From an uncultured Bacteroidota bacterium (GTDB taxonomy: Bacteria > Bacteroidota > Bacteroidia > Chitinophagales > Chitinophagaceae): DNA of 59,281 nt. The number at the start of each line of letters is the position of its first letter. The stretch's first letter is position 1. Where the stretch lies: the NCBI GenBank assembly GCA_903839875.1, contig CAIMDZ010000190.1:1-59281 (forward strand). The letters are read 5' to 3'. Position numbers and translations under genes: made by a program. Positions 1 to 59,281 of this stretch are shown here, piece after piece. Below the pieces are notes generated by a model. That model saw only the letters and a list, made by a program, of their open reading frames with translations. It had not been told where the DNA came from and ran no database searches.

Positions 1-636
1 GATTACTATGAGGTAAACTCAAGATTCGAAAACGATGATAATTTAGAACTTCGTAGACGTTATGATGAATATCGCAAAAGCCAAGGGCAGTTTACTATTG
101 AGGACGTCAGGGATTTTTTTGATAATGGTCATAGCCATAATCGAGGAAATACCCACATAGTAGATCACCTTCTTGAGGAACAATATGAGAATGAGGTATG
201 GGTGCTTGACACGTTAGAGGAATACAGCAAAGAATATAACAAAAAAACAGTAAAAGGAACCTTTGCCGCAAGGTTATGTCATCTATGGGATGACGATTTT
301 TCAGAAGAAGACATATATGAACGATTAGAAAAATATGGATTCAATCTTGAAAACACAACATTTTATCCGTTAATGAAAGAGCAATTATTCATTTTAAATA
401 ATCATCTACGGATAAATAGTCATAAACTAATAAACACTGTTTTCTCTCCCTACCAAGAATTCGAGCACATTAAATTTGACAATGCGCAGGATAATGCCGA
501 AAATTATAGTAGGTATTCTGACGATCTCGCAGATGAAATTGCAAGGGATGAAGAATGGAATTGCGATATTTGTAATGGTAACAATGAAACAGGCTGCCTA
601 TATTTTGATCCTACAGAATGTCCCAAATTAACATAG
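1..636 (+). CDS. Unknown protein, 5' end outside window
   Basis: The frame is open from the first base, so the start lies upstream; a GTG at 202 is only an internal candidate. About 211 residues are visible. They are acidic, with aromatic and charged stretches and a short Cys group near the C-terminus (CDIC and later Cys residues). I recognise no family. It lies in the accessory block that ends at the tRNA-like sequence near 3435, so it is probably cargo of an integrated element. Confidence 0.6.
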   Translation, partial: DYYEVNSRFENDDNLELRRRYDEYRKSQGQFTIEDVRDFFDNGHSHNRGNTHIVDHLLEEQYENEVWVLDTLEEYSKEYNKKTVKGTFAARLCHLWDDDFSEEDIYERLEKYGFNLENTTFYPLMKEQLFILNNHLRINSHKLINTVFSPYQEFEHIKFDNAQDNAENYSRYSDDLADEIARDEEWNCDICNGNNETGCLYFDPTECPKLT

Positions 637-690
637 TGGTTATAATCAGTAGTTTGTGTTATTTTTCAGTGAAAATTTCATTTCATCCAC

Positions 691-1254
691 ATGACCAAAA
701 CCATTCTTGATATTCAATTTGATGCCGCAATTAACGATATTGTCGCAGAAGCTCAATTGCCTCTGAATAAAGAGATCATTGAAAGATGGCTTTCGGATTA
801 TGAAGACTTGTGGGCTTCAATGAAGGCCGAGCTAGAAAATATCCGTGTTCCTTTAGAAATGATTCATGGTAGAAGCATGACCGAGTTCTACAGTATTTAC
901 AGCCGATTCACCAAGCTAAAAGAGTATTATCGATTGGAGGAATTATGTGGCCCGATAATGGCAGAATACAGCCAAATAATGGCTGTAAATCCAAGCCACG
1001 AAAACTTAAAATCTTGGACAGCCAGATACGAGAAGTTGGGAACAAAAGATTTATTATTGCCACCGATTGAACGAGACGATGTCAATTATGCACGTACCAT
1101 TTATGGAGTAGTATATTTCATCTCTGGTAGCGAGTTTAAAAACATAACCAATTTTAGCACCGTTTTTTCCAACCTGTTTTGGGACCAAGAAATATTGCCA
1201 GATAGTATTGCCGAAATCAACAAGCAGATGGAATTGCGCAACGGTGAAATTTAA
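691..1254 (+). CDS. Hypothetical protein, probably helical
   Basis: This is a 187-residue soluble protein without signal peptide or membrane segment. Its composition (many Leu, Glu, Ile and Tyr) suggests an all-helical fold. The ATG at 691 is the first in frame, 54 bp after the upstream gene, so the two may be cotranscribed. No family is recognised. The 92-residue frame on the other strand over its 3' end is a shadow. Confidence 0.6.
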   Translation: MTKTILDIQFDAAINDIVAEAQLPLNKEIIERWLSDYEDLWASMKAELENIRVPLEMIHGRSMTEFYSIYSRFTKLKEYYRLEELCGPIMAEYSQIMAVNPSHENLKSWTARYEKLGTKDLLLPPIERDDVNYARTIYGVVYFISGSEFKNITNFSTVFSNLFWDQEILPDSIAEINKQMELRNGEI

Positions 1255-2375
1255 TTTTTTGTGTGAGAATACTCCACTACCTATTACCACTTTAAGAGAA
1301 TAATTCATAAAAAACATTAAACAGGCATTCATATACGCGCGCGCATAGCAATAACCTCATGCGAAATATTAGAAAGGAGTTTTTTAGTTTTCAAGTGATA
1401 GATAGCTACCCGAAAATTTATATACCCCGTACCTAATTTGTGTGTGTGATGACGGCCCCCATCCCTTTAGCTGTCCCCCCATCTTCAATGGGTTGCCAGC
1501 GTAGACCCCCTTTACTTTTCGGGCTATTTTATTTCAAGAAATCCGAGCTGCAGTTCCCTGATGAAAATGTAGTAGGTAGTTTTTTCAGCAGCATCAAGAC
1601 ACGATCAACCGAGCATCAGTAACTCCGATTTAATTTCAGTTTTTCACTTCTTAGAAGCAGTAACTCCGATAAAGCAGGTTCAAAGGTGTGTGGTCAGCGT
1701 TACAGTGTGCAGGCACCACCCACAAAGGCTATACACACCTGCCCACTTCCACTTGCCACACTTCCATGTGCTACTGCATCTATAGGGGAAACCTACGCTT
1801 ATTTGCATGCCAACCCTTCACCCCTATATCTGCGCACATTCCCTTTAATGTCTTCTGCCCCCTCTGCTACAAAGCCAGTAAAGCACTATTCCGCATTTGC
1901 ATCTATTAAGCGCCATCAGGAATTGAACAGCGGATATATCTATCGGCTACAGTGCTATTATTGCCCATGCTCCCTTAGTGCTACTTGCTTTGTTATGGCA
2001 GCCCACCGCACAGGCTAACGCACAGAAAACGATGTATCTATTTGATCGGCTGGGCTGGTGATAGCTGCCCTTCACACAAGGCTAACGCTTCGCAGCAATC
2101 CCCATGCACCACGCACAGCAAGAGTGCCGTGTGCCACATCAAAACACCGCCAACACACCAGCCTGCCCTTCGGATGTTTTGACGTTTCACCCGTCACACT
2201 TGCCCTAAGCCAACGCTGCCACCAATGGAATCGTTTCTACTTGCCATCGCACAGGGCTATACAAGGGGGCGGAAAATAAAAGGCTCATAACGATGCACAT
2301 CCTTTTAAGGTTTGCTGGTTGAGGAATCCTTTCTCGACTACAGTTCAATTCATTTCATCTCAAAATCATTGTTCA
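1255..2375. other. Gene-free stretch with C-rich strand bias
   Basis: I see no credible gene over about 1.1 kb. A short CG run lies near 1335. From about 1640 to 2280 the plus strand is rich in C and poor in G (roughly twice as many C as G in the lines I counted), with recurring words such as CACAGGCTAACGC and CCACTTGCCACAC. Overlapping open frames in several phases result from the low stop content and show no protein-like composition. It may be a non-coding region of the mobile element. Confidence 0.5.
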
Positions 2376-2654
2376 ATGTTACACGAAATCAAAAATGTAC
2401 AGGACGTAGTTACGTTCCTTGAAACCATCTCGGAAGAGCTTCAGGATTTCAATCCCTTCATAGGATTCAAATACTATCGAAGGCCGAACACAGACCAAGA
2501 TCGGTACACCTCGGAAGAAGCAGAAATTCGAGACAGGCTATTAGAACGCTGCTTTGAAGTATGCAAAGGAAAGAGCCAGAATTTCATCTGCCTTACCATC
2601 GTGGTATTCCAAGAAGCAAGAGATTTTCCCACCCTTAAAAACGAATCAATATGA
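2376..2654 (+). CDS. Small hypothetical accessory protein
   Basis: This protein of about 92 residues starts at the ATG at 2376; upstream in-frame codons read like non-coding sequence. It has acidic helical segments and no export signal. Its stop overlaps the start of the next gene as ATGA, so the two are probably translationally coupled. I do not recognise the family. Confidence 0.6.
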   Translation: MLHEIKNVQDVVTFLETISEELQDFNPFIGFKYYRRPNTDQDRYTSEEAEIRDRLLERCFEVCKGKSQNFICLTIVVFQEARDFPTLKNESI

Positions 2655-3124
2655 TCTACTTCAAAGAATGCACGACCCTCGAAGAAGTCAAAGCCATGTA
2701 CAAACAACTGGCTAAACAGCATCACCCGGATTGTGGCGGTGATACAGCAACAATGCAGGCTATAAATTCAGAGTATGCTTATGCCTGCGCTCATGTCATT
2801 AAGGGTGAAAATCTGACCAGTGAGGACACAGAGGAGCAGATACGTATGTCAGAGGAATACAGAGCTGTAATAGAGCAGCTAATGCCCTTAACGGGCATCC
2901 TGATTGAGGTGGTTGGTAACTGGATTTGGGTTACTGGCAATACTTATCCTGTCAGAAAGGAATTAAAAGGTGCAGGACTATTCTACGCTTCAAAGAAGGT
3001 CGCTTGGTACTATCGTTCCGAGGAATTCAAAACCAAGGGAGGCAAAAAATCCCTTGAAGAAATCAAGGCAAAATATGGCAGTGAAACAGTCCGTTCACGC
3101 CAACACAGTAACGCCATTGAATAA
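2651..3124 (+). CDS. J-domain (DnaJ-like) protein
   Basis: This 157-residue protein begins with a compact J-domain: a helix containing KAMYKQLAKQHHPDCGGD followed by a helix around MQAINSEYAYA. The HPD tripeptide that stimulates Hsp70 ATPase activity is present. The remaining C-terminal part holds a segment rich in Trp, Tyr and Lys (about residues 90-140), possibly a nucleic-acid or client-binding region. The glycine-rich and zinc-finger parts of housekeeping DnaJ are absent. Short J-proteins of this type occur on phages, plasmids and integrative elements of Bacteroidota, which fits the location. It is coupled to the upstream small gene by an ATGA overlap. Confidence 0.75.
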   Translation: MIYFKECTTLEEVKAMYKQLAKQHHPDCGGDTATMQAINSEYAYACAHVIKGENLTSEDTEEQIRMSEEYRAVIEQLMPLTGILIEVVGNWIWVTGNTYPVRKELKGAGLFYASKKVAWYYRSEEFKTKGGKKSLEEIKAKYGSETVRSRQHSNAIE

Positions 3125-3396
3125 GCTGCCGCAAACGGGAGCAGTAGTAATCCTATTAGGCTGCATCTAGTTTTGCCGCATCAGTTTTGAGCAAGATTGT
3201 AAATTGGCATTTCTATTATTAATTCTGGTCAATTCACAATCTTTCTCAAACCCGATGTAAGGGGGAACTCAATATCTGGTATCCATGCAGGTATCCAAAC
3301 CGAAAATTTGTTGATTTCATTTTAACCACTTAAATTTGAATTATGCTACAAGCAAGCACAGTAAAGGCTTTTAACGATTTTCAGCGCACAAGGCTG

Positions 3397-3435
3397 GGGG
3401 TCTTGTGGTCGCAAGTTCGAATCTTGTCGTCCCGA
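3397..3435 (+). repeat. tRNA 3'-end fragment, candidate att site
   Basis: A perfect tRNA T-arm is visible at 3411-3427 (GCAAG, loop TTCGAAT, CTTGT), followed by a 3' acceptor strand CGTCCCG and discriminator A. No matching 5' acceptor CGGGACG, D-arm or anticodon arm lies upstream, so this is only the 3' end. Such tails are the usual scar or attachment site left by integrases that target tRNA genes. The acceptor resembles Bacteroidota tRNA-Pro, though identity cannot be fixed from the tail. It separates accessory genes from the degraded region to the right. Confidence 0.55.
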
Positions 3436-3441
3436 CGTAGA

Positions 3442-3469
3442 AGCTCAACAGAAATGTTGGGCTTTTTTT
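3442..3469 (+). terminator. Intrinsic terminator after the tRNA-like tail
   Basis: A 9-bp stem (AGCTCAACA with TGTTGGGCT, one G-T pair) with a GAAA loop is followed by a run of T. It sits where a terminator downstream of a tRNA gene would be, which supports reading the preceding sequence as a genuine tRNA end. Confidence 0.7.
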
Positions 3470-3479
3470 ATTCTTTTTT

Positions 3480-3571
3480 CGGGACGTAGCCCCGCCTACC
3501 CGGCGGGGCAAAAGGCCAGGGGTCTTGTGGCCGCAAGTTCTCCAGATAGTTATCGGGATTGTCGTCCCGAC
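3480..3571 (+). pseudogene. Degenerate tRNA-like sequence
   Basis: A 5' acceptor CGGGACG at 3480-3486 pairs with CGTCCCG at 3563-3569, giving a tRNA-sized 91-nt unit. It contains an 8-bp hairpin (GCCCCGCC/GGCGGGGC) and repeats the GGGGTCTTGTGG...GCAAGTTC string of the tail at 3397. Its T-loop is interrupted by about 18 nt and no proper anticodon arm exists, so it cannot be a working tRNA. It may be a decayed second attachment site. Confidence 0.4.
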
Positions 3572-3717
3572 TTAAAGTAAGAGCGAAAGAAACAGAGCAA
3601 AGAGCGATGTGGCTTTCGCTCTTGTGTTATTGGGCGTTATAAACCTATGCTGCGGCATCCTGTTTAAAACAAGGACGAGAAAATGCTGGAGGCAATTACT
3701 ATGTACCTCAATACCGC

Positions 3718-3906
3718 TCATTCTCCACAGTAAAAGTCACGGGTATGTTTTTTCATTATCGTGGGTAGTGCGTATGAAACTTCTGACCGTATTATCGTCA
3801 GAGTAAGACAGATCGAAGCGCAGGTCGTTAACTGGCTATGATACCACTGCTTTGCCTCAGTAATATCATTTGTAGCCTCCTTAAAATAAGTTAAACGGTA
3901 AGGCAT
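3718..3906 (-). pseudogene. RelE/ParE-like toxin, degraded
   Basis: The first 25 residues (MPYRLTYFKEATNDITEAKQ and following WYHSQ) match the start of RelE/ParE-superfamily toxins, which are normally about 95 residues. After that the frame drifts and stops at 62 residues. Toxin-like segments appear in other frames beyond the stop, for example LRYIVIASSIFSSLF towards 3660. It starts 3 bp after the antitoxin stop, keeping the usual antitoxin-toxin order. Multiple frameshifts indicate an inactive gene. Confidence 0.55.
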
Positions 3907-3909
3907 GAA

Positions 3910-4145
3910 TCACTCCAGTTCCTTATCTAATTCATCAAATAAACCCTCGATGTCCTGAACAGAATCCGGATCATCCTCTATGGCTTTCATCCTACGGTCT
4001 ATCATATCCTTTTGCCATTGCGGCAATTCGCCGTCCAGATCGTCAACATCAGGATATTCATTTTTTATTTTTCTCCGTCATCAATCGGGATTTGCACAGT
4101 TATTGTTTTACCTTCACTATCCGACACATAAATTACTGCCGTAAT
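3910..4145 (-). pseudogene. Antitoxin with lost start and 1-nt frameshift
   Basis: Two frames together give a typical antitoxin: an N-terminal strand segment (AVIYVSDSEGKTITVQIPID) and an acidic C-terminal half (IKNEYPDVDDLDGELPQWQK onward) ending just before the toxin. They are joined if one A is restored in an A-run near 4063. The expected start codon reads ATT instead of ATG. Both changes suggest decay, although a homopolymer sequencing error could account for the frameshift alone. Confidence 0.55.
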
Positions 4146-4209
4146 ATTCTATTTAATCTGCTATAAAGTTACAAAAAATCAAATGAATACATTTTTCTCC
4201 GAATAAGAT

Positions 4210-4217
4210 TATTTTTG
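4210..4217 (+). promoter_or_regulatory. Bacteroidota -7 element before the GH3 gene
   Basis: TATTTTTG matches the TAnnTTTG -7 consensus. It ends only 4 bp before the ATG at 4222, so transcription from it would start at or next to the start codon, implying a leaderless mRNA unless another promoter is used. Confidence 0.4.
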
Positions 4218-4221
4218 TTTA

Positions 4222-7200
4222 ATGAGTCTATTCCGTAAGGCTGTGTTGTCAGCAGCAGCTGTTTTATTATTTTTTTCTAACGCGCCTGCACAAAGGAGGA
4301 GTAGTGATAAGAGTATCCTAGTTTCCAGTGCAAAGAAAAACTGGGTAGACAGTGTTTACAATGCTCTCTCCCTGGAGGAGCGTATTGGCCAGTTATTCAT
4401 GGTCTCTGCCTATTCAGGCGGCAAGGCATACAATGATGAACTCATCACAAAACTCATCAGCGAATACCACATAGGCGGACTCATCTTTATGCAGGGCGGC
4501 CCGGCCCGGCAGGCTATACTCACCAACCGTTACCAAGGTTTATCCAAAACACCCTTACTCATAGGCATGGATGCGGAGTGGGGTATAGGTATGCGGTTCG
4601 ACAGCGTAAAGAACTTTCCCCGCCAGATGATGCTGGGCGCAACCCACGACACTGCTCTCGCCTACCGCATGGGCGCTGCCATCGCCATGCAGTGCAGGCG
4701 GCTGGGTGTGAATACAGACTTCGCACCGGTGGTGGATGTAAACAATAACCCAACTAACCCCGTCATCAATTCCCGTTCTTTTGGCGAAGAGAAATACTGG
4801 GTGGCGCGCATGGGCATAGCCTATATGCGCGGGCTGCAGAACAATGGCATCATGGCATGCGCCAAACATTTCCCCGGTCATGGTAACACAGACGTGGATT
4901 CCCACAAAGACCTGCCGGTAATTACCGTTTCAGCCAAAGAGCTCGACACCCTCGAACTCTATCCCTTCAGACAACTCATCGCCGCCGGTGTTAAGAGTAT
5001 CATGGTGGCTCACCTGGAAGTTCCTGCATTGGATGCTACCCCTAACACACCCACCACTTTATCAAAGAACACAGTCACCGACCTGCTTAAAACCAAACTG
5101 GGTTTCAACGGACTTGTATTCACCGATGCGCTGAACATGCAGGCCATTACCAAATACTTCCCTTCCGGAGAGGCAGACCTGCGCGCGTTTGAAGCTGGTA
5201 ATGATGTGCTCCTCTTTTCACAGGATGTACCCGCCGGAATGCAAAAGATCAAAGACTCCATTACCAGTGGCGCCATTCCACAATCAATGCTGGAAAACAG
5301 CGTGCGGAAAATACTCGCCGCCAAGTATGACGCCGGCCTCAGCAAATGGAAAGACATTGACCCATGCAACATCCTCGACGACCTGAACAAGGTGGTGGAC
5401 CCGGTACGTGTGGCAATAGCCAGGGGAGCCATCACTGTGCTGCGCGACGAGAACCAGATCCTGAACAAGATAGGCGCAGGTATGCACATTGGATACGTAG
5501 GAATCAATGCATCGGGTACAACTACTCTCTACGAAAACCTGAACGACAAATTTGATAACGTAAAGGCCCAATGGCTGCCAAAGGGAAGCCCGCTCGACAG
5601 CGCACAGAAAATACTCGATAACATATCAGACAACGACGTTACCATAGTTGCCATTCACAACCTGAACTTCGGTCCCACAGCCAATTACGGGCTCAGTAAC
5701 GAGGCCCTCGCCTTCCTCCAGTTTGCCGGCTGCCGCAACAATGTAATGGTGGTATTGCTGGGCAATGCCTACGCCACGCAATACTTCTGCGGCGCCGGAT
5801 CCGTGATGGTGAGCTATGAGGATGATACTATTACCGAGCGGGTAGCGTCAGAGGTATTACTTAGAAAAATAAAGGCAAAGGGCCGGATGCCCGTGACTGC
5901 ATGCATCGGCGGCAAGAGCGTTTGCCCGGTGACTTATAAGATACCCGCGATGAGCAACGAGCCTGTTTTCCCGCTGCGCAAAACCTTGTACCCTGTTGAT
6001 GCCGGGGTGGTGGACAAGAAAGCCCTTGACCGCCTGGATATGTTCATTGCCAGGGATATTGCGGATGGCGTCTTTCCCGGCTGCAGGGTATTGGCTGCCA
6101 GGAACGGCAGGGTTTTTTACGACAAGGCTTTCGGTTACATGAAGTACGATAAGCGAAGAGCCATTGACCTGAACACCATGTATGATATGGCCTCCTGCAC
6201 AAAGGTACTTGCTACTCAGTTATCCGTGATGCGGCTGTATGAACAAGGTAAGATAGACCTGACCAAAACGATAGGCGATTACCTGCCTGCGGCCAAAGGC
6301 ACCAACAAGGCCGGGCTGCACATCAGGGACCTGCTGCTGCATCAGGCCGGCCTGAAAAGCTTCATACCTTTTTACAGGGAAACACTGGACGAGAAAGGCT
6401 ATCCTAAAAAGGAGATCTACAGTAATAAGCAGGACGCGACATTCAGCATTGAGGTAGCTAAGAACCTCTACATCCGCCACGACTATCCCGATACCATGTG
6501 GAGCAAGATCTATGCAGGCGCCCTCGAAAATACCGGTAAGATGGTGTACAGCGATCTCGACTTCTACTTCCTCGCTGCCATAGTGCAGCAGATAACCGGC
6601 AAGACAATAGATAAATACGCCGATGAACAATTCTACAAGCCCCTGGGCCTCAAACGCATCACCTACAACCCGCTTAGAAAATTCGACAGCACCCAGATAG
6701 CGCCCACCGAAATAGACCAGTACTTCAGGCACCAGTTGCTCACCGGCTATGTTCATGACCAGGGATCGGCAATGACAGGTGGTGTGGCCGGTCATGCAGG
6801 CTTGTTCGCATCAGCCGAAGATGTAGCGGTAATATTACAGATGCTGCTCAACAAGGGCACCTACGCAAAAACCCGCTATTTCAAAGCATCCACCATTGAC
6901 AAGTTCTCTGCCTACAACAGCGCCATCAGTCACCGCGGACTTGGTTTCGACAAGCCCACACCCGATGCCGATAACGGCGGTCCCGCCGGCGACCGATGCA
7001 GTGGCCTCGCCTTCGGCCACCAGGGCTATACAGGTACCTGCGTCTGGGCCGATCCAGCGTCAGGAATCCTATTCATCTTCCTGTCCAACCGCGTTTACCC
7101 TACCGCCGATAATACCAAGATCAATAAACTTAGCGTGCGTACTGTAGCCCAGGATTATATTTATGAAGCCCTCGGCTTACCTGTAAATCATGACCGGCCG

Positions 7201-7236
7201 GAGCTATACAGGAACCAGGTGAAGGCTAGCAAGTAG
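4222..7236 (+). CDS. GH3 beta-N-acetylhexosaminidase fused to serine beta-lactamase-fold domain
   Basis: This 1004-residue exported enzyme has a signal peptide ending near APAQ. Residues about 40-380 form a glycoside hydrolase family 3 TIM barrel of NagZ type: AKHFPGHG at 214-221, the DVDSHKDLP loop, and catalytic Asp302 in FTDALNMQ. A GH3 C-terminal domain follows. From about 600 a class C beta-lactamase/PBP-like domain carries the SxxK motif (Ser658-Lys661 in ASCTK), a YSD motif in place of YxN, and HQG near the end. The pair suggests turnover of peptidoglycan in the periplasm: removal of N-acetylglucosaminyl residues plus peptidase or esterase action. Such two-domain proteins occur across Bacteroidota. 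It stands alone between degraded toxin-antitoxin loci. Confidence 0.93.
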   Translation: MSLFRKAVLSAAAVLLFFSNAPAQRRSSDKSILVSSAKKNWVDSVYNALSLEERIGQLFMVSAYSGGKAYNDELITKLISEYHIGGLIFMQGGPARQAILTNRYQGLSKTPLLIGMDAEWGIGMRFDSVKNFPRQMMLGATHDTALAYRMGAAIAMQCRRLGVNTDFAPVVDVNNNPTNPVINSRSFGEEKYWVARMGIAYMRGLQNNGIMACAKHFPGHGNTDVDSHKDLPVITVSAKELDTLELYPFRQLIAAGVKSIMVAHLEVPALDATPNTPTTLSKNTVTDLLKTKLGFNGLVFTDALNMQAITKYFPSGEADLRAFEAGNDVLLFSQDVPAGMQKIKDSITSGAIPQSMLENSVRKILAAKYDAGLSKWKDIDPCNILDDLNKVVDPVRVAIARGAITVLRDENQILNKIGAGMHIGYVGINASGTTTLYENLNDKFDNVKAQWLPKGSPLDSAQKILDNISDNDVTIVAIHNLNFGPTANYGLSNEALAFLQFAGCRNNVMVVLLGNAYATQYFCGAGSVMVSYEDDTITERVASEVLLRKIKAKGRMPVTACIGGKSVCPVTYKIPAMSNEPVFPLRKTLYPVDAGVVDKKALDRLDMFIARDIADGVFPGCRVLAARNGRVFYDKAFGYMKYDKRRAIDLNTMYDMASCTKVLATQLSVMRLYEQGKIDLTKTIGDYLPAAKGTNKAGLHIRDLLLHQAGLKSFIPFYRETLDEKGYPKKEIYSNKQDATFSIEVAKNLYIRHDYPDTMWSKIYAGALENTGKMVYSDLDFYFLAAIVQQITGKTIDKYADEQFYKPLGLKRITYNPLRKFDSTQIAPTEIDQYFRHQLLTGYVHDQGSAMTGGVAGHAGLFASAEDVAVILQMLLNKGTYAKTRYFKASTIDKFSAYNSAISHRGLGFDKPTPDADNGGPAGDRCSGLAFGHQGYTGTCVWADPASGILFIFLSNRVYPTADNTKINKLSVRTVAQDYIYEALGLPVNHDRPELYRNQVKASK

Positions 7237-7335
7237 TATGCCAGACTTAATTGTGGTGCGCTTTCAATTTCTGCCTTTTTACTACCAGGTCAGGATCCAT
7301 CTGAAGGTCCAACCAGAAAAATAAGTCATAATAGC

Positions 7336-7714
7336 TTAAGGTCCTTTAAACGACCGAAATGTTTTGTGTTTACTATTTTTAACGGTAAGGTCAAAAACGA
7401 TGCAGGTAGCGCCTATAGAAATATCCCTGAATTCAATCAATTGATTTGCCTGCCGTAACTCATGATATATCTCTGAAGCTTTGACCGCAACATCTTCGTT
7501 AAATGGCAGTACTACGATATCTCCGGTTAAAATCTCTATATCTTTTTTCTTGTTCTCATTTGTGGCTCCCATGTATCATTCATATAGGGGAAACAGCAGA
7601 AATACAGAGTGTAAATCCACTGGAAATTGACTACAGTATTGTTTGAAGTTTATCTTTTGCCCGCAAATATTCTATAAAAATATTGGTATCTACTACCAGG
7701 CTTGTGGTTCCCAT
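7336..7714 (-). pseudogene. VapC-type PIN-domain toxin, broken
   Basis: Starting at the ATG at 7714, the frame gives a PIN-domain N-terminus (MGTTSLVVDTNIFIEYLRAK) with the first metal-binding Asp, then meets TAG at 7631-7633. The rest continues in other frames and ends with a PIN-like C-terminus (IEFRDISIGATCIVFDL). The start overlaps the end of the antitoxin gene, as in many vapBC operons. Intact VapC would be a ribonuclease of about 125-130 residues; this copy is inactive unless sequence errors are present. Confidence 0.6.
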
Positions 7715-7917
7715 TTATTGAATAGATTTTTGTTCTCTTCAAATACTTTCAGGTCATCATCACTCCATGTAGAAACTGAAAGAATCTTGCTTTTATAACC
7801 AGACGATTTGGCCTTGCCTGATTTTTTCTTCTTGCTGAAAAGAAAATCAATAAAATCGCTGACCTCCTTTTTCTCTAAGGTGGTAAGCAGGTTATATTTC
7901 AGGACATTATCATTCAT
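7693..7917 (-). CDS. Antitoxin of a vapBC-like pair (DUF2281-like)
   Basis: This intact 74-residue protein has an N-terminal helix pair typical of DUF2281 antitoxins (residues about 10-30, with the FIDFLFSKKK segment), a lysine-rich middle and an acidic C-terminal tail for toxin binding. It overlaps the start of the broken PIN toxin by about 22 bp. With the toxin dead it may be a relic whose frame has not yet decayed. Confidence 0.6.
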   Translation of the reverse strand: MNDNVLKYNLLTTLEKKEVSDFIDFLFSKKKKSGKAKSSGYKSKILSVSTWSDDDLKVFEENKNLFNKWEPQAW

Positions 7918-7943
7918 AAATAATTTCTAATATTATAAAGTTA

Positions 7944-8103
7944 CTAAATTTCAAAACAGTAAAAAACAATCCATATTTCTTCTATTTGGGATCTTACACG
8001 TTCAATAAATCCCATTGCAACCTTTGCCCCCCATTCTTTCATTAAATAATCCAGGTTTTGGGCATAGTTGTTTCCTGCTTTCATGGTAAATTTGATCGCA
8101 TAA
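7944..8103 (-). pseudogene. RelE-like toxin remnant
   Basis: One frame encodes about 50 residues (YAIKFTMKAGNNYAQNLDYL, then MKEWGAKVAMGFIERV) that resemble the N-terminal half of RelE/ParE-type toxins; the C-terminal half is missing. A likely start ATG just downstream of the antitoxin stop is out of frame by one base. Truncated and frameshifted, so non-functional. Confidence 0.5.
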
Positions 8104-8104
8104 T

Positions 8105-8335
8105 TCAGTCAGCATACTTTTTCCTGAATTCAGCCAGTACCTCCTAAGGAATCAATTCTCCATTATCAGCTTCTATGATTGCAAGGTCAAGTTCTCTGTT
8201 AAGCGCTGCATTACCGGCTGGTTGCAAATGAAATGAATCCAAAAGATCTTTGACAGCATGTATTACAGATGCATCCTGCTCCCCTGATATCCTTTTCACT
8301 ATTTCATCCTTTTCTGCCATGATGTTCATAAGCAC
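8105..8335 (-). pseudogene. Antitoxin with premature stop
   Basis: The frame from 8335 gives 63 residues of a typical small antitoxin: a helical N-terminus, then LNRELDLAIIEADNGELIP. It stops at a TAG, after which the same frame continues EVLAEFRKKYAD to a TGA at 8105-8107. The tail looks like the normal end of the family, so a single nonsense change (for example AAG or CAG to TAG) probably truncated it. It precedes the decayed RelE-like toxin in the usual order. Confidence 0.55.
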
Positions 8336-8640
8336 ATTTTTTTGTGAAATAACGTTAAGGATTTTTCCCGGTTTATTTCAATGGCCTTATTCAGTATGTC
8401 TCATTTCGAGTGTAGATGTTTCGTTCCTCAACATAACAAAAGCGAGTGTATGTCTTAACACGATTAATGGGATTCCGGGATGAACAGGATTTTTCGGGTG
8501 CCAGGGCAGGGGATTGATAACAGAATGTTAATTGTTGCCCTCTCCCCCCAATAATACCCCTCACTTGTATAAATAAATACAATTATTTATCGTTGTTTTA
8601 TGCACACATTTAATTTTGATGTTTTTTATCACCACACACT
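8336..8640. other. Intergenic region before the outer-membrane gene
   Basis: No gene is seen. It contains a phrase near 8466-8495 (GGGATTCCGGGATGAACAGG) of a kind common between Bacteroidota genes, a C-run near 8545, and the promoter at 8611. The rest is unremarkable. Confidence 0.4.
8611..8618 (+). promoter_or_regulatory. -7 element of the outer-membrane barrel gene
   Basis: TAATTTTG is a perfect TAnnTTTG match, with a TTG at 8593 as a somewhat close -33 partner. It leaves a leader of roughly 15-20 nt before the ATG at 8641. Confidence 0.45.
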
Positions 8641-11469
8641 ATGCGATACCTCGTCATTGTTTTGCTTATTGTTTGCTCCTTGCAGGGCTTCGGGCAATCT
8701 TACCTAATCAGGGGGTCTGTTACAGATACACTTAACAGTACTTCATTATACCGGGCCTCAATTGTTGCTATCCGGACAAAAGATTCGGTAATAGAATCTT
8801 TTACCCGCACCGGCCCCGACGGGCGGTTCGAATTGAAGGTTTCTTCAAATAGCAAGTACCTCCTGCGCATCACTTTTCCCAGCTTCGTTGATTACCTCGG
8901 CGCGGTAAATGTGAAAAGTCCGATCACTGACCTTGGTGACCTGCCCATGGTTTCCAAAGAACATTTACTTAAAGAGTTTGTACTTACAAAGAATATCTCA
9001 GCCATTAAGATCAAGGGAGACACCACAGAATATGTGGCCGATAGTTTCAAAGTAAAAGAAAATGCAACTGTGGAAGACCTGCTGAAAAAACTGCCGGGCA
9101 TACAGGTGGACAAAGACGGCAACATAACCGCACAGGGCGAAACAGTGCAAAAGGTATTAGTTGATGGCGAAGAGTTTTTCAGCGACGACCCCAAGGTGGT
9201 TACCAAGGGGCTACAGGCAAATGCCGTGGACAAAGTACAGGTGTATAACAAGAAAAGCGAGCAGGCAGAATTCACCGGCATTGACGACGGGCAAAAAACA
9301 AAGACCATCAACCTGGAACTGAAAGAAGATAAAAAGAAAGGTTACTTCGGTAAACTGGATGCGGGCGGCGGCACTGATGGCTACTTCCAGGACCAGGGTA
9401 TGATTAATGCTTTTAAAGCCAAGCGCCAGTTCTCTGCCTTTGCTATTATGTCTAATACCGATAAGATAGGGCTGGGATGGGAGGATAATAATAAGTTCGG
9501 CAGTGGCAGCTCTACCATGATCACCGATGATGGCAATATCTTTAGCTATTCCAGTAATTCAAACGCCGATTTTGGCGGTGGCAATAATCAGTACAATGGC
9601 CAGGGCCTGCCGCAGACGTGGACTGGCGGTGCACATTTTGCCGATAAATGGAATGATGATAAAAGCCACGTTACATCCAACTACCGTTATGCGATGCAGA
9701 ATGTAGACCTGGCAGGCAGCACCACTACCCAGAATGTGTTGCCTGATAATAAAGGATTTATATCGCAGCAGAATAAGACCCAGTTCAGCAAGGGCGAGCG
9801 CCACGGGCTTGACTTTATGTATGAATGGAAACTGGACAGCAACACCACGATCAAATTAACTGCTGATGGCGGTTACAAGCAATCAAATATGCTGACTAAC
9901 TACAACACCAATACCTTTAATCAGGACACCGGGCTGATAAACACTAACAAGCGGAATATTACCAGCAACTATTATTCAGACTACGTTAATGCCGACCTGG
10001 TGCTGAAGAAGAAATTTAAAAAGAAAGGCCGTACGATCTCTTTGGATTTTAAAGAAAACTACAAAGAAACGAGTAGCAACGGGATACTGAATTCTGCTAC
10101 AAATGTATATTCGGTTGGAAAAACAGACACAGCAACGGCCGACCAGAAAAAAGTTACACAATCCAATACGCTTGCTTTCTACGCCAACGCTACCTATACC
10201 GAGCCGCTCTCGAAGAAGGTTTACCTGGAGCTAAATTACGGTGTCACAGTCAACAACAGTACTTCGGCCAACTATTCTTACGACACCGCCGGGAAAGGAT
10301 TCAGTAATAAAAGTGATTCCCTTTACAGCAGCGACTATAAGTATAACATACTTACCAATAAAGGCGGGGCCAACCTGAAGTTTGTGTACAAGAAAGTAAA
10401 TTTTTCTTTCGGCGGCAACGTATCGGATGCCAGCTACTTACAGACCGATGTTTACCACGGTGATACATCGCACCGGTATAACTACGTAAATTTCTTCCCA
10501 CGTGCCAATCTGACTTACAAGATCAGCAACCAGACCAGCTTCACCTTCAACTACTGGGGCAATACGCAGCAGCCAACCATTAACCAGGTGCAGCCGCTGC
10601 GGCAGAATACTGATCCCCTGAATATCACAATCGGCAACCCGGGGCTGAAGCAGGAGTTCACTAACACTTTTTCTGTGAACTTCAACGATTACAAAATGCT
10701 TAGCAGCCGCTACCTGTATGGCAACTTCTCGTTCAGCACCATGGCCGATGCTATCAGCACAAAACAGATAAGTGAATACGGTGTGAACACTATCCAGTAC
10801 ATTAATGTGAACGGCAACTATTCGGGCTATGGCTACTTTGGCGGCGGCCAGAAAATCAAAAAGCTGGATGTAATGTTGGGGCTGCAAACAAATATGTCTA
10901 TCAATCATGTAAACAATATTGTGCTGACCGACACGTCGAACGCGAAATCAGACATTCCCAACAACCACACTGACTACAACACCTATTCATTCGGTCCGTA
11001 CATCAATTACGAAAAAGAAAAGAAATTCGAGTTTACACTTCAGCCGGAAATTACCTACAATTATAACAAGTCTACAATCAGCACTTTTTCTACCAGTTAT
11101 TGGTCTACAGATTTAAACTTTAACGGCACAGTGCAACTTCCCTGGAAATGTGAGATAGGCACTACGGTAGATGTAATGATCAGGCAGAAGACGGCTACCT
11201 TCCCGGTAAACAACAATGTGGTGAAATGGAATGCTCACGTAGAACGAAAATTTCTCAAAAACAGCCAGTTGGTGCTAAAGGCCTCGGTGCTGGATATACT
11301 TAACCAGAACATAGGATACAGCCGCACTGCGCAGGCAGGAATGATCATTGAAAATAATTACAACACCATCCGCCGCTATGGCATGCTGCAACTGATATGG
11401 AACTTCACCCATACACCCGCAGGTGTGAAACCCGCAGTAGAGGGACCGGTGATGAACTTTAGTAATTAA
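8641..11469 (+). CDS. Outer-membrane beta-barrel protein with carboxypeptidase-regulatory-like domain
   Basis: The 942-residue protein has a signal peptide ending near GFGQ, an N-terminal carboxypeptidase-regulatory-like fold (about 20-105), then a TonB-receptor plug-like segment (VEDLLKKLPGIQVDKDGNI near 142-160, and VLVDGEEFFSDDP). The rest is a long beta-barrel of alternating aromatic strands rich in Asn, Tyr and Thr. This arrangement matches the OMP_b-brl_3 group of TonB-receptor-like proteins; no clear TonB box is seen. The substrate cannot be told. The GLPGLI-family gene follows 57 bp later, a pairing often seen in Bacteroidota, suggesting one transcript. Confidence 0.88.
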   Translation: MRYLVIVLLIVCSLQGFGQSYLIRGSVTDTLNSTSLYRASIVAIRTKDSVIESFTRTGPDGRFELKVSSNSKYLLRITFPSFVDYLGAVNVKSPITDLGDLPMVSKEHLLKEFVLTKNISAIKIKGDTTEYVADSFKVKENATVEDLLKKLPGIQVDKDGNITAQGETVQKVLVDGEEFFSDDPKVVTKGLQANAVDKVQVYNKKSEQAEFTGIDDGQKTKTINLELKEDKKKGYFGKLDAGGGTDGYFQDQGMINAFKAKRQFSAFAIMSNTDKIGLGWEDNNKFGSGSSTMITDDGNIFSYSSNSNADFGGGNNQYNGQGLPQTWTGGAHFADKWNDDKSHVTSNYRYAMQNVDLAGSTTTQNVLPDNKGFISQQNKTQFSKGERHGLDFMYEWKLDSNTTIKLTADGGYKQSNMLTNYNTNTFNQDTGLINTNKRNITSNYYSDYVNADLVLKKKFKKKGRTISLDFKENYKETSSNGILNSATNVYSVGKTDTATADQKKVTQSNTLAFYANATYTEPLSKKVYLELNYGVTVNNSTSANYSYDTAGKGFSNKSDSLYSSDYKYNILTNKGGANLKFVYKKVNFSFGGNVSDASYLQTDVYHGDTSHRYNYVNFFPRANLTYKISNQTSFTFNYWGNTQQPTINQVQPLRQNTDPLNITIGNPGLKQEFTNTFSVNFNDYKMLSSRYLYGNFSFSTMADAISTKQISEYGVNTIQYINVNGNYSGYGYFGGGQKIKKLDVMLGLQTNMSINHVNNIVLTDTSNAKSDIPNNHTDYNTYSFGPYINYEKEKKFEFTLQPEITYNYNKSTISTFSTSYWSTDLNFNGTVQLPWKCEIGTTVDVMIRQKTATFPVNNNVVKWNAHVERKFLKNSQLVLKASVLDILNQNIGYSRTAQAGMIIENNYNTIRRYGMLQLIWNFTHTPAGVKPAVEGPVMNFSN

Positions 11470-11526
11470 CGAAAACAACTGGCCCTGGTGACGAACCGGC
11501 AGGATTTTAACAACAAACAAATTCAA

Positions 11527-12267
11527 ATGAAACAATACTTTTTAATACTTACGATTTTCCTTTGCACCTCCGCAGTAAAGGCGCAATTTACCACCTCCGG
11601 AAAAATAGAATACGAACGTAAAGTGAACGTTTATGCCCAGATGGATGAGATGGAAAACAAAGACTGGTTTGAAAAAATCAAGGCGCAGATACCTAAATTC
11701 AGCAGTACATTTTTCGATCTTACTTTCGACACCGCCAGAAGTATGTACAAACCCGGCAAGGAAGTGGAAACCAACAGCAAGCTGAAAATGTTTGGTGGCG
11801 GGCCAGCCATGGAAAATGTGGTATACACTGACTTTGCTGCAAAAAAAGTAACTGCCAACAAAAAGGTATACGAGCAGAAATTCCTGGTACAGGACAGCCT
11901 GCGGAAAATAGACTGGACAGTAAAAGATGAGATACGCACCATTTCCAATTTTAAATGCCACAAGGCCGTGGGCAAAATATGTGATTCGGTTTATGTAGTG
12001 GCATTCTACACAGAGGACATAATAGTGAGCGGTGGCCCCGAAATGTTTGGCGGCCTGCCTGGCATGATCCTGGAACTGGCCATCCCCCGGCTACACACTA
12101 CATGGGTGGCCGACAAAGTGGAACTGCTTACGCCGAAGCCGGAAGACTTTACGATACCAGATAAAGGCAAGAAGGTGAATGAAGCGGAAATAGGCGATAT
12201 CATAAAAGCCAGTTTCAAAGACTGGGGCAAACTGGCTCCAAGGAATGTATGGTGGACGGTGCTGTAG
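11527..12267 (+). CDS. GLPGLI family secreted protein
   Basis: This is a 246-residue periplasmic protein. The start at 11527 gives a good signal peptide (MKQYFLILTIFLCTSAVKAQ); codons upstream of it are not signal-like. The family signature appears as GLPGMILEL near residue 179. GLPGLI proteins are widespread in Bacteroidota beside TonB-receptor-like barrels; their biochemical role is unknown. It is the second gene of a likely operon with the upstream barrel and ends 6 bp before the convergent reductase gene. Confidence 0.88.
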   Translation: MKQYFLILTIFLCTSAVKAQFTTSGKIEYERKVNVYAQMDEMENKDWFEKIKAQIPKFSSTFFDLTFDTARSMYKPGKEVETNSKLKMFGGGPAMENVVYTDFAAKKVTANKKVYEQKFLVQDSLRKIDWTVKDEIRTISNFKCHKAVGKICDSVYVVAFYTEDIIVSGGPEMFGGLPGMILELAIPRLHTTWVADKVELLTPKPEDFTIPDKGKKVNEAEIGDIIKASFKDWGKLAPRNVWWTVL

Positions 12268-12273
12268 GGAAAT

Positions 12274-12987
12274 TTACCCATACAACTCGCTATGCACATC
12301 CTTCTTATCATACCCAATGGCCAGTATCCGCTGCCTCGCCTCATCTATCATAGCTTTCCAGCCACATAGCATGAAGGTGGCAGGTTGCCTGCCGGAACAA
12401 AGCCGTTCGTAGATGGGATGTACATAACCCATATGCCCATCCCATTGTTCTCGGGAGAGCGTGTAGTAATAATGAAAGTCTGGTAGTGTGTTTTCCAGCA
12501 CTTTCATTTCATCGGCATAGAGCAGGTCGCCATGGGTGCGGGTGCCGAATATGAGGTGTATTTGTTTGTGAGGAATGTTATTCGCGCTGATGTGCTGCAG
12601 CATACTCCTGAACGGCGCTATGCCGGTACCGGTGCAGATCATAAAAAGGTCTTTATCAAGGGTCTCGGGTAAAACAAACACACCTTGCGGGCCACGAAGT
12701 GTGAGCGTACTTCCAACCTCAACTTTATTAAACAGGTATTCTGATGCCAGCCCTGTAGGTAAGTACACTATCAGTAATTCAAAGGTATTGCCATCGGGCA
12801 TGGAGGCTATGCTGTAACTGCGCCAGCGTTTATTGCGCTGCTCATGAATGGGCAGGTCGAGGGTTACAAACTGGCCGGGTTTAAAAGTAAATGAGGGAGA
12901 TTCGGGTAGTTCTATCCAAAACCTGCGGGTAGTGTGTGTTGCCTGTTCTATCTTAGTTACAATTCCCGGTTGCCACTGAGGTACCAT
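12274..12987 (-). CDS. FAD/NAD(P)-binding oxidoreductase (ferredoxin-NADP reductase superfamily)
   Basis: The 237-residue cytoplasmic flavoprotein has an FAD-binding barrel (about 1-100) with RxYS as RSYS near residue 57, and a nucleotide-binding half with GTGIAPFRSM near 120. The C-terminal MLCGWKAMIDE segment and its short tail are typical of the family. It transfers electrons between NAD(P)H and an iron-sulfur or flavodoxin partner, which is not identifiable here. No iron-sulfur domain is fused. Confidence 0.87.
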   Translation of the reverse strand: MVPQWQPGIVTKIEQATHTTRRFWIELPESPSFTFKPGQFVTLDLPIHEQRNKRWRSYSIASMPDGNTFELLIVYLPTGLASEYLFNKVEVGSTLTLRGPQGVFVLPETLDKDLFMICTGTGIAPFRSMLQHISANNIPHKQIHLIFGTRTHGDLLYADEMKVLENTLPDFHYYYTLSREQWDGHMGYVHPIYERLCSGRQPATFMLCGWKAMIDEARQRILAIGYDKKDVHSELYG

Positions 12988-13022
12988 GTCTTAATTTTTA
13001 GCAAAGGTAACTCATTGGGGGT

Positions 13023-13925
13023 TTATACCTCATAAGCTATCCCTTCCACGCTTACCAGCGTATTCGGAAATATAGGCATCGCTTCTTCCCTGAAGGGTTC
13101 TAGGTCTTTATATTTTGAGGAGAAATGGCCTAATAAGAGTTGTTTTACATTTGCCATTTTAGCTAATTCGGCGGCTTGTGCGGCAGTACTGTGGTATCGG
13201 GCCATTGCTTTGGCCTTATCATTTTCCAGGTAGGTGCATTCATGGTAGATTGTGTCGGCCCCCTGAATGATATCAAGGAAACTGTCGGTGAACAGGGTAT
13301 CAGCACAGTAGGCGTACTTTTTAGGTACCGGACCGTCTTCTGTCACCCACTCATTTTTTATTACCTCACCCCCTGCATTGATATAGTCATTACCCTGTTT
13401 CAGACTTTCATAAAACTCAGCAGGTACACCGTATTCATTGCACCGGGCCGGTAATAGTTTTCTTCCTCTTGTTTTCCGTTCCACCAGGAAACCATGGCAT
13501 TGTATGCGGTGGTCAACCGGAAAACAAGTAACGCTGAAAGAAGGATCATCAACAAGCAGGCAGGGGCCTTCAGGCAATGGGTGGAAGTAAAAAGGATAAG
13601 TCAGGACGGTGTCGGCTACTGTAAGTATGGCGTCTATAATCGGTTTTAAGTCTGCAGGTGCATATAAATGCAGGGGAGCAGTACGGCCCAGCAGGCTCAT
13701 GCTGTTAAGCAGCCCCGGCAAACCAAAATAATGATCGCCATGTAAATGGCTGATAAAAATATGATGCATACTTCGCCACCTTAGCCCAAACCGCTGCATC
13801 TGCGATTGGGTGCCTTCGCCGCAATCTATCAGCAATACCTCTCCATACACAGATACGGTCTGTGCAGTGGGGTGCCTGCCGAAGGCAGGCAGCGCTGAGT
13901 TATTTCCTAGTATGGTTACCTTCAA
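13023..13925 (-). CDS. rnz: Ribonuclease Z
   Basis: This 300-residue metallo-beta-lactamase-fold endonuclease matures tRNA 3' ends by removing the trailer. The zinc-binding motif HLHGDH is at residues 60-65, and further ligands are visible as PVDHRI, ADTLFTDSF with HECTY, and the final LLLGHFSSKY. Length and motif order match RNase Z/ElaC. It is on the same strand as the neighbouring reductase gene, 35 bp upstream of it. Confidence 0.95.
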   Translation of the reverse strand: MKVTILGNNSALPAFGRHPTAQTVSVYGEVLLIDCGEGTQSQMQRFGLRWRSMHHIFISHLHGDHYFGLPGLLNSMSLLGRTAPLHLYAPADLKPIIDAILTVADTVLTYPFYFHPLPEGPCLLVDDPSFSVTCFPVDHRIQCHGFLVERKTRGRKLLPARCNEYGVPAEFYESLKQGNDYINAGGEVIKNEWVTEDGPVPKKYAYCADTLFTDSFLDIIQGADTIYHECTYLENDKAKAMARYHSTAAQAAELAKMANVKQLLLGHFSSKYKDLEPFREEAMPIFPNTLVSVEGIAYEV

Positions 13926-14046
13926 TAGTTATACTTTCTGTTTTGGGCTGATAAATACTAAAGATAATTAAAGTCCGGCATTTTTAATTCCACCGGGCGG
14001 AAACTCCAAAATATATTTTGAAAGGATATTTTTATCTCTGGCCCAA

Positions 14047-15174
14047 TTATTTTTCCATGCATTTCATCATACTGGCCCAGAGGTTTTTGGCGGAGCTGTT
14101 CCAGTCGAATTTTTTTATCTGCTCCCTGGCCTTTTCTATAAGCCTGCCACGAAGGGCTTCATCTTTATAAATCAGGTGCATTTTATTTGCAATATCCTGC
14201 GGGTCGGTAGGGTCGGCAAGCAAGGCGGCATCCCCGGCTACTTCAGGCATTGAGGAGGTATTACTTACGATTGCCGGCACATCGCATTGCAGCGCCTCAA
14301 GTATGGGAATACCGAACCCTTCGAATAAAGACGTGTATAATAGAACATATGCGCCACCAATAACTTTTGATAGCTCATCCACATTCATGTACCCCACCCA
14401 TTTCACATCTTCTTTAAAAGGCATATTCTCGCGCATTTGCTCCACCTCCTCATATTTCCATGCAGGGCGGCCGGCTATTACCAGCTTCATATTGGTACGC
14501 TGCCTCTGTTTGAAGATCACGAATGCCTTAAGCATATTTACAATATTCTTGCGGGGATGCAATGCCCCGGCAAATACAAAATATTCACACCCTTCGGCAT
14601 ACTGCTTTTTAACAGCTTCACGTTCTTCGCGTTGAAGGGGCCTGTATTCATCATGGGCGCCATTATAAACTATATCTATTTTATCCGGGGCTATACCATA
14701 TCGCGAGGATATATCGTTTTTGGAAAAGGCAGAAACCGTGGCTATCCTTTTGGCTTTTTTTGCAAACAGGGGAGAATAGTGCCGCCAATAGAGCCGCTGG
14801 CTCAATACGAAATGCTCCGGGTAATGCTCAAAAGCAAGGTCGTGTATTACCAGGCAGGTAGGCACTTTAGTACTAAGCGACATAAAACTATCGGGCGAAA
14901 GGAACAGGTCGGCTTTGTATTTGCGCAGCATTGCCGGCAGGCTCCATTCAAACCAAATGTAAAATAATATGGGGTGCCGTGCCTGGGGATAAACGACCAC
15001 AGGTGTTACATTGGGGGCAAAAACAAACATGGGGTCATACTGCCTGTCGAAAAAGAAAATAAACTCGTGCCCGGGATGATCCCGGACAATTCGTTCCAAT
15101 GTCTGATAAGTAAACCAACCTATACCCTCCAGTTTCCCTTTTAACAGCAGTCGTGTATTTACAGCAATTCGCAT
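14047..15174 (-). CDS. Glycosyltransferase family 4 (GT-B)
   Basis: This protein of about 375 residues starts best at MRIAVNTRLLLKGK (15174); the five earlier codons are not needed. The N-terminal Rossmann half is followed by a nucleotide-sugar-binding half with LHPRKNIVNML and the retaining GT4 motif LFEGFGIPILEAL, holding the paired Glu residues. It adds a sugar to a cell-surface glycan; donor and acceptor are unknown. It is divergent from the flippase gene 55 bp away, so the two may serve the same polysaccharide. The spacer holds a TATTTTTG -7 element for this gene on the minus strand. Confidence 0.9.
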   Translation of the reverse strand: MRIAVNTRLLLKGKLEGIGWFTYQTLERIVRDHPGHEFIFFFDRQYDPMFVFAPNVTPVVVYPQARHPILFYIWFEWSLPAMLRKYKADLFLSPDSFMSLSTKVPTCLVIHDLAFEHYPEHFVLSQRLYWRHYSPLFAKKAKRIATVSAFSKNDISSRYGIAPDKIDIVYNGAHDEYRPLQREEREAVKKQYAEGCEYFVFAGALHPRKNIVNMLKAFVIFKQRQRTNMKLVIAGRPAWKYEEVEQMRENMPFKEDVKWVGYMNVDELSKVIGGAYVLLYTSLFEGFGIPILEALQCDVPAIVSNTSSMPEVAGDAALLADPTDPQDIANKMHLIYKDEALRGRLIEKAREQIKKFDWNSSAKNLWASMMKCMEK

Positions 15175-15229
15175 ACCTTCTGACAACAAAAATATACTTT
15201 TACTGCTTTATTAGCAGTTAAATATACTG

Positions 15230-16678
15230 ATGCGCCGTTTTTTTGTAAAAAACATCCTTTTTGTAATCGCGATAAATGTATTGGTTAAGCCAATATGGAG
15301 CCTGTTTATTGACTTGGGGGTTCAAAACAGGGTGGGTGCAGCGTCTTATGGCCGCTATAGCGCCATGCTAAGCTTATCAATAATTTTTTCCATTATATTG
15401 GATTTTGGTATAACCAATTATAATTCCCGTACCATTTCGCAAAATCCTGATGCGCTGAAAACCTTGTTTTCGTCAATGCTTACTGCCCGCCTTTTGCTGA
15501 TCCTTGTTTACATGGGGTTGGTGTGTGGTTTTGCATTCCTGTCTGGTTACGGCATGATGGAGATACTGATGCTATGCGGTGTGCTGCTGATACAGTCGCT
15601 GACCTCGCTATTGTTGTTCATACGCAGCAATGTGGCCGCATTGCAGAAATTCAAAACAGATGGCGTGCTGTCGGTCATGGACAGGTTCCTGATGATACTG
15701 GTTTGCGGCTTTCTGCTGGTGTACCCCAATACCGGCCGGCATTTCCGGATTGAATGGTTCATCATAGCACAGATAGCCTGCTATTTTACCGCATGCATTA
15801 TTGCCTACCTGGTGCTGCGGCACATTCACGAGATAAAGCTAAAGGTCTCCTTTCATGGTCCTACTATCATCAAGATCATCAAAGACAGTTTCCAGTATGC
15901 CCTGTTTATCTTCCTGATGTCGGTTTATATCCGGTCAGACAGTGTGATGATCAAGTGGATATCGGGCTCTGAGCAGGCTGGTGTATACGCCGCATCTTAC
16001 CGCCTGCTGGATATAAGCATCAATATGTTCGGCTCCATGTTTGCTGCCGTATTGTTGCCCCTGTTTGGGCGTATGCTGGCCCAAAAGCAGGATGTGAACC
16101 AGATAGTAACTCTTTGTGTAAATGTAATGTTGCCGGTTTCATTCATTGTAGCAGTTGCTTCAGCTTTTTTCGGCACACCCATCATGCACCTGCTTTACCG
16201 TGATGCCACTGTTGAATGGGGTATCATTTTCGCATGGGTAATGGCGTCCTTTCCTGCGTTCTGTATTATGTATGTTTACTCTACCCTGCTCACTGCCAAT
16301 GGCAACCTGAAAATTCTCAGTGCCATAGCTTTTTCCGGTGCAGTTTTCAATATACTCCTCAATACCTACCTTATCCATCACAGCCAGGCCCGCGGCGCGG
16401 CAATCGCCTGTTTTATTACTGAGACGGCTGTTGGGGTAGGTTATATAGTATTTTGCGTAAAAAGGCTGAAGGTGCATATGCCATTGAGATGGGTGCTTTC
16501 GCATATACTGTTCCTGGGCCTGCTGGCCGGCGTTGCCTACGGAGCTACTTTTCTGCCATTAAAGTGGATGTGGCAGGCATCGGCATTTGCAAGTGTAGCA
16601 GTGATCCTTATTTTGGTATTCGGGTTTATTTCGGTGCAGGGGGTGAAGCAGTTGTTTATGAGTAAATTATCTAAGTAA
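15230..16678 (+). CDS. Polysaccharide flippase (Wzx/MATE-like)
   Basis: This 482-residue integral membrane protein has about 12-14 hydrophobic helices over its length. The N-terminal helices with NRVGAASYGRYSAM are typical of polysaccharide-biosynthesis flippases, which move lipid-linked sugars across the inner membrane. Divergently placed to a glycosyltransferase. No other capsule or O-antigen genes are adjacent. Confidence 0.88.
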   Translation: MRRFFVKNILFVIAINVLVKPIWSLFIDLGVQNRVGAASYGRYSAMLSLSIIFSIILDFGITNYNSRTISQNPDALKTLFSSMLTARLLLILVYMGLVCGFAFLSGYGMMEILMLCGVLLIQSLTSLLLFIRSNVAALQKFKTDGVLSVMDRFLMILVCGFLLVYPNTGRHFRIEWFIIAQIACYFTACIIAYLVLRHIHEIKLKVSFHGPTIIKIIKDSFQYALFIFLMSVYIRSDSVMIKWISGSEQAGVYAASYRLLDISINMFGSMFAAVLLPLFGRMLAQKQDVNQIVTLCVNVMLPVSFIVAVASAFFGTPIMHLLYRDATVEWGIIFAWVMASFPAFCIMYVYSTLLTANGNLKILSAIAFSGAVFNILLNTYLIHHSQARGAAIACFITETAVGVGYIVFCVKRLKVHMPLRWVLSHILFLGLLAGVAYGATFLPLKWMWQASAFASVAVILILVFGFISVQGVKQLFMSKLSK

Positions 16679-16715
16679 TACTTCTGAGCAGAACCGTTAA
16701 TTCTGATTACTGGAG

Positions 16716-16859
16716 TCACAATAAATTCAACTCCTTAACCAAAAGCTCTTTCTTTTGTTTTGATATTTTTTCTAAAAGTAAAATAGCAAATTCAATAAAA
16801 TATCCCGGATTTGAATTTAACGGAAATGACTTTGAATCGGGTATAGAATACCTGGTCAT
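16716..16859 (-). CDS. Possible 47-residue small protein
   Basis: A short ATG-initiated frame encodes a peptide with a helical C-terminal half (FIEFAILLLEKISKQKKELL). It lies between the flippase and YihY genes on the YihY strand. Composition is protein-like, but length and lack of homologues known to me leave it uncertain. Confidence 0.3.
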   Translation of the reverse strand: MTRYSIPDSKSFPLNSNPGYFIEFAILLLEKISKQKKELLVKELNLL

Positions 16860-16874
16860 TGAACAGATACAGCA

Positions 16875-17822
16875 TCAAATTTTTTTTCCTTTTTCAGCAG
16901 GAGGATGTTTATGGTGTTCCAGCATAGCAGTTTCATGCTTTATAATATGCACTGCATTTTTATCTGCTCTTATGTCTTTGCCATGGTTTTTTGCATACAT
17001 CTCGGTAAACTCGGCGCCGAAATACAGTATCATGGAAGAATAATAAACCCATGTGAGTACAAGGATAATGGAGGTTGCCGCTCCGTATGCATTAATACTA
17101 CGTGATAACCCAAGGTAATAACTAATCAGATACTTTCCGATAATGAACAGAACACCGGTAAAAACAGCGCCAACGAGCGCGTCTCTCCAGTTTATTTTAG
17201 CATCGGGTAATACCTTGAAGATAATGAAGAAAACAAATGTCACCACTATGAACAGCAGAGTAAAATTTGCACCTTTTAAAAGTACAATATCGGCATCGCC
17301 CAATAAATGTTTCAGGCGACCGGAAAGCAGATCTATAAGCAGGTTTGCAACAATGGTCACCAGCATCACAAAACCCAAACCTATTACCAGCACCAGTGAA
17401 AGGAGGCGGTCCTGTATATACTTCAGCCAGCTCCTCTTCGGCTTCGCTTTTACAGACCAGATGTAATTTATGGAACTTTGAATCTCAGAAAATATACCGG
17501 TAGCGCCGAACACAAAAACCAATACCCCTATAACACCAAATAAAGTGGTATTGGTCTGCTTGCTCATATTGGCGAGAATACCCTGCAATTCATTGGTTGC
17601 GGTTGCTCCTATTATACCGCTTACCTGTGCAAATACTTCGGTAGTAACAGTTGCCTTTTTATAAATAAAGCCCAGGAACGTGACAACAACGAGTAATAAA
17701 GGACCGATAGAAAAAATGGTATAATAAGCCAGAGATGCGCTCAGCTTAGTGGCGTGGTCTTCAACAAATTCAATTCCTGCTGCTTTCAGCAGCATATAAA
17801 AACTCCGAAGTCTCGAAAACAT
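16875..17822 (-). CDS. YihY/BrkB family inner-membrane protein
   Basis: This is a polytopic membrane protein with six predicted helices. The N-terminal KLSASLAYYTIFSIGPLLLV and the later GATSIILVLTWVYYSSMIL are hallmarks of YihY/UPF0761. The function of the family is not settled; the old name RNase BN is incorrect. The start at 17822 (MFSRLRSFYML) looks better than the upstream one at 17879, which adds 19 non-conserved residues. The C-terminal tail is His- and Lys-rich. Confidence 0.88.
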   Translation of the reverse strand: MFSRLRSFYMLLKAAGIEFVEDHATKLSASLAYYTIFSIGPLLLVVVTFLGFIYKKATVTTEVFAQVSGIIGATATNELQGILANMSKQTNTTLFGVIGVLVFVFGATGIFSEIQSSINYIWSVKAKPKRSWLKYIQDRLLSLVLVIGLGFVMLVTIVANLLIDLLSGRLKHLLGDADIVLLKGANFTLLFIVVTFVFFIIFKVLPDAKINWRDALVGAVFTGVLFIIGKYLISYYLGLSRSINAYGAATSIILVLTWVYYSSMILYFGAEFTEMYAKNHGKDIRADKNAVHIIKHETAMLEHHKHPPAEKGKKI

Positions 17823-17979
17823 ACTAATTATTTTTCCGGCAACATTAAGTATGCGTAAAAATCGTGCACCTGCAAGCAATATACCTGTAATTATTTTTTT
17901 ATCAAAGGTTGGTACAATTTTTTTGCATGTAGCATTTTATTATAAAATCACATTATTGATCCGGTTTAAAACAGCAACT

Positions 17980-18165
17980 ATGGCACGAAAGTACTCAAAA
18001 GCAGCGCAGGAAAAAGTACATGAAGAATTGGAAGGCAAGTTGAAAAGCAGCGGCTCCGGGAAAACCGTCACAGATCCGAAACAGGCAATAGCAATCAGAC
18101 TGTTGGAGGCCCGCAGAAATGGAAGGAAAGTACCTGATAACCCGAATGAAGGGAAATTGCAGTGA
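17980..18165 (+). CDS. Small basic protein (DUF6496-like)
   Basis: The 61-residue protein starts MARKYSKAAQEKV and contains KTVTDPKQAIAIRLLEARRN, the conserved core of DUF6496-type proteins. These small Lys/Arg-rich proteins are common in Bacteroidota and Proteobacteria and may bind nucleic acid; no function is proven. The upstream in-frame extension to 17851 overlaps the divergent YihY gene and is not protein-like. Confidence 0.75.
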   Translation: MARKYSKAAQEKVHEELEGKLKSSGSGKTVTDPKQAIAIRLLEARRNGRKVPDNPNEGKLQ

Positions 18166-18204
18166 CGCAAGATTTTGCGTTTCTACATGCATTTGTCAAT
18201 TACC

Positions 18205-18705
18205 CTACCAAACATAGTCCTTTTCAATCCTTTTTTTCAAACTGTCCACCAGTTCAAGTGTAGCAGGGCAATGAACCAGGTTATTTGTAAACGTATCGTT
18301 ATAAAGATCAAAGGGTTTTTTATTGTGGTGGGGAAATTCAGCGCAGTCTGCCGGACGCACTTCATAGATGGAGCACATGTTGTCTGCCAGGAACTGGCAA
18401 GGCTGGGTTTTATTCACCCAGTCGCCGGAATCTTCTTCCTTGAGCAGCCATTTGTCCTTAAATTCCTTAGGTGTCATCTCCAGGTGGGCCGAGATACGCT
18501 TCAGGTCCTTAGGAGTAAAGGTGGGCGTCATTGTTTTGCAGCAATTGGCGCACTCCGTGCAGTCTATCTTTTTCCATACTTCTGCATCCGCCTCTTTTAC
18601 AAGTACCGGCATATCGTCGGGCACCAGCTTATCTAATTTAGCAAGAAATGCAGAAAGTGATTTTTTCTTCCGTGAAGCGGTAATTCTGAATTTTTTCAAG
18701 TCCAT
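18205..18705 (-). CDS. YkgJ family cysteine-cluster protein
   Basis: This protein of about 166 residues starts at MDLKKFRITASRKKK (18705); the longer frame upstream crosses the ClpC terminator and repeat sequence. It carries the CxxCxxCC cluster (CTECANCC) and a second set (CQFLADNMCSIYEVRPADC), typical of the UPF0153/YkgJ fold, which probably binds zinc or an iron-sulfur cluster. The role is unknown. A 7-bp-period repeat lies 35 bp upstream of the start. Confidence 0.85.
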   Translation of the reverse strand: MDLKKFRITASRKKKSLSAFLAKLDKLVPDDMPVLVKEADAEVWKKIDCTECANCCKTMTPTFTPKDLKRISAHLEMTPKEFKDKWLLKEEDSGDWVNKTQPCQFLADNMCSIYEVRPADCAEFPHHNKKPFDLYNDTFTNNLVHCPATLELVDSLKKRIEKDYVW

Positions 18706-18739
18706 AATAGCGTTTGTAAATATAGGGGGTTTTTTATGT

Positions 18740-18767
18740 AATTGGGAATTTGGGGTTTGGAATTTGT
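18740..18767. repeat. 7-bp-period repeat (AATTTGG type)
   Basis: Four consecutive heptamers read AATTGGG, AATTTGG, GGTTTGG and AATTTGT. The same type on the opposite strand occurs at 47171-47208, and a coding version at about 23157 in gltX. Confidence 0.6.
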
Positions 18768-18811
18768 ATTGAGATGAAAGCATGGGGTATGGCCAGCACT
18801 TTTTAGTCATA

Positions 18812-18841
18812 AAAAAAGCCCCGAAATCCGGGGCCTTTTCT
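18812..18841 (-). terminator. Terminator of clpC
   Basis: On the minus strand GCCCCGGATTTCGGGGC forms a GC-rich hairpin followed by a run of seven T, just downstream of the clpC stop codon. Confidence 0.85.
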
Positions 18842-18866
18842 GTTATCTTAAAAATCTGAAACCTCA

Positions 18867-21413
18867 TTACTCCTGTGGCTTCGCCTCTTCAACCTTTTCC
18901 GGCGGATGATTAATGGTGAATTCGATTTTATGATCAGTTTCATTGTAATCTGCTATTACACTGTCACCGGATTTTATACGGTGGTTCAGTATTTCTTCCG
19001 CAAGCGGGTCTTCCAGGTATCTCTGGATGGCACGGTGCAACGGACGGGCGCCGAATTGCTGGTCATATCCTTTTTCCGCAATAAATTTCTTTGCAGTTTC
19101 TGTGAGTACCATTGTAAATCCGAGGGTATTCAGGCGCTTCATGACATCCTTCATAATAATGTCTATGATCATGCCAATGTGCTTCTCTTCAAGCGAGTTA
19201 AAAATAACCACATCATCAATACGGTTCAGGAACTCGGGTGAGAATGTGCGCTTTAAGGCCTTCTCAATAACACCGCGGTTGTTATCTTCCTGACTCACTG
19301 ATTTTGCAGTGGTTGTAAAGCCAACGCCAGCACCAAAATCTTTCAACTGGCGTGCGCCAATATTGGAAGTCATGATAATGAGGGTATTCTTGAAATCTAC
19401 TTTGCGGCCCAGGCCATCGGTTAGCTGCCCGTCATCCAATACCTGCAAAAGAATATTGAATATATCAGGGTGCGCTTTTTCTATTTCATCCAGTAAAACA
19501 ACTGAATATGGCTTGCGGCGAACTTTCTCCGTCAACTGCCCACCCTCTTCGTAGCCTACATATCCCGGAGGCGCGCCGATGAGGCGGCTGAGGGAGAATT
19601 TTTCCATATACTCACTCATGTCCATACGTATCAGCGCATCATCACTGTCGAACATATAGCGGGCGAGTGCACGGGCAAGTTCAGTTTTACCTACACCTGT
19701 AGGCCCAAGGAAAATAAATGAACCAATTGGTTTGCGCGGGTCTTTAAGCCCTACACGATTCCTTTGTATTGCTTTTACTATTTTACTTATCGCTTCTTCC
19801 TGGCCTACTACAGCGCTTTTCAGATCTTCATCCATACGGCGCAGCTTGGCGCTTTCGGCTTCCACCATCCGCATGACTGGAATACCCGTCATCATACTGA
19901 TCACCTCAGCAATGGCCTCTTCGTTGATAGGGTAGCGTTTATGCTTCGATTCTTCTTCCCATTCTGCTTTGGCACGATCCAGTTCTTCCCCAAGTCTTTT
20001 CTCACGGTCGCGGAGGGCAGCGGCTTCTTCAAAGCGCTGGCTTTTCACTACCTTATTTTTCTCCTGCTTGATTTCTTCTATTTTCTTTTCAAGGTCCAAT
20101 ATAGTCTGTGGAACATTTATGTTTTTCAGATGCACTCTTGCACCTGATTCGTCCATAACATCAATAGCCTTGTCTGGCAGCAGGCGATCGGTCATATAGC
20201 GGTCGCTCAATTTTACACATGCCTCAATTGCTTCCTGGTCGTATAGTACATTATGGAAATCTTCGTATTTGGAACGAATGTTATTCAGGATGATAATTGT
20301 TTCTTCCACACTTGGTGGTTCAATAAGTACTTTCTGGAACCGGCGGTCAAGTGCACCATCCTTTTCGATGTACATACGGTATTCATCGAGTGTAGAGGCG
20401 CCAATGCATTGCAGGTCGCCCCGTGCAAGAGCAGGTTTAAAGATATTGGAGGCATCGAGTGAGCCGGATGCTCCGCCAGCGCCTACAATAGTATGAATCT
20501 CATCAATGAACAGAATCACATCGCGGTTCTTTTCCAATTCATTCATGATGGCTTTCATGCGCTCTTCAAACTGTCCGCGGTATTTAGTTCCCGCTACCAG
20601 GGCAGCAAGGTCCAGGCTGATAACCCGTTTGTCGAATAATACACGTGATACTTTCCGCTGAACGATTCGCAATGCAAGGCCCTCAACTATAGCGGTCTTA
20701 CCTACTCCAGGCTCACCAATAAGAATCGGATTATTCTTTTTACGGCGCGATAATATCTGTGATACGCGTTCTATTTCCTCATCACGACCTACAATCGGGT
20801 CAAGAGTACCCAGTTCGGCGAATTTGGTGATATCCCTCCCGAAATTATCGAGTACGGGTGTTTTTGACTTGGTATTGCCGGTGGCAGGCTTGCGTTGCTG
20901 CTGGTACTGACGGCGTTCTTCATCATCTTCAAATTCTTCAGAGCCGGGGTCATTGTAATCGGCAGATGGACTACCACCCTGCAGAATACTTAATTCATTT
21001 TTAAAGCGCTCGTAATCAACTTCATAATGATTAAGTATCTGAGTAGCGACATTTTCCTTATTTTTCAATATAGATAACATCAGGTGTTCTGTTTCCACCG
21101 TTGTGCTTTTAAGGGCTTTGGCTTCCAAAACAGTTATCCTGATTACTTTTTCGGCCTGTTTTGTGAGCGGAAGGCTGTTAATATTAGCAAGCGGCTTATT
21201 ATTTTTATCCTTGATAGCCAGCTCCAGTTCTTTTCGTAATTCAAAAAGATCCACGTGTATTGCCTGCAAAACTTTCAGGGCCATACCATCGCCTTCGCGT
21301 ATCAATCCTAACAACAAATGCTCTGTACCTATGAAATCATTACCCAGCCTTAGCGCTTCCTCGCGGCTGTATGAAATGATCTCTTTTACCTTTGGCGAGA
21401 AATTTGAATCCAT
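18867..21413 (-). CDS. clpC: ATP-dependent Clp protease ATP-binding subunit ClpC
   Basis: This Hsp100 unfoldase has about 848 residues. Two Clp-N repeats (about 1-145) precede AAA module 1 (Walker [10 protein letters not shown], Walker [10 protein letters not shown]). A UVR-type middle domain follows ([19 protein letters not shown]), then AAA module 2 ([21 protein letters not shown]) and a C-terminal domain. The VGF tripeptide in module 2 (GAGVGFTT) is the loop that docks on ClpP. It feeds unfolded proteins to ClpP. The start [14 protein letters not shown] (21413) matches the conserved family N-terminus better than the ORF start at 21452. Confidence 0.95.
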
Positions 21414-21609
21414 GTCTTTGTCCTTTTTAAACAATAAAGTTAACGATTTCATAGGTATTTTTATATTGTCATTGGTTATATGACCATTATCAGTCCATCT
21501 TTATTTTTTTATCCTATTATCAAAAACCTGTTATTTATACCGGGAAAGTGTAATGAGGATTTTCTATTTTTAAAGCATATTTGCATCTAAACTTAAATAC
21601 CATCAAACT

Positions 21610-21984
21610 ATGGAATTCAAAATTGATACCAAAGAATCATTTACAATTATTATGCCCCCAAATGCGACAATAGATGCCAAATTGGCAACCGGGCTCCAGG
21701 AAAAGTGTGAAGAAATGCGGCAAAGAGGCAGTAAGAACTTTATTATTGACCTTAACGGATGCCCTGAAATGGATAAAAATGCGATCATTGGCCTCATTGC
21801 CCTGCATGAAGAAAGTTATGGTTTAGACCAATCTTTGGTATATACAGGTGTTAATAAACAATGTATGTCTTTACTCAGGGAAGATGAAACAGACCTGTTG
21901 ATCAATATCGCCCCCAGTATGAAAGAGGCAATAGATATTGTAAGCATGGAAATACTGGAGCGGAATCTTTTTAATGAAGAATAG
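21610..21984 (+). CDS. STAS-domain (anti-anti-sigma factor-like) protein
   Basis: This 124-residue single-domain protein has the STAS alternation of strands and helices: FTIIMPPNATIDA, FIIDLNGCPEMDKNAIIGLI and a C-terminal helix. At the position where SpoIIAA carries a phosphorylatable Ser, the local sequence is CPEMDKNAI, without Ser, so phosphorylation-based switching as in SpoIIAA is doubtful. No anti-sigma kinase is adjacent. A CATATTTG -7-like element lies at 21576-21583. Confidence 0.7.
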   Translation: MEFKIDTKESFTIIMPPNATIDAKLATGLQEKCEEMRQRGSKNFIIDLNGCPEMDKNAIIGLIALHEESYGLDQSLVYTGVNKQCMSLLREDETDLLINIAPSMKEAIDIVSMEILERNLFNEE

Positions 21985-22007
21985 TTTTTGCAGTTCCACA
22001 ATTTTAG

Positions 22008-22032
22008 CTTTTTACTTTTTACTTTTGACTTA
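22008..22032. repeat. 7-bp-period repeat before gltX start
   Basis: CTTTTTA, CTTTTTA and CTTTTGA follow in tandem, then CTTAG, ending 3 bp before the gltX ATG. The same sequence class in the same position precedes the SixA-like gene at 28226-28255. Confidence 0.6.
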
Positions 22033-22035
22033 GAT

Positions 22036-23553
22036 ATGAAAGTTCGTGTTCGATTTGCGCCTAGTCCTACCGGGGGGCTTCACCTGGGAGGTGTGCGCAC
22101 AGTACTATATAATTATTTGTTTGCCCGTGCCAATGGCGGTGATTTTGTACTGCGTATTGAAGATACTGACCAAAACCGTTTTGTGCCCGGCGCCGAACAA
22201 TATATAATGGATTGCCTTAAATGGTGCGGCCTGATACCGGACGAGAGCCCCGAAAAAGGCGGACCCTACGCACCCTACCGCCAGAGTGAGCGTAAACATC
22301 TGTATCACATATTTGCCAAACAACTGGTTGATGCCGGCCATGCTTACTATGCCTTCGATACCACCGAAGAGCTGGAACAGATGAGGGCAAACCTCAAAAC
22401 GGATATCAATACCAATCCGCAATACGACCATATTACGCGTATGGCCATGCGCAATTCATTAAGCCTGCCGGCAGATGAAGTGGCTGAATTATTAGAAACG
22501 AAAACGCCCTATGTAATCAGAATAAAAATGCCTGGGAACCATGCATTAAAAATTTATGACATGATACGCGGTGAAATATCTTTCGACTGCTCGCTGGTGG
22601 ACGATAAGGTATTGCTGAAGGCGGACGGAATGCCTACTTACCATCTTGCCGTTGTAGTTGACGATTACCTGATGAAGATAACACATGCTTTCCGTGGTGA
22701 AGAATGGTTACCCAGCGCCCCTGTGCACGTGCTGCTGTGGGAATACCTGGGTTGGAAAGAACACATGCCTCAATGGGCACACCTGCCACTGATACTGAAA
22801 CCGGATGGTAACGGCAAACTCAGCAAGCGTGACGGAGACCGACTTGGGTTCCCGGTATTTGCCATGAACTGGACAGACCCAAAAACCGGTGAAACTACGG
22901 GTGGATTTAAAGAAATGGGCTTTCTGCCGCAGGCATTTGTAAATATGCTTGCCATGCTGGGCTGGAACCCCGGCTCCGAACAGGAACTGTTCTCATTAGA
23001 AAGTCTTGCAGATACTTTTTCAATCGAGCGCATACACAAAGGCGGCGCAAAATTCGATTTCGAAAAAGCTAAGTGGTTCAATCACCAATATATTCAGAAC
23101 ACAGATAACGCGACTTTAACGGAACTCGTCAAGCCATTTGTAGACATCGACTTGAGATTTGGGAATTTGGATATGGAAATGTTAGCCAAAATAATTCCAC
23201 TAATTAAAGATCGCTGCAATTTTCTGTCAGACTTCCGTGTGCAAGGCCATTTCTTTTTTGCCACTCCAGAAATACAAGAAGAAGCTACCATCCGTGAAAA
23301 ATGGAACGAACAGAAGCAACAGTTCTTTACGGAATGGATAAATGAACTCGAATCCATAACCGACTGGACCCATGATGTGCTCGAAGCCTCATTTACAGCC
23401 CTTATGCCAAAGCACAATCTTAAGAAAGGAGATGTGCTGCTGCCATTACGCATAATGCTGGTGGGCGCCAAATACGGGCCGGGGGTTTTTGCGATTGCTG
23501 AGGTAATTGGGAAGGAGGAGACGGTGAAGAGGATTAAAAGGGTAATTGGATAA
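22036..23553 (+). CDS. gltX: Glutamyl-tRNA synthetase
   Basis: This is a class I aminoacyl-tRNA synthetase of 505 residues. The start at MKVRVRFAPSPTGGLHLGG (22036) places the HIGH-type motif (GLHLGG) at the N-terminus as in the family; the upstream extension is repeat sequence. The KMSKS-type motif appears as GKLSKRDGDRLG near residue 258. It charges tRNA with glutamate in the cytoplasm. A heptamer-like segment (LRFGNLDMEM near residue 375) is encoded by the AATTTGG-type repeat. Confidence 0.96.
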   Translation: MKVRVRFAPSPTGGLHLGGVRTVLYNYLFARANGGDFVLRIEDTDQNRFVPGAEQYIMDCLKWCGLIPDESPEKGGPYAPYRQSERKHLYHIFAKQLVDAGHAYYAFDTTEELEQMRANLKTDINTNPQYDHITRMAMRNSLSLPADEVAELLETKTPYVIRIKMPGNHALKIYDMIRGEISFDCSLVDDKVLLKADGMPTYHLAVVVDDYLMKITHAFRGEEWLPSAPVHVLLWEYLGWKEHMPQWAHLPLILKPDGNGKLSKRDGDRLGFPVFAMNWTDPKTGETTGGFKEMGFLPQAFVNMLAMLGWNPGSEQELFSLESLADTFSIERIHKGGAKFDFEKAKWFNHQYIQNTDNATLTELVKPFVDIDLRFGNLDMEMLAKIIPLIKDRCNFLSDFRVQGHFFFATPEIQEEATIREKWNEQKQQFFTEWINELESITDWTHDVLEASFTALMPKHNLKKGDVLLPLRIMLVGAKYGPGVFAIAEVIGKEETVKRIKRVIG

Positions 23554-23573
23554 AGAGTGTTTGGGCATAAATC

Positions 23574-23604
23574 TTGGAATTTCTTTTTAATACCAGTATA
23601 TTTG
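23574..23604 (+). promoter_or_regulatory. Promoter of the beta-propeller gene
   Basis: TTG at 23574-23576 and a perfect TAnnTTTG match (TATATTTG, 23597-23604) are 20 bp apart, the arrangement of Bacteroidota housekeeping promoters. The leader to the ATG at 23642 is about 32 nt. Confidence 0.6.
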
Positions 23605-23641
23605 GTTAAATGCATTTTTATAACTTATAAAACCATCAGTT

Positions 23642-25330
23642 ATGTTCAAAAAATTAGTTTACACCGTCTTTTTTGTTTTATTCTTTTTCAGTTTTTCAAA
23701 TGTCCGTGCGCAGAGTTGGATATGGGCAAAAAGCACCGGTAGCGCAGCTGACGACGCAGGTTATTCTATAGCCACCGATTCATCAGGTGATATATACGTA
23801 GCCGGTTATTTTGATTCTCCGTCAATTACTTTTGGCACAACAACGCTTACCAATGCCGGGTCTGGCACCAGTGATATTTTCCTGGTAAAGTACCACCCCG
23901 ATGGCAGCGTGATCGGCGCCATAAGGGCCGGTGGTTCACTGCTGGACAGATGCTATTCGGTAAAAACAGACCGCCATGGCAATGTGTACATGGCAGGCTT
24001 TTTCCAAAGCTCTTCCATCACATTCGGCGGCTACACGCTTACAAAGACGGGAAGCAATGCCGATATATTTGTGGTAAAAATGAACCCATCCGGCACCACA
24101 TTGTGGGCCTGTAATTCCGGTGTCGCGACCAATGATGTAAGTGTTCAGTCTGTTGCTGTGGATACATTTGGTAACGTATATGCAGTGGGTTACTTCGGCA
24201 GCCCTACACTTACTTTTGGTACAACCGTCCTTACTAATGCGGGCAGCTTCCCCACTAACGATATGTTCATCGTCAAGTATAATGCCGCCGGTAGTTTTGT
24301 ATGGGCAAAAAGAGCAGGAAGTACGCAGGATGAGATAGCGAACTCCGTAAGTACTGACGCGGCGGGTAATGTATATGTTACCGGGTACTCTCAAAGCGCT
24401 TCTGTTACTTTTGGGGCCACAACCCTGACTAATGCAGGGGCTTCCGATATGTTCCTCGTTAAATACGACTCATCGGGCAACGCCTTATGGGCAAAAAATT
24501 CCGGATCAACAAATGCCATGGGGCAATCTACAGCAGTGGATACTGCGGGCAATGTCTGTGTTTCGGGTATATTCTCCAGTTCAACCGTTACATTTGGAAC
24601 TACTACCCTTACCAATGCCGGAAGCGGGGATGCATTCCTTGTAAAATATACGTCCGGCGGAGGTGTAACCTGGGCTAAGAGTGTGGGCGGCACGAGCAGT
24701 GAAAGCGGAGCAGGCGTACACACCGACGCTTTGGCCAACGTTTATCTTACCGGCTATTTTTTCAGCCCCACATTGACGATTGGCAGTACGGCGCTCACAA
24801 ACGCAGGACCTGCAAATATGTACATCGCGAAGTATAATTCTTCCGGGGGCGTTATATATGCGCTCAGCGGCACTAGTTACGCCGCAGGCGGAGGAGGCCT
24901 GGGTGGTATATCAATAACTACTGATCCGTCAGCAGCTAACGTGTATGTGACCGGTACATTAAGCGGGGATAGTTGCTCAGTAGGTAGTACCATGTTACAC
25001 AACATGGGTACAACCAGCAACAGCGATATGTTCGTTGCAAGATATGGATTGCCTCCTACCACATCTGTTCAACAGATCGAAACTTGCAAAACGAGGATCT
25101 ATCCTAATCCTGTAAATGAAGAATTGACCGTGGAGTTTGACCCTGGCAATAATGGAGCCGGCATTTTTGAAATGGCAGATGTTACCGGCAGGATTGTATT
25201 CACCAAACTGCTGAGTAATCAAAAGAATAAAGAAACGATCAATGTACGTGATCTTACCCCCGGTTTGTACCTGTATAAAATAGTGCAAAACGATGTTCCG
25301 GCCTCAACAGGAAAAATCATTAAAGAATAG
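23642..25330 (+). CDS. Secreted SBBP-repeat beta-propeller protein with T9SS sorting domain
   Basis: The 562-residue exported protein has a signal peptide ending near VRAQ and about seven to eight repeats of roughly 50 residues. These share the pattern GNVYVTGYF...TFGTTTLTNAG...DMFLVKY and are typical of SBBP beta-propeller blades. The last about 80 residues (IYPNPVNEELTVEF to the LYLYKIV segment) form a type A T9SS C-terminal sorting domain, so the protein should be secreted through the type IX system and attached to the surface or released. Ligand unknown. Confidence 0.9.
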   Translation: MFKKLVYTVFFVLFFFSFSNVRAQSWIWAKSTGSAADDAGYSIATDSSGDIYVAGYFDSPSITFGTTTLTNAGSGTSDIFLVKYHPDGSVIGAIRAGGSLLDRCYSVKTDRHGNVYMAGFFQSSSITFGGYTLTKTGSNADIFVVKMNPSGTTLWACNSGVATNDVSVQSVAVDTFGNVYAVGYFGSPTLTFGTTVLTNAGSFPTNDMFIVKYNAAGSFVWAKRAGSTQDEIANSVSTDAAGNVYVTGYSQSASVTFGATTLTNAGASDMFLVKYDSSGNALWAKNSGSTNAMGQSTAVDTAGNVCVSGIFSSSTVTFGTTTLTNAGSGDAFLVKYTSGGGVTWAKSVGGTSSESGAGVHTDALANVYLTGYFFSPTLTIGSTALTNAGPANMYIAKYNSSGGVIYALSGTSYAAGGGGLGGISITTDPSAANVYVTGTLSGDSCSVGSTMLHNMGTTSNSDMFVARYGLPPTTSVQQIETCKTRIYPNPVNEELTVEFDPGNNGAGIFEMADVTGRIVFTKLLSNQKNKETINVRDLTPGLYLYKIVQNDVPASTGKIIKE

Positions 25331-25434
25331 ACTGCCCGGATTTTTTTTGTGGTTAGCGAGGTAATGAGGAGATAGTAAAGAGAAAAAGGAAGTTAGAAGA
25401 TAACAAAACATAAAACTTACCATAGTATACTATT

Positions 25435-25465
25435 AGGCTGACCTATAAACGGTTGGCCTTTTTTA
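25435..25465 (+). terminator. Terminator after the beta-propeller gene
   Basis: AGGCTGACC pairs with GGTTGGCCT (9 bp with one wobble), followed by six T. It lies about 105 bp after the stop codon. Confidence 0.65.
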
Positions 25466-25549
25466 TTTCGCTTTAACATAGTATGGCATGGTTTTTAAAC
25501 CTACATAACTGAGAGTAAGTTTTTTAGTTAAACCATAAATAACAAGAAC

Positions 25550-26104
25550 ATGAAAAAGATAATGATAGCGCTCGTAATATTAGCATCAGCCTATGGCAGC
25601 GCAGTAGCACAGAATGCACAGACATGCGGTGTAAAGAAAGATAAGGTTTGCCGGCGCGTAGGTAATAACAAGGTATCTTGCTATAAGACAGATTATGCCG
25701 AGAATTTTAAAGTATGCATGGGCAATACCGGCTATTACATATGCTGCGAAACACCCAACCAAACTAACTCAACTAACCCGGGATATGTAATGGTAGAAAG
25801 ACAACAGGTTTACTCCCGGGATTATAATAATGACGTTGTGACACAAAACGAGGAAACCAATATGACTATTCCTCAATCACAATCTTATGTAATGACCAGC
25901 AGCAATTCCTATGAAGGTTACTATCCTAAGAAAAATTATATCAAGGTTTGCTATGTGGGTGATAACGTTGCCGAAGAAAACCGTGCTCCATACAAGGGTT
26001 GCCCCAGTCCGCAATCTGATGGTCCTGAAAGAAACAGGCAGCGTAATGTAAATGCAGGCAGCCCAGAAAGTATGCCCCCACTTGCAGGCAGGCCAACGAA
26101 CTAA
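25550..26104 (+). CDS. Secreted cysteine-containing protein, unknown
   Basis: This 184-residue protein has a signal peptide ending AVAQ. The mature part has a Cys-rich N-terminal half (CGVKKDKVCRRVGNNKVSCY, a further CMG and CC), suggesting disulfides, and a Ser/Asn/Gln-rich, Pro-containing tail of low complexity. No family is recognised. It stands alone between two terminators. Confidence 0.7.
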   Translation: MKKIMIALVILASAYGSAVAQNAQTCGVKKDKVCRRVGNNKVSCYKTDYAENFKVCMGNTGYYICCETPNQTNSTNPGYVMVERQQVYSRDYNNDVVTQNEETNMTIPQSQSYVMTSSNSYEGYYPKKNYIKVCYVGDNVAEENRAPYKGCPSPQSDGPERNRQRNVNAGSPESMPPLAGRPTN

Positions 26105-26123
26105 TAATAGTTTTAGATGGTTA

Positions 26124-26160
26124 AAAATAAAGGACGGAGTTTTTCCCGTCCTTTATTTTT
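26124..26160. terminator. Bidirectional terminator between convergent genes
   Basis: AAATAAAGGACGG and CCGTCCTTTATTT form a 13-bp stem flanked by A-rich and T-rich tracts, able to end transcription of both convergent genes. Confidence 0.75.
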
Positions 26161-26178
26161 TAAGTCATTAATTGCTGC

Positions 26179-27660
26179 TTACGCGTCGGTACCTTCCTTC
26201 TGCAATACCCATTTTTCTTCGTTGCAATGAGTGACCACTACTTCCAGGTTGTACCGGGTTCTCAGGTAATTAGCCAGTTGATTTGCGGCATAAACAGAAC
26301 GGTGCTGTCCGCCGGTACAGCCGAAGGAAACACTTAGTTGCTCAAAACCCCGGGCTATATAATCTTCTACATTAATGGATACCAATGAATAAATATAATT
26401 CATGAAATCAGGCATGCGCGATTCGCGCTCGAGGAACTGGCGGACCATTTCATCATTTCCGGTGAGGTATTTATAGGCAACATACCGGCCAGGATTGAGT
26501 ATACCCCTGCAATCAAAAACAAAGCCACCTCCATGTGGTCCGGATGTTTTGGGTATACCTGATTTGTAAGAAAAACTATTTATCTGCACCACCAGCCTTG
26601 GTTTCACTTCATTGTGAGAAGTAGTGTACCTGTCCTGCATTTCCGGAGAAGACAGCTTTTCGAGCAATGACCGCAACTCGGGATAGGCGGGTGTTTGCGG
26701 GTGATCGGACAGGAACATATCCAGATTTTTCAATGCCGGCCCTATACTAGTAATAAAATGCGCTTTGTGCTGCAACAGACCCCTGAAACCATAAGAGCCC
26801 AATACCTGCAACAGCCTCACCAATACAAACTGAACATAACCCCGCCTGAAATAAATTTCATCCATACGCGGAACATGCAGATCATTAAGACTGCTGATAT
26901 AGCCATTTAGCAGGTCTTCCTTCCAAGCGCCGGGCAATTGAGCCCTTGCCTGCCACAGCAATGATGCAATATCATATTGCGGCGGGCCCTGCATGCAACC
27001 CTGGAAATCAATAAAAAATATCTTGCCATCGTGCACCATTATGTTGCGGCTCTGAAAATCGCGATACATAAGTGTTTGCGGTTGCACACGGCCCAGATCT
27101 TTACTCAGTAATTCCATTTCACTGATCAGGCCGCCCCGGTCATAGGCTATTCCCTGAAGATCGGCGAAATAGTATTTAAAATACAGCAGATCAGACATGA
27201 TTGCTTTTTCATCGAACTGCTTTGATGCGAAGCATTGTTTATAATCAGCTTCGCGGCCTGCTATCCATTGTACCTTTGCAAGCTGTGCCAATGCTTTGTG
27301 GTATAATTTCCTCACAGGTTCTGTATAGCCATCCCTGAGCACCATATCAAAAAGTGAAATGCTTCCCAGGTCCTGCTGCAGGTATGATCTGCGGTCCTTA
27401 CTTAACTTATAAACTTCAGGCACGTTTACCTGGTGTTTACGGAAAAGCTCTGTGAAATAGAAAAAAGTATTGTTTTCTGCAACGTTGGTATTGTAGGTGC
27501 CTATTGCTGTAGTAGTACCGCTCTTTATGCGGTAGTATCGCCGGTCGGAACCCGATACGGCAAGTGCCTCTATGCTATCAGGTTTTTTATCAAAGTGCTC
27601 TTCAAATAACTTTTCTAAAATACCGGTAACCTGTACTATTGTTTTATTTGGTGCTATCAT
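26179..27660 (-). CDS. Aminoglycoside-phosphotransferase-fold kinase fused to RapZ C-terminal domain
   Basis: This 493-residue two-domain protein has an APH/choline-kinase fold at residues 1 to about 330: the catalytic loop reads YRDFQSRN, with DFQG as the metal-binding DFG equivalent. Residues about 355-480 match the RapZ/YvcJ C-terminal domain (VFDCRGILNPGRY, SFGCTGGQHRSVYAANQL). In E. coli RapZ this domain binds small RNA and senses glucosamine-6-phosphate; here the P-loop N-terminal domain of RapZ is replaced by a kinase fold. It may couple phosphorylation of a sugar or nucleotide to regulation. Upstream on the same strand are the SixA-like and LpxH genes. Confidence 0.85.
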   Translation of the reverse strand: MIAPNKTIVQVTGILEKLFEEHFDKKPDSIEALAVSGSDRRYYRIKSGTTTAIGTYNTNVAENNTFFYFTELFRKHQVNVPEVYKLSKDRRSYLQQDLGSISLFDMVLRDGYTEPVRKLYHKALAQLAKVQWIAGREADYKQCFASKQFDEKAIMSDLLYFKYYFADLQGIAYDRGGLISEMELLSKDLGRVQPQTLMYRDFQSRNIMVHDGKIFFIDFQGCMQGPPQYDIASLLWQARAQLPGAWKEDLLNGYISSLNDLHVPRMDEIYFRRGYVQFVLVRLLQVLGSYGFRGLLQHKAHFITSIGPALKNLDMFLSDHPQTPAYPELRSLLEKLSSPEMQDRYTTSHNEVKPRLVVQINSFSYKSGIPKTSGPHGGGFVFDCRGILNPGRYVAYKYLTGNDEMVRQFLERESRMPDFMNYIYSLVSINVEDYIARGFEQLSVSFGCTGGQHRSVYAANQLANYLRTRYNLEVVVTHCNEEKWVLQKEGTDA

Positions 27661-27722
27661 TTTTTATACCTTTGTTATTGATCTTAACCTGCCTGAAGGC
27701 AGATAGTTTGACCGGGTCAGGA

Positions 27723-28220
27723 CTAATCCTTTCCCGGATATTCGTAAAATATTACTTTTCTCTTTGCTATCGAGTAGTTGTTCCACTCAGCAATATCAAC
27801 TTCCACACCTACCATTCCGCAAGCCGGCATATTGTCTATACTAAAATCCGGAGATAAGTGGTTAACAAATTCAGATATTCCCGGGTTGTGTGCAATGATA
27901 AAAACAGTCCTGATCTTGTCACTGATCCCATAAATGATCTCTTCGAAAACCGAGGGAATACAATGATACAATTTTTCTTCCCATTTAATATCATCAACAT
28001 CATAGCCTGTTTCCCTGGCAATACGTTTCGCTGTCTGCCTTGTTCTTTTGGCTGAGCTGGATATGATAAGGTCGGGGATGATCCCCATTTTCTTCAGTTT
28101 TTCTCCCATTGCAGGCGCTTCTTCCTTACCCCTATCATTAAGAGGGCGTTCGAAATCGCTCTGGAGCGGATTTGCCCAGCTACTCTTTGCATGCCGTATT
28201 AATACCAGTGTACGTTTCAT
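27723..28220 (-). CDS. Histidine phosphatase family protein (SixA-like)
   Basis: This is a 165-residue phosphoglycerate-mutase-like enzyme with the catalytic RHAK motif at the N-terminus (LVLIRHAKSSWAN) and the second catalytic His in VFIIAHNPGISEF. The compact length matches SixA, which dephosphorylates phosphohistidine proteins, but the substrate here is unknown. A 7-bp-period repeat directly precedes the start codon. Confidence 0.88.
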   Translation of the reverse strand: MKRTLVLIRHAKSSWANPLQSDFERPLNDRGKEEAPAMGEKLKKMGIIPDLIISSSAKRTRQTAKRIARETGYDVDDIKWEEKLYHCIPSVFEEIIYGISDKIRTVFIIAHNPGISEFVNHLSPDFSIDNMPACGMVGVEVDIAEWNNYSIAKRKVIFYEYPGKD

Positions 28221-28225
28221 TGTTA

Positions 28226-28255
28226 AGTCAAAAGTTAAAAGTCAAAAGCAAAAAG
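28226..28255. repeat. 7-bp-period repeat before the SixA-like start
   Basis: On the minus strand CTTTTTG, CTTTTGA, CTTTTAA and CTTTTGA follow in tandem and end about 5 bp before the ATG at 28220, almost the same arrangement as before gltX. Confidence 0.6.
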
Positions 28256-28286
28256 TTCGTCCCGACGCAAAATATTATTTTCAAAT

Positions 28287-29048
28287 TTACTTACGGGGGT
28301 TAAATTTCAGTTTCAATTCTTTGCCATCAAACACTGCATAGCTGTCGTATCGTATCCAATCTCCCAGGTTCACATACAGGCTGCTTTGAGGCAGCGGATA
28401 TTCAATGGCAATATGCCTGTGTCCAAAAATAAAGTAATCGAAATGCTCGCTATTCAATGTTTCCAGGCAAAATTGTACCAGCCATTCTTTTTCAGGGCCC
28501 AGGAATTCCTTTACAGGACCATCCACATGCTTTGGCCCCAGCTTGCTGAACCACGAAGCCATACCCACACCAGTATCTGGGTGTACCCTTCGGTACAACC
28601 ATTGGGATACCGGACTGCGCAACACTTTTTTCAGGAATTTATATCCATGATCTCCGGGGCCCAACCCATCTCCATGGGCAATAAAAAATTTCTTACCATT
28701 AATTTTCCGCTCAATTGGTTTGTGATGAACGGGTATTCCCAGTTCTTTTTCGAAGTAACCCAGCATCCAGAGATCATGATTGCCGGTAAAGGCTTCTATC
28801 TGCAGGCCGCTATCGCTCAGTTCTGCCAGCTTGCCCATAAAACGGGTGTAGCCTTTGGGGATGACATTCTTATACTCGAACCAGGTATCAAACAAGTCGC
28901 CAACCAGGAACAGGAGGCCTGCATCTGCTTTAATTCCGTCGAGCCAGGCGCAGATGCGCTTTTCCCTTTCGATGCTGCTGACACGGTCGGGTATTCCCAG
29001 ATGGAAATCGGAAGCGAAATAAACTTTTTTACCCTCTGGTAATTGCAT
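28287..29048 (-). CDS. lpxH: UDP-2,3-diacylglucosamine diphosphatase
   Basis: This metallophosphoesterase of about 253 residues acts in lipid A synthesis, cleaving UDP-2,3-diacylglucosamine to lipid X and UMP. Calcineurin-like motifs are in order: ASDFHLG, GDLFDTWFEY, TGNHD, AHGDGLGPGD and FGHRH. The start at MQLPEGKKVYFASDF (29048) is preferred; MICM at 29057 is an alternative and the upstream ORF start is not conserved in type. Confidence 0.9.
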   Translation of the reverse strand: MQLPEGKKVYFASDFHLGIPDRVSSIEREKRICAWLDGIKADAGLLFLVGDLFDTWFEYKNVIPKGYTRFMGKLAELSDSGLQIEAFTGNHDLWMLGYFEKELGIPVHHKPIERKINGKKFFIAHGDGLGPGDHGYKFLKKVLRSPVSQWLYRRVHPDTGVGMASWFSKLGPKHVDGPVKEFLGPEKEWLVQFCLETLNSEHFDYFIFGHRHIAIEYPLPQSSLYVNLGDWIRYDSYAVFDGKELKLKFNPRK

Positions 29049-29321
29049 GCAGATCATTAAAATGGGCTGCAAAGTTACTTGAATAAAGTAATATAGCCCG
29101 CTATCCCGTTTTTGCAACTATAGAGCACATTAATTATGTAAATACATTTATATGAATACAGGCTTTGACAGTGAAAAGAGTATTATGAGGATACAGATCA
29201 GCAGCAGGCTATTATTTTATTATGCAATAAGGTAATATTCAGAACAACTCTATAATCTTTATTTACATAAAGTCTAAAATTTTTTACCTTCATCAAATCA
29301 AATAAGAAATAACTAAAAAAA

Positions 29322-29516
29322 ATGAAAAATTTAATACTCATAATATTGGTGTTTGTATCATGGATGATATCATCATGTGGTTATCAGGGAGTGTATTATA
29401 GAGGACGTGATCCCCGTCAATACCATTTTGGAAAAGGGCACGGATACAATGGTAAATACCGTGGCGCAGGGCACAGATATAACTGGGAAGCCCACAGACA
29501 TCGCCATGACAGATAA
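29322..29516 (+). CDS. Small lipoprotein, unknown
   Basis: This 64-residue protein has a lipoprotein signal (hydrophobic MKNLILIILVFVSWMISSC) and acylated Cys expected at position 19. The mature part is rich in Gly, Tyr, His and Arg (for example HFGKGHGYNGKYRGAGHRYN) and looks unfolded or metal-binding. Preceded by about 200 bp of AT-rich sequence. No family is recognised. Confidence 0.65.
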   Translation: MKNLILIILVFVSWMISSCGYQGVYYRGRDPRQYHFGKGHGYNGKYRGAGHRYNWEAHRHRHDR

Positions 29517-29641
29517 AAGCCAATTGCTACAACTGATGAAAAACCGGGGTCTTGTGCGGGGGGTGTAGACTTATTTCATGATCTTAGCTTAGGATCTTTG
29601 ATAAGTTTGCTGCGCAAATAAAGCTTCGCTTATTACAAAGA

Positions 29642-30541
29642 TTATTTCATTTTCTTTATCTTGTCCTCGGCATATGCTTTGTCATCAGGAGTGCCGTACT
29701 TGATCATTTTCTGGTAGTAGATAATGGCATTGGTGTTGTCTTTCTTACGGCTGTAGGCTTCTGCAATGTTGTTGAGAACAATAGGGTCTTTAGGGTCGAT
29801 ATGCTCGGCTTTTAGCAGGAAAGGCAGGGCCTTATCATAGTCACCGCCTATGAGGTAGGTGATGGCAATGTCTGACAGACTTTCTACGTGATTGGGATAA
29901 TATTTTAGTGTTGTTTCGGCTACTTCCCTCATCAGCGGCAACTGTTCGTTTCCTGAGTTGTAAAGCGTCATTTGGTATCCCTGTATTGCATCGAGAAAAT
30001 ACTTTTCGGGATCTACAAGCGCATTGCCTTCTTCCCACATCCACTTGTTTTTAATGGCTGCACTCCGGCCTATAGCTTCCTTAATACATTTTGCGAACCC
30101 GGGGAAATTTTCTGATTGTCCGAGGATGTAGATTTTGCCAAAGCGCATATCAAGGCGGTCTGGGTAAAGTTGAATGCCTTTGTCGATATAGGCAAATCCT
30201 TTAGACAGGTATTTTTCGGCATACCGGATGTTATCGTTCATGTAACCAACCGTCTTGCCGGTGCCGGTATCGTGCAGCTCCAGCGACTGATCGTCCTTTT
30301 GTGTCTTTTCGAGCGATACAAATTCGTTCATGCTTTTGTGCACGTAGTAATTGTACCAGCCGATAAACATTTCCGGGTCTTTGGGTTTAGCCGTTTCCCA
30401 TTTTTTCAGCAGCGAGTACTGGCCTGCCGTGTCCTTTTTTTCAGCAAGGGTTCTGAACTGGCTGTGGTAGTCCTGACCATAGGAAAATAGTGCTGCGCTG
30501 ATGAACAAGGTGAGAAGCGCGGCACGTTTGATTTGTATCAT
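29642..30541 (-). CDS. Secreted tetratricopeptide-repeat protein
   Basis: This is a 299-residue protein with signal peptide (ending ALFSYGQ). The C-terminal third has TPR helices (YPNHVESLSDIAITYLIGGD, then AEHIDPKDPIVLNNIAEAYS), suggesting a scaffold in the periplasm. The middle is TPR-like but degenerate. The specific role is unknown. Confidence 0.8.
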   Translation of the reverse strand: MIQIKRAALLTLFISAALFSYGQDYHSQFRTLAEKKDTAGQYSLLKKWETAKPKDPEMFIGWYNYYVHKSMNEFVSLEKTQKDDQSLELHDTGTGKTVGYMNDNIRYAEKYLSKGFAYIDKGIQLYPDRLDMRFGKIYILGQSENFPGFAKCIKEAIGRSAAIKNKWMWEEGNALVDPEKYFLDAIQGYQMTLYNSGNEQLPLMREVAETTLKYYPNHVESLSDIAITYLIGGDYDKALPFLLKAEHIDPKDPIVLNNIAEAYSRKKDNTNAIIYYQKMIKYGTPDDKAYAEDKIKKMK

Positions 30542-30594
30542 ACAACTTTAGTAAAGCATGCTTATCGAAACGGTAAGAGTTAGTATATCATTAA

Positions 30595-31800
30595 CTATCC
30601 TACAGCCTCCCTCTTCAACACCCCCAAATCCTTCCCTGCCCGTATGAAGCCATCAATAGCTTTATCGAGATGATGACGTTCATGGCCGGCGGATATTTGT
30701 ACACGAATACGGGCCTGGCCTTTGGGAACTACCGGGAAGAAGAAGCCTGTTACGTATATACCCTCTTCAAGCATACGTGCGGCAAACTTCTGGGCTATTA
30801 CTGCATCATAGAGCATGATAGGACAAATGGGATGTGTGCCGGGCTTGATGTCGAAACCGGCGTCTGTCATGCGTTTGCGGAAGTATAGGGTGTTCTCTTC
30901 CAGCTTATCGCGGAGGGCAGTGGTTTCACTTAGCATATCGAGTACGGCGATGGTTGCGCCTACTATGGACGGGGCGAGTGAATTGGAAAATAAATATGGC
31001 CTGCTGCGCTGGCGCAGCATATCAACGATCTCTTTGCGGCCACTGGTGAAACCACCTGATGCACCACCAAGCGCTTTGCCCATGGTGCCGGTGATAATAT
31101 CTATACGGCCCATAACGCCACACAGCTCATGCACGCCCCGGCCCGTAGCGCCCATAAAGCCGGATGAATGGCTTTCATCTATCATTATGAGTGCATCATA
31201 TTTATCGGCAAGGTCACAAATTTTATCAAGCTGTGCTATGGTGCCATCCATGGAGAATACGGAGTCGGTAACGATGATACGGGTGCGGCAATCCATATTG
31301 GCTTGCAACTGCACCTCGAGATCGCCCATATCATTATGCTTGTAGCGGCCACGACGTGCTTTGCACAGGCGCACACCATCTATGATGGATGCATGGTTCA
31401 GTTCGTCGGAAATAATGGCGTCGTCTTCGCCCAGCAATGGTTCGAAAACACCACCGTTGGCATCGAAACAGGCAACATATAAAATGGAATCTTCAGTGCC
31501 TAAAAATTTCGACAACTTTTCTTCCAGTTCTTTATGAATGTCCTGTGTGCCGCAGATAAAGCGAACAGAACTCATGCCATAACCACGGTTGTCTATTGCT
31601 TTATGAGCTGCCTCAATCACTTTAGGATGAGAAGACAGGCCAAGGTAATTGTTGGCACAGAAGTTGAGCACCGTGCGGCCGCCAACCTGTATTTCAGGCC
31701 CTTGCGGCGACTCTATGATACGTTCCTGTTTGAATAATCCTGCGTCTTTAATTTCCTGCAACTCTTTTTGCAGACGAGTATAGAATGATGGACTGGACAT
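30595..31800 (-). CDS. kbl: Glycine C-acetyltransferase (2-amino-3-ketobutyrate CoA ligase)
   Basis: This 401-residue PLP-dependent alpha-oxoamine synthase shows NYLGLSSHP near residue 51, [26 protein letters not shown] and the Schiff-base Lys in [10 protein letters not shown]. The sequence is close to Kbl, which converts 2-amino-3-oxobutyrate plus CoA to glycine and acetyl-CoA in threonine degradation. The partner threonine dehydrogenase is not in the window, but a threonine aldolase lies 3 kb away. Confidence 0.92.
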
Positions 31801-31845
31801 GATATTCCTGTATGTTTAAAAAGCCAATTATTGCCGGCTGTTACT

Positions 31846-32571
31846 TTACCTGGTGTAGGTAACAGTGCAGCTTTCACCGCCACCGGTAGGTATGCTGGAA
31901 GCAGTGTAATTAATGATCATTGTTGTTGCATTAAATATGCCACTACCCTGTAATACAACCCCATTGCCATAAAATGCATTTGCAATATGCAAAGAATCGT
32001 TATTGCAATTGAGATCCACTTTTACATTGCAGTTCACACCGTAACCGCCAAAGTTATTGATCATTAATACATTGGTACCACCTGATGAACCGGTAGCGGT
32101 ATGTGGTAAACTACGTGTAGTGCAAAGGTTGGTACCTGTAAGGCCGCCCCAGAATAAAGCTGCACAATCGGCAGGAATGATGTGAATATTAAAGTTATAA
32201 ACCTGTGGCAAACCGATATTGGTATAAGATGTAAGTGTAGCAGGATAAGTGCCTTGTACAGCAGTATCACTTTTGAATACCATATCAGCGGTAAAAGTAG
32301 GGGTTGAAATAAATGTATCAGGGGTCACCTTCACATGAGCAGGTATACCTGTAAGGATCAAAGTAACCTTATCATCCTGTCCCTGCCAGCCATTCAGGAA
32401 CTTAACCAGCACCTTCATATCATAAGTGCCGTTGTCAGGTATAAAAATATCTTCGAAAGTACTGTCATTCACATCATTGGTAACAGAATAGGAAACCGGT
32501 GGCTTTACTGATTTACCACAGGAAAGAACCAGGAAAGAAACTGCCAGTAAGGATAAAAAAACTCTGTTCAT
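31846..32571 (-). CDS. Hypothetical lipoprotein with beta-rich domains
   Basis: The start at 32571 (MNRVFLSLLAVSFLVLSCGK) gives a lipoprotein signal with lipid-bound Cys at about residue 18; the longer frame adds non-signal sequence. The roughly 240-residue protein is rich in Thr, Val and Asn and has a repeated beta-sandwich feel, with four Cys in the second half (CAALF, LCTTR, CNVKVDLNC). No family is recognised. Confidence 0.7.
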   Translation of the reverse strand: MNRVFLSLLAVSFLVLSCGKSVKPPVSYSVTNDVNDSTFEDIFIPDNGTYDMKVLVKFLNGWQGQDDKVTLILTGIPAHVKVTPDTFISTPTFTADMVFKSDTAVQGTYPATLTSYTNIGLPQVYNFNIHIIPADCAALFWGGLTGTNLCTTRSLPHTATGSSGGTNVLMINNFGGYGVNCNVKVDLNCNNDSLHIANAFYGNGVVLQGSGIFNATTMIINYTASSIPTGGGESCTVTYTR

Positions 32572-32701
32572 ACAGCTATTTTTAAAACGGAAAGATACGT
32601 GCATATGTGAAGTTGACAAAATGAGACCTGTGCCGGAAATGAACTACGTATTCAGTTCCAGCTAATTTTTATTGGTAAAAATATGCAATCAGAGTCTTAT
32701 T

Positions 32702-33289
32702 TCATAGCCATTTTACTTTTTCTGCCATAGGTGTGTTGCGAATGCCCTCTTTTGCAGGTTCATCGGTAAAGCCAAAGTATATTAAACCCATTACTATATC
32801 ATCGGGTGAAAGTTGCAGAAACTCCTTTAATTCATGCCTGTGTGTCATACCTCCTGAACTCCAGTAAGAGGATATCCCAAGGGCTGTAGCGCCCAAAAGT
32901 ACATTCTGGATGGCGGCTGAAGCAGCGGCCACTTCTTCTATTTGTGGGATCTTAGGGTTGTCGCCGCGCTTCATAACTGCGATTACAAGATGTGAAGCAA
33001 GATCTACATTGTGCAATAATTTATCATAAGTTGCCTGCTGACGCTTCTCTTCAGGTGTATGGTTCCAGTACAGGTCGGCATGTTCTTTACCGAACTGTTT
33101 TAAGGATTCACCATGGTAAACAAAAAACCTCCAGGGCTCAGTGCGGCCATGAGTTGGCGCCCAATCAGCGAGGTTAAGTATTTTATTTATGGTATCATTG
33201 GGGATTACCTGCCCATTCAGTTTAGACCAGCTTATGGAGCGGCGGTCTTTGATGATGGTTTGCAATTGTTCGAATTGGGAATTTGACAT
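32702..33289 (-). CDS. Nitroreductase family protein
   Basis: This 195-residue FMN-dependent oxidoreductase has the N-terminal DRRSISW, then ADWAPTHGRTEPWRFFVY (the flavin-binding loop), and a C-terminal YFGFTDEPAKEG. It uses NAD(P)H to reduce nitro or quinone compounds; physiological substrate unknown. Confidence 0.9.
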   Translation of the reverse strand: MSNSQFEQLQTIIKDRRSISWSKLNGQVIPNDTINKILNLADWAPTHGRTEPWRFFVYHGESLKQFGKEHADLYWNHTPEEKRQQATYDKLLHNVDLASHLVIAVMKRGDNPKIPQIEEVAAASAAIQNVLLGATALGISSYWSSGGMTHRHELKEFLQLSPDDIVMGLIYFGFTDEPAKEGIRNTPMAEKVKWL

Positions 33290-33348
33290 GGCACAAATAT
33301 ATGAGAAAGAGTGAACCGGAAGACACTAGCAATTGAAATATACCAGTA

Positions 33349-33861
33349 TCAATAATAATCAATACCCATATCTTTGTTATACATATCGGCGGCCATCTGG
33401 CCACTGAATAACAATTTATCAGTGTTGGGGTCGTAAAATTTTACGTCTGCTATGTTTTCACCACCTACCCGTTTATCCAGATCAACCATAATGGCTTTTA
33501 ATTTCTTATGCCTTGAATTTTCAACTACAGCATGGCCTGCAGTCAGCAGAAAGGTGCCAATACCTTTTTGAATCAGTGGCTGCAATGCCGAATGATACTC
33601 TGTATTAAAACCGGAGTAGAGCTCAATAAAATATTGTTTGGCAGTATCGAGCTTTGAAGCAGTACCATAAGTGCTATCGCCCGTCTCTGCAAGCAATTCA
33701 AGCGCCCGGTTTATATCCCTGATGGTAAAAGAAATTGTGTAACCCTGAAATAATACATGCACCTGTGGCTCTGCCCACAGGTTTTGAAGCTGAACAGTAT
33801 GCTGGGAAAAAGAGTAAAACGGCAAAATAAGCGCTGTAATAAGTATAATAAAACGTTTCAT
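33349..33861 (-). CDS. Hypothetical secreted protein
   Basis: This is a 170-residue protein with a signal peptide (MKRFIILITALILPFYSFSQ). The mature part is alpha/beta with no motif I recognise. It is divergent from the threonine aldolase gene. Confidence 0.65.
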   Translation of the reverse strand: MKRFIILITALILPFYSFSQHTVQLQNLWAEPQVHVLFQGYTISFTIRDINRALELLAETGDSTYGTASKLDTAKQYFIELYSGFNTEYHSALQPLIQKGIGTFLLTAGHAVVENSRHKKLKAIMVDLDKRVGGENIADVKFYDPNTDKLLFSGQMAADMYNKDMGIDYY

Positions 33862-34040
33862 ACAGCTGATTTTTCCAGCCTAAAATACGAAAAGGCTTAT
33901 TTTTATACAAAATATTATTGATGAAACGACCATTCTGAAGCTGAGAGTGTAGTACACAGATAGATGAAAATCCGAAAGTGGGCAACATTCTACAGTTCAT
34001 GGGAGTTCCATTTGGCCTTTTAAAAGACTATTTTTATCGA

Positions 34041-35066
34041 ATGAAAAGTTTCGCAAGTGATAATTACGCAGGGGTTTTACCTGAAATAATGGAAGCTTTG
34101 CAAAAAGCAAACGTCGGACATGCGCGCTCATATGGAGCCGATGAAATAACTAAACGGACGACAGCTCTCTTCAGGGAAATTTTTGAGGCTGACGTGGATG
34201 TATATTTTGTTTTTAACGGAACCGGGGCCAATGTGCTGAGCATCAGCAGCGCAACACAATCATATAATGCGGTATTGTGTTCGGACACTTCTCATATTTA
34301 CAATGATGAATCTTCAGCGCCTGAAACCTTTACAGGGTGCAGGTTTTTTCCGCTACCTGCAAATGATAAAGGCAAATTAGAGGTGGCAACCATTCAGGAA
34401 CGGCTGATAAGAAAAGGAGATGTACATTATCCACAGACAGCAATGCTGTCTATTACACAGGCTACAGAATACGGAACAGTTTATACACCTGAGGAAATAA
34501 AGGCAATCTCATCACTAACAAAAGAAAACGGATTGTACCTGCATGTAGATGGTTCCAGGTTTTTCAATGCAGCGGCATCGCTTGGTTGCGGTTTGAAAGA
34601 TATCAGCGGGAAAGCAGGTGTGGATATACTTTCTCTTGGTGGCACCAAGGCAGGCATGATGTTTGGCGAAGCAGTAGTGGTATTTAATAAGGAACTATCA
34701 AAACAGATAGCGTATAAACACAAACAGGTAATACAGCTTGCTTCCAAAACAAGATTCATTGCCGCCCAGTTTGAAGCCATGCTGCAGAATGAACTGTGGC
34801 GGAAAACAGCCACCCATGCCAATAAAATGGCGGAATTGCTTTGTTCATCAATCGGGAAAAACAGGAAAGTAAAGATCACCAAGCCCGTGCAGGCCAATGC
34901 GGTTTTTGCTGAAATACCACGCAGCTGGTACGAACCACTGCAGGAGCACTATCCATTTTATGTTTGGAAAGACAACATACACGAGGTAAGGCTTATGTGC
35001 GCATGGGATACAAAAGAAGAGGAGATAGAGCAATTTGTTGTAGCGATAAATGGGATTGAGGAATAG
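34041..35066 (+). CDS. Low-specificity threonine aldolase (beta-eliminating lyase family)
   Basis: This PLP enzyme of about 341 residues starts at MKSFASDNYAGVLPEIMEAL (34041), the usual family start; the upstream extension is not conserved in type. The motifs HVDGSRFFNAA and SLGGTKAG (Schiff-base Lys) are present. It cleaves threonine or allo-threonine to glycine and acetaldehyde. It could complement the glycine C-acetyltransferase in threonine/glycine metabolism. Confidence 0.9.
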   Translation: MKSFASDNYAGVLPEIMEALQKANVGHARSYGADEITKRTTALFREIFEADVDVYFVFNGTGANVLSISSATQSYNAVLCSDTSHIYNDESSAPETFTGCRFFPLPANDKGKLEVATIQERLIRKGDVHYPQTAMLSITQATEYGTVYTPEEIKAISSLTKENGLYLHVDGSRFFNAAASLGCGLKDISGKAGVDILSLGGTKAGMMFGEAVVVFNKELSKQIAYKHKQVIQLASKTRFIAAQFEAMLQNELWRKTATHANKMAELLCSSIGKNRKVKITKPVQANAVFAEIPRSWYEPLQEHYPFYVWKDNIHEVRLMCAWDTKEEEIEQFVVAINGIEE

Positions 35067-35068
35067 AG

Positions 35069-35665
35069 CTATGCCTGTTCGGGATCTATATCTTTAAATA
35101 ATTCGGTGAGGTCTATTTCAAGACCTGGTAAAATGGAAGTGGTGACTATATCACCGGGTACTTTAACCGGCGACAACTGAAACTTGCCGTCCTGAAGCGT
35201 GTAAATAATAAAGGTTTGGTTTTGCGGGCTTACTACCCAGTATTCCTTTACCCCTGCTTCCTCATATACTTCGTACTTGTTTCGGAGTTCTTTCGTGCTG
35301 TTGCCAGGGCTTAAAACCTCAACTACAAGGTCGGGAGCACCTATACAGCCCCTTTTGTCAATTTTTGTGCGGTCGCAAACGACAAAAACATCAGGCTGCA
35401 AAACCGTAACAATATCCTTATCGTCTTTCGATTTTTTGATGAGCCGCACATCAAAAGGAGCGATATAAGCTTTACAGGGAGTTTTTCGTAAAAAAACATT
35501 CATCAACGTGTATATATCGCCTGCCAGGACCTGGTGATAAGGATTTGGCGCAGGGCTCATCTTAAAGATCTTCCCTTTAATCAGCTCAACACGCTCTTCA
35601 AATTGCCACTTATAGTAATCTGCGTAAGTGTATAGTTTATTCAGATCAAGGTCGGCAAATTGCAT
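35069..35665 (-). CDS. Uma2 family restriction-endonuclease-fold protein
   Basis: The 198-residue protein has the Uma2 core: an N-terminal VELIKGKIFKMSPAPNPYHQ and the PD-(D/E)xK site (PDLVVEVLSPGNSTKELRNK). These proteins are abundant in Cyanobacteria and Bacteroidota; nuclease activity is inferred from the fold, and the role is unknown. It converges on the aldolase gene with 2 bp between stops. Confidence 0.85.
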   Translation of the reverse strand: MQFADLDLNKLYTYADYYKWQFEERVELIKGKIFKMSPAPNPYHQVLAGDIYTLMNVFLRKTPCKAYIAPFDVRLIKKSKDDKDIVTVLQPDVFVVCDRTKIDKRGCIGAPDLVVEVLSPGNSTKELRNKYEVYEEAGVKEYWVVSPQNQTFIIYTLQDGKFQLSPVKVPGDIVTTSILPGLEIDLTELFKDIDPEQA

Positions 35666-35710
35666 AATTCAATATTTTATCAAAAATACAAAATAAGGAT
35701 ATAAATATTG

Positions 35711-35866
35711 CTATTTCGTCGGCTTTGTGTCAACTGGCATTGCTTGCTTTGTATCCGGATGTTTCACCAGATATTCCTTTACCAAAGCATAACAAACGGG
35801 CAGGATCAGAATAACTAAAAGCATAATTGCAAGCAGCCGGCCCTTCTTTTTTGAATTTATTTCCAC
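35711..35866 (-). CDS. Small single-pass membrane protein (51 residues)
   Basis: A GTG-initiated frame encodes a short basic head (EINSKKKGR), a strongly hydrophobic helix (LLAIMLLVILILPVCYAL) and a charged tail. The clear positive-inside single-span layout makes it a plausible real small protein between Uma2 and the arylsulfotransferase-like gene. The function is unknown. Confidence 0.45.
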   Translation of the reverse strand: MEINSKKKGRLLAIMLLVILILPVCYALVKEYLVKHPDTKQAMPVDTKPTK

Positions 35867-35965
35867 TACAATAATTTTTGAGTTGCAAAATTACTTTCAT
35901 TTTTTCAACTTTTTGTCTAAATCAATTCCATTTATGTCACTAACAAAGTATGCCCGGTATAAAGG

Positions 35966-37153
35966 CTAGCTGGATTTTAATTCCATTTTCTTTAGCCCGG
36001 TATTGCTGTTTACCAGCAACACATAATTAGCGGCCCCTCCGCAAATAAGATAATCCTCGCCCAATTTTTGAACAGAGCCCCTGCTCCCTGCCAATGGCTC
36101 GGGAATGGTATAAGACCTAAAAGAGGTTACGGTTTTCTTTTGTTCATCCAATTTAAATTCAAGCACACGGGAAAAAGACCTGGCCGGTTTTTCGCCGTTG
36201 TCCAATATTAAAAGGGTTTGATTATTATCAACCATAGTGGCATGATGCTGCCGGAGGAATACCTGTTCGGCAGTAAGAGGAAAATCAGAATTTCTGCCAC
36301 CCAGCCGCCACATGATCTCCCCTGTTTTTCTGCTTATTTTAATGACCTGGTTGATATTATGGAAGGATACAATCAGATTACTATCACGTGGATCAAAGAA
36401 AATTGAATTCATGTGAGTGTAATCCTGAACCCTTGTGGTGTCATAAAACTTATTTCCCAAATCAGTATTCAGGTAAAATTCCGGATATTTGCTTCCATCC
36501 CACTGCCATACAACAACTCCGTTATTCACCTCCTGGATTATAGGCGCTGCTACTTTAACTTGCGATGATTGTGGCAGGCATGCAGGGATACTGTCCACAT
36601 TTTTAGGGTAAGTCGCCATTGTAAAATAATGGCCGTCTGACAGCATTATAAAATCATGATGGTCGAGGTCCTGCTTTTTGTCAATGACTACGTCATTATA
36701 GGATAGCAGATGAATTTGTTTAATTTCATGTAAGGCAGAATCTAAAATCACCACGTGCCTGGCCGAACCGGACTGTGCCAATATCTGCGAAGCAGCGGAA
36801 TCATACACCTGGTAGGAATAACGGGTATAACCGTTTATTTTCCATTGCCTGAAGTCGGACACTACGCCGTTAACTGGTTTTTCCAGCAATAGATGCCCCT
36901 GCATATCTATTATCACCAGCCTGCCATAATTCAGGTTATTCGGCAATGAGGGTGTAATCAGAAGATACCCTTTTTGCAGCGAATCATGCGACTCAAACTT
37001 ATATTTAAAGACCGGGTTGGTATTCCAATAAATGACCGCCTCATACCTCAGGTACCTGAAAGCTTTATACGTAAAATATAAAACACATGGTACTACAATG
37101 GTAAAGAAAACAGCAATCTTTAGAAAACCTCTCAGTCTGACTGTGATCTGCAT
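35966..37153 (-). CDS. Arylsulfotransferase-like membrane-anchored protein, copy 1
   Basis: The 395-residue protein has an N-terminal transmembrane helix (about 10-30) and a large external beta-propeller. Motifs typical of ASST family proteins are visible: LDHHDFIMLSDGHYF, the GEIMWRLGGRNSDFPL segment and QHHATMVDNNQTLLILDNGE. Family enzymes transfer sulfate between phenolic compounds through a catalytic His; whether these copies do so is unknown. It is about 23 bp downstream of a close paralogue, a tandem duplication and likely operon. Confidence 0.75.
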   Translation of the reverse strand: MQITVRLRGFLKIAVFFTIVVPCVLYFTYKAFRYLRYEAVIYWNTNPVFKYKFESHDSLQKGYLLITPSLPNNLNYGRLVIIDMQGHLLLEKPVNGVVSDFRQWKINGYTRYSYQVYDSAASQILAQSGSARHVVILDSALHEIKQIHLLSYNDVVIDKKQDLDHHDFIMLSDGHYFTMATYPKNVDSIPACLPQSSQVKVAAPIIQEVNNGVVVWQWDGSKYPEFYLNTDLGNKFYDTTRVQDYTHMNSIFFDPRDSNLIVSFHNINQVIKISRKTGEIMWRLGGRNSDFPLTAEQVFLRQHHATMVDNNQTLLILDNGEKPARSFSRVLEFKLDEQKKTVTSFRSYTIPEPLAGSRGSVQKLGEDYLICGGAANYVLLVNSNTGLKKMELKSS

Positions 37154-37175
37154 CTACTATTTATTTCGGACGGAA

Positions 37176-38453
37176 TCACTTCCGTCCATTGACCTTTTCA
37201 TTTAAATTAATGCCTGTAATGTCATATACCAGCCATGCCCGGTAAGAAGCCTGGTTCATTTTTATTTCCATTTTTTTCGCACCTGTTATACTGTTTACCA
37301 GGAGCACATAATTTGCCGTACCACCACAGATAAGGTAATCATCACCGATCTTTTGTACTGAGCCAAGTGATTCAGAGAATGGTTCAGGAATATTATATGC
37401 CTTGAATGAAACAACGGTTTTGCTTTTCTCATCCAGCTTAAATTCAATCACCCTTGATGAAGGTCTGGCAAACTTTTCCCCATTATCGAAGATCATTAAA
37501 GTTTGGTTGTTGTCAGTAAGCACTATGTTGTGCTGGCGCAAGAACAATTGTTCTTTGGTTAGCGGAAAGTCGGAGCTTTTACCGCCCAGTCTCCAAATGA
37601 TATCACCAGAGTGCCTGTTAATTTTCACCACCTGGTTTTGATGCCGGAAGGACACAATCAGGTTACTATCTGCCGGGTCAAAGATCATTGAGTTGATGTG
37701 GATATAATCCTGTGTAGCGGTACTGTCGTAAAAACTATTGCCGAGGTCACTGTTCAGGTAAAATTCGGGGTGATGGGTTGCATCCCATTGCCAGATCACC
37801 TTGCCATCCTTTACTTCCTGCATTATTGCAGTAGCAACTTTAACTCCCGGAGCAGGGAGCAAACAAACGGGTATGTTATTCACGTTTTTTTTGCAGACCG
37901 CCATAGAAATATAATGATCTTCAGAGAGCATAATAAAATCATGGAGGTCCAGATCTTCCTTATTATTTATTGTTATGTCATCGTATGGTAGCAGATGGAT
38001 CTGCTTTATCTCATTGAGGGCTGAATCGCAAACAACAATATGGCCGGCTGATAAATTTACATGGTTGGTAGCTGAATCGTCAACACCGTAAGAATAATAA
38101 GTATGACCATTCAGTTTCCACTGGCGTAAGTCTATAACTGCGCCGTCCACCAGCTTCTGAAACAATAAATGACCTGACAGGTCCATAATGACTATGCTGC
38201 CGTATTTTAAATTAAAGCGGACATGAGGAGCCAGCAGCAAATACCCTCTATCTGTTGAATCACAGGTATTCATAGTAAAACTGAAAGGCAGCCTTTGAAA
38301 ATTTCTTATCCGTTTGGCCGATGTTGCAGAGATCACTTTTTTATACGTAATATACCGGTATGCTTTGTAACCGGCGTACGTGATAGCAACGATGGTAACC
38401 AGGAAAAAAAATGCAATTTTGAGAACGCCTCTGAGTTTTAAGGTTATTTGCAT
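37176..38453 (-). CDS. Arylsulfotransferase-like membrane-anchored protein, copy 2
   Basis: The 425-residue paralogue of the next gene starts almost identically (MQITLKLRGVLKIAFFF). It has the same N-terminal anchor and propeller motifs: LDLHDFIMLSEDHYISMA, the WRLGGKSSDFPL segment and RQHNIVLTDNNQTLMIFDNG. Between the copies one conserved His pair differs (HHDF versus LHDF; QHHA versus QHNI), so the copies may differ in activity. This upstream copy has a longer C-terminal tail (MNQASYRAWLVYDITGI). Confidence 0.75.
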   Translation of the reverse strand: MQITLKLRGVLKIAFFFLVTIVAITYAGYKAYRYITYKKVISATSAKRIRNFQRLPFSFTMNTCDSTDRGYLLLAPHVRFNLKYGSIVIMDLSGHLLFQKLVDGAVIDLRQWKLNGHTYYSYGVDDSATNHVNLSAGHIVVCDSALNEIKQIHLLPYDDITINNKEDLDLHDFIMLSEDHYISMAVCKKNVNNIPVCLLPAPGVKVATAIMQEVKDGKVIWQWDATHHPEFYLNSDLGNSFYDSTATQDYIHINSMIFDPADSNLIVSFRHQNQVVKINRHSGDIIWRLGGKSSDFPLTKEQLFLRQHNIVLTDNNQTLMIFDNGEKFARPSSRVIEFKLDEKSKTVVSFKAYNIPEPFSESLGSVQKIGDDYLICGGTANYVLLVNSITGAKKMEIKMNQASYRAWLVYDITGINLNEKVNGRK

Positions 38454-38538
38454 TTGATCATGTTGACTTGGTTAACTATTATAGTTTAAGAGGAGTTGAC
38501 ACGCTCGACAGATCATAAACCTCATTTCGGTCGTTTAC

Positions 38539-38589
38539 CGGCCAAATCGGCCAATTATCGGCCAATTACCGGCCAAATCGGCCAATTAT
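38539..38589. repeat. Tandem CGGCCAAWT repeat
   Basis: Five copies of CGGCCAAAT or CGGCCAATTAY lie head to tail, ending over the stop codon of the AlbA-type gene. The pattern 9+11+11 then 9+11 suggests unit duplication by slippage. Too short and lacking spacers to be CRISPR. Confidence 0.6.
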
Positions 38590-39917
38590 TGTTCATTTAG
38601 AATCTTTAATACATATTTAACTGCTCTACCTGATTTGCCTTGTTGAGTTATTATATTTCTCACTACCAAATCCTGTAAATCTATAGTTGATACGCTTTTG
38701 CCCACACTATTAATCTCCTGAAATTGCGAATTAGTGATACTTCCTTTTTCCTTTGTAAATAAGACGGCCTTTATTTGCCGCTTATTTAATCTTAACTTCT
38801 CAAAATATTCTTCATTATAAATATCCTTTAAAAACAGGACGCTAATGCCATTCTCATATTGCTGGATTATGGGTTCCGGCAAACCGGCTTCTATGCAGGT
38901 ATCAATTATTTTGTTGGTTCCCCGGCCCCATGATTCTATATAACCGGCTCTGAAAAAAATATCGGCGATGTTTCTATTCCGCGGGTAAGAGGAATGTTTG
39001 CCCTTTAATTTTTCTATAGTCAATTCTTCAGGTAAATTTCCCGGGTTCCAGATTTCAAGCCTATCGTCCATGACCCTTAAAAAAATCCAGGTACTTGAAT
39101 AATCTTTGTGGATAATAGCATTTAATATTGCCTCCCTTAATGCCTGCTCAGGATATTCCAGCGATTCTATTCTTTCCAGACCTTTGTATGAAATGGGGCG
39201 TATCAAATACTTATCTTTTAGTTTTTCCATAACCTTATCAGGCATATTAAAAAGATTGGTTTCAATAACATCCTGGTATTGCAAATCATGAATTTCTTTG
39301 CCGAACCTACCTATTTTAAAACTGGCGGTAACTTGCAAAAGCTTTTTACCAAAGACCAGTAATGCAGCATTGGTTAAATACCCGTCTTTAGTTATCAAAT
39401 TCAGATTTTCCAGCAAGGTGCTAATACTATCGTTGGCGGCATTAACTGAAATACGGCCTTTTTCAATAGCTTTCCCGACAAATAAACGGATAGTGGCTTC
39501 ATCCAGATCATCCAGGCTTGCCGGCAAAACAGGAATATCTTCCCAGTGCCTGCCATATTTTTTAAGCAACCAGTTTTGAAAGGCAATACCCTTCAATTCC
39601 TGTTTTGTACTGCCGCTTCTGTAGTAGTGAATACCGTGATAAGAAATAGGAACGGTACTTACCGGAACATCAATTTCAATATAATGCCTGCCTGACTCTG
39701 TATGCAGATTTACATCTATGATAAGCCCCAGGTGATTTACGGACTTATTGGGTATCTCATCCATCAGCTTTTTATAATCATTTACACCTATTACTGTGCC
39801 TTTATCATCCATTCCAATAAATATTTTACCGCCCTGCGCATTAGCAAAACCGCATATCCATTTCAGGAATTCATCGTGCCAGGACGATTTGTATTCTATG
39901 TTTTGTTGTTCAGGCAT
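38586..39917 (-). CDS. AlbA_2 / HATPase_c_4 transcriptional regulator-like protein
   Basis: This 443-residue protein has an N-terminal AlbA_2 (Schlafen-like) domain (NIEYKSSWHDEFLKWICGFA, GGKIFIGMDDKG). A GHKL-type ATPase region follows (ALREAILNAIIHKDYSS near 260, then WNPGNLPEELT and the SWGRGTNKIIDTC segment), and a C-terminal winged helix (GSITNSQFQEINSVGKS). The group is usually annotated as RecG-like helicase or ATP-binding DNA-binding protein, but no helicase motifs are present. The target is unknown. Confidence 0.85.
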   Translation of the reverse strand: MPEQQNIEYKSSWHDEFLKWICGFANAQGGKIFIGMDDKGTVIGVNDYKKLMDEIPNKSVNHLGLIIDVNLHTESGRHYIEIDVPVSTVPISYHGIHYYRSGSTKQELKGIAFQNWLLKKYGRHWEDIPVLPASLDDLDEATIRLFVGKAIEKGRISVNAANDSISTLLENLNLITKDGYLTNAALLVFGKKLLQVTASFKIGRFGKEIHDLQYQDVIETNLFNMPDKVMEKLKDKYLIRPISYKGLERIESLEYPEQALREAILNAIIHKDYSSTWIFLRVMDDRLEIWNPGNLPEELTIEKLKGKHSSYPRNRNIADIFFRAGYIESWGRGTNKIIDTCIEAGLPEPIIQQYENGISVLFLKDIYNEEYFEKLRLNKRQIKAVLFTKEKGSITNSQFQEINSVGKSVSTIDLQDLVVRNIITQQGKSGRAVKYVLKILNEQ

Positions 39918-39944
39918 TGAAAGAAATTTATAATAATTTAAATT

Positions 39945-40283
39945 TTATTCTACAACCCTCCTCAATTCCATATTCGTATTAAAATCGAAAAATGTTTTGT
40001 CAATGTGCCCTTTTACATCAATGCCCCATTTACCCTGCAAAATGAGATCATTTCCCAATTCGATGCCTATAATCGTAAGTTTTGTTATAAAGTTATCATT
40101 TCTGTAAAGATCCCAGTCAGCAGGCCCGATTACATTACATTGATCATTACTCTTACATACCAAAACTGTATTCCCCCGGGTAAGATGAAATATGTCCAGT
40201 ACTTTTATTCTATCGCACGTGGGCATGTTCTTTACTCGTTCCCGGTGTTCTTTAAAGTCAATCCTCTTTTCATTTTCATTCAT
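39945..40283 (-). CDS. Hypothetical protein
   Basis: This is a 112-residue soluble protein with a charged N-terminal helix (MNENEKRIDFKEHRERVKNM) and a beta-rich rest. No motif is recognised. It lies 28 bp upstream of the AlbA-type gene on the same strand, so they may be cotranscribed. Confidence 0.5.
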   Translation of the reverse strand: MNENEKRIDFKEHRERVKNMPTCDRIKVLDIFHLTRGNTVLVCKSNDQCNVIGPADWDLYRNDNFITKLTIIGIELGNDLILQGKWGIDVKGHIDKTFFDFNTNMELRRVVE

Positions 40284-40646
40284 AGCTGGAAAAACTTATA
40301 ATACCGTTTATTTATGAAAAATAGTGTCTCGTCACATCACTATCGCCCCCCTCCGCAATATTCGGGTATTCCGGATTGGGCATTAATTTTAGTCGTGCGG
40401 GTGAATCATACGGTCCATTTCCTCAATGGCTAAAGTACCATGCAATAATTTTTCTCCGATTACCAAAGCCCCTGCAAGACACTGGCGATTGGCAAATTTG
40501 AGCAAAATTGGTCTCATTTTCTCCTTAGTCTTCCATAAAAATTGGTCGTTCGGCCTAGTTTTTGACGAAACTATAGGGGGGTGCATTAAAGTTAATGAAT
40601 ATTGGCTTGAAAATATTTTATGCCCAATTATTCTCATTCATTGACA
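40284..40646. other. Intergenic region with a weak open frame
   Basis: An 82-codon frame on the minus strand (40389-40637) ends with a protein-like segment (FANRQCLAGALVIGEKLLHG, then TLAIEEMDRMIH). Frames are open on both strands here, the first 40 codons look non-coding and no initiation context stands out. It may be a gene remnant. Nothing else is seen. Confidence 0.3.
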
Positions 40647-41969
40647 CTAAGTCTTATTAAGCAGATCAATCACCCCTTCTTTTTGCAATATACGATATCC
40701 TATCCGGTCATTTGAAATACCTGGCTTTAACTCGTAAGTAAATTCATAACTGCCTGCATCCGTCATGTTGGTAACGAAATAGGAAAATAAAATCTCCCTG
40801 TTTTTGCTGAATTGCTGTGCCACTTCATACAAGTGGGTAGAAAGTATCATCAGGTGGTTAGGGTGTTGAACCAAACCTTCCAGTACAGCCTTAGTGCATT
40901 CAAACGCATCATGCACATTTGTTCCTTTAAATAACTCATCCATCAACACAAGGTGCGGCTGGCGTTGCAATAGTTTTTCGGCAGTTGTCTTCATGCGCTG
41001 TACTTCTGCAAAAAAGTAGCTTTCCCCACGCAGTATGTTGTCCTCCACCTGCATATTGGTTATGATGCCCTGCATAAAACTTATACGTAATGACCATGCC
41101 GGAACACCCATTCCCAGATGAGCGAGCAGCGCACCTACCCCAAGCGCACGCATAAAAGTGGTTTTGCCCGACATGTTAGCGCCTGTGAGCAACAAAAAAT
41201 TCCTGTGGTTGCCAAATGCAATATCATATGAAACAGGTTTTTTCAGCAACGGATGGCTAAGCCCTTCTGCCTCAAAACATACAGGCAGAGATGGCAATAA
41301 CTCAGGGAATGCCCACCTGTGTTCCACCGTAGCTTTAGCCATCGCCTGCCAGGCATCCAGTTTTGCATAACTGTTTATGAGGCGGTACACCATGTTTTTC
41401 ATTTCACGGCGTGCACGGTAATTCAATTGCGCCAGAGTGGTATACTTTGTTTGTTCTGTTATTGCCGTTATTTCATCCGTCAGCCTGTGTTGCAGTTCAT
41501 CCTTTATTGACTGCACTTCGGCTAACAGGTACACAGGTACATCTTCCATTTCTGTAATAGCGGCAAGCTGTGCACAGCCAATCAGAAAATCAGACAAGTG
41601 CGTCAGGGAAAATTGTGTTAAAAAATATTCCTGCTTACTGAATATTTTCTTTAAAAAGGAATTGATTGATAAAGTAAAACCTGTGGGCGGTGCAGAAATA
41701 TTATCTGCAGACTCAAAAAATGCATCCAGCATAACAAGCGTACCGTTAGAAATGATCTTTGGCCAGATTGCTGGTTTTGCAGCCCAGAATTTTATTGCCT
41801 CCTGAACTTCTCTTAGCTTTTCAAAAGTTTCGGGCGGATTTTGTATGTGCTTACGCAATGCATCTCTTCCGGCCTGTGTAGTGGTGTAGTCAATTAATCC
41901 AAAGACACCATCACTACCGTCGGATGTGAATATTGAAAGGTCTTTTAATGTAGTTTTGTCGTTTTGCAT
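40647..41969 (-). CDS. MutS-related ATPase (MutS domain V)
   Basis: The 440-residue protein lacks the mismatch-recognition domain I and connector II of MutS but keeps the helical lever/core region and the ABC-type ATPase: Walker A (TGANMSGKTTFMRALG), the ABC signature region and Walker B (PHLVLMDELFKGTNVHDAF). Its size matches the short MutS-like proteins of Bacteroidota, whose role is not known and is probably not mismatch repair. Confidence 0.88.
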   Translation of the reverse strand: MQNDKTTLKDLSIFTSDGSDGVFGLIDYTTTQAGRDALRKHIQNPPETFEKLREVQEAIKFWAAKPAIWPKIISNGTLVMLDAFFESADNISAPPTGFTLSINSFLKKIFSKQEYFLTQFSLTHLSDFLIGCAQLAAITEMEDVPVYLLAEVQSIKDELQHRLTDEITAITEQTKYTTLAQLNYRARREMKNMVYRLINSYAKLDAWQAMAKATVEHRWAFPELLPSLPVCFEAEGLSHPLLKKPVSYDIAFGNHRNFLLLTGANMSGKTTFMRALGVGALLAHLGMGVPAWSLRISFMQGIITNMQVEDNILRGESYFFAEVQRMKTTAEKLLQRQPHLVLMDELFKGTNVHDAFECTKAVLEGLVQHPNHLMILSTHLYEVAQQFSKNREILFSYFVTNMTDAGSYEFTYELKPGISNDRIGYRILQKEGVIDLLNKT

Positions 41970-41998
41970 TTTATTGTGTCAGTTCTCGCCCTCATTCA

Positions 41999-42024
41999 TA
42001 GAGACGGAATGTACTCCGTCTCTA
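41999..42024. repeat. REP-like palindrome 1
   Basis: TAGAGACGGA and TCCGTCTCTA form a 10-bp hairpin with a 6-nt loop, inside the 3' end of the truncated transposase frame. Confidence 0.7.
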
Positions 42025-42075
42025 CTATCTGGAGTGGCGTTTTCATTATGTCGTGTGTCAGTGTTATTCGGATCG

Positions 42076-42115
42076 GTGTGCGTAGAGACGGAAAGTATTC
42101 CGTCTCTACGCACAC
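42076..42115. repeat. REP-like palindrome 2 (perfect 18-bp arms)
   Basis: GTGTGCGTAGAGACGGAA and its exact reverse complement flank a 4-nt loop. It shares the GTAGAGACGGAA core with the other two copies. Confidence 0.8.
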
Positions 42116-42485
42116 ATCGCCATTACCGTGGCTTTCAATGCCGCGCGCGCCGTGTTGATAATTATTTGTGTTTCGCCATTTATTGAATTCATTTTCACCG
42201 ATGCAAATAATACTGTGAAAATGATCGGGTATAACGACAAATTCGTCCAATATCAAATTCATATCCGCTCGTATTGCCGGCATTGATAGCCATTCCTTTT
42301 CCACAATTTTCCCAATCTCGTTTAATATCATTTCACCGTTTCTTATTTCACCAAACAAGTGCTCTTTTTGCCAGCTGCAAATGGTTACAAAATACATGGC
42401 ATTAGACCGATAGTCCCAGTTTTTTAACCGGGTGGACTCAATGCGATATTTATTTTGAAACAAGTCCATTTTTACTTTTTAAGTG

Positions 42486-42520
42486 TTTTGTAGAGACGGA
42501 ATGCTTTCCGTCTCCACAAA
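42486..42520. repeat. REP-like palindrome 3
   Basis: TTTTGTAGAGACGGAA pairs with TTCCGTCTCCACAAAA apart from one mismatch. It lies just upstream of the transposase start, so the transposase frame is bracketed by its palindromes. Confidence 0.7.
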
Positions 42521-42534
42521 ATGTGGGGTGCATT

Positions 42535-43869
42535 TTACCCCCGCTCAAACATCATCCTCATCCCCCGCACCTCATCATTCACCATTCCGTTTTCATACAC
42601 AACCGCACCATTTACAAATGTATATTTCACGGCCGCAGTGAATTCATGTCCTTCCAGGGGCGACCAGCCGCATTTGTATAGAATATTTTCTTTACTCACT
42701 GTTGTTGTGTTGTTCATGTCCACCAGCACCAGATCGGCAAAAGAACCTTCGCGTACGTATCCACGATTGGCGATCTGGAAACACTGCGCAGGAGCGTGGC
42801 ACATTTTCTCAACTACTTTTTCTATTGATATTTTTCCTTGTTTTACATAATCCAACATGAGTAAAAGAGAATGCTGTACCAGTGGCAGTCCCGAGGGTGC
42901 TTTCTGGTAGGGCAACTGTTTTTCTTCCCAGGTATGGGGTGCATGGTCAGTGGCGATTATATCCAGCCGGCCATCTAATAAACCCTCCCAAAGAGCCGTC
43001 CTGTTTTCCGGAGCCTTTATAGCGGGGTTGCATTTTATCAGGTTTCCCAGTCGGGCATAATCATCAGATGTAAAATGAAGGTGATGCACACAAACCTCTG
43101 AGGTTATCCGCTTTTCTTTAAGTGGCAGCATATTCGAAAACAATTGTAATTCCTTTGCAGTTGATATATGCAATATATGCAACCGGCTGTTATGCTTCGA
43201 TGCTAATTGTACCGCTGCCCACGAACTTTCAAAACAACCCTCCACATCGCGTATCAACGGATGGTAGGAAGCATTGTCAGCGTTGGCGTATTTCAGCTTG
43301 TTGGCGTTGATAATATTTTCGTCCTCGCAATGGGTGGCTATCAGCAATTCGGATTCGGAAAATATTTTAGTCAGCGTCAGGTAATTATCCACCAGCATAT
43401 CACCCGTGCTGGATCCCATAAAAATCTTTACCCCGCAAACGCTGTTCCTTTTATCATTGGTTCGCAGTACTTCATCTGCATTATTATTGGCCACACCCAT
43501 GAAAAAGGAATAGTTGGCAACTGAGGTAGCTGCGGCTAGATTGTATTTCTGTTCCAGCAGTTCCTGTGTAAGTGCAGGTGGATTTGTATTGGGCATTTCC
43601 ATGAAGGAGGTTACTCCCCCAGCAACCGCTGCACGTGCCTCTGTGCCAATAGTACCTTTATGTGTCAGGCCTGGTTCCCTGAAATGTACCTGATCATCAA
43701 TAGCACCGGGCAACAGGTAAAGCCCATCAGCATTTATCTCCCGGTATCCTGGTGGGGTTGATATCTGATCTTCTATACGATCTATAATACCATCTTTTAT
43801 CAGTACGTCCTTGATACGGCTTACACCTTCATTAATAATGGTCGCGTTTTTTATTACGATCGGAAACAT
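42535..43869 (-). CDS. pyrC: Dihydroorotase
   Basis: This is a 444-residue amidohydrolase with a metal-binding DDQVHFREPGLTHKG, Lys in GVKIFMGSSTGD (carboxylysine position), later ligands in ATHCEDE and LHILHIS, and catalytic Asp in ATDHAPHT. This is the long (class I) dihydroorotase type, acting in pyrimidine synthesis on carbamoyl aspartate. Hydantoinase or allantoinase is the main alternative, but the motifs fit dihydroorotase better. Confidence 0.88.
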   Translation of the reverse strand: MFPIVIKNATIINEGVSRIKDVLIKDGIIDRIEDQISTPPGYREINADGLYLLPGAIDDQVHFREPGLTHKGTIGTEARAAVAGGVTSFMEMPNTNPPALTQELLEQKYNLAAATSVANYSFFMGVANNNADEVLRTNDKRNSVCGVKIFMGSSTGDMLVDNYLTLTKIFSESELLIATHCEDENIINANKLKYANADNASYHPLIRDVEGCFESSWAAVQLASKHNSRLHILHISTAKELQLFSNMLPLKEKRITSEVCVHHLHFTSDDYARLGNLIKCNPAIKAPENRTALWEGLLDGRLDIIATDHAPHTWEEKQLPYQKAPSGLPLVQHSLLLMLDYVKQGKISIEKVVEKMCHAPAQCFQIANRGYVREGSFADLVLVDMNNTTTVSKENILYKCGWSPLEGHEFTAAVKYTFVNGAVVYENGMVNDEVRGMRMMFERG

Positions 43870-43980
43870 ATTTTATTTTCGTTTCGGTGAAGTCAACTGC
43901 TTTAGGTCAAATTACATTCCCTAAGCTTATCTTTCTTTATTTTGCAAATCTACCAATTGAAGATTTGAAAATCTTACTTT

Positions 43981-44645
43981 ATGCTTAAAAAAGCTTATTT
44001 ATTTTCTTTAGTCGTATTGGGAGGTACGAATTGTTTTGGCCAAACAACATTCTTTCCATTGGGGTTGAAGATCAAAACCTGATGGACAGGCTGGAAACAA
44101 AGTCGGGCAGGCTCTGCGAAAGCATATCCTTGTGGGACAGGCCGGAATCGCGGAGAAATGCTGTTCAATTTCCCGAATACTATTAAATCAAAAAATACCC
44201 TGTTACCCTGTGGCGCACCTCCATCCATTCACCTGAGCAAAATAGACCAGTTCAACCTGAACCAGATGATCTCGGGAAATGCAGAATGAGCGCCAAAGGG
44301 TACCTACTACATGCAGGGTGTTGCTACCGGAGGCAAAAACTTTGGCAACAATATCTTCAACCCATACCTCACCGCCGACAAACAATATGGGGTAAAATGA
44401 TCAACGGCCCCAAAAGCACCTGCGAGATCATCAACCTGAACATCGCCTACCAAATCCGCAGGAACGTATTCATGGACCTCGGAGGTACTTATTGCAAGTA
44501 CAAAAACAACTCAGGCATTTATGTGTCCGACCTTTCTACTACCGGGCCGGTGTATGGTCCGCTCACTAGCAATTATGTGTATTTTGGATTAAGGATCAAT
44601 TGCCCGAGGAGGCATTATCCCACAGAATATAGCACCGCCATATGA
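43981..44645 (+). pseudogene. Decayed outer-membrane beta-barrel gene
   Basis: The fragment begins with ATG and a signal peptide (MLKKAYLFSLVVLGGTNCFG), then switches frame to a segment with LMDRLETKSGRL, switches again to FNLNQMISGNAE, a stop, TYYMQGVATGGKNFG, and finally a third frame with IINLNIAYQIRRNVFMDLGG and SNYVYFGLRIN near the end. Head and tail are those of a Bacteroidota outer-membrane barrel (Wzi-like capsule-assembly proteins share the DRLE...GRL phrase). At least three frame changes and a large central deletion show it is dead. Confidence 0.6.
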
Positions 44646-44747
44646 AATCACGTATACAATCCCGCAAGCCCTGTAAGGACGCAATCCCACTGCATAGAGC
44701 ATTGCCCTCTGAGCAAAAACCTAATAGATGGTTGCCTTGCACAATAT

Positions 44748-44826
44748 CAATGTCATTTAGTAAAGCAAGCCCGAAGGGGTTTTCCGTGCCTATGTAACAC
44801 AATAATCGCTTAACTAAATGACATTG
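44748..44826. repeat. MITE-like element, short copy
   Basis: A 79-bp unit is bounded by inverted repeats CAATGTCATTTAGTAAAGC and GCTTAACTAAATGACATTG and contains the internal sequences AAGCCCGAAGGGGTTTTCCG and CCGTGCC shared with the copy at 54427. It is probably an internally shortened form. It covers the upstream ORF start of yicC. Confidence 0.7.
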
Positions 44827-44913
44827 GGCACAAGGTCCAGATTTTTCATCAGAAGGGGCTATACCGCTCTTTTCTCACTATTTTTGTTTTCTTTTGCTGC
44901 AAAGATTTTTGGT

Positions 44914-45789
44914 ATGATATATTCAATGACAGGTTTTGGTCGTGCGGAGGCCTCTTTTAATGGCCGGCAGATAATAGTAGAAGTGAAAGCACTCAACGGC
45001 AAGCAATTCGATATTGCTACCAAACTGCCGCCCATTTTGCGCTCTTACGAATTGGATATCCGCAACCTCCTCAGTAGCATGCTCCTCCGCGGCACCATAG
45101 ATATTACTATCAATGTTCGCCAGGAAGGCGCCTCAAAACCCATGGTAGTCAATACCGATCTTGCTTTGTTTTATTACCAGGGCATGAAACAGATCGCCGA
45201 GCAAACCGGCCTGCCCCAGGAAAATATCATATCCACCCTCATGCGCATGCCCGAGGTTGTAGCACCCGATCAGGATGTGCTGCCCGAAAGCGATTGGCTG
45301 AACGTGAAAGAAGTAGTCCTTGCCGCCGCCAACCAACTCATGGAGCACCGCAGGCACGAAGGCGAAGCAATGCTTAAAGATATTAATCTGCGCATTGGCA
45401 ATATTGAAAAACTCCACGAAAAAATCCTTCCCCTCGAACCCGAAAGAGTGGAGCGTGTCCGCGCCCGACTCACCCAGTGGCTCGACGACATGGTAGGAAA
45501 AGAAAAAATAGACCCCAATCGCTTCGAGCAGGAAATGATCTACTACCTCGAGCGCATGGATTTCTCCGAAGAGAAAATAAGGCTCAGGCAACATTGCGGC
45601 TACTTCCACAATACCATTAACGAGAACGATGCCGCCATAGGCCGTAAGCTCAATTTTATTTTGCAGGAAATAGGCCGTGAAATAAACACCCTCGGCTCCA
45701 AAGCCAACCATGCCGAAATTCAGCAAATAGTCATCAACATGAAAGACGAACTGGAAAAAGCAAAAGAGCAGATATTGAATATTCTGTAA
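44914..45789 (+). CDS. YicC family endoribonuclease-like protein
   Basis: The 291-residue protein starts MIYSMTGFGRAEA, the invariant N-terminus of the YicC family; the longer frame starts inside a MITE-like repeat and is rejected. The C-terminal DUF1732 region (IRLRQHCGYFH to GRKLNFILQEIGREINTLG) is complete. Homologues YicC/YloC cut RNA and affect small-RNA stability. Confidence 0.92.
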   Translation: MIYSMTGFGRAEASFNGRQIIVEVKALNGKQFDIATKLPPILRSYELDIRNLLSSMLLRGTIDITINVRQEGASKPMVVNTDLALFYYQGMKQIAEQTGLPQENIISTLMRMPEVVAPDQDVLPESDWLNVKEVVLAAANQLMEHRRHEGEAMLKDINLRIGNIEKLHEKILPLEPERVERVRARLTQWLDDMVGKEKIDPNRFEQEMIYYLERMDFSEEKIRLRQHCGYFHNTINENDAAIGRKLNFILQEIGREINTLGSKANHAEIQQIVINMKDELEKAKEQILNIL

Positions 45790-45826
45790 ATGCAGCTAAA
45801 TTTATATTGCAAATAGCATAATTCGA

Positions 45827-45851
45827 ATTCATCAGACACAGTCTGATGAAT
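45827..45851. repeat. Palindrome A (11-bp arms)
   Basis: ATTCATCAGAC and GTCTGATGAAT are perfect inverted repeats around ACA. The palindrome lies 38 bp after yicC and could fold as an RNA hairpin or be a REP-type unit. Confidence 0.65.
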
Positions 45852-45869
45852 CTTAAACAATTTAACATG

Positions 45870-45896
45870 AATTGTGCAGACGTTGTCTGCACAATT
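45870..45896. repeat. Palindrome B (12-bp arms)
   Basis: AATTGTGCAGAC and GTCTGCACAATT are perfect inverted repeats around GTT. It shares the CAGAC/GTCTG inner core with palindrome A, 18 bp away, but the outer arms differ. Confidence 0.65.
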
Positions 45897-45901
45897 AAAA
45901 A

Positions 45902-45931
45902 TTGATACCGGTTCTTTATTTTATAAATTTG
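45902..45931 (+). promoter_or_regulatory. Promoter of gldH
   Basis: TTG at 45902-45904 and TAAATTTG at 45924-45931 are separated by exactly 19 bp, a full match to the Bacteroidota consensus. The leader to the ATG at 45955 is short, about 18 nt. Confidence 0.65.
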
Positions 45932-45954
45932 ACGAAAATTAACTAACCGATACA

Positions 45955-46446
45955 ATGCGCACTTTTTGGTTTTCACTTTTGACTTTTGCCTTGGCTTTCA
46001 ACCTCACTGGCTGCAGGCAATCACCTTATTACCAGAGAGTAGAAGTAATACCCCAAAACGCCTGGATGTACAATTTCAAGCCCACATTCAAAATTGACAT
46101 CACCGACACAACTGCCGCATACCTGCCCTATTTTATTATCAGGCACACCCAGGCCTATCCTTATTGTAACATTTGGGTGATACTAAATATCAAATCACCC
46201 GGCGACACCGTTATCAAAAAAGAAAGGATAAACATAACCCTTGCTGAAAGCAGCGGCAAGTGGCTGGGAAATGGTATGGGCGAAATTTACGAACAACGTA
46301 TGCCTATATCCCTAGGCGATTCATTCCGGTTCAGCCACCCCGGCACCTACCAGATCTCCATGGAGCAAAACATGCGCATCAACCCCCTCCCCGAAATTCT
46401 GAACGTTGGCTTCCGCCTTGAACTCATGAAGCCTGTAAAGCAATAA
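45955..46446 (+). CDS. gldH: Gliding motility lipoprotein GldH
   Basis: The 163-residue lipoprotein has a signal MRTFWFSLLTFALAFNLTGC with Cys at residue 20. The mature sequence matches GldH (YYQRVEVIPQNAWMYNFKPT, then WVILNIKSPGDTVIKKERIN and SGKWLGNGMGEIYEQRMPI). GldH is needed for gliding and is tied to type IX secretion in Bacteroidota. The DNA of the signal peptide is built of 7-bp-period repeats (CTTTTTG, GTTTTCA, CTTTTGA, CTTTTGC). Confidence 0.92.
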   Translation: MRTFWFSLLTFALAFNLTGCRQSPYYQRVEVIPQNAWMYNFKPTFKIDITDTTAAYLPYFIIRHTQAYPYCNIWVILNIKSPGDTVIKKERINITLAESSGKWLGNGMGEIYEQRMPISLGDSFRFSHPGTYQISMEQNMRINPLPEILNVGFRLELMKPVKQ

Positions 46447-46515
46447 AGGACTCTCCTGCCGACATAACATCACCCTCTCCCCGGAGAAGGCTGTGATGAG
46501 GTTCCCTCCTCCACA

Positions 46516-47034
46516 CTACTTCCCATCAGGCTCAAACTCCAGTACCGCTGAATTCATACAAAACCGCATTCCGGTCGGTGGCGGACCATCATCAAATATA
46601 TGCCCCAGGTGTGAATCACATCGCCCGCACAGCACCTCAGTCCTTCTCATGCCAACCGAATTATCATCCTCATAGCGTACACTCGTTGGCGTCATAGCCT
46701 CATAAAAGCTCGGCCACCCGCAACTGCTCGCAAACTTCGCGTCCGATTTAAATAAATGGTTACCACATACCGCGCAGTAATAGGTACCGCGCTCATCCGT
46801 TTTATAATACTTCCCCGAAAACGCCCACTCAGTGCCCTTTTCCCGCGCAATGTTATAAACATCCTTCGGCAATATTTTCTTCCACTCCGCATCGCTTACA
46901 TGCAGGTGCGCGGTATCTGTTCTTGAATAATACGGATTGTCTTTATGGTCGGCCATAGCTTTATTATTTTGTGATTTACAATTGAAGAAAAACACGCAAC
47001 AGCATATCGTTGCAAATAAATTGAGTTTATTCAT
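46516..47034 (-). CDS. msrB: Peptide-methionine (R)-S-oxide reductase, exported
   Basis: This protein of about 172 residues starts at 47034 with a lipoprotein-like signal (MNKLNLFATICCCVFFFNC). The MsrB domain has zinc-binding pairs CAVC and CGRC and the catalytic Cys in MRFCMNSAVLEF. It reduces methionine-R-sulfoxide in proteins, here probably in the periplasm or attached to a membrane. The upstream part of the long frame (from 47100) is not signal-like. Confidence 0.92.
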   Translation of the reverse strand: MNKLNLFATICCCVFFFNCKSQNNKAMADHKDNPYYSRTDTAHLHVSDAEWKKILPKDVYNIAREKGTEWAFSGKYYKTDERGTYYCAVCGNHLFKSDAKFASSCGWPSFYEAMTPTSVRYEDDNSVGMRRTEVLCGRCDSHLGHIFDDGPPPTGMRFCMNSAVLEFEPDGK

Positions 47035-47170
47035 ATCGAACAAAATTGAAGTTACTATAATAAACGAGCCAACAGTTAGTACGGTTTTTGTACCTGCCAA
47101 CCTTAACAGTTTTTTATAACTTAAACCAAAACCAATGCCTGATTCTTCAATCCCCGCCCCTCACCACAAT

Positions 47171-47208
47171 CCAAATTCCCAATTCCTAAACCCAAATTCC
47201 TAAATTTG
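47171..47208. repeat. 7-bp-period repeat before the GNAT gene
   Basis: CCAAATT, CCCAATT, CCTAAAC, CCAAATT and CCTAAAT follow in tandem and end 4-5 bp before the start codon of the acetyltransferase gene. Confidence 0.6.
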
Positions 47209-47212
47209 CTCT

Positions 47213-47749
47213 ATGCCCGTACAAAACCTGCTCATAAAAATTGCTGATGTAACCGATGCATTATTGCTTACCAGCTTGGGCATTACCACCTTTATCGCTG
47301 CCTTTGCCAAAGACAACCGCAAGGAAGACATGGACAAATACATAGCCGAAGAGATGAATATTGGTAAAATAACCGAAGAACTAAAAGATCAGAACAGCTT
47401 GTTTTTCCTCGCTTACTTTAATGATGACCTTTCAGGCTATGCCAAAATCAGGTGGAGCAAAATACCTGATGAGCTTGCAAATAACATACCCATCGAATTA
47501 GAACGTATCTATGTGCTTGAAAAGCACCAGGGCAAAAAAATCGGCGCCGCACTATTAAATCTTTGTCTTACACATGCAGTTACCCATGGCTATGATACAC
47601 TATGGCTCGGCGTCTGGGGTCAGAACCACAAGGCAATCAATTTTTACCTCCATAGGGGATTCGAGTTCTTTGGTTCCCATCAGTTCATACTTGGAAATGA
47701 TATACAAACCGACAGGCTGATGAAGAAAGTATTGCAGCAAATGGTTTAA
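47213..47749 (+). CDS. GNAT family N-acetyltransferase
   Basis: The 178-residue protein has acetyl-CoA-binding motif A in ERIYVLEKHQGKKIGAALLN and motif B in YDTLWLGVWGQNHKAINFY. The substrate cannot be inferred. A 7-bp-period repeat abuts the start, and the stop codon lies within a strong terminator hairpin. Confidence 0.88.
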   Translation: MPVQNLLIKIADVTDALLLTSLGITTFIAAFAKDNRKEDMDKYIAEEMNIGKITEELKDQNSLFFLAYFNDDLSGYAKIRWSKIPDELANNIPIELERIYVLEKHQGKKIGAALLNLCLTHAVTHGYDTLWLGVWGQNHKAINFYLHRGFEFFGSHQFILGNDIQTDRLMKKVLQQMV

Positions 47750-47789
47750 AAGAGGCATGGCCCGGAAACCGGGCCATGCCTCTTTTAAA
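47745..47789. terminator. Perfect 21-bp terminator hairpin
   Basis: The arms TTTAAAAGAGGCATGGCCCGG and the exact complement flank a loop of AAA; A-rich and T-rich ends make it bidirectional. The stem includes the TAA of the acetyltransferase gene. Confidence 0.85.
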
Positions 47790-47845
47790 TTTCAAATAAA
47801 TTAAAAAACGATATCTGGAACCAGTTTTATCTGACCTATATCAAA

Positions 47846-48776
47846 ATGAAGATGCCGCAAAAAGTGCTGGAGGCACATGTACAATATATAGCAGTTCGCG
47901 ATAGCGTTTACAGCATCGCAAAAGCAAAAGAAGTGACCGCAAATCTCTTGAAATCCGATTTTAATTCAAAACAGCGGGTAGACAGTATGAAACAAAATGG
48001 TGGCAAAAAACATAATACAAAATCAATTACAGCGCCAGCAGATAATATCATATTCCGTAATAGCCGGATTATTACTGGTATTGGTTTTAGCATTTGTGAT
48101 TTACAGAAGTTATTCCAATGAAAAGAAAACCAATTACATCATTCAGGCAGAAAAGAAAAAATCAGAAGACCTGCTGCTCAATATATTACCCAAAGAAGTT
48201 GCCGATGAATTAAAATCAAAAGGAAGGGCGCATGCAAAAGAATTTGATAACGTAACAGTTATGTTCGCAGACTTCGTAAATTTTACAAAAGCCGTCGAAA
48301 GAATGTCCCCTCAGCAACTGGTTGATGAGCTCGATGCCTGCTTCAGCGCCTTCGATCTTATTGTATCCGGCAACAACCTGGAAAAAATAAAAACCGTTGG
48401 TGATGCCTATCTGTCAGCAGCCGGCCTGCGCACTGCCGACCCTGACCATGCATACAATACCGTAAAAGCCGCCCTCGAAATAAAGACGTTTATGGACTTG
48501 CCCAGAAGCGACCCTGCTTATAAAACTTTTAATTTCCGTATAGGCATACATTCAGGCAATGTGGTGGCTGGTATTGTGGGAGTAAAAAAATTCGCCTACG
48601 ATATCTGGGGCGACACAGTTAATACCGCAGCCCGTATGGAACAAACCTGCGAACCGGGTAAAATAAATATTTCCGAAACAACCTACGACCTGGTTAAAGA
48701 CAAATTCACCTGTGCCTACAGGGGAGAGATAGAAGCAAAAAACAAGGGCTTCATGAAAATGTATTTTGTTTCGTAG
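47846..48776 (+). pseudogene. Class III adenylate cyclase, N-terminally truncated and frameshifted
   Basis: The first frame (47846 on) gives a helical segment (VLEAHVQYIAVRDSVYSIAK) like the end of the TPR or coiled sensor region of Bacteroidota cyclases. Near 47985-48000 the protein continues in the next frame, through a transmembrane helix (SYSVIAGLLLVLVLAFVIY) and a full catalytic domain. That domain keeps both metal Asp residues (MFADFVNF, KTVGDAYL), the ATP-selecting Lys and Asp (KIKTVGD, YDIWGDTVN) and the transition-state Asn/Arg (NTAARMEQ). The sensor part is missing; no start is found before 47846. The second frame has its own ATG (47997), so a membrane-bound catalytic fragment could still be made. 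Confidence 0.65.
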
Positions 48777-48822
48777 AACAGGGAAAATAAATATGGGACC
48801 CCAGGTGCCGGGCTATAAAATC

Positions 48823-49149
48823 CTAATGCACCCTGCCTTTTGTTTTCGCACGAACTCTATTCTTTCCCTCCAGCTTCTTTTGTTTGGCTGCTAATTCTTC
48901 AGCTTGCTTTTTATTTGCCCTTGCTATATCCTGGGGCGTGCCTTCTTCCCTTTCTCTCTGCCGTCTCATTTCAGCCAGTTGTTCCTCCATCAGCTTGTTT
49001 TCTTGTTCCACAGTACGATAACCATTTGGACCCCACCAAATTGGACCGTAATAGCTACCGTATGAACTTCTGGAACTGCCATTGGCTGATTGGGCATGAC
49101 TATGCCCTGCTATAAGGATCAGAATAACCGGGATAATAATTCGTTTCAT
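48823..49149 (-). CDS. Small secreted protein with charged coiled-coil tail
   Basis: This 108-residue protein has a signal peptide (ending AGHSHAQ). The mature part starts with a Ser/Gly/Tyr segment, then a Gln/Glu/Arg/Lys-rich helix (LMEEQLAEMRRQREREE and AEELAAKQKKLEGKNR), probably a coiled coil. No family is recognised. Confidence 0.65.
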   Translation of the reverse strand: MKRIIIPVILILIAGHSHAQSANGSSRSSYGSYYGPIWWGPNGYRTVEQENKLMEEQLAEMRRQREREEGTPQDIARANKKQAEELAAKQKKLEGKNRVRAKTKGRVH

Positions 49150-49364
49150 TGTTTTTTGGAATCCTCAAATATATATTAATAAGCCGCTATTCCCGGTTAA
49201 CCAATCGTTAATGTCCCGTGCTCATTCCATTCTCTGCAACATGAAATCACAATTCGGAACCTGACTGATTTTTATCACAGAAAGGCTGATTACCATCATT
49301 GCTGCCACTTTTCGCTTAATTTAATTTGCGTCGTGTTTCGAATAAAACTAATAATACCCACGTC

Positions 49365-50135
49365 ATGAAAAACGAAAAAAGAACATTCCGGTCTATATCA
49401 ATTATTGTATTGCTGCTTGCAATCTTACTGCTTACCGGGTTCAGTTGGTATGCAGTGAACAAACAGAATAATGAAAACCAGCTATCCGGTAAAAAAGAGT
49501 TGCAAGTCAACATGGTATCGCCAAAACCACCAGTTGAAACACCTAAACCTGTTACAGACAGCTCGGTTGCACTCAAAACTGATTCTGTGTCTGCGGTACA
49601 AACTGCAAACGTAGGAGACAGCGTTCATAGCAGCATCGTCAAAGTAAAACATCATAAACTTATAATAGAAAAGAAAGAGATGAACAATGAAATTATTGAG
49701 TATGATAAACCTGTATCAGAAATACCTGCTCGGGAAAAATACGCAAAATGGAGGTTCATTATTAAAAAAGACATGATCTGTGTTTATCCCGGAGATAAAT
49801 GGCAGAATGTTTTTGTTGTTTACCCGGATACTAAAACCGGCAAAGAAAACAGGCATATTCTCAAACCTGATTTTCCGGGCGTAGTTTACCTTGCCGCTGA
49901 AATAGGCAATATAGACCTGAATAATGTGAACAACAATGTACTCATTGAAAAATATACAGCTTCTGAAACAGATCAGAGCATGTACTTTTTTATATCGTTG
50001 AAATCCAATCCTGCATTTATCATTTTCGGCGATTACGAAGACCCGCAGAACCAATACATTTTTCAGAATAACCGGTTATCCGGTTATGAATCAATCCCGG
50101 GGTCAGAAAAAATGTTTTCTCTAAATTCCAAATGA
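49365..50135 (+). CDS. Membrane-anchored protein coupled to the response regulator
   Basis: This protein of about 256 residues (start MKNEKRTFRSISIIVLLLAI) has a single N-terminal transmembrane helix, a Pro/Thr/Val-rich linker and a C-terminal globular part with strands (WRFIIKKDMICVYPGDKWQN, then AEIGNIDLNNVNNNVLIEKY). The topology places the globular part in the periplasm. Its stop overlaps the start of the response-regulator gene (ATGA), so the two are coupled and it may be part of the signalling pathway, for example an accessory sensor. Family not recognised. Confidence 0.7.
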   Translation: MKNEKRTFRSISIIVLLLAILLLTGFSWYAVNKQNNENQLSGKKELQVNMVSPKPPVETPKPVTDSSVALKTDSVSAVQTANVGDSVHSSIVKVKHHKLIIEKKEMNNEIIEYDKPVSEIPAREKYAKWRFIIKKDMICVYPGDKWQNVFVVYPDTKTGKENRHILKPDFPGVVYLAAEIGNIDLNNVNNNVLIEKYTASETDQSMYFFISLKSNPAFIIFGDYEDPQNQYIFQNNRLSGYESIPGSEKMFSLNSK

Positions 50136-50809
50136 CCAATATGAGACTATTATTAGTGGAAGATGAAAGCGGGATCTCAGGCTTTCTAAAAGAAGGCCTG
50201 GAAGAAGAATCCTTCGCGGTTGATGTCGCATATGATGGCAAACAAGGCCTGCAAATGGCAATGGACAACATTGAAAATTACGATTTGATCCTGCTTGATT
50301 GGATGTTACCCGGAGTTAGCGGAATTGATATTTGCAAAAGTATACACAAAGAAAACAAGGATGTGCCAATTATTTTTATAACTGCCAAAGACACCTCAGA
50401 TGACGCTGTTCATGCCTTTGAGTCAGGAGCCACCGATTTTATGCGCAAGCCATTTTCTTTTGAAGAGCTGCTTGCACGCATCCGGGTTTTATTGAGAACA
50501 AAATCAACGCAACAGGATAGCCTGGTCTACGAAGAAATTGTGTTGAACACTGACGCCCATACCGTTACAAAAAAAGGGAACCCCATAGAATTAACCCAGA
50601 AAGAATTTGCCCTGCTTGAATACCTGCTCCGCAATGAAGGCAAAGTTTGCCGGCGCACAAGAATAATAGAAAAAATATGGGATGTTCATTTTGATAAAGA
50701 TACTTCTGTCATAGATGTTTACATTAATTCCCTTCGTAAAAAATTAGGCGCACTGGGCGCTAAATCGTTTATCAAAACGTTGCGTGGCGTCGGCTACAAA
50801 GTAGAATAA
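50132..50809 (+). CDS. OmpR/PhoB-family response regulator
   Basis: This 225-residue regulator has a receiver domain with acidic pocket (VEDE), phospho-acceptor Asp56 in LILLDWMLPG, the conserved Thr/Lys region (FITAKD, then FMRKPFSFEELLARI). A C-terminal winged-helix DNA-binding domain follows (ELTQKEFALLEYLLRNEGKV to the RGVGYKVE end). The ATG at 50132 overlaps the upstream stop; a second ATG at 50141 is the alternative. The histidine kinase follows 208 bp later. Family members often bind 11-bp-spaced direct repeats, which are found at three promoters downstream. Confidence 0.93.
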   Translation: MTNMRLLLVEDESGISGFLKEGLEEESFAVDVAYDGKQGLQMAMDNIENYDLILLDWMLPGVSGIDICKSIHKENKDVPIIFITAKDTSDDAVHAFESGATDFMRKPFSFEELLARIRVLLRTKSTQQDSLVYEEIVLNTDAHTVTKKGNPIELTQKEFALLEYLLRNEGKVCRRTRIIEKIWDVHFDKDTSVIDVYINSLRKKLGALGAKSFIKTLRGVGYKVE

Positions 50810-50869
50810 TATCTGTCGGACATTAAGTATAATTAACGAGATGAGATGAGGCCTATGCGTGACACAATT

Positions 50870-50975
50870 AAACAACACAATCACTATACTCCTTTGCGAA
50901 CTTAAACACAATACACAGGAAACCATTTTGTGCCTTTGCGTGAAAACCTTTCGCAACACAATCACCTTTGCTTGA
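50870..50975. repeat. CCTTTGCG-type intergenic repeats
   Basis: CCTTTGCG occurs at 50891 and 50933 with degenerate copies after it, and AACACAATCAC occurs twice. Such words recur between genes in Bacteroidota. The region separates the regulator from its kinase. Confidence 0.45.
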
Positions 50976-51017
50976 AATCTTACCGCACCGTTTTTTGATA
51001 TCCAAAAGACACAAATT

Positions 51018-52400
51018 ATGAAACTGCATTTTCAGAACCGGGTCGCATTTTTCAATACGGTTGCCGCCAGCATTATTATTGCCTTTGTCTATTGCATCAT
51101 CTATATGGTGGTTTTTGTTGCTGATCACGGTCACCTCAATAAGGATATCAGGAAAGAAAGAGATTTAGTTTTAAATAACCTCGAATATTCCGGCGACAGT
51201 ATTATTATTAACAAACTAGCCCAATGGCAATTACGGGAAAAAGAATCATTCGAAGCCAATCCCGTATTCATACAGATATTAAACAGGAACGGAAATACAA
51301 TCTATCGTTCGGGCAACCTTCTGCACTACTCCTTAATAACCAATAACGCCACAGTTGAATCCTTTTTCAATGTGCTGATTGAAAATGAACATTTCAAACA
51401 AGGCCAGTTTATTGTGTACAACCGTCAGGGAGTAAGAACAGGTATTGTCCTTGTTGCTATTTCCCGCGAGGAATCATTTATTGTACTCAAAACCCTTATA
51501 CTTATCCTGTGCCTTTCCTATCCCCTGTTGATTATCGGATTGTATTTTTTCATTTTATTCTCTGTATCAAAGGCTATATCACCTGTACGAAACCTGATAA
51601 AGAGCGCATCAGCAATCAATGATACCAATATTAACTTACGTATGCCATTGCCCGCAAAAGAAGATGAAATTTTTCAACTGGCTACAACAATAAACGAGCT
51701 CCTCGACCGCATTGAAAAAAGCATGAAAAATCAAAAGCAGTTTACTGCTGATGCCAGTCACGAAATGCGCACACCGCTTACGGCAATACGCGGTATACTT
51801 GAAGTGTTGGTCCGTAAAACACGCGATCCGGATCAATATGAAAAAGGTATAAAGAAGGCAATTATTGAAGTAGATCGTATGCATTTATTAATGGAACAGT
51901 TACTCCAGCTCGCACGTTTAAGTGCCGGGGTTGTCCCTGTCAAACAAGTACCTGTATTTCTCTACAAAATGCTTACTGAACTAGAATATAAATGGAAAAG
52001 AAAGCTGAATGAGCAAAATATTAGTCTCCATTTAAATGTTCCAAAGAATGCACAGGTACATTCAGATAATGTTTTGTTGGAACTGATAATTGAAAACCTG
52101 GTTAGTAATGCTATCAAATACGGAAGATTAAACGGCAATATTTATATCTCCTGGCAGGAGAAAAATAATACGCTCGGCATTACCGATGATGGAATTGGTA
52201 TTTCGTCCGGACAGCTCCCGCATCTTTTCGAACGGTTTTACAGAACTGATAATTCCCGCAATTCAAGGGTACCCGGAAACGGCCTTGGACTTTCCATTGT
52301 AAAAAAAATCAGCGATCTGCTCAAAATTAATATAAAGGTGATGAGCAACGAGGGTAAAGGAACCTCCTTTACCCTGCAATTTTCTCCGCTCCGGAATTGA
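51018..52400 (+). CDS. Sensor histidine kinase, cognate of the regulator
   Basis: This 460-residue membrane kinase has transmembrane helices near 13-35 and 160-185 flanking a small periplasmic sensor domain. HAMP follows, then HisKA with phospho-acceptor His248 in ADASHEMRTPLTAI. The ATPase has N-box ENLVSNAIKYG, G1 box DDGIGI, F-box LFERFYRTDNS and G2 box GNGLGLSIV. All catalytic boxes are intact. Layout resembles metal- or envelope-stress-sensing kinases such as CusS, but the signal is unknown. A degenerate copy lies about 0.4 kb downstream. Confidence 0.93.
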   Translation: MKLHFQNRVAFFNTVAASIIIAFVYCIIYMVVFVADHGHLNKDIRKERDLVLNNLEYSGDSIIINKLAQWQLREKESFEANPVFIQILNRNGNTIYRSGNLLHYSLITNNATVESFFNVLIENEHFKQGQFIVYNRQGVRTGIVLVAISREESFIVLKTLILILCLSYPLLIIGLYFFILFSVSKAISPVRNLIKSASAINDTNINLRMPLPAKEDEIFQLATTINELLDRIEKSMKNQKQFTADASHEMRTPLTAIRGILEVLVRKTRDPDQYEKGIKKAIIEVDRMHLLMEQLLQLARLSAGVVPVKQVPVFLYKMLTELEYKWKRKLNEQNISLHLNVPKNAQVHSDNVLLELIIENLVSNAIKYGRLNGNIYISWQEKNNTLGITDDGIGISSGQLPHLFERFYRTDNSRNSRVPGNGLGLSIVKKISDLLKINIKVMSNEGKGTSFTLQFSPLRN

Positions 52401-52756
52401 CAAAATTATCCTTCACTTTTTCACATTGAGGATCACAAAATAAATCCTGCGAAGTTGGTCAAACTAAATGGTCATGAATAGTACATTACAGGTAATTAGT
52501 AGTCCTGACCGGAACAAGGTCCCGATTTTTTTTCGGGGTGCAATTTCGTTTATAGTTAGCAAGGCAATGTCATTAAATTAAGGAAGCCCAGCGGGCATCA
52601 TCATGCATAACCGCGGGTGAAATCCGCGGTAAATGTGTAATATACACGAACCCCTGCAGCGTACCGCCTTAGCTTTAGCGGTGGCGCAAGGTATTCCCCC
52701 TTTTATGCAGCGTTAAAATCTGGTAATCAGAAAGATCTCACCTGTTTGGTATCAAT
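52401..52756. other. Intergenic region with a partial MITE-like element
   Basis: No gene is seen. It contains a left-end copy of the MITE-like repeat (52563 to about 52670) and leads into the phased operator upstream of the pseudokinase gene. Confidence 0.5.
52563..52670. repeat. MITE-like element, partial copy
   Basis: The left terminus GGCAATGTCATTAAATTAAG is followed by hairpin AGCCCAGCGGGC, hairpin ACCGCGGGTGAAATCCGCGGT and CACGAACCCC, in the same order as in the full copy at 54427. The right terminal repeat is absent. Confidence 0.65.
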
Positions 52757-52813
52757 TTAAGCCAATATTAAGAATACTCAAACCCTCCTTTAAGGGTAGC
52801 AATAGCAATTTTG
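52757..52813 (+). promoter_or_regulatory. Phased 11-bp operator/promoter 1 (pseudokinase)
   Basis: TTAAG boxes start at 52757, 52768 and 52790, with a degenerate box (CAAAC) at 52779, all on an 11-bp grid. AATAGCA follows at 52801, one further step, and the -7 element CAATTTTG at 52806, 16 bp after the start of the last box. The same layout recurs at two other promoters. Transcription should start near 52820. Confidence 0.65.
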
Positions 52814-53608
52814 TCTGGTGAAGTAATAATATTAAAAAAAATTGTGCCGGAAAACGAAAATGAAATATTGCAGGTTTCAGAAAAGGTTAATTCGTTATTA
52901 AAACGGGTAGAATACGGTATCCGGGAACAAAAACAGTTTTCTGAAGATGCATCTCAGGAGATGAAGACATTTCTTACCGCAATCAGGGGCATGCTTGAAG
53001 TCCTGATTCGCAGAAACAGGGATGTTGCAAGTTATGAAACCAAAATAAAAGAAACCATCTTCCACGTTGACCTCATGACTGCACGGTTAGATCAGGCATT
53101 CCTCCTTTGCTGGTTAAACTCCGGCAAAGTATCCGGCAATAATGAAAGCATAAATTTACTGAGCCTGCTCGGTATCCTCGAAGATAAATGGCTTTACCGT
53201 ATGTATGCAAACAGGATGAGCCTGCACATTAATATACCCAGCGACCTCGAAATTATTTCTGATTGTTATCTCCTTGAAATTATTCTTGATCAGATTATTG
53301 GCGATGCTGTTATGTTCGGCAGAAAATGGGGAAACATTTATGCCGGTTGGAATGATCGTTCCGGTACGCTTTCTGTTTCTAATGATGGCTATGGTATTTC
53401 ATCCGGTCACCAAATCCTTTTAATGGAACAATACAAACAGTTGGAGTCTTCAGAAAATCCGGCCTGCCCCGGCAATGGTCTGGGCATGGCCATAGTGATG
53501 AAGGTAGCGGCATTGATGAACACTCATTTAAGCTTCAACGCTCACGAAGGCAAAGGAGCTGCATTTACCATACAATTTTTCAATGCAAAAAACTTAAGCA
53601 GATCTTAA
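52811..53608 (+). CDS. Sensorless pseudo-histidine kinase (lost phospho-acceptor His)
   Basis: The open frame gives 265 codons from a TTG at 52811; as this TTG lies in the -7 element, the GTG at 52844 is the likelier start. It aligns along its length with the HAMP end, HisKA and ATPase domains of the neighbouring kinase but has no sensor or transmembrane part. Key residues are changed: the H-box reads ASQEMKTFL (His to Gln), the N-box DQIIGDAVMFG (Asn to Asp), the G1 box NDGYGI (Asp to Asn). G2 GNGLGMAIV is kept. No stop interrupts it. It may act as a regulator or decoy for the kinase or regulator, or be an early pseudogene. Confidence 0.7.
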   Translation: MSGEVIILKKIVPENENEILQVSEKVNSLLKRVEYGIREQKQFSEDASQEMKTFLTAIRGMLEVLIRRNRDVASYETKIKETIFHVDLMTARLDQAFLLCWLNSGKVSGNNESINLLSLLGILEDKWLYRMYANRMSLHINIPSDLEIISDCYLLEIILDQIIGDAVMFGRKWGNIYAGWNDRSGTLSVSNDGYGISSGHQILLMEQYKQLESSENPACPGNGLGMAIVMKVAALMNTHLSFNAHEGKGAAFTIQFFNAKNLSRS

Positions 53609-53650
53609 GGATGAATAAAGGTTTGTTAAAGGTTCACAATAGCATCTTTG
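53594..53650 (+). promoter_or_regulatory. Phased 11-bp operator/promoter 2 (secreted subunit gene)
   Basis: TTAAG, TTAAG, TAAAG and TAAAG start at 53594, 53605, 53616 and 53627, exactly 11 bp apart. AATAGCA begins at 53638 on the same grid and CATCTTTG at 53643. The first two boxes overlap the last codons of the pseudokinase gene. The leader to the ATG at 53728 is about 70 nt. Confidence 0.75.
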
Positions 53651-53727
53651 CACTATCAAATTTGATGAACACGTTTAAACGAACAGAGCATTTTTAAAAC
53701 ATTTTTAAACAATTAAAAACAATCAAA

Positions 53728-54324
53728 ATGAAAAAGATCTTAATGACTGCAGCCATTGCAATAGCATGCTTCGCAGCAAACGCACAAACTGGACCACAAA
53801 CAGTTTCCAGTATTAACCTGGGTATTGATGTACAGATTCCTGACATTATCGTTATGAGCAGAGTTGATAACATGTCAACTACCGCAACTTATTTGAATTC
53901 CAATGATTTTGATTGGTGTGAACATGTTGGCGGATGGGGATATTTCCAATTCAAGGTTAGGTCAAATCGCCACTTTGATGTTACTACCGATATCGGATCA
54001 TTCGGATTTACTCCGGTTTCCGGTGTTGCTTATAATTCCGGCATTGATATCAATAATCAGATGACTGCTGCCGATTTCTCATGGCATCTTTGCTATGCTG
54101 GTGAAGCTGGTGAATCTGGAGTATTGCCTCTGCTCGCAGGAGCAACTGATCCTCATGCAGTAGGTTCTGCTGGCCAATGGTGGTCTTTCCCCGGAACAGT
54201 GTTTACAGGCGCTGACAATGGCCCGGACCAGGAATGGAATATGCAATTCTTATCCTGCGCAGGTTGGAAATATACTGGTGGCGACTATACAGCTACTATT
54301 ACATTAACTGCAACCCAGAATTAA
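53728..54324 (+). CDS. Secreted beta-rich protein, possible surface-fibre subunit
   Basis: This 198-residue exported protein has signal peptide MKKILMTAAIAIACFAANAQ. The mature part is beta-rich, Gly/Ser/Thr/Asp-rich and contains few charges, with a C-terminal strand pair WKYTGGDYTATITLTATQN. The protein encoded at 58748 ends WNYKGGNYYQDLTFTLSSQ, so the two share a C-terminal signature. Small all-beta proteins of this kind in Bacteroidota are often surface or fimbria-like (DUF4402-like); that assignment is inference. It is under the phased operator and followed by a terminator. Confidence 0.65.
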   Translation: MKKILMTAAIAIACFAANAQTGPQTVSSINLGIDVQIPDIIVMSRVDNMSTTATYLNSNDFDWCEHVGGWGYFQFKVRSNRHFDVTTDIGSFGFTPVSGVAYNSGIDINNQMTAADFSWHLCYAGEAGESGVLPLLAGATDPHAVGSAGQWWSFPGTVFTGADNGPDQEWNMQFLSCAGWKYTGGDYTATITLTATQN

Positions 54325-54345
54325 TACCTGAATAGTGGTAAAAAA

Positions 54346-54377
54346 ATAGGTCCTCCTTCAGGGGGACTTATTTTTTA
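54346..54377 (+). terminator. Terminator of the secreted subunit gene
   Basis: ATAGGTCCTCC pairs with GGGGGACTTAT (wobbles included), followed by six T, 20 bp after the stop codon. Confidence 0.7.
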
Positions 54378-54426
54378 TACCTGGCGCACGGCAATGTCAT
54401 TACTTAAGGAAAAATGACCACGAAAG

Positions 54427-54575
54427 GGCAATGTCAATTAGTTAAGCTAGCCCGAAGGGCTTTCCTGTGAATAGCCGTGGGTGAAACCCACGGAAAACAT
54501 AGAATATAACACGAACCCCGGAGGGGTTTCCCGTGCCTTGGTAACACTATCATCGCTTAACTAAATGACAATGGC
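54427..54575. repeat. MITE-like element, full copy
   Basis: The element of about 149 bp has terminal inverted repeats GGCAATGTCAATTAGTTAAGC and GCTTAACTAAATGACAATGGC (one mismatch region). Inside are nested hairpins AGCCCGAAGGGCT, CCGTGGGTGAAACCCACGG and CGAACCCCGGAGGGGTTTCCCG. A further isolated left terminus (GGCAATGTCATTACTTAAGG) lies at about 54390. It encodes no protein. Confidence 0.75.
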
Positions 54576-54675
54576 CTATAACCAGGGGCACAATACAATT
54601 TGGTTTAGCTGAAATAAAAAATGTGTGCATTATCAAAGTCTGATTGATAGAAAAACTTTAGCAAAACTTAATCTT

Positions 54676-54732
54676 TTAAGCAAAACTTAAGAATAGATTA
54701 AGGTTGGTTAAAGAATAGTAATAGCACCTTTG
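54676..54732 (+). promoter_or_regulatory. Phased 11-bp operator/promoter 3 (stress protein and barrel operon)
   Basis: TTAAG, TTAAG, TTAAG and TAAAG start at 54676, 54687, 54698 and 54709, exactly 11 bp apart. AATAGCA follows at 54720 on the same grid and CACCTTTG at 54725. Box number, spacing and the 16-bp offset to the -7 element are the same as at 53594. Confidence 0.75.
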
Positions 54733-54774
54733 TGTTGATATTTTTTTGTAACCGTGTTTAAATTATACCAAGTC

Positions 54775-55320
54775 ATGAAAGCAGCAATTGGAGTTTACGA
54801 AGATCACGATAACGCATATAATGCCGTAAAGAAATTAAAAGATGAAGGGTTCCCTGTAAAACAAATTTCAATAATTGGTTTTGCCGGTACCGAGGTGATA
54901 GATAATGAAATGCATATCTCTAAACATGGGGAATTAACCTACCAGGGCGTTGTTACAGGAATTACATTAGGCGCTGCAGCCGGCATTTTAACAGGCATTG
55001 GGCTGATTGTTATACCCGGCTTCGGGGCGCTATATGGAGCCGGCGCACTCATTGGCGCTATGGCTGGCGCCGACATTGGTTTACTTGGTGGAGGTATTAC
55101 CACTTTGCTCATCAATTACGGCCTGCATGAAAAAATAGCCGAAAAATATGAAAAGGAATTGGTAGAGGGTAAGTTCCTTGTAATTGCAAGCGGCAGCCAT
55201 AATGAAATAGATTTTGCATTGGCTGTTCTCAGTAAACATGATACCCATACCTCACTCGAAACCTACCGGAAAAATACCGCCCCGGCCACAAAGGATATTT
55301 ATAGTTTACCCGTGCAATGA
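54775..55320 (+). CDS. General-stress-type protein with Gly-rich membrane segment
   Basis: The protein has about 181 residues (ATG at 54775; the GTG at 54754 lies close to the transcription start). An N-terminal domain of about 60 residues (MKAAIGVYEDHDNAYNAVKK) resembles the YflT/general stress protein 17M fold. Two hydrophobic glycine-zipper segments follow (GVVTGITLGAAAGILTGIG, LYGAGALIGAMAGADIGLLG), then a second copy of the N-terminal-like fold (FLVIASGSHNEIDFALAVLS). Probably membrane-associated. It is likely cotranscribed with the barrel gene 49 bp downstream. Confidence 0.75.
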   Translation: MKAAIGVYEDHDNAYNAVKKLKDEGFPVKQISIIGFAGTEVIDNEMHISKHGELTYQGVVTGITLGAAAGILTGIGLIVIPGFGALYGAGALIGAMAGADIGLLGGGITTLLINYGLHEKIAEKYEKELVEGKFLVIASGSHNEIDFALAVLSKHDTHTSLETYRKNTAPATKDIYSLPVQ

Positions 55321-55369
55321 TTAAAAGCCTATAGTTTTTTGTTTTGAATGCATTTCCAAATCTCTTATT

Positions 55370-58144
55370 GTGATGAAAACATTAAAGAAGAATATCATGA
55401 CCACAGCCAGGGTGGTGGTTTTGATCTTTTGTTTGCTGTATGCATGCACCACAAGCGGCAAACAGGATAATTACTTTTGTACAGTTAAGTACAAGGATTC
55501 CATTACCATAGATCGCCATTCAAGGATCTTATACAATAATGTGTTTATTACTAACACTTACAGGCAACCTATTACGGTCCTCATATCAGTTAACGGGCCA
55601 CAAGGATGGCGTTTATTATCCGATGGAGAAATTACTTTATCACTTGCACCGGGGGAAAAGCAAATATTGCCGCTGGCATTTATGAAAATGACAAATGCCA
55701 TAGCAACATGGGCACCGGTTGACATTAATATTCAATTACAAAACACCTCCGATAATGCCCAATACCGGTTTTTTATAAAAGCAAATTCTTTAAGCCGCTT
55801 CAGGATGGTTTCCAAAGTAGATAATATAGAAATGCTTACCAGGGATCAAAAAATAATTATCCCTTTAAAAATCACCAATTCAGGCAGCATACCTGGTATA
55901 TATACCCTTACCTGGAAATGCCCGGGCTTGGATATAGATGAAAAGGTTTCCATTCTTTTGGAAGCGCAAAAAGATACCGAATACATTTACTCCCGGAAAA
56001 TACCTGCAGGTGTGTGGCCTACCCTGAAAAATGAAAAATTGGAATTGGTAATATCAGATACAGCAGGCAATACATATAATCATATTTTCAATGTGTATAA
56101 AGTAGGCAGTGAATTAAAAATGCACGCATCACGGTTTCAAACATTTCCGCTTACACTACAGGGTGGAATTTTAAATTCCGGCAGGGATTTCACTTATTAT
56201 GGCGGATTACATGGCGAAATCACTTTTGATAAAGATAATAGGTTGAATTTCTCTTACAGGTCAAAACAATTAGGTATTAGTACTGAATTTCAAAGAAATA
56301 TATGGATGGTAGAATACTTCCATCAAAGGTGGTCGTATTATGTCGGAACAACTCAAGGATCCAGGTTTTTTGCCATTAATGGTACTGGAGCCAAAGTAAG
56401 ATATAAATGGAAAGAACATGGAGAGATTAGCTTAAGCGGCTCTTTGCACGACCAACAATATTATTATGCAGGCTATTATGCCAATGATAATCTTACGGCC
56501 GATTTAAAATACGCTTTAAAAAGGATTGTTTTTTGGCATACTGCAACTTCAAATTTCGACCTTACTTATCATCTTAACAGCTATATTTTTTGGAACAATG
56601 TTCAGTTACTGAAGAATAAAACCACAATTCTGGAAGTGACTGGAGCCATAGGATTGGATCATAGTACAAACCAAATAGCAAATGCACCAAAGGAACTATG
56701 GGGCAGTTCACTAGGTTATTTATTCAATTACCATAAAAATAAATGGAGTATTGCATCCAATTTGGAGGAAAATTCAAACAATTACCCCGGCTTAAGAAAA
56801 GGGCTTCGCTTCCAGAGCCATAATATTAACAGGCAGTTTGGTAAAGTCCCCTTGGGTCTTTTTTATGAATCAAACTATACGCAGAGTAATTATTTCAGAG
56901 ATACCATTTACCGTTCCGACGTTTTTACTTATAACATCACCAAATATGGCATCAGGTCCGGTTGGTATGGTAAGAATATGGGATTTGGATTAAGCTTAGG
57001 TATAATGAGCCAGGAAGGAATAGGTAATTCTATAGGACCCAAGTACCCCTATACAGATTTTAACTATTCCTACAGTAAGAGAAAATTTCATTTACTTTTC
57101 CGTTCATTAACAGGCTATACCAACAAAAATGGAAACGTTAGGGAAGATGTGTTTGTAACCAGTTCCAACATTCACATTTACAATACACATTTTGGAGTAC
57201 AGGGCTTTTATGAGCGCACTCCGATTGTTAATCCAATGGAATTAAAACCTATTACTGGCTTTATTGAAACTTTGAATTTTATTACTTACATGAATTTTAA
57301 GATCCGGAAAACCTTCGGTGGGCAGTTAAGATATAGTATTTCCAAATCACTTTATGATAATTCAGTACAATCCTACATCGGTGGCAATTTGAATTACCAT
57401 AATGAAAAGAAAGGTTTGGCAATTGATTTCTTTGGCAATATCCCATTGCAAAAAACGAATGATATGATCCCCGGTTTCAATAGGCAATATCTAAGCCTTA
57501 CCGTAAGTAAAAGATTCAATTTTCCCGTTTTTGTAAAAAGAAAATATTATGATCTGAAAGTGGTTGCTTTCTTCGATGAAAATAATAATGGTATACGGGA
57601 TAATAATGAAAAACTCTTATCAAATGTTGCTATTGAATTAAATGGCTTGCTCTTTCTTACTGACGAACAAGGATCCTTTTCTTATGAAAATATTGAGAGA
57701 GGAATTTATACCGTTGATCTGCATAATGTAAAGAATATTAAAGGCATCATCCCCTCCTCTGGTTTTATTCAGAAGATAAATGTTACGGAAAATACTACCT
57801 ATGAAATACCATTTAAGAAAAGCAAACTGATCAGCGGCAGTATTAAAGTAATCCTGGATTCACTAAGTCCGGCTAATTTTACACCTGATTACCTTAAATT
57901 GACTGCAACAGATACCGCGGGTACAGTTTATATGACGGCAACAGATGAATTGGGCGATTATTATTTTAATCTTCCTTCCGGCATTTATTCATTATCACTC
58001 AACGCCAGGGCTTTCACTAATTTCATTAAACCACTGAAAATATCTTACAAAATTGATCTTGTGAATAATAATGAAGCAATAGTAGTCTTTGAAATTGACC
58101 AGAAAAACCGCCAGATAAAAATGAAAACCTTTAAGATTGATTAA
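55370..58144 (+). CDS. Outer-membrane barrel protein with Ig-like and SdrD-like domains (usher-like layout)
   Basis: The 924-residue exported protein has an N-terminal hydrophobic signal (MTTARVVVLIFCLLYAC), possibly a lipoprotein. Two Ig-like/NEW3-type domains (about 35-260; VFITNTYRQPITVLISVNGP, KITNSGSIPGIYTLTWKCPG) precede a long barrel region (about 260-715) of alternating strands. The C-terminus has an SdrD-B/carboxypeptidase-regulatory-like domain (VVAFFDENNNGIRDNNEKLL) and a second small beta domain. Ig domains, then barrel, then a small C-terminal beta domain recalls an usher with fused chaperone-like modules, but no usher homology is claimed. Follows the stress-protein gene; a strong terminator ends the unit. 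Confidence 0.7.
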   Translation: MMKTLKKNIMTTARVVVLIFCLLYACTTSGKQDNYFCTVKYKDSITIDRHSRILYNNVFITNTYRQPITVLISVNGPQGWRLLSDGEITLSLAPGEKQILPLAFMKMTNAIATWAPVDINIQLQNTSDNAQYRFFIKANSLSRFRMVSKVDNIEMLTRDQKIIIPLKITNSGSIPGIYTLTWKCPGLDIDEKVSILLEAQKDTEYIYSRKIPAGVWPTLKNEKLELVISDTAGNTYNHIFNVYKVGSELKMHASRFQTFPLTLQGGILNSGRDFTYYGGLHGEITFDKDNRLNFSYRSKQLGISTEFQRNIWMVEYFHQRWSYYVGTTQGSRFFAINGTGAKVRYKWKEHGEISLSGSLHDQQYYYAGYYANDNLTADLKYALKRIVFWHTATSNFDLTYHLNSYIFWNNVQLLKNKTTILEVTGAIGLDHSTNQIANAPKELWGSSLGYLFNYHKNKWSIASNLEENSNNYPGLRKGLRFQSHNINRQFGKVPLGLFYESNYTQSNYFRDTIYRSDVFTYNITKYGIRSGWYGKNMGFGLSLGIMSQEGIGNSIGPKYPYTDFNYSYSKRKFHLLFRSLTGYTNKNGNVREDVFVTSSNIHIYNTHFGVQGFYERTPIVNPMELKPITGFIETLNFITYMNFKIRKTFGGQLRYSISKSLYDNSVQSYIGGNLNYHNEKKGLAIDFFGNIPLQKTNDMIPGFNRQYLSLTVSKRFNFPVFVKRKYYDLKVVAFFDENNNGIRDNNEKLLSNVAIELNGLLFLTDEQGSFSYENIERGIYTVDLHNVKNIKGIIPSSGFIQKINVTENTTYEIPFKKSKLISGSIKVILDSLSPANFTPDYLKLTATDTAGTVYMTATDELGDYYFNLPSGIYSLSLNARAFTNFIKPLKISYKIDLVNNNEAIVVFEIDQKNRQIKMKTFKID

Positions 58145-58747
58145 TATCGTATAAGGCAAAAAAAGCCGCAGGAAGAGCCTGCGGCTTTTTTGTATCAGGA
58201 AATTTGAAGAAAGAATATCCTGCTATATTGAGCAGTTATTATTATTCTTTCAGGGATGCCTGCTAAAGCACGAGCGAAGCTCATTTTCGATCGTAAACTA
58301 TCTAACCCTATTACTATCCGCTTTAGCTAAAATTACACAACATGAACACACTCCATTGCAAGTAATTTAAACCAAAGCATGATATTTATTATCCCTTAAC
58401 TCCTGCCTAAGGGACAATCTAATTTAGTTAATTAAGCCAAACGGGCTATACTGTTAACCTGTAGATAATAGATTATAAACACCAATCCAACGCGGCGGAT
58501 CTACAATGCAATAGGAGCTGCTCAAAACGCTTTACAAATGACTCTAAGGATAAGAAATAATTAGCCCGGGAAGGGTATGAGTTTTATATCGTGATTATGA
58601 TGAAGAAAAAATGGAACAGCGAAGCGCTCAGCGAAAAAATTAAAAAATAATTATTTACAAGATAAAAGAACAACAATAATTCGATTTACATCAGGCTCTA
58701 TAAATGCTAATAATTAAATCACCTGGATGATTGGAGTTAATAAATAA
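58145..58747. other. Intergenic region with a degenerate MITE-like copy
   Basis: No gene is seen in about 600 bp. It holds the terminator at 58158 and, from about 58411 to 58510, a worn copy of the MITE-like element (CAATCTAATTTAGTTAATTA, then AAGCCAAACGGGCTATAC). The rest is AT-rich. Confidence 0.45.
58158..58191 (+). terminator. Terminator of the barrel operon
   Basis: AAGCCGCAGG and CCTGCGGCTT form a 10-bp stem with a short loop, flanked by A and T runs; it lies 14 bp after the stop codon and could work in both directions. Confidence 0.85.
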
Positions 58748-59260
58748 TTATTGTGAGGATAAGGTGAACGTTAAATCCTGGTAGTAATTCCCCCCCTTAT
58801 AATTCCATGAAGGGTCTACCCTCAGATCTATATAAAAATTGCTTGCTCCTGTTGTACTACTACCAGTCAATAAATTTTGAGGCGTAACTGAAAGGCTTAT
58901 AAAATTTGATGTAGTGCTTTCTTTTACACTCATAATGCTAACAGGCATATTATTGGAAGGGTCTTGTGACGCTGAAGAGAAAAATGGAGTCTTAGCCATA
59001 ACACTGACCTCCCAGGGTTCCTCGCTGATTACTGTTATTTTGTAAAATCCCGGATATGTTTTTCCGGAATTCAGATCATTTTCGTTCAAAAATTGTATCA
59101 CTTGATTCATAGGAATAGTTACACTCATGGTCGCGGGGCTATTAATACTATTGGTTATAATTGAGCGTCTTGGCACATTTTGTTGTTGTGCCTGTTGAGC
59201 ATCGCTATACACAACGACATAAATAATGCAGCATAAAAATAGTATCTTTGGTAATTCTTT
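58748..59260 (-). CDS. Second secreted beta-rich protein of the fibre-like family
   Basis: From the GTG at 59212 there are 154 residues, but the frame upstream encodes a good signal peptide (KILFLCCIIYVVVYSDAQ), so the true start lies near the window end; no ATG is seen in frame, and an upstream stop lies near 59270. The mature part is Ser/Thr/Asn-rich and all-beta (YKITVISEEPWEVSVMAK) and ends WNYKGGNYYQDLTFTLSSQ, like the protein at 53728. Its promoter is outside the window. Confidence 0.6.
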   Translation of the reverse strand, partial: KELPKILFLCCIIYVVVYSDAQQAQQQNVPRRSIITNSINSPATMSVTIPMNQVIQFLNENDLNSGKTYPGFYKITVISEEPWEVSVMAKTPFFSSASQDPSNNMPVSIMSVKESTTSNFISLSVTPQNLLTGSSTTGASNFYIDLRVDPSWNYKGGNYYQDLTFTLSSQ

Positions 59261-59281
59261 ATCAAAAACTTATTTGTATGA

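Follow-up and report, generated by a model that had tools for sequence, protein, structure and literature searches.

Three promoters (P1, P2, and P3) in a 59,281-nt stretch of bacterial DNA, apparently from a member of the Bacteroidota and referred to as the window, each carry an array of four TTAAG-type boxes that recur every 11 bp and stand in a fixed register to the −7 element. These arrays are very probably operators of the OmpR/PhoB-family response regulator encoded upstream at 50132, predicted to be bound upon its phosphorylation and to act by class II activation. Orthologues of this regulator have an array with TTTG at +52 or +53 next to them in 28 of 30 other genomes, and the four-box switch looks real. 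The features of the locus are collected in Table 1.

Table 1. Two-component genes, predicted operators, and presumed target genes in the window
Feature	Position	Strand	Remarks
Response regulator, OmpR/PhoB family, proposed binder of the arrays	50132..50809	+	Receiver and Trans_reg_C domains
Cognate histidine kinase	51018..52400	+	HAMP, HisKA, HATPase_c; phospho-His intact (DASHEMR)
P1	52757..52813	+	AATAGCA 52801; −7 element CAATTTTG 52806-52813; predicted start ~52818
Soluble degenerate kinase paralogue, presumed P1 target	52844..53608	+	254 aa from GTG 52844
P2	53594..53650	+	AATAGCA 53638; −7 element CATCTTTG 53643-53650; predicted start ~53655
198-aa secreted-type protein, presumed P2 target	53728..54324	+	Signal-peptide-like N terminus (from sequence)
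P3	54676..54732	+	AATAGCA 54720; −7 element CACCTTTG 54725-54732; predicted start ~54737
YflT-like (heat/stress) protein, presumed P3 target	54775..55320	+	PF11181, E 8.3e-10 (read from GTG 54754)
924-aa protein, SdrD_B-like domain	55370..58144	+	PF17210

Geometry of the Arrays

The preliminary description had placed an 11-bp box grid at these promoters, and every coordinate was confirmed by reading the window: TTAAG begins at 52757, 52768, and 52790 in P1, where the weak CAAAC at 52779 makes a poor box 3; P2 has TTAAG at 53594 and 53605 followed by TAAAG at 53616 and 53627; and P3 has TTAAG at 54676, 54687, and 54698 followed by TAAAG at 54709. The offsets it had called fixed are the same in all three promoters, where, counted from the last box, AATAGCA starts at 11 bp and the −7 element, CANNTTTG, at 16 bp; the TTTG of the −7 element lies 53 bp past box 1. 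Compared with TAnnTTTG, the octamer retains the A and the TTTG and has C for the first T. The kinase paralogue has its stop codon inside P2. Counted with overlapping frames included, the window contains 26 four-slot frames with two or more boxes at a period of 11 bp versus 0–9 at periods of 7–10 and 12–15, and 7 versus 0 with three or more. Copies of an 82-nt repeated element lie 5′ of both P1 and P3.

Recurrence Beside Orthologous Regulators

The comparison set comprised 31 regulator regions from 30 genomes (545,903 bases), with the window excluded. TTAAG pairs occur in these regions 70 times at 11 bp versus 0–9 times at periods of 8–10 and 12–15, and the offset of TTTG from box 1 peaks at 52 (20) and 53 (15), whereas every other offset between 16 and 89 is seen at most 5 times. 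Boxes 3 and 4, which were not in the search pattern, match TTAAG in at least four of five letters in 18 and 20 of the 35 sites, respectively; no off-grid position between −13 and 49 rises above 2.

A leave-one-genome-out matrix found 41 sites of at least 30 bits in the 31 regions and none in the reversed control, of which 14 are found no more than 750 bp 5′ of the regulator, 26 no more than 800 bp 3′ of the kinase, and 1 elsewhere. Because the training sites were picked by TTAAG-TTAAG-TTTG and close kin of the left-out genome remained in training, the conservation of these letters is partly by choice; that of the linker and of boxes 3 and 4 does not stem from site selection. Two carriers of the regulator (G226 and G234) have no convincing site by either pattern or matrix, and two (G236 and G390) have sites only below 30 bits. 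Unlike the 14 sites elsewhere, no array is found 5′ of the regulator in the window. Nine regions (L102–L109 and L146) with less similar regulators or other-register arrays were excluded from the period, matrix, and leave-one-out counts; a simpler array scan of these nine detected arrays in L102, L104, L105, and L106.

The exact TTAAG-TTAAG-TTTG pattern occurs 45 times versus 10 in the control across the 31 carrier genomes, the window's own included, and is not enriched in 96 relatives under the carrier threshold (9 versus 31 in the reversed control). A stricter pattern gave eight sites in six genomes, all of them carriers, among 395 genomes of the class (control 0), and no match in the 381 that lack the regulator. 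This pattern, which misses P1–P3, was derived from the carriers' own sites, so its weight rests on the zero for the 381 non-carriers. The earlier proposal that the boxes are probable sites of the regulator at 50132 is supported both by the recurrence beside its orthologues and by the absence of enrichment where the regulator is missing.

Two-component genes, RND-pump-sized genes, and genes for rubrerythrin-type lipoproteins stand behind the array in other genomes. An ORF of ~1440 aa with the same start follows it in 14 of the 30; the one such ORF that was scanned contains ACR_tran and OEP domains. Its likely name is CzcA/CusA.

Promoter Elements and Proposed Mechanism

The preliminary description had joined boxes, AATAGCA, and TTTG into one compact motif. 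The boxes and the TTTG offset recur elsewhere, and AATAGCA, present at that offset in 0 of 35 exact sites of other genomes, was rejected as part of the general operator. Elsewhere it takes that place only in G423 and G355, genomes of the same family, at their kinase-3′ sites, which also carry GCAATAGCA; P1 is similar to the site found 3′ of the kinase in orthologous loci. The string AATAGCANNTTTG occurs three times in the 31 regions, at these two sites and once, array-free, in G162. AATAGCA is a family-level extra.

Bacteroidota primary-sigma promoters have a −33 consensus in addition to the −7 element TAnnTTTG. The A and the TTTG of this element are present in P1–P3 and in 35 of 35 sites elsewhere (TTTG by selection), whereas the initial T is often missing from the latter, the first two letters being TA in 13, CA in 10, GA in 7, and AA in 5. 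A further difference is the absence of TTG at −33 from 34 of 35 sites; its presence in 1 of 35, compared with a background of 11.2%, suggests that the promoters are activator-dependent. In P2 and P3, TTG lies 17 and 18 bp ahead of the −7 octamer, a plausible −33 spacing, which leaves P1 as the only one entirely devoid of a −33-like element. The notion that the boxes act in place of a −33 element is supported by the 34 of 35 sites elsewhere; the TTG of P2 and P3 counts against it.

Start mapping in Flavobacterium psychrophilum places the −7 octamer at −12 to −5 (PMC9723704). With the octamer so placed, the boxes would be positioned at about −61, −50, −39, and −28, with box 3 covering roughly −39 to −35 and box 4 roughly −28 to −24. 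In the proposed mechanism, the kinase would phosphorylate the regulator, which would then bind four head-to-tail TTAAG-type half-sites spaced by 11 bp, in the simplest case as a tandem pair of dimers. Boxes 3 and 4 would take the −33 place and hold RNA polymerase on the otherwise weak CANNTTTG element, by which the promoters would be switched on. Elsewhere in the class, the operator stands ahead of the two-component genes themselves and one neighboring effector gene; here, the kinase-3′ promoter has seemingly been multiplied to three, serving the dead soluble kinase paralogue, the secreted protein, and the YflT-like stress gene.

The overlap of the boxes with the expected polymerase site, together with the usable TTG at −33 spacing in P2 and P3, would also suit a regulator that, bound over −33, keeps polymerase off. 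Such repression is improbable: the rarity of TTG at −33 in the sites elsewhere, below background, indicates that most of these promoters would be weak unaided, and the same layout in Pseudomonas, with pentamer 4 on the −35 box, activates (PMC4682146).

Identity of the Regulator

The regulator matches PF00072 (100.1 bits) and PF00486 (91.4 bits), both over the cut-off. The top NCBIfam model among those listed is TIGR01387 (heavy-metal; CzcR/SilR/CopR) at 211.5 bits, under its cut-off of 279.2, and the PmrA model scores 152.5 bits with a cut-off of 330. The recognition-helix stretch (V/I)IDV(Y/F)(I/V)N is common to 30 aligned orthologues. The kinase, whose N terminus is hydrophobic by sequence, is likewise matched best by a heavy-metal model, the sensor kinase TIGR01386, with a score below cut-off.

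Other potential readers of the arrays exist, as a first look at the genome listed 62 candidate stretches of the OmpR family (29 scored). Relatives also hold TTAAG arrays of 11-bp period in other registers, with TTTG off 52/53 (G010, G014, G020, G024, and G027), probably read by other regulators. It is nevertheless very improbable that a different OmpR-family regulator reads P1–P3 and that their nearness to the regulator at 50132 is a coincidence of gene order: arrays occur with this regulator subfamily in 12 families, 41 of 41 matrix sites are oriented as the regulator's genes, and an off-locus site in G747 is followed by a second reading frame for a response regulator.

Rarity in the Genome

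The genome-wide scan proposed earlier found that the exact motif is not scattered: in the 5,292,638 bases of the window's own genome, TWAAG-N8-TAGCA-NN-TTTG occurs exactly at three places, which are P1–P3. Seven further matches have one mismatch, and the total at up to two mismatches (112 versus 104 in the reversed control) indicates that the looser matches are background. TTAAG-N6-TTAAG-N36/37-TTTG was also found three times, always at P1–P3, compared with one match in the reversed control and ~0.11 expected from base composition. Allowed up to three mismatches, a 17-letter pattern was exact only at P1–P3, with two mismatches in the next best match; as its totals (22 + 18) fell below those of the reversed control (24 + 35), no further regulon members were accepted in this genome. 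The regulon here appears to be local and to comprise three promoters.

A matrix trained on other genomes only scored P3 at 52.4, P2 at 43.8, and P1 at 39.0 bits. At a threshold of 12, the only other hits listed in the window were P1–P3 themselves read in the other register, and when the window was simulated five times with a Markov-1 model, no score of 8 or more appeared. An origin of the arrays as AT-rich tracts that arose by chance or through repeats and have no binder has a negligible likelihood. Duplication could have spread arrays lying 3′ of the 82-nt copies, as P1 and P3 do, but the array is rare in this genome and recurs by the regulator in others, and a chance or low-complexity origin was rejected on the period, genome-wide, and reversed-pattern controls.

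Presumed Target Genes

The kinase paralogue has DASQEMK for DASHEMR of the kinase, an H-to-Q exchange at the phospho-acceptor, and ILDQIIGDAV for IIENLVSNAI, with loss of the N-box Asn residues and the F box; lacking the phospho-acceptor His and the N-box asparagines, it does not qualify as an active kinase. In a tree, it pairs with the window kinase (96/93) on a branch of 1.65, a placement that the tree tool's warning marks as unsure. No orthologue was seen in a contig search, which returned one distant kinase locus (19% identity), or among the 20 proteins of a protein search (the query plus 19 other kinases); 37 of 396 genomes of the order gave matches, the best outside its own genome being a kinase-length frame at 39%. 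The paralogue is unlikely to be a dead pseudogene: when the kinase segment was substituted neutrally down to 41% identity, in runs that leave out indels and selection before decay, it acquired a mean of 7.4 stops, and 0 of 200 runs were stop-free.

Rather tentatively, the P1 product may be a feedback pseudokinase that binds the regulator or the kinase and dampens or redirects the signal and that arose when the kinase was duplicated along with the promoter 3′ of it. The two-component system would then induce, via P1, a soluble copy of its sensor that is dead as a kinase and has a recognizable ATPase-like domain and no phospho-histidine, and P2, behind this copy, would itself be a copy of the kinase-3′ promoter.

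The P2 product has no Pfam or NCBIfam match and three distant relatives of 182–183 aa; its predicted structure (mean pLDDT 41.5) is too low in confidence to use. The YflT-like protein is 181 aa long if it starts at ATG 54775. The gene for the 924-aa protein, 49 nt away, is perhaps co-transcribed with it; a search for solved relatives of this protein gave none that is convincing (three at E 0.4–0.5).

Comparison with Known Operators

The operator of Pseudomonas aeruginosa BqsR (CarR) is TTAAG(N)6TTAAG, found in clusters of up to five pentamers; at the PA14_04180 promoter, the last of four pentamers lies on the −35 box, and pentamers 3 and 4 are critical for strong expression (PMC4682146). Pentamer and spacing are identical here, boxes 1 and 2 of P1, P2, and P3 being exact TTAAG(N)6TTAAG. 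BqsR acts at a proteobacterial promoter with a −35 box, with varying cluster size and ferrous iron as the signal. The present arrays, unlike those of BqsR, stand in a constant register of 52/53 bp to an element resembling TAnnTTTG and as a rule have no −33 element, and the two are compared at the level of the operator.

The PmrA (BasR) box consists of two CTTAAG-like half-sites with 5 bp between them, to which the protein binds head to tail (PMC3973317). Set against this box (CTTAAG-like, 5 bp, XTTAAT-like), P2 (CTTAAG-N5-CTTAAG) and P3 (TTTAAG-N5-CTTAAG) are near, and the second half of P1 is ATTAAG; the available text describes pairs (PMC3973317), whereas four half-sites are present here. 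Likeness to the heavy-metal regulators CzcR/CusR/SilR lies in the best NCBIfam models, TIGR01387 and TIGR01386, both below their curated cut-offs, and in the array ahead of the ~1440-aa ORF. The site of the related Cupriavidus regulator AgrR is an inverted repeat, ATKACANNNNTGTMAT (PMC7380067), in contrast to the TTAAG direct repeats here. PhoP of Riemerella anatipestifer is an OmpR-type regulator of the same phylum with a motif mapped genome-wide and a site 5′ of its own operon; it differs in that TTTAACA, which is ArcA-like, is most conserved and that the part of the report available gives hundreds of sites and no four-box register (PMC9603813).

Discussion

The box itself is already known from Pseudomonas BqsR; its use in Bacteroidota, the fixed register, and this regulon are new within the literature searched. 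That literature, mostly without subscription papers, yielded no report of this operator in Bacteroidota. To our knowledge, few response-regulator operators have been defined in this phylum, which has promoters unlike those of Escherichia coli. The analysis provides an operator of known register, a likely reader, and 41 predicted sites elsewhere in addition to the three here, which makes activation without a −33 element testable using a single protein and short probes. It further suggests that one operator served efflux-pump and rubrerythrin genes and has been re-used here for surface or stress genes and for a dead copy of the kinase.

The Phased Arrays in the Window and Its Genome

The promoter arrays P1, P2, and P3, which begin at 52757, 53594, and 54676, had been described as TTAAG/TAAAG boxes recurring every 11 bp, and every coordinate proved correct when the sequence was reread. 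Counted from box 1, the boxes of all three lie at positions 0, 11, 22, and 33 (box 3 of P1 is CAAAC), and the claimed fixed distance to the -7 element is borne out by a TTTG at position 53 in each. With a period of 11, the window contains 26 four-slot frames with at least two boxes and 7 with at least three; periods 7–10 and 12–15 give 0–9 frames with at least two boxes and none with at least three.

A genome-wide scan (5,292,638 bases) for the last box followed by TAGCA and TTTG returns exact matches only at P1–P3. One mismatch adds seven further places, and allowing up to two mismatches gives 112 against 104 with the reversed control, a margin that is not useful. The pattern TTAAG-N6-TTAAG-N36/37-TTTG (the exact pattern) has three matches in this genome, all of them P1–P3, where composition predicts ~0.11. 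Upstream of P1 (52563–52644) and of P3 (54427–54508) lie two 71% identical copies of a repeat 82 nt long that contains an internal hairpin; 54425–54447 and 54555–54577 form arms that are 87% complementary.

The Proposed Operator at Regulator Loci of Other Genomes

The OmpR/PhoB-family regulator encoded 2–4 kb upstream was searched in 99 relatives and in 396 and 395 genomes of the order and class of the window's genome, with E ≤ 1e-75 defining a carrier. Carriers number 18/396 in the order and 14/395 in the class, own genome counted in both; of the 35 genus members among the relatives, own genome alone reaches the threshold. Relatives of the regulator were found in the named genera Hanamia, Ginsengibacter, and Lacibacter, the last belonging to the Chitinophagaceae (Bacteroidota). 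Together with the TAnnTTTG-like promoters, they indicate that the window, which takes up all of contig C190, probably comes from a Bacteroidota. Wide regions were taken from the 29 other carriers and from G234, whose kinase a separate search had found, yielding 31 regions from 30 genomes (545,903 bases; two contigs of G115 give two regions), with the window excluded.

In these regions, TTAAG pairs occur 70 times at a spacing of 11 and 0–9 times at spacings of 8–10 and 12–15. The distance from box 1 to TTTG is 52 in 20 sites and 53 in 15; no other offset between 16 and 89 is seen at more than 5 sites. Positions 22 and 33, which are no part of the search pattern that picked the 35 sites, fit TTAAG at four or more letters in 18/35 and 20/35 of them, respectively. 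The window's four-box operator thus reappears in other genomes.

A position matrix built from the 35 sites, leaving out each genome's own, finds 41 places of at least 30 bits and none in reversed sequences, although it is not fully independent because near kin of the left-out genome remain in training. All 41 are on the coding strand: 14 are upstream of the regulator by no more than 750 bp, 26 follow the kinase by no more than 800 bp, and one (G726) is elsewhere. Sites of at least 30 bits are present in 26/30 genomes and lower-scoring exact-pattern sites in G236 and G390, so that 28/30 other genomes have the operator at the regulator locus; G226 and G234 have no convincing site by exact pattern or matrix. 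The matrix from the 35 non-window sites scores P3 at 52.4, P2 at 43.8, and P1 at 39.0 bits.

Across the 31 carrier genomes, own included, the exact pattern has 45 matches against 10 reversed. Of the 45, 38 are no more than 10 kb away from the regulator or, in G115, share a contig with its kinase fragment. The 96 relatives under the carrier threshold show no enrichment (9 matches against 31 reversed). A stricter pattern with linker letters occurs at eight places in 6/395 class genomes, all six among the 14 carriers, and nowhere in the reversed control; its letters were drawn from carriers' sites, so carrier matches are expected, and the weight of the test lies in the absence of any match in the 381 other class genomes. 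P1–P3 themselves fail to match it. Seven of the eight places are at the regulator locus. Comparative genomics supports the earlier proposal that the OmpR-type regulator reads such arrays, and the protein encoded from 50132 is the predicted reader of P1–P3.

The eighth place (G747:C1:1126726-1126781, region L238) is off the main locus and precedes another reading frame for a response regulator, the extreme N-terminus of which is outside the same open frame. G064, a genome under the regulator threshold that may contain a more distant regulator, has exact-pattern sites with box-3-/box-4-like letters at G064:C132:6369 and G064:C171:1950. A three-box TTAAG/TAAAG pattern at 11 bp matches 35 and 10 times in G040 and G049, overlaps and both strands counted. 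In G027 and G020 (regions L020 and L021), three-box TTAAG arrays in a different register lie 5′ of TAGCTTTG and are probably read by another regulator of the same kind.

Promoter Geometry

According to start mapping in Flavobacterium, the -7 octamer occupies positions -12 to -5 (PMC9723704). With that position, boxes 1–4 would fall at -61/-57, -50/-46, -39/-35, and -28/-24, and transcription would start near 52818 (P1), 53655 (P2), and 54737 (P3). A TTG 17–21 bp before the octamer is found at 1/35 sites, compared with an 11.2% background, and the first octamer letter is T in only 13/35. These promoters would be weak, and their boxes cover the place of the absent -33 element, an arrangement suggestive of class II activation. 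In the window, a TTG does precede the octamer by 17 bp in P2 and by 18 bp in P3 and may allow a degree of basal activity.

Relation to Known Systems

The half-site and period are already known from BqsR and PmrA. BqsR of Pseudomonas aeruginosa reads TTAAG(N)6TTAAG in clusters of up to five pentamers, with four at PA14_04180, the last one on the -35 (PMC4682146); PmrA sites are CTTAAG-like pairs, head to tail (PMC3973317). The present operator differs in phylum and promoter class, in its constant 52/53 register and missing -33, and in its likely reader, for which the heavy-metal family is the closest by score. The best family scores are TIGR01387 for the regulator and TIGR01386 for the kinase, both heavy-metal families and both under curated cut-offs. 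AgrR, a heavy-metal-family relative, reads an inverted repeat (PMC7380067). The motif of Riemerella PhoP, a mapped Bacteroidota regulator, is TTTAACA (PMC9603813), unlike the TTAAG boxes here.

Genes of the Window and Possible History of the Locus

Regulator, kinase, and presumed target genes in the window
Feature	Coordinates	Location or role	Basis
Response regulator, OmpR/PhoB family	50132–50809		domain search
Histidine kinase of the regulator	51018–52400		domain search
Kinase paralogue, 254 aa	GTG 52844 to 53608	3′ of P1; presumed P1 target	
Presumed P2 product, 198 aa, signal-peptide-like start	53728–54324	3′ of P2	
YflT-like protein		3′ of P3; presumed P3 target	

A 269-aa ORF (49326–50135), whose GspB-like N-terminus is weak and far under cut-off, is probably in the regulator operon because its stop codon overlaps the regulator start. 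The start set for the kinase paralogue agrees with a 254-aa database entry. The paralogue, predicted to be soluble, is 41% identical to the kinase; its phospho-acceptor histidine is replaced by glutamine, the two asparagines of the N box are gone, as is the F box, and the G2 box is kept. Its frame is open, and neutral-drift simulation to the same divergence left an open frame in 0/200 runs. Searches of relatives' contigs, order genomes, and proteins found no orthologue. A feedback role is offered only as a proposal.

For the P2 product, the search identified three distant relatives, and structure prediction gave no usable model of its fold. It has a C-terminal G-x-Y pattern in common with the product of 58748–59212 (- strand), and the two are possible surface subunits near a 924-aa SdrD_B-containing protein, the gene for which starts 49 nt after the YflT-like gene.

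The kinase tree and gene order divide the other loci into two subgroups. In the closer one (nine genomes; regulators 62–68% identical), six genomes (G270, G423, G355, G402, G761, and G513) have an array followed by a short ORF, regulator, and kinase, the short ORF being DUF2231 in the one scanned. The array directly precedes the regulator in G246, the contig of G356 ends 280 bases before the regulator, and no array was found 5′ of the regulator in G115. A second array lies close to the kinase stop codon in the nine loci read, its position ranging from 3 bp upstream of that codon to 135 bp downstream. It is followed by a lipoprotein-like ORF, which has only 90 aa in G356 and contains a rubrerythrin domain in the three scanned (L132, L134, and L136). 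In the other subgroup, 12 genomes have an exact-pattern array upstream of the regulator and 14 have one before a ~1440-aa ORF, with ACR_tran and OEP domains in the one scanned.

The window, in contrast, has no array 5′ of its own regulator, and its arrays adjoin neither kind of target gene. P2 runs across the stop codon at the end of the paralogue, resembling the second array at the kinase stop elsewhere, and GCAATAGCA is common to P1 and the arrays located 3′ of the kinase in G423 and G355. The simplest history would be that the kinase was duplicated together with its 3′ promoter and that the catalytic motifs of the copy then decayed.
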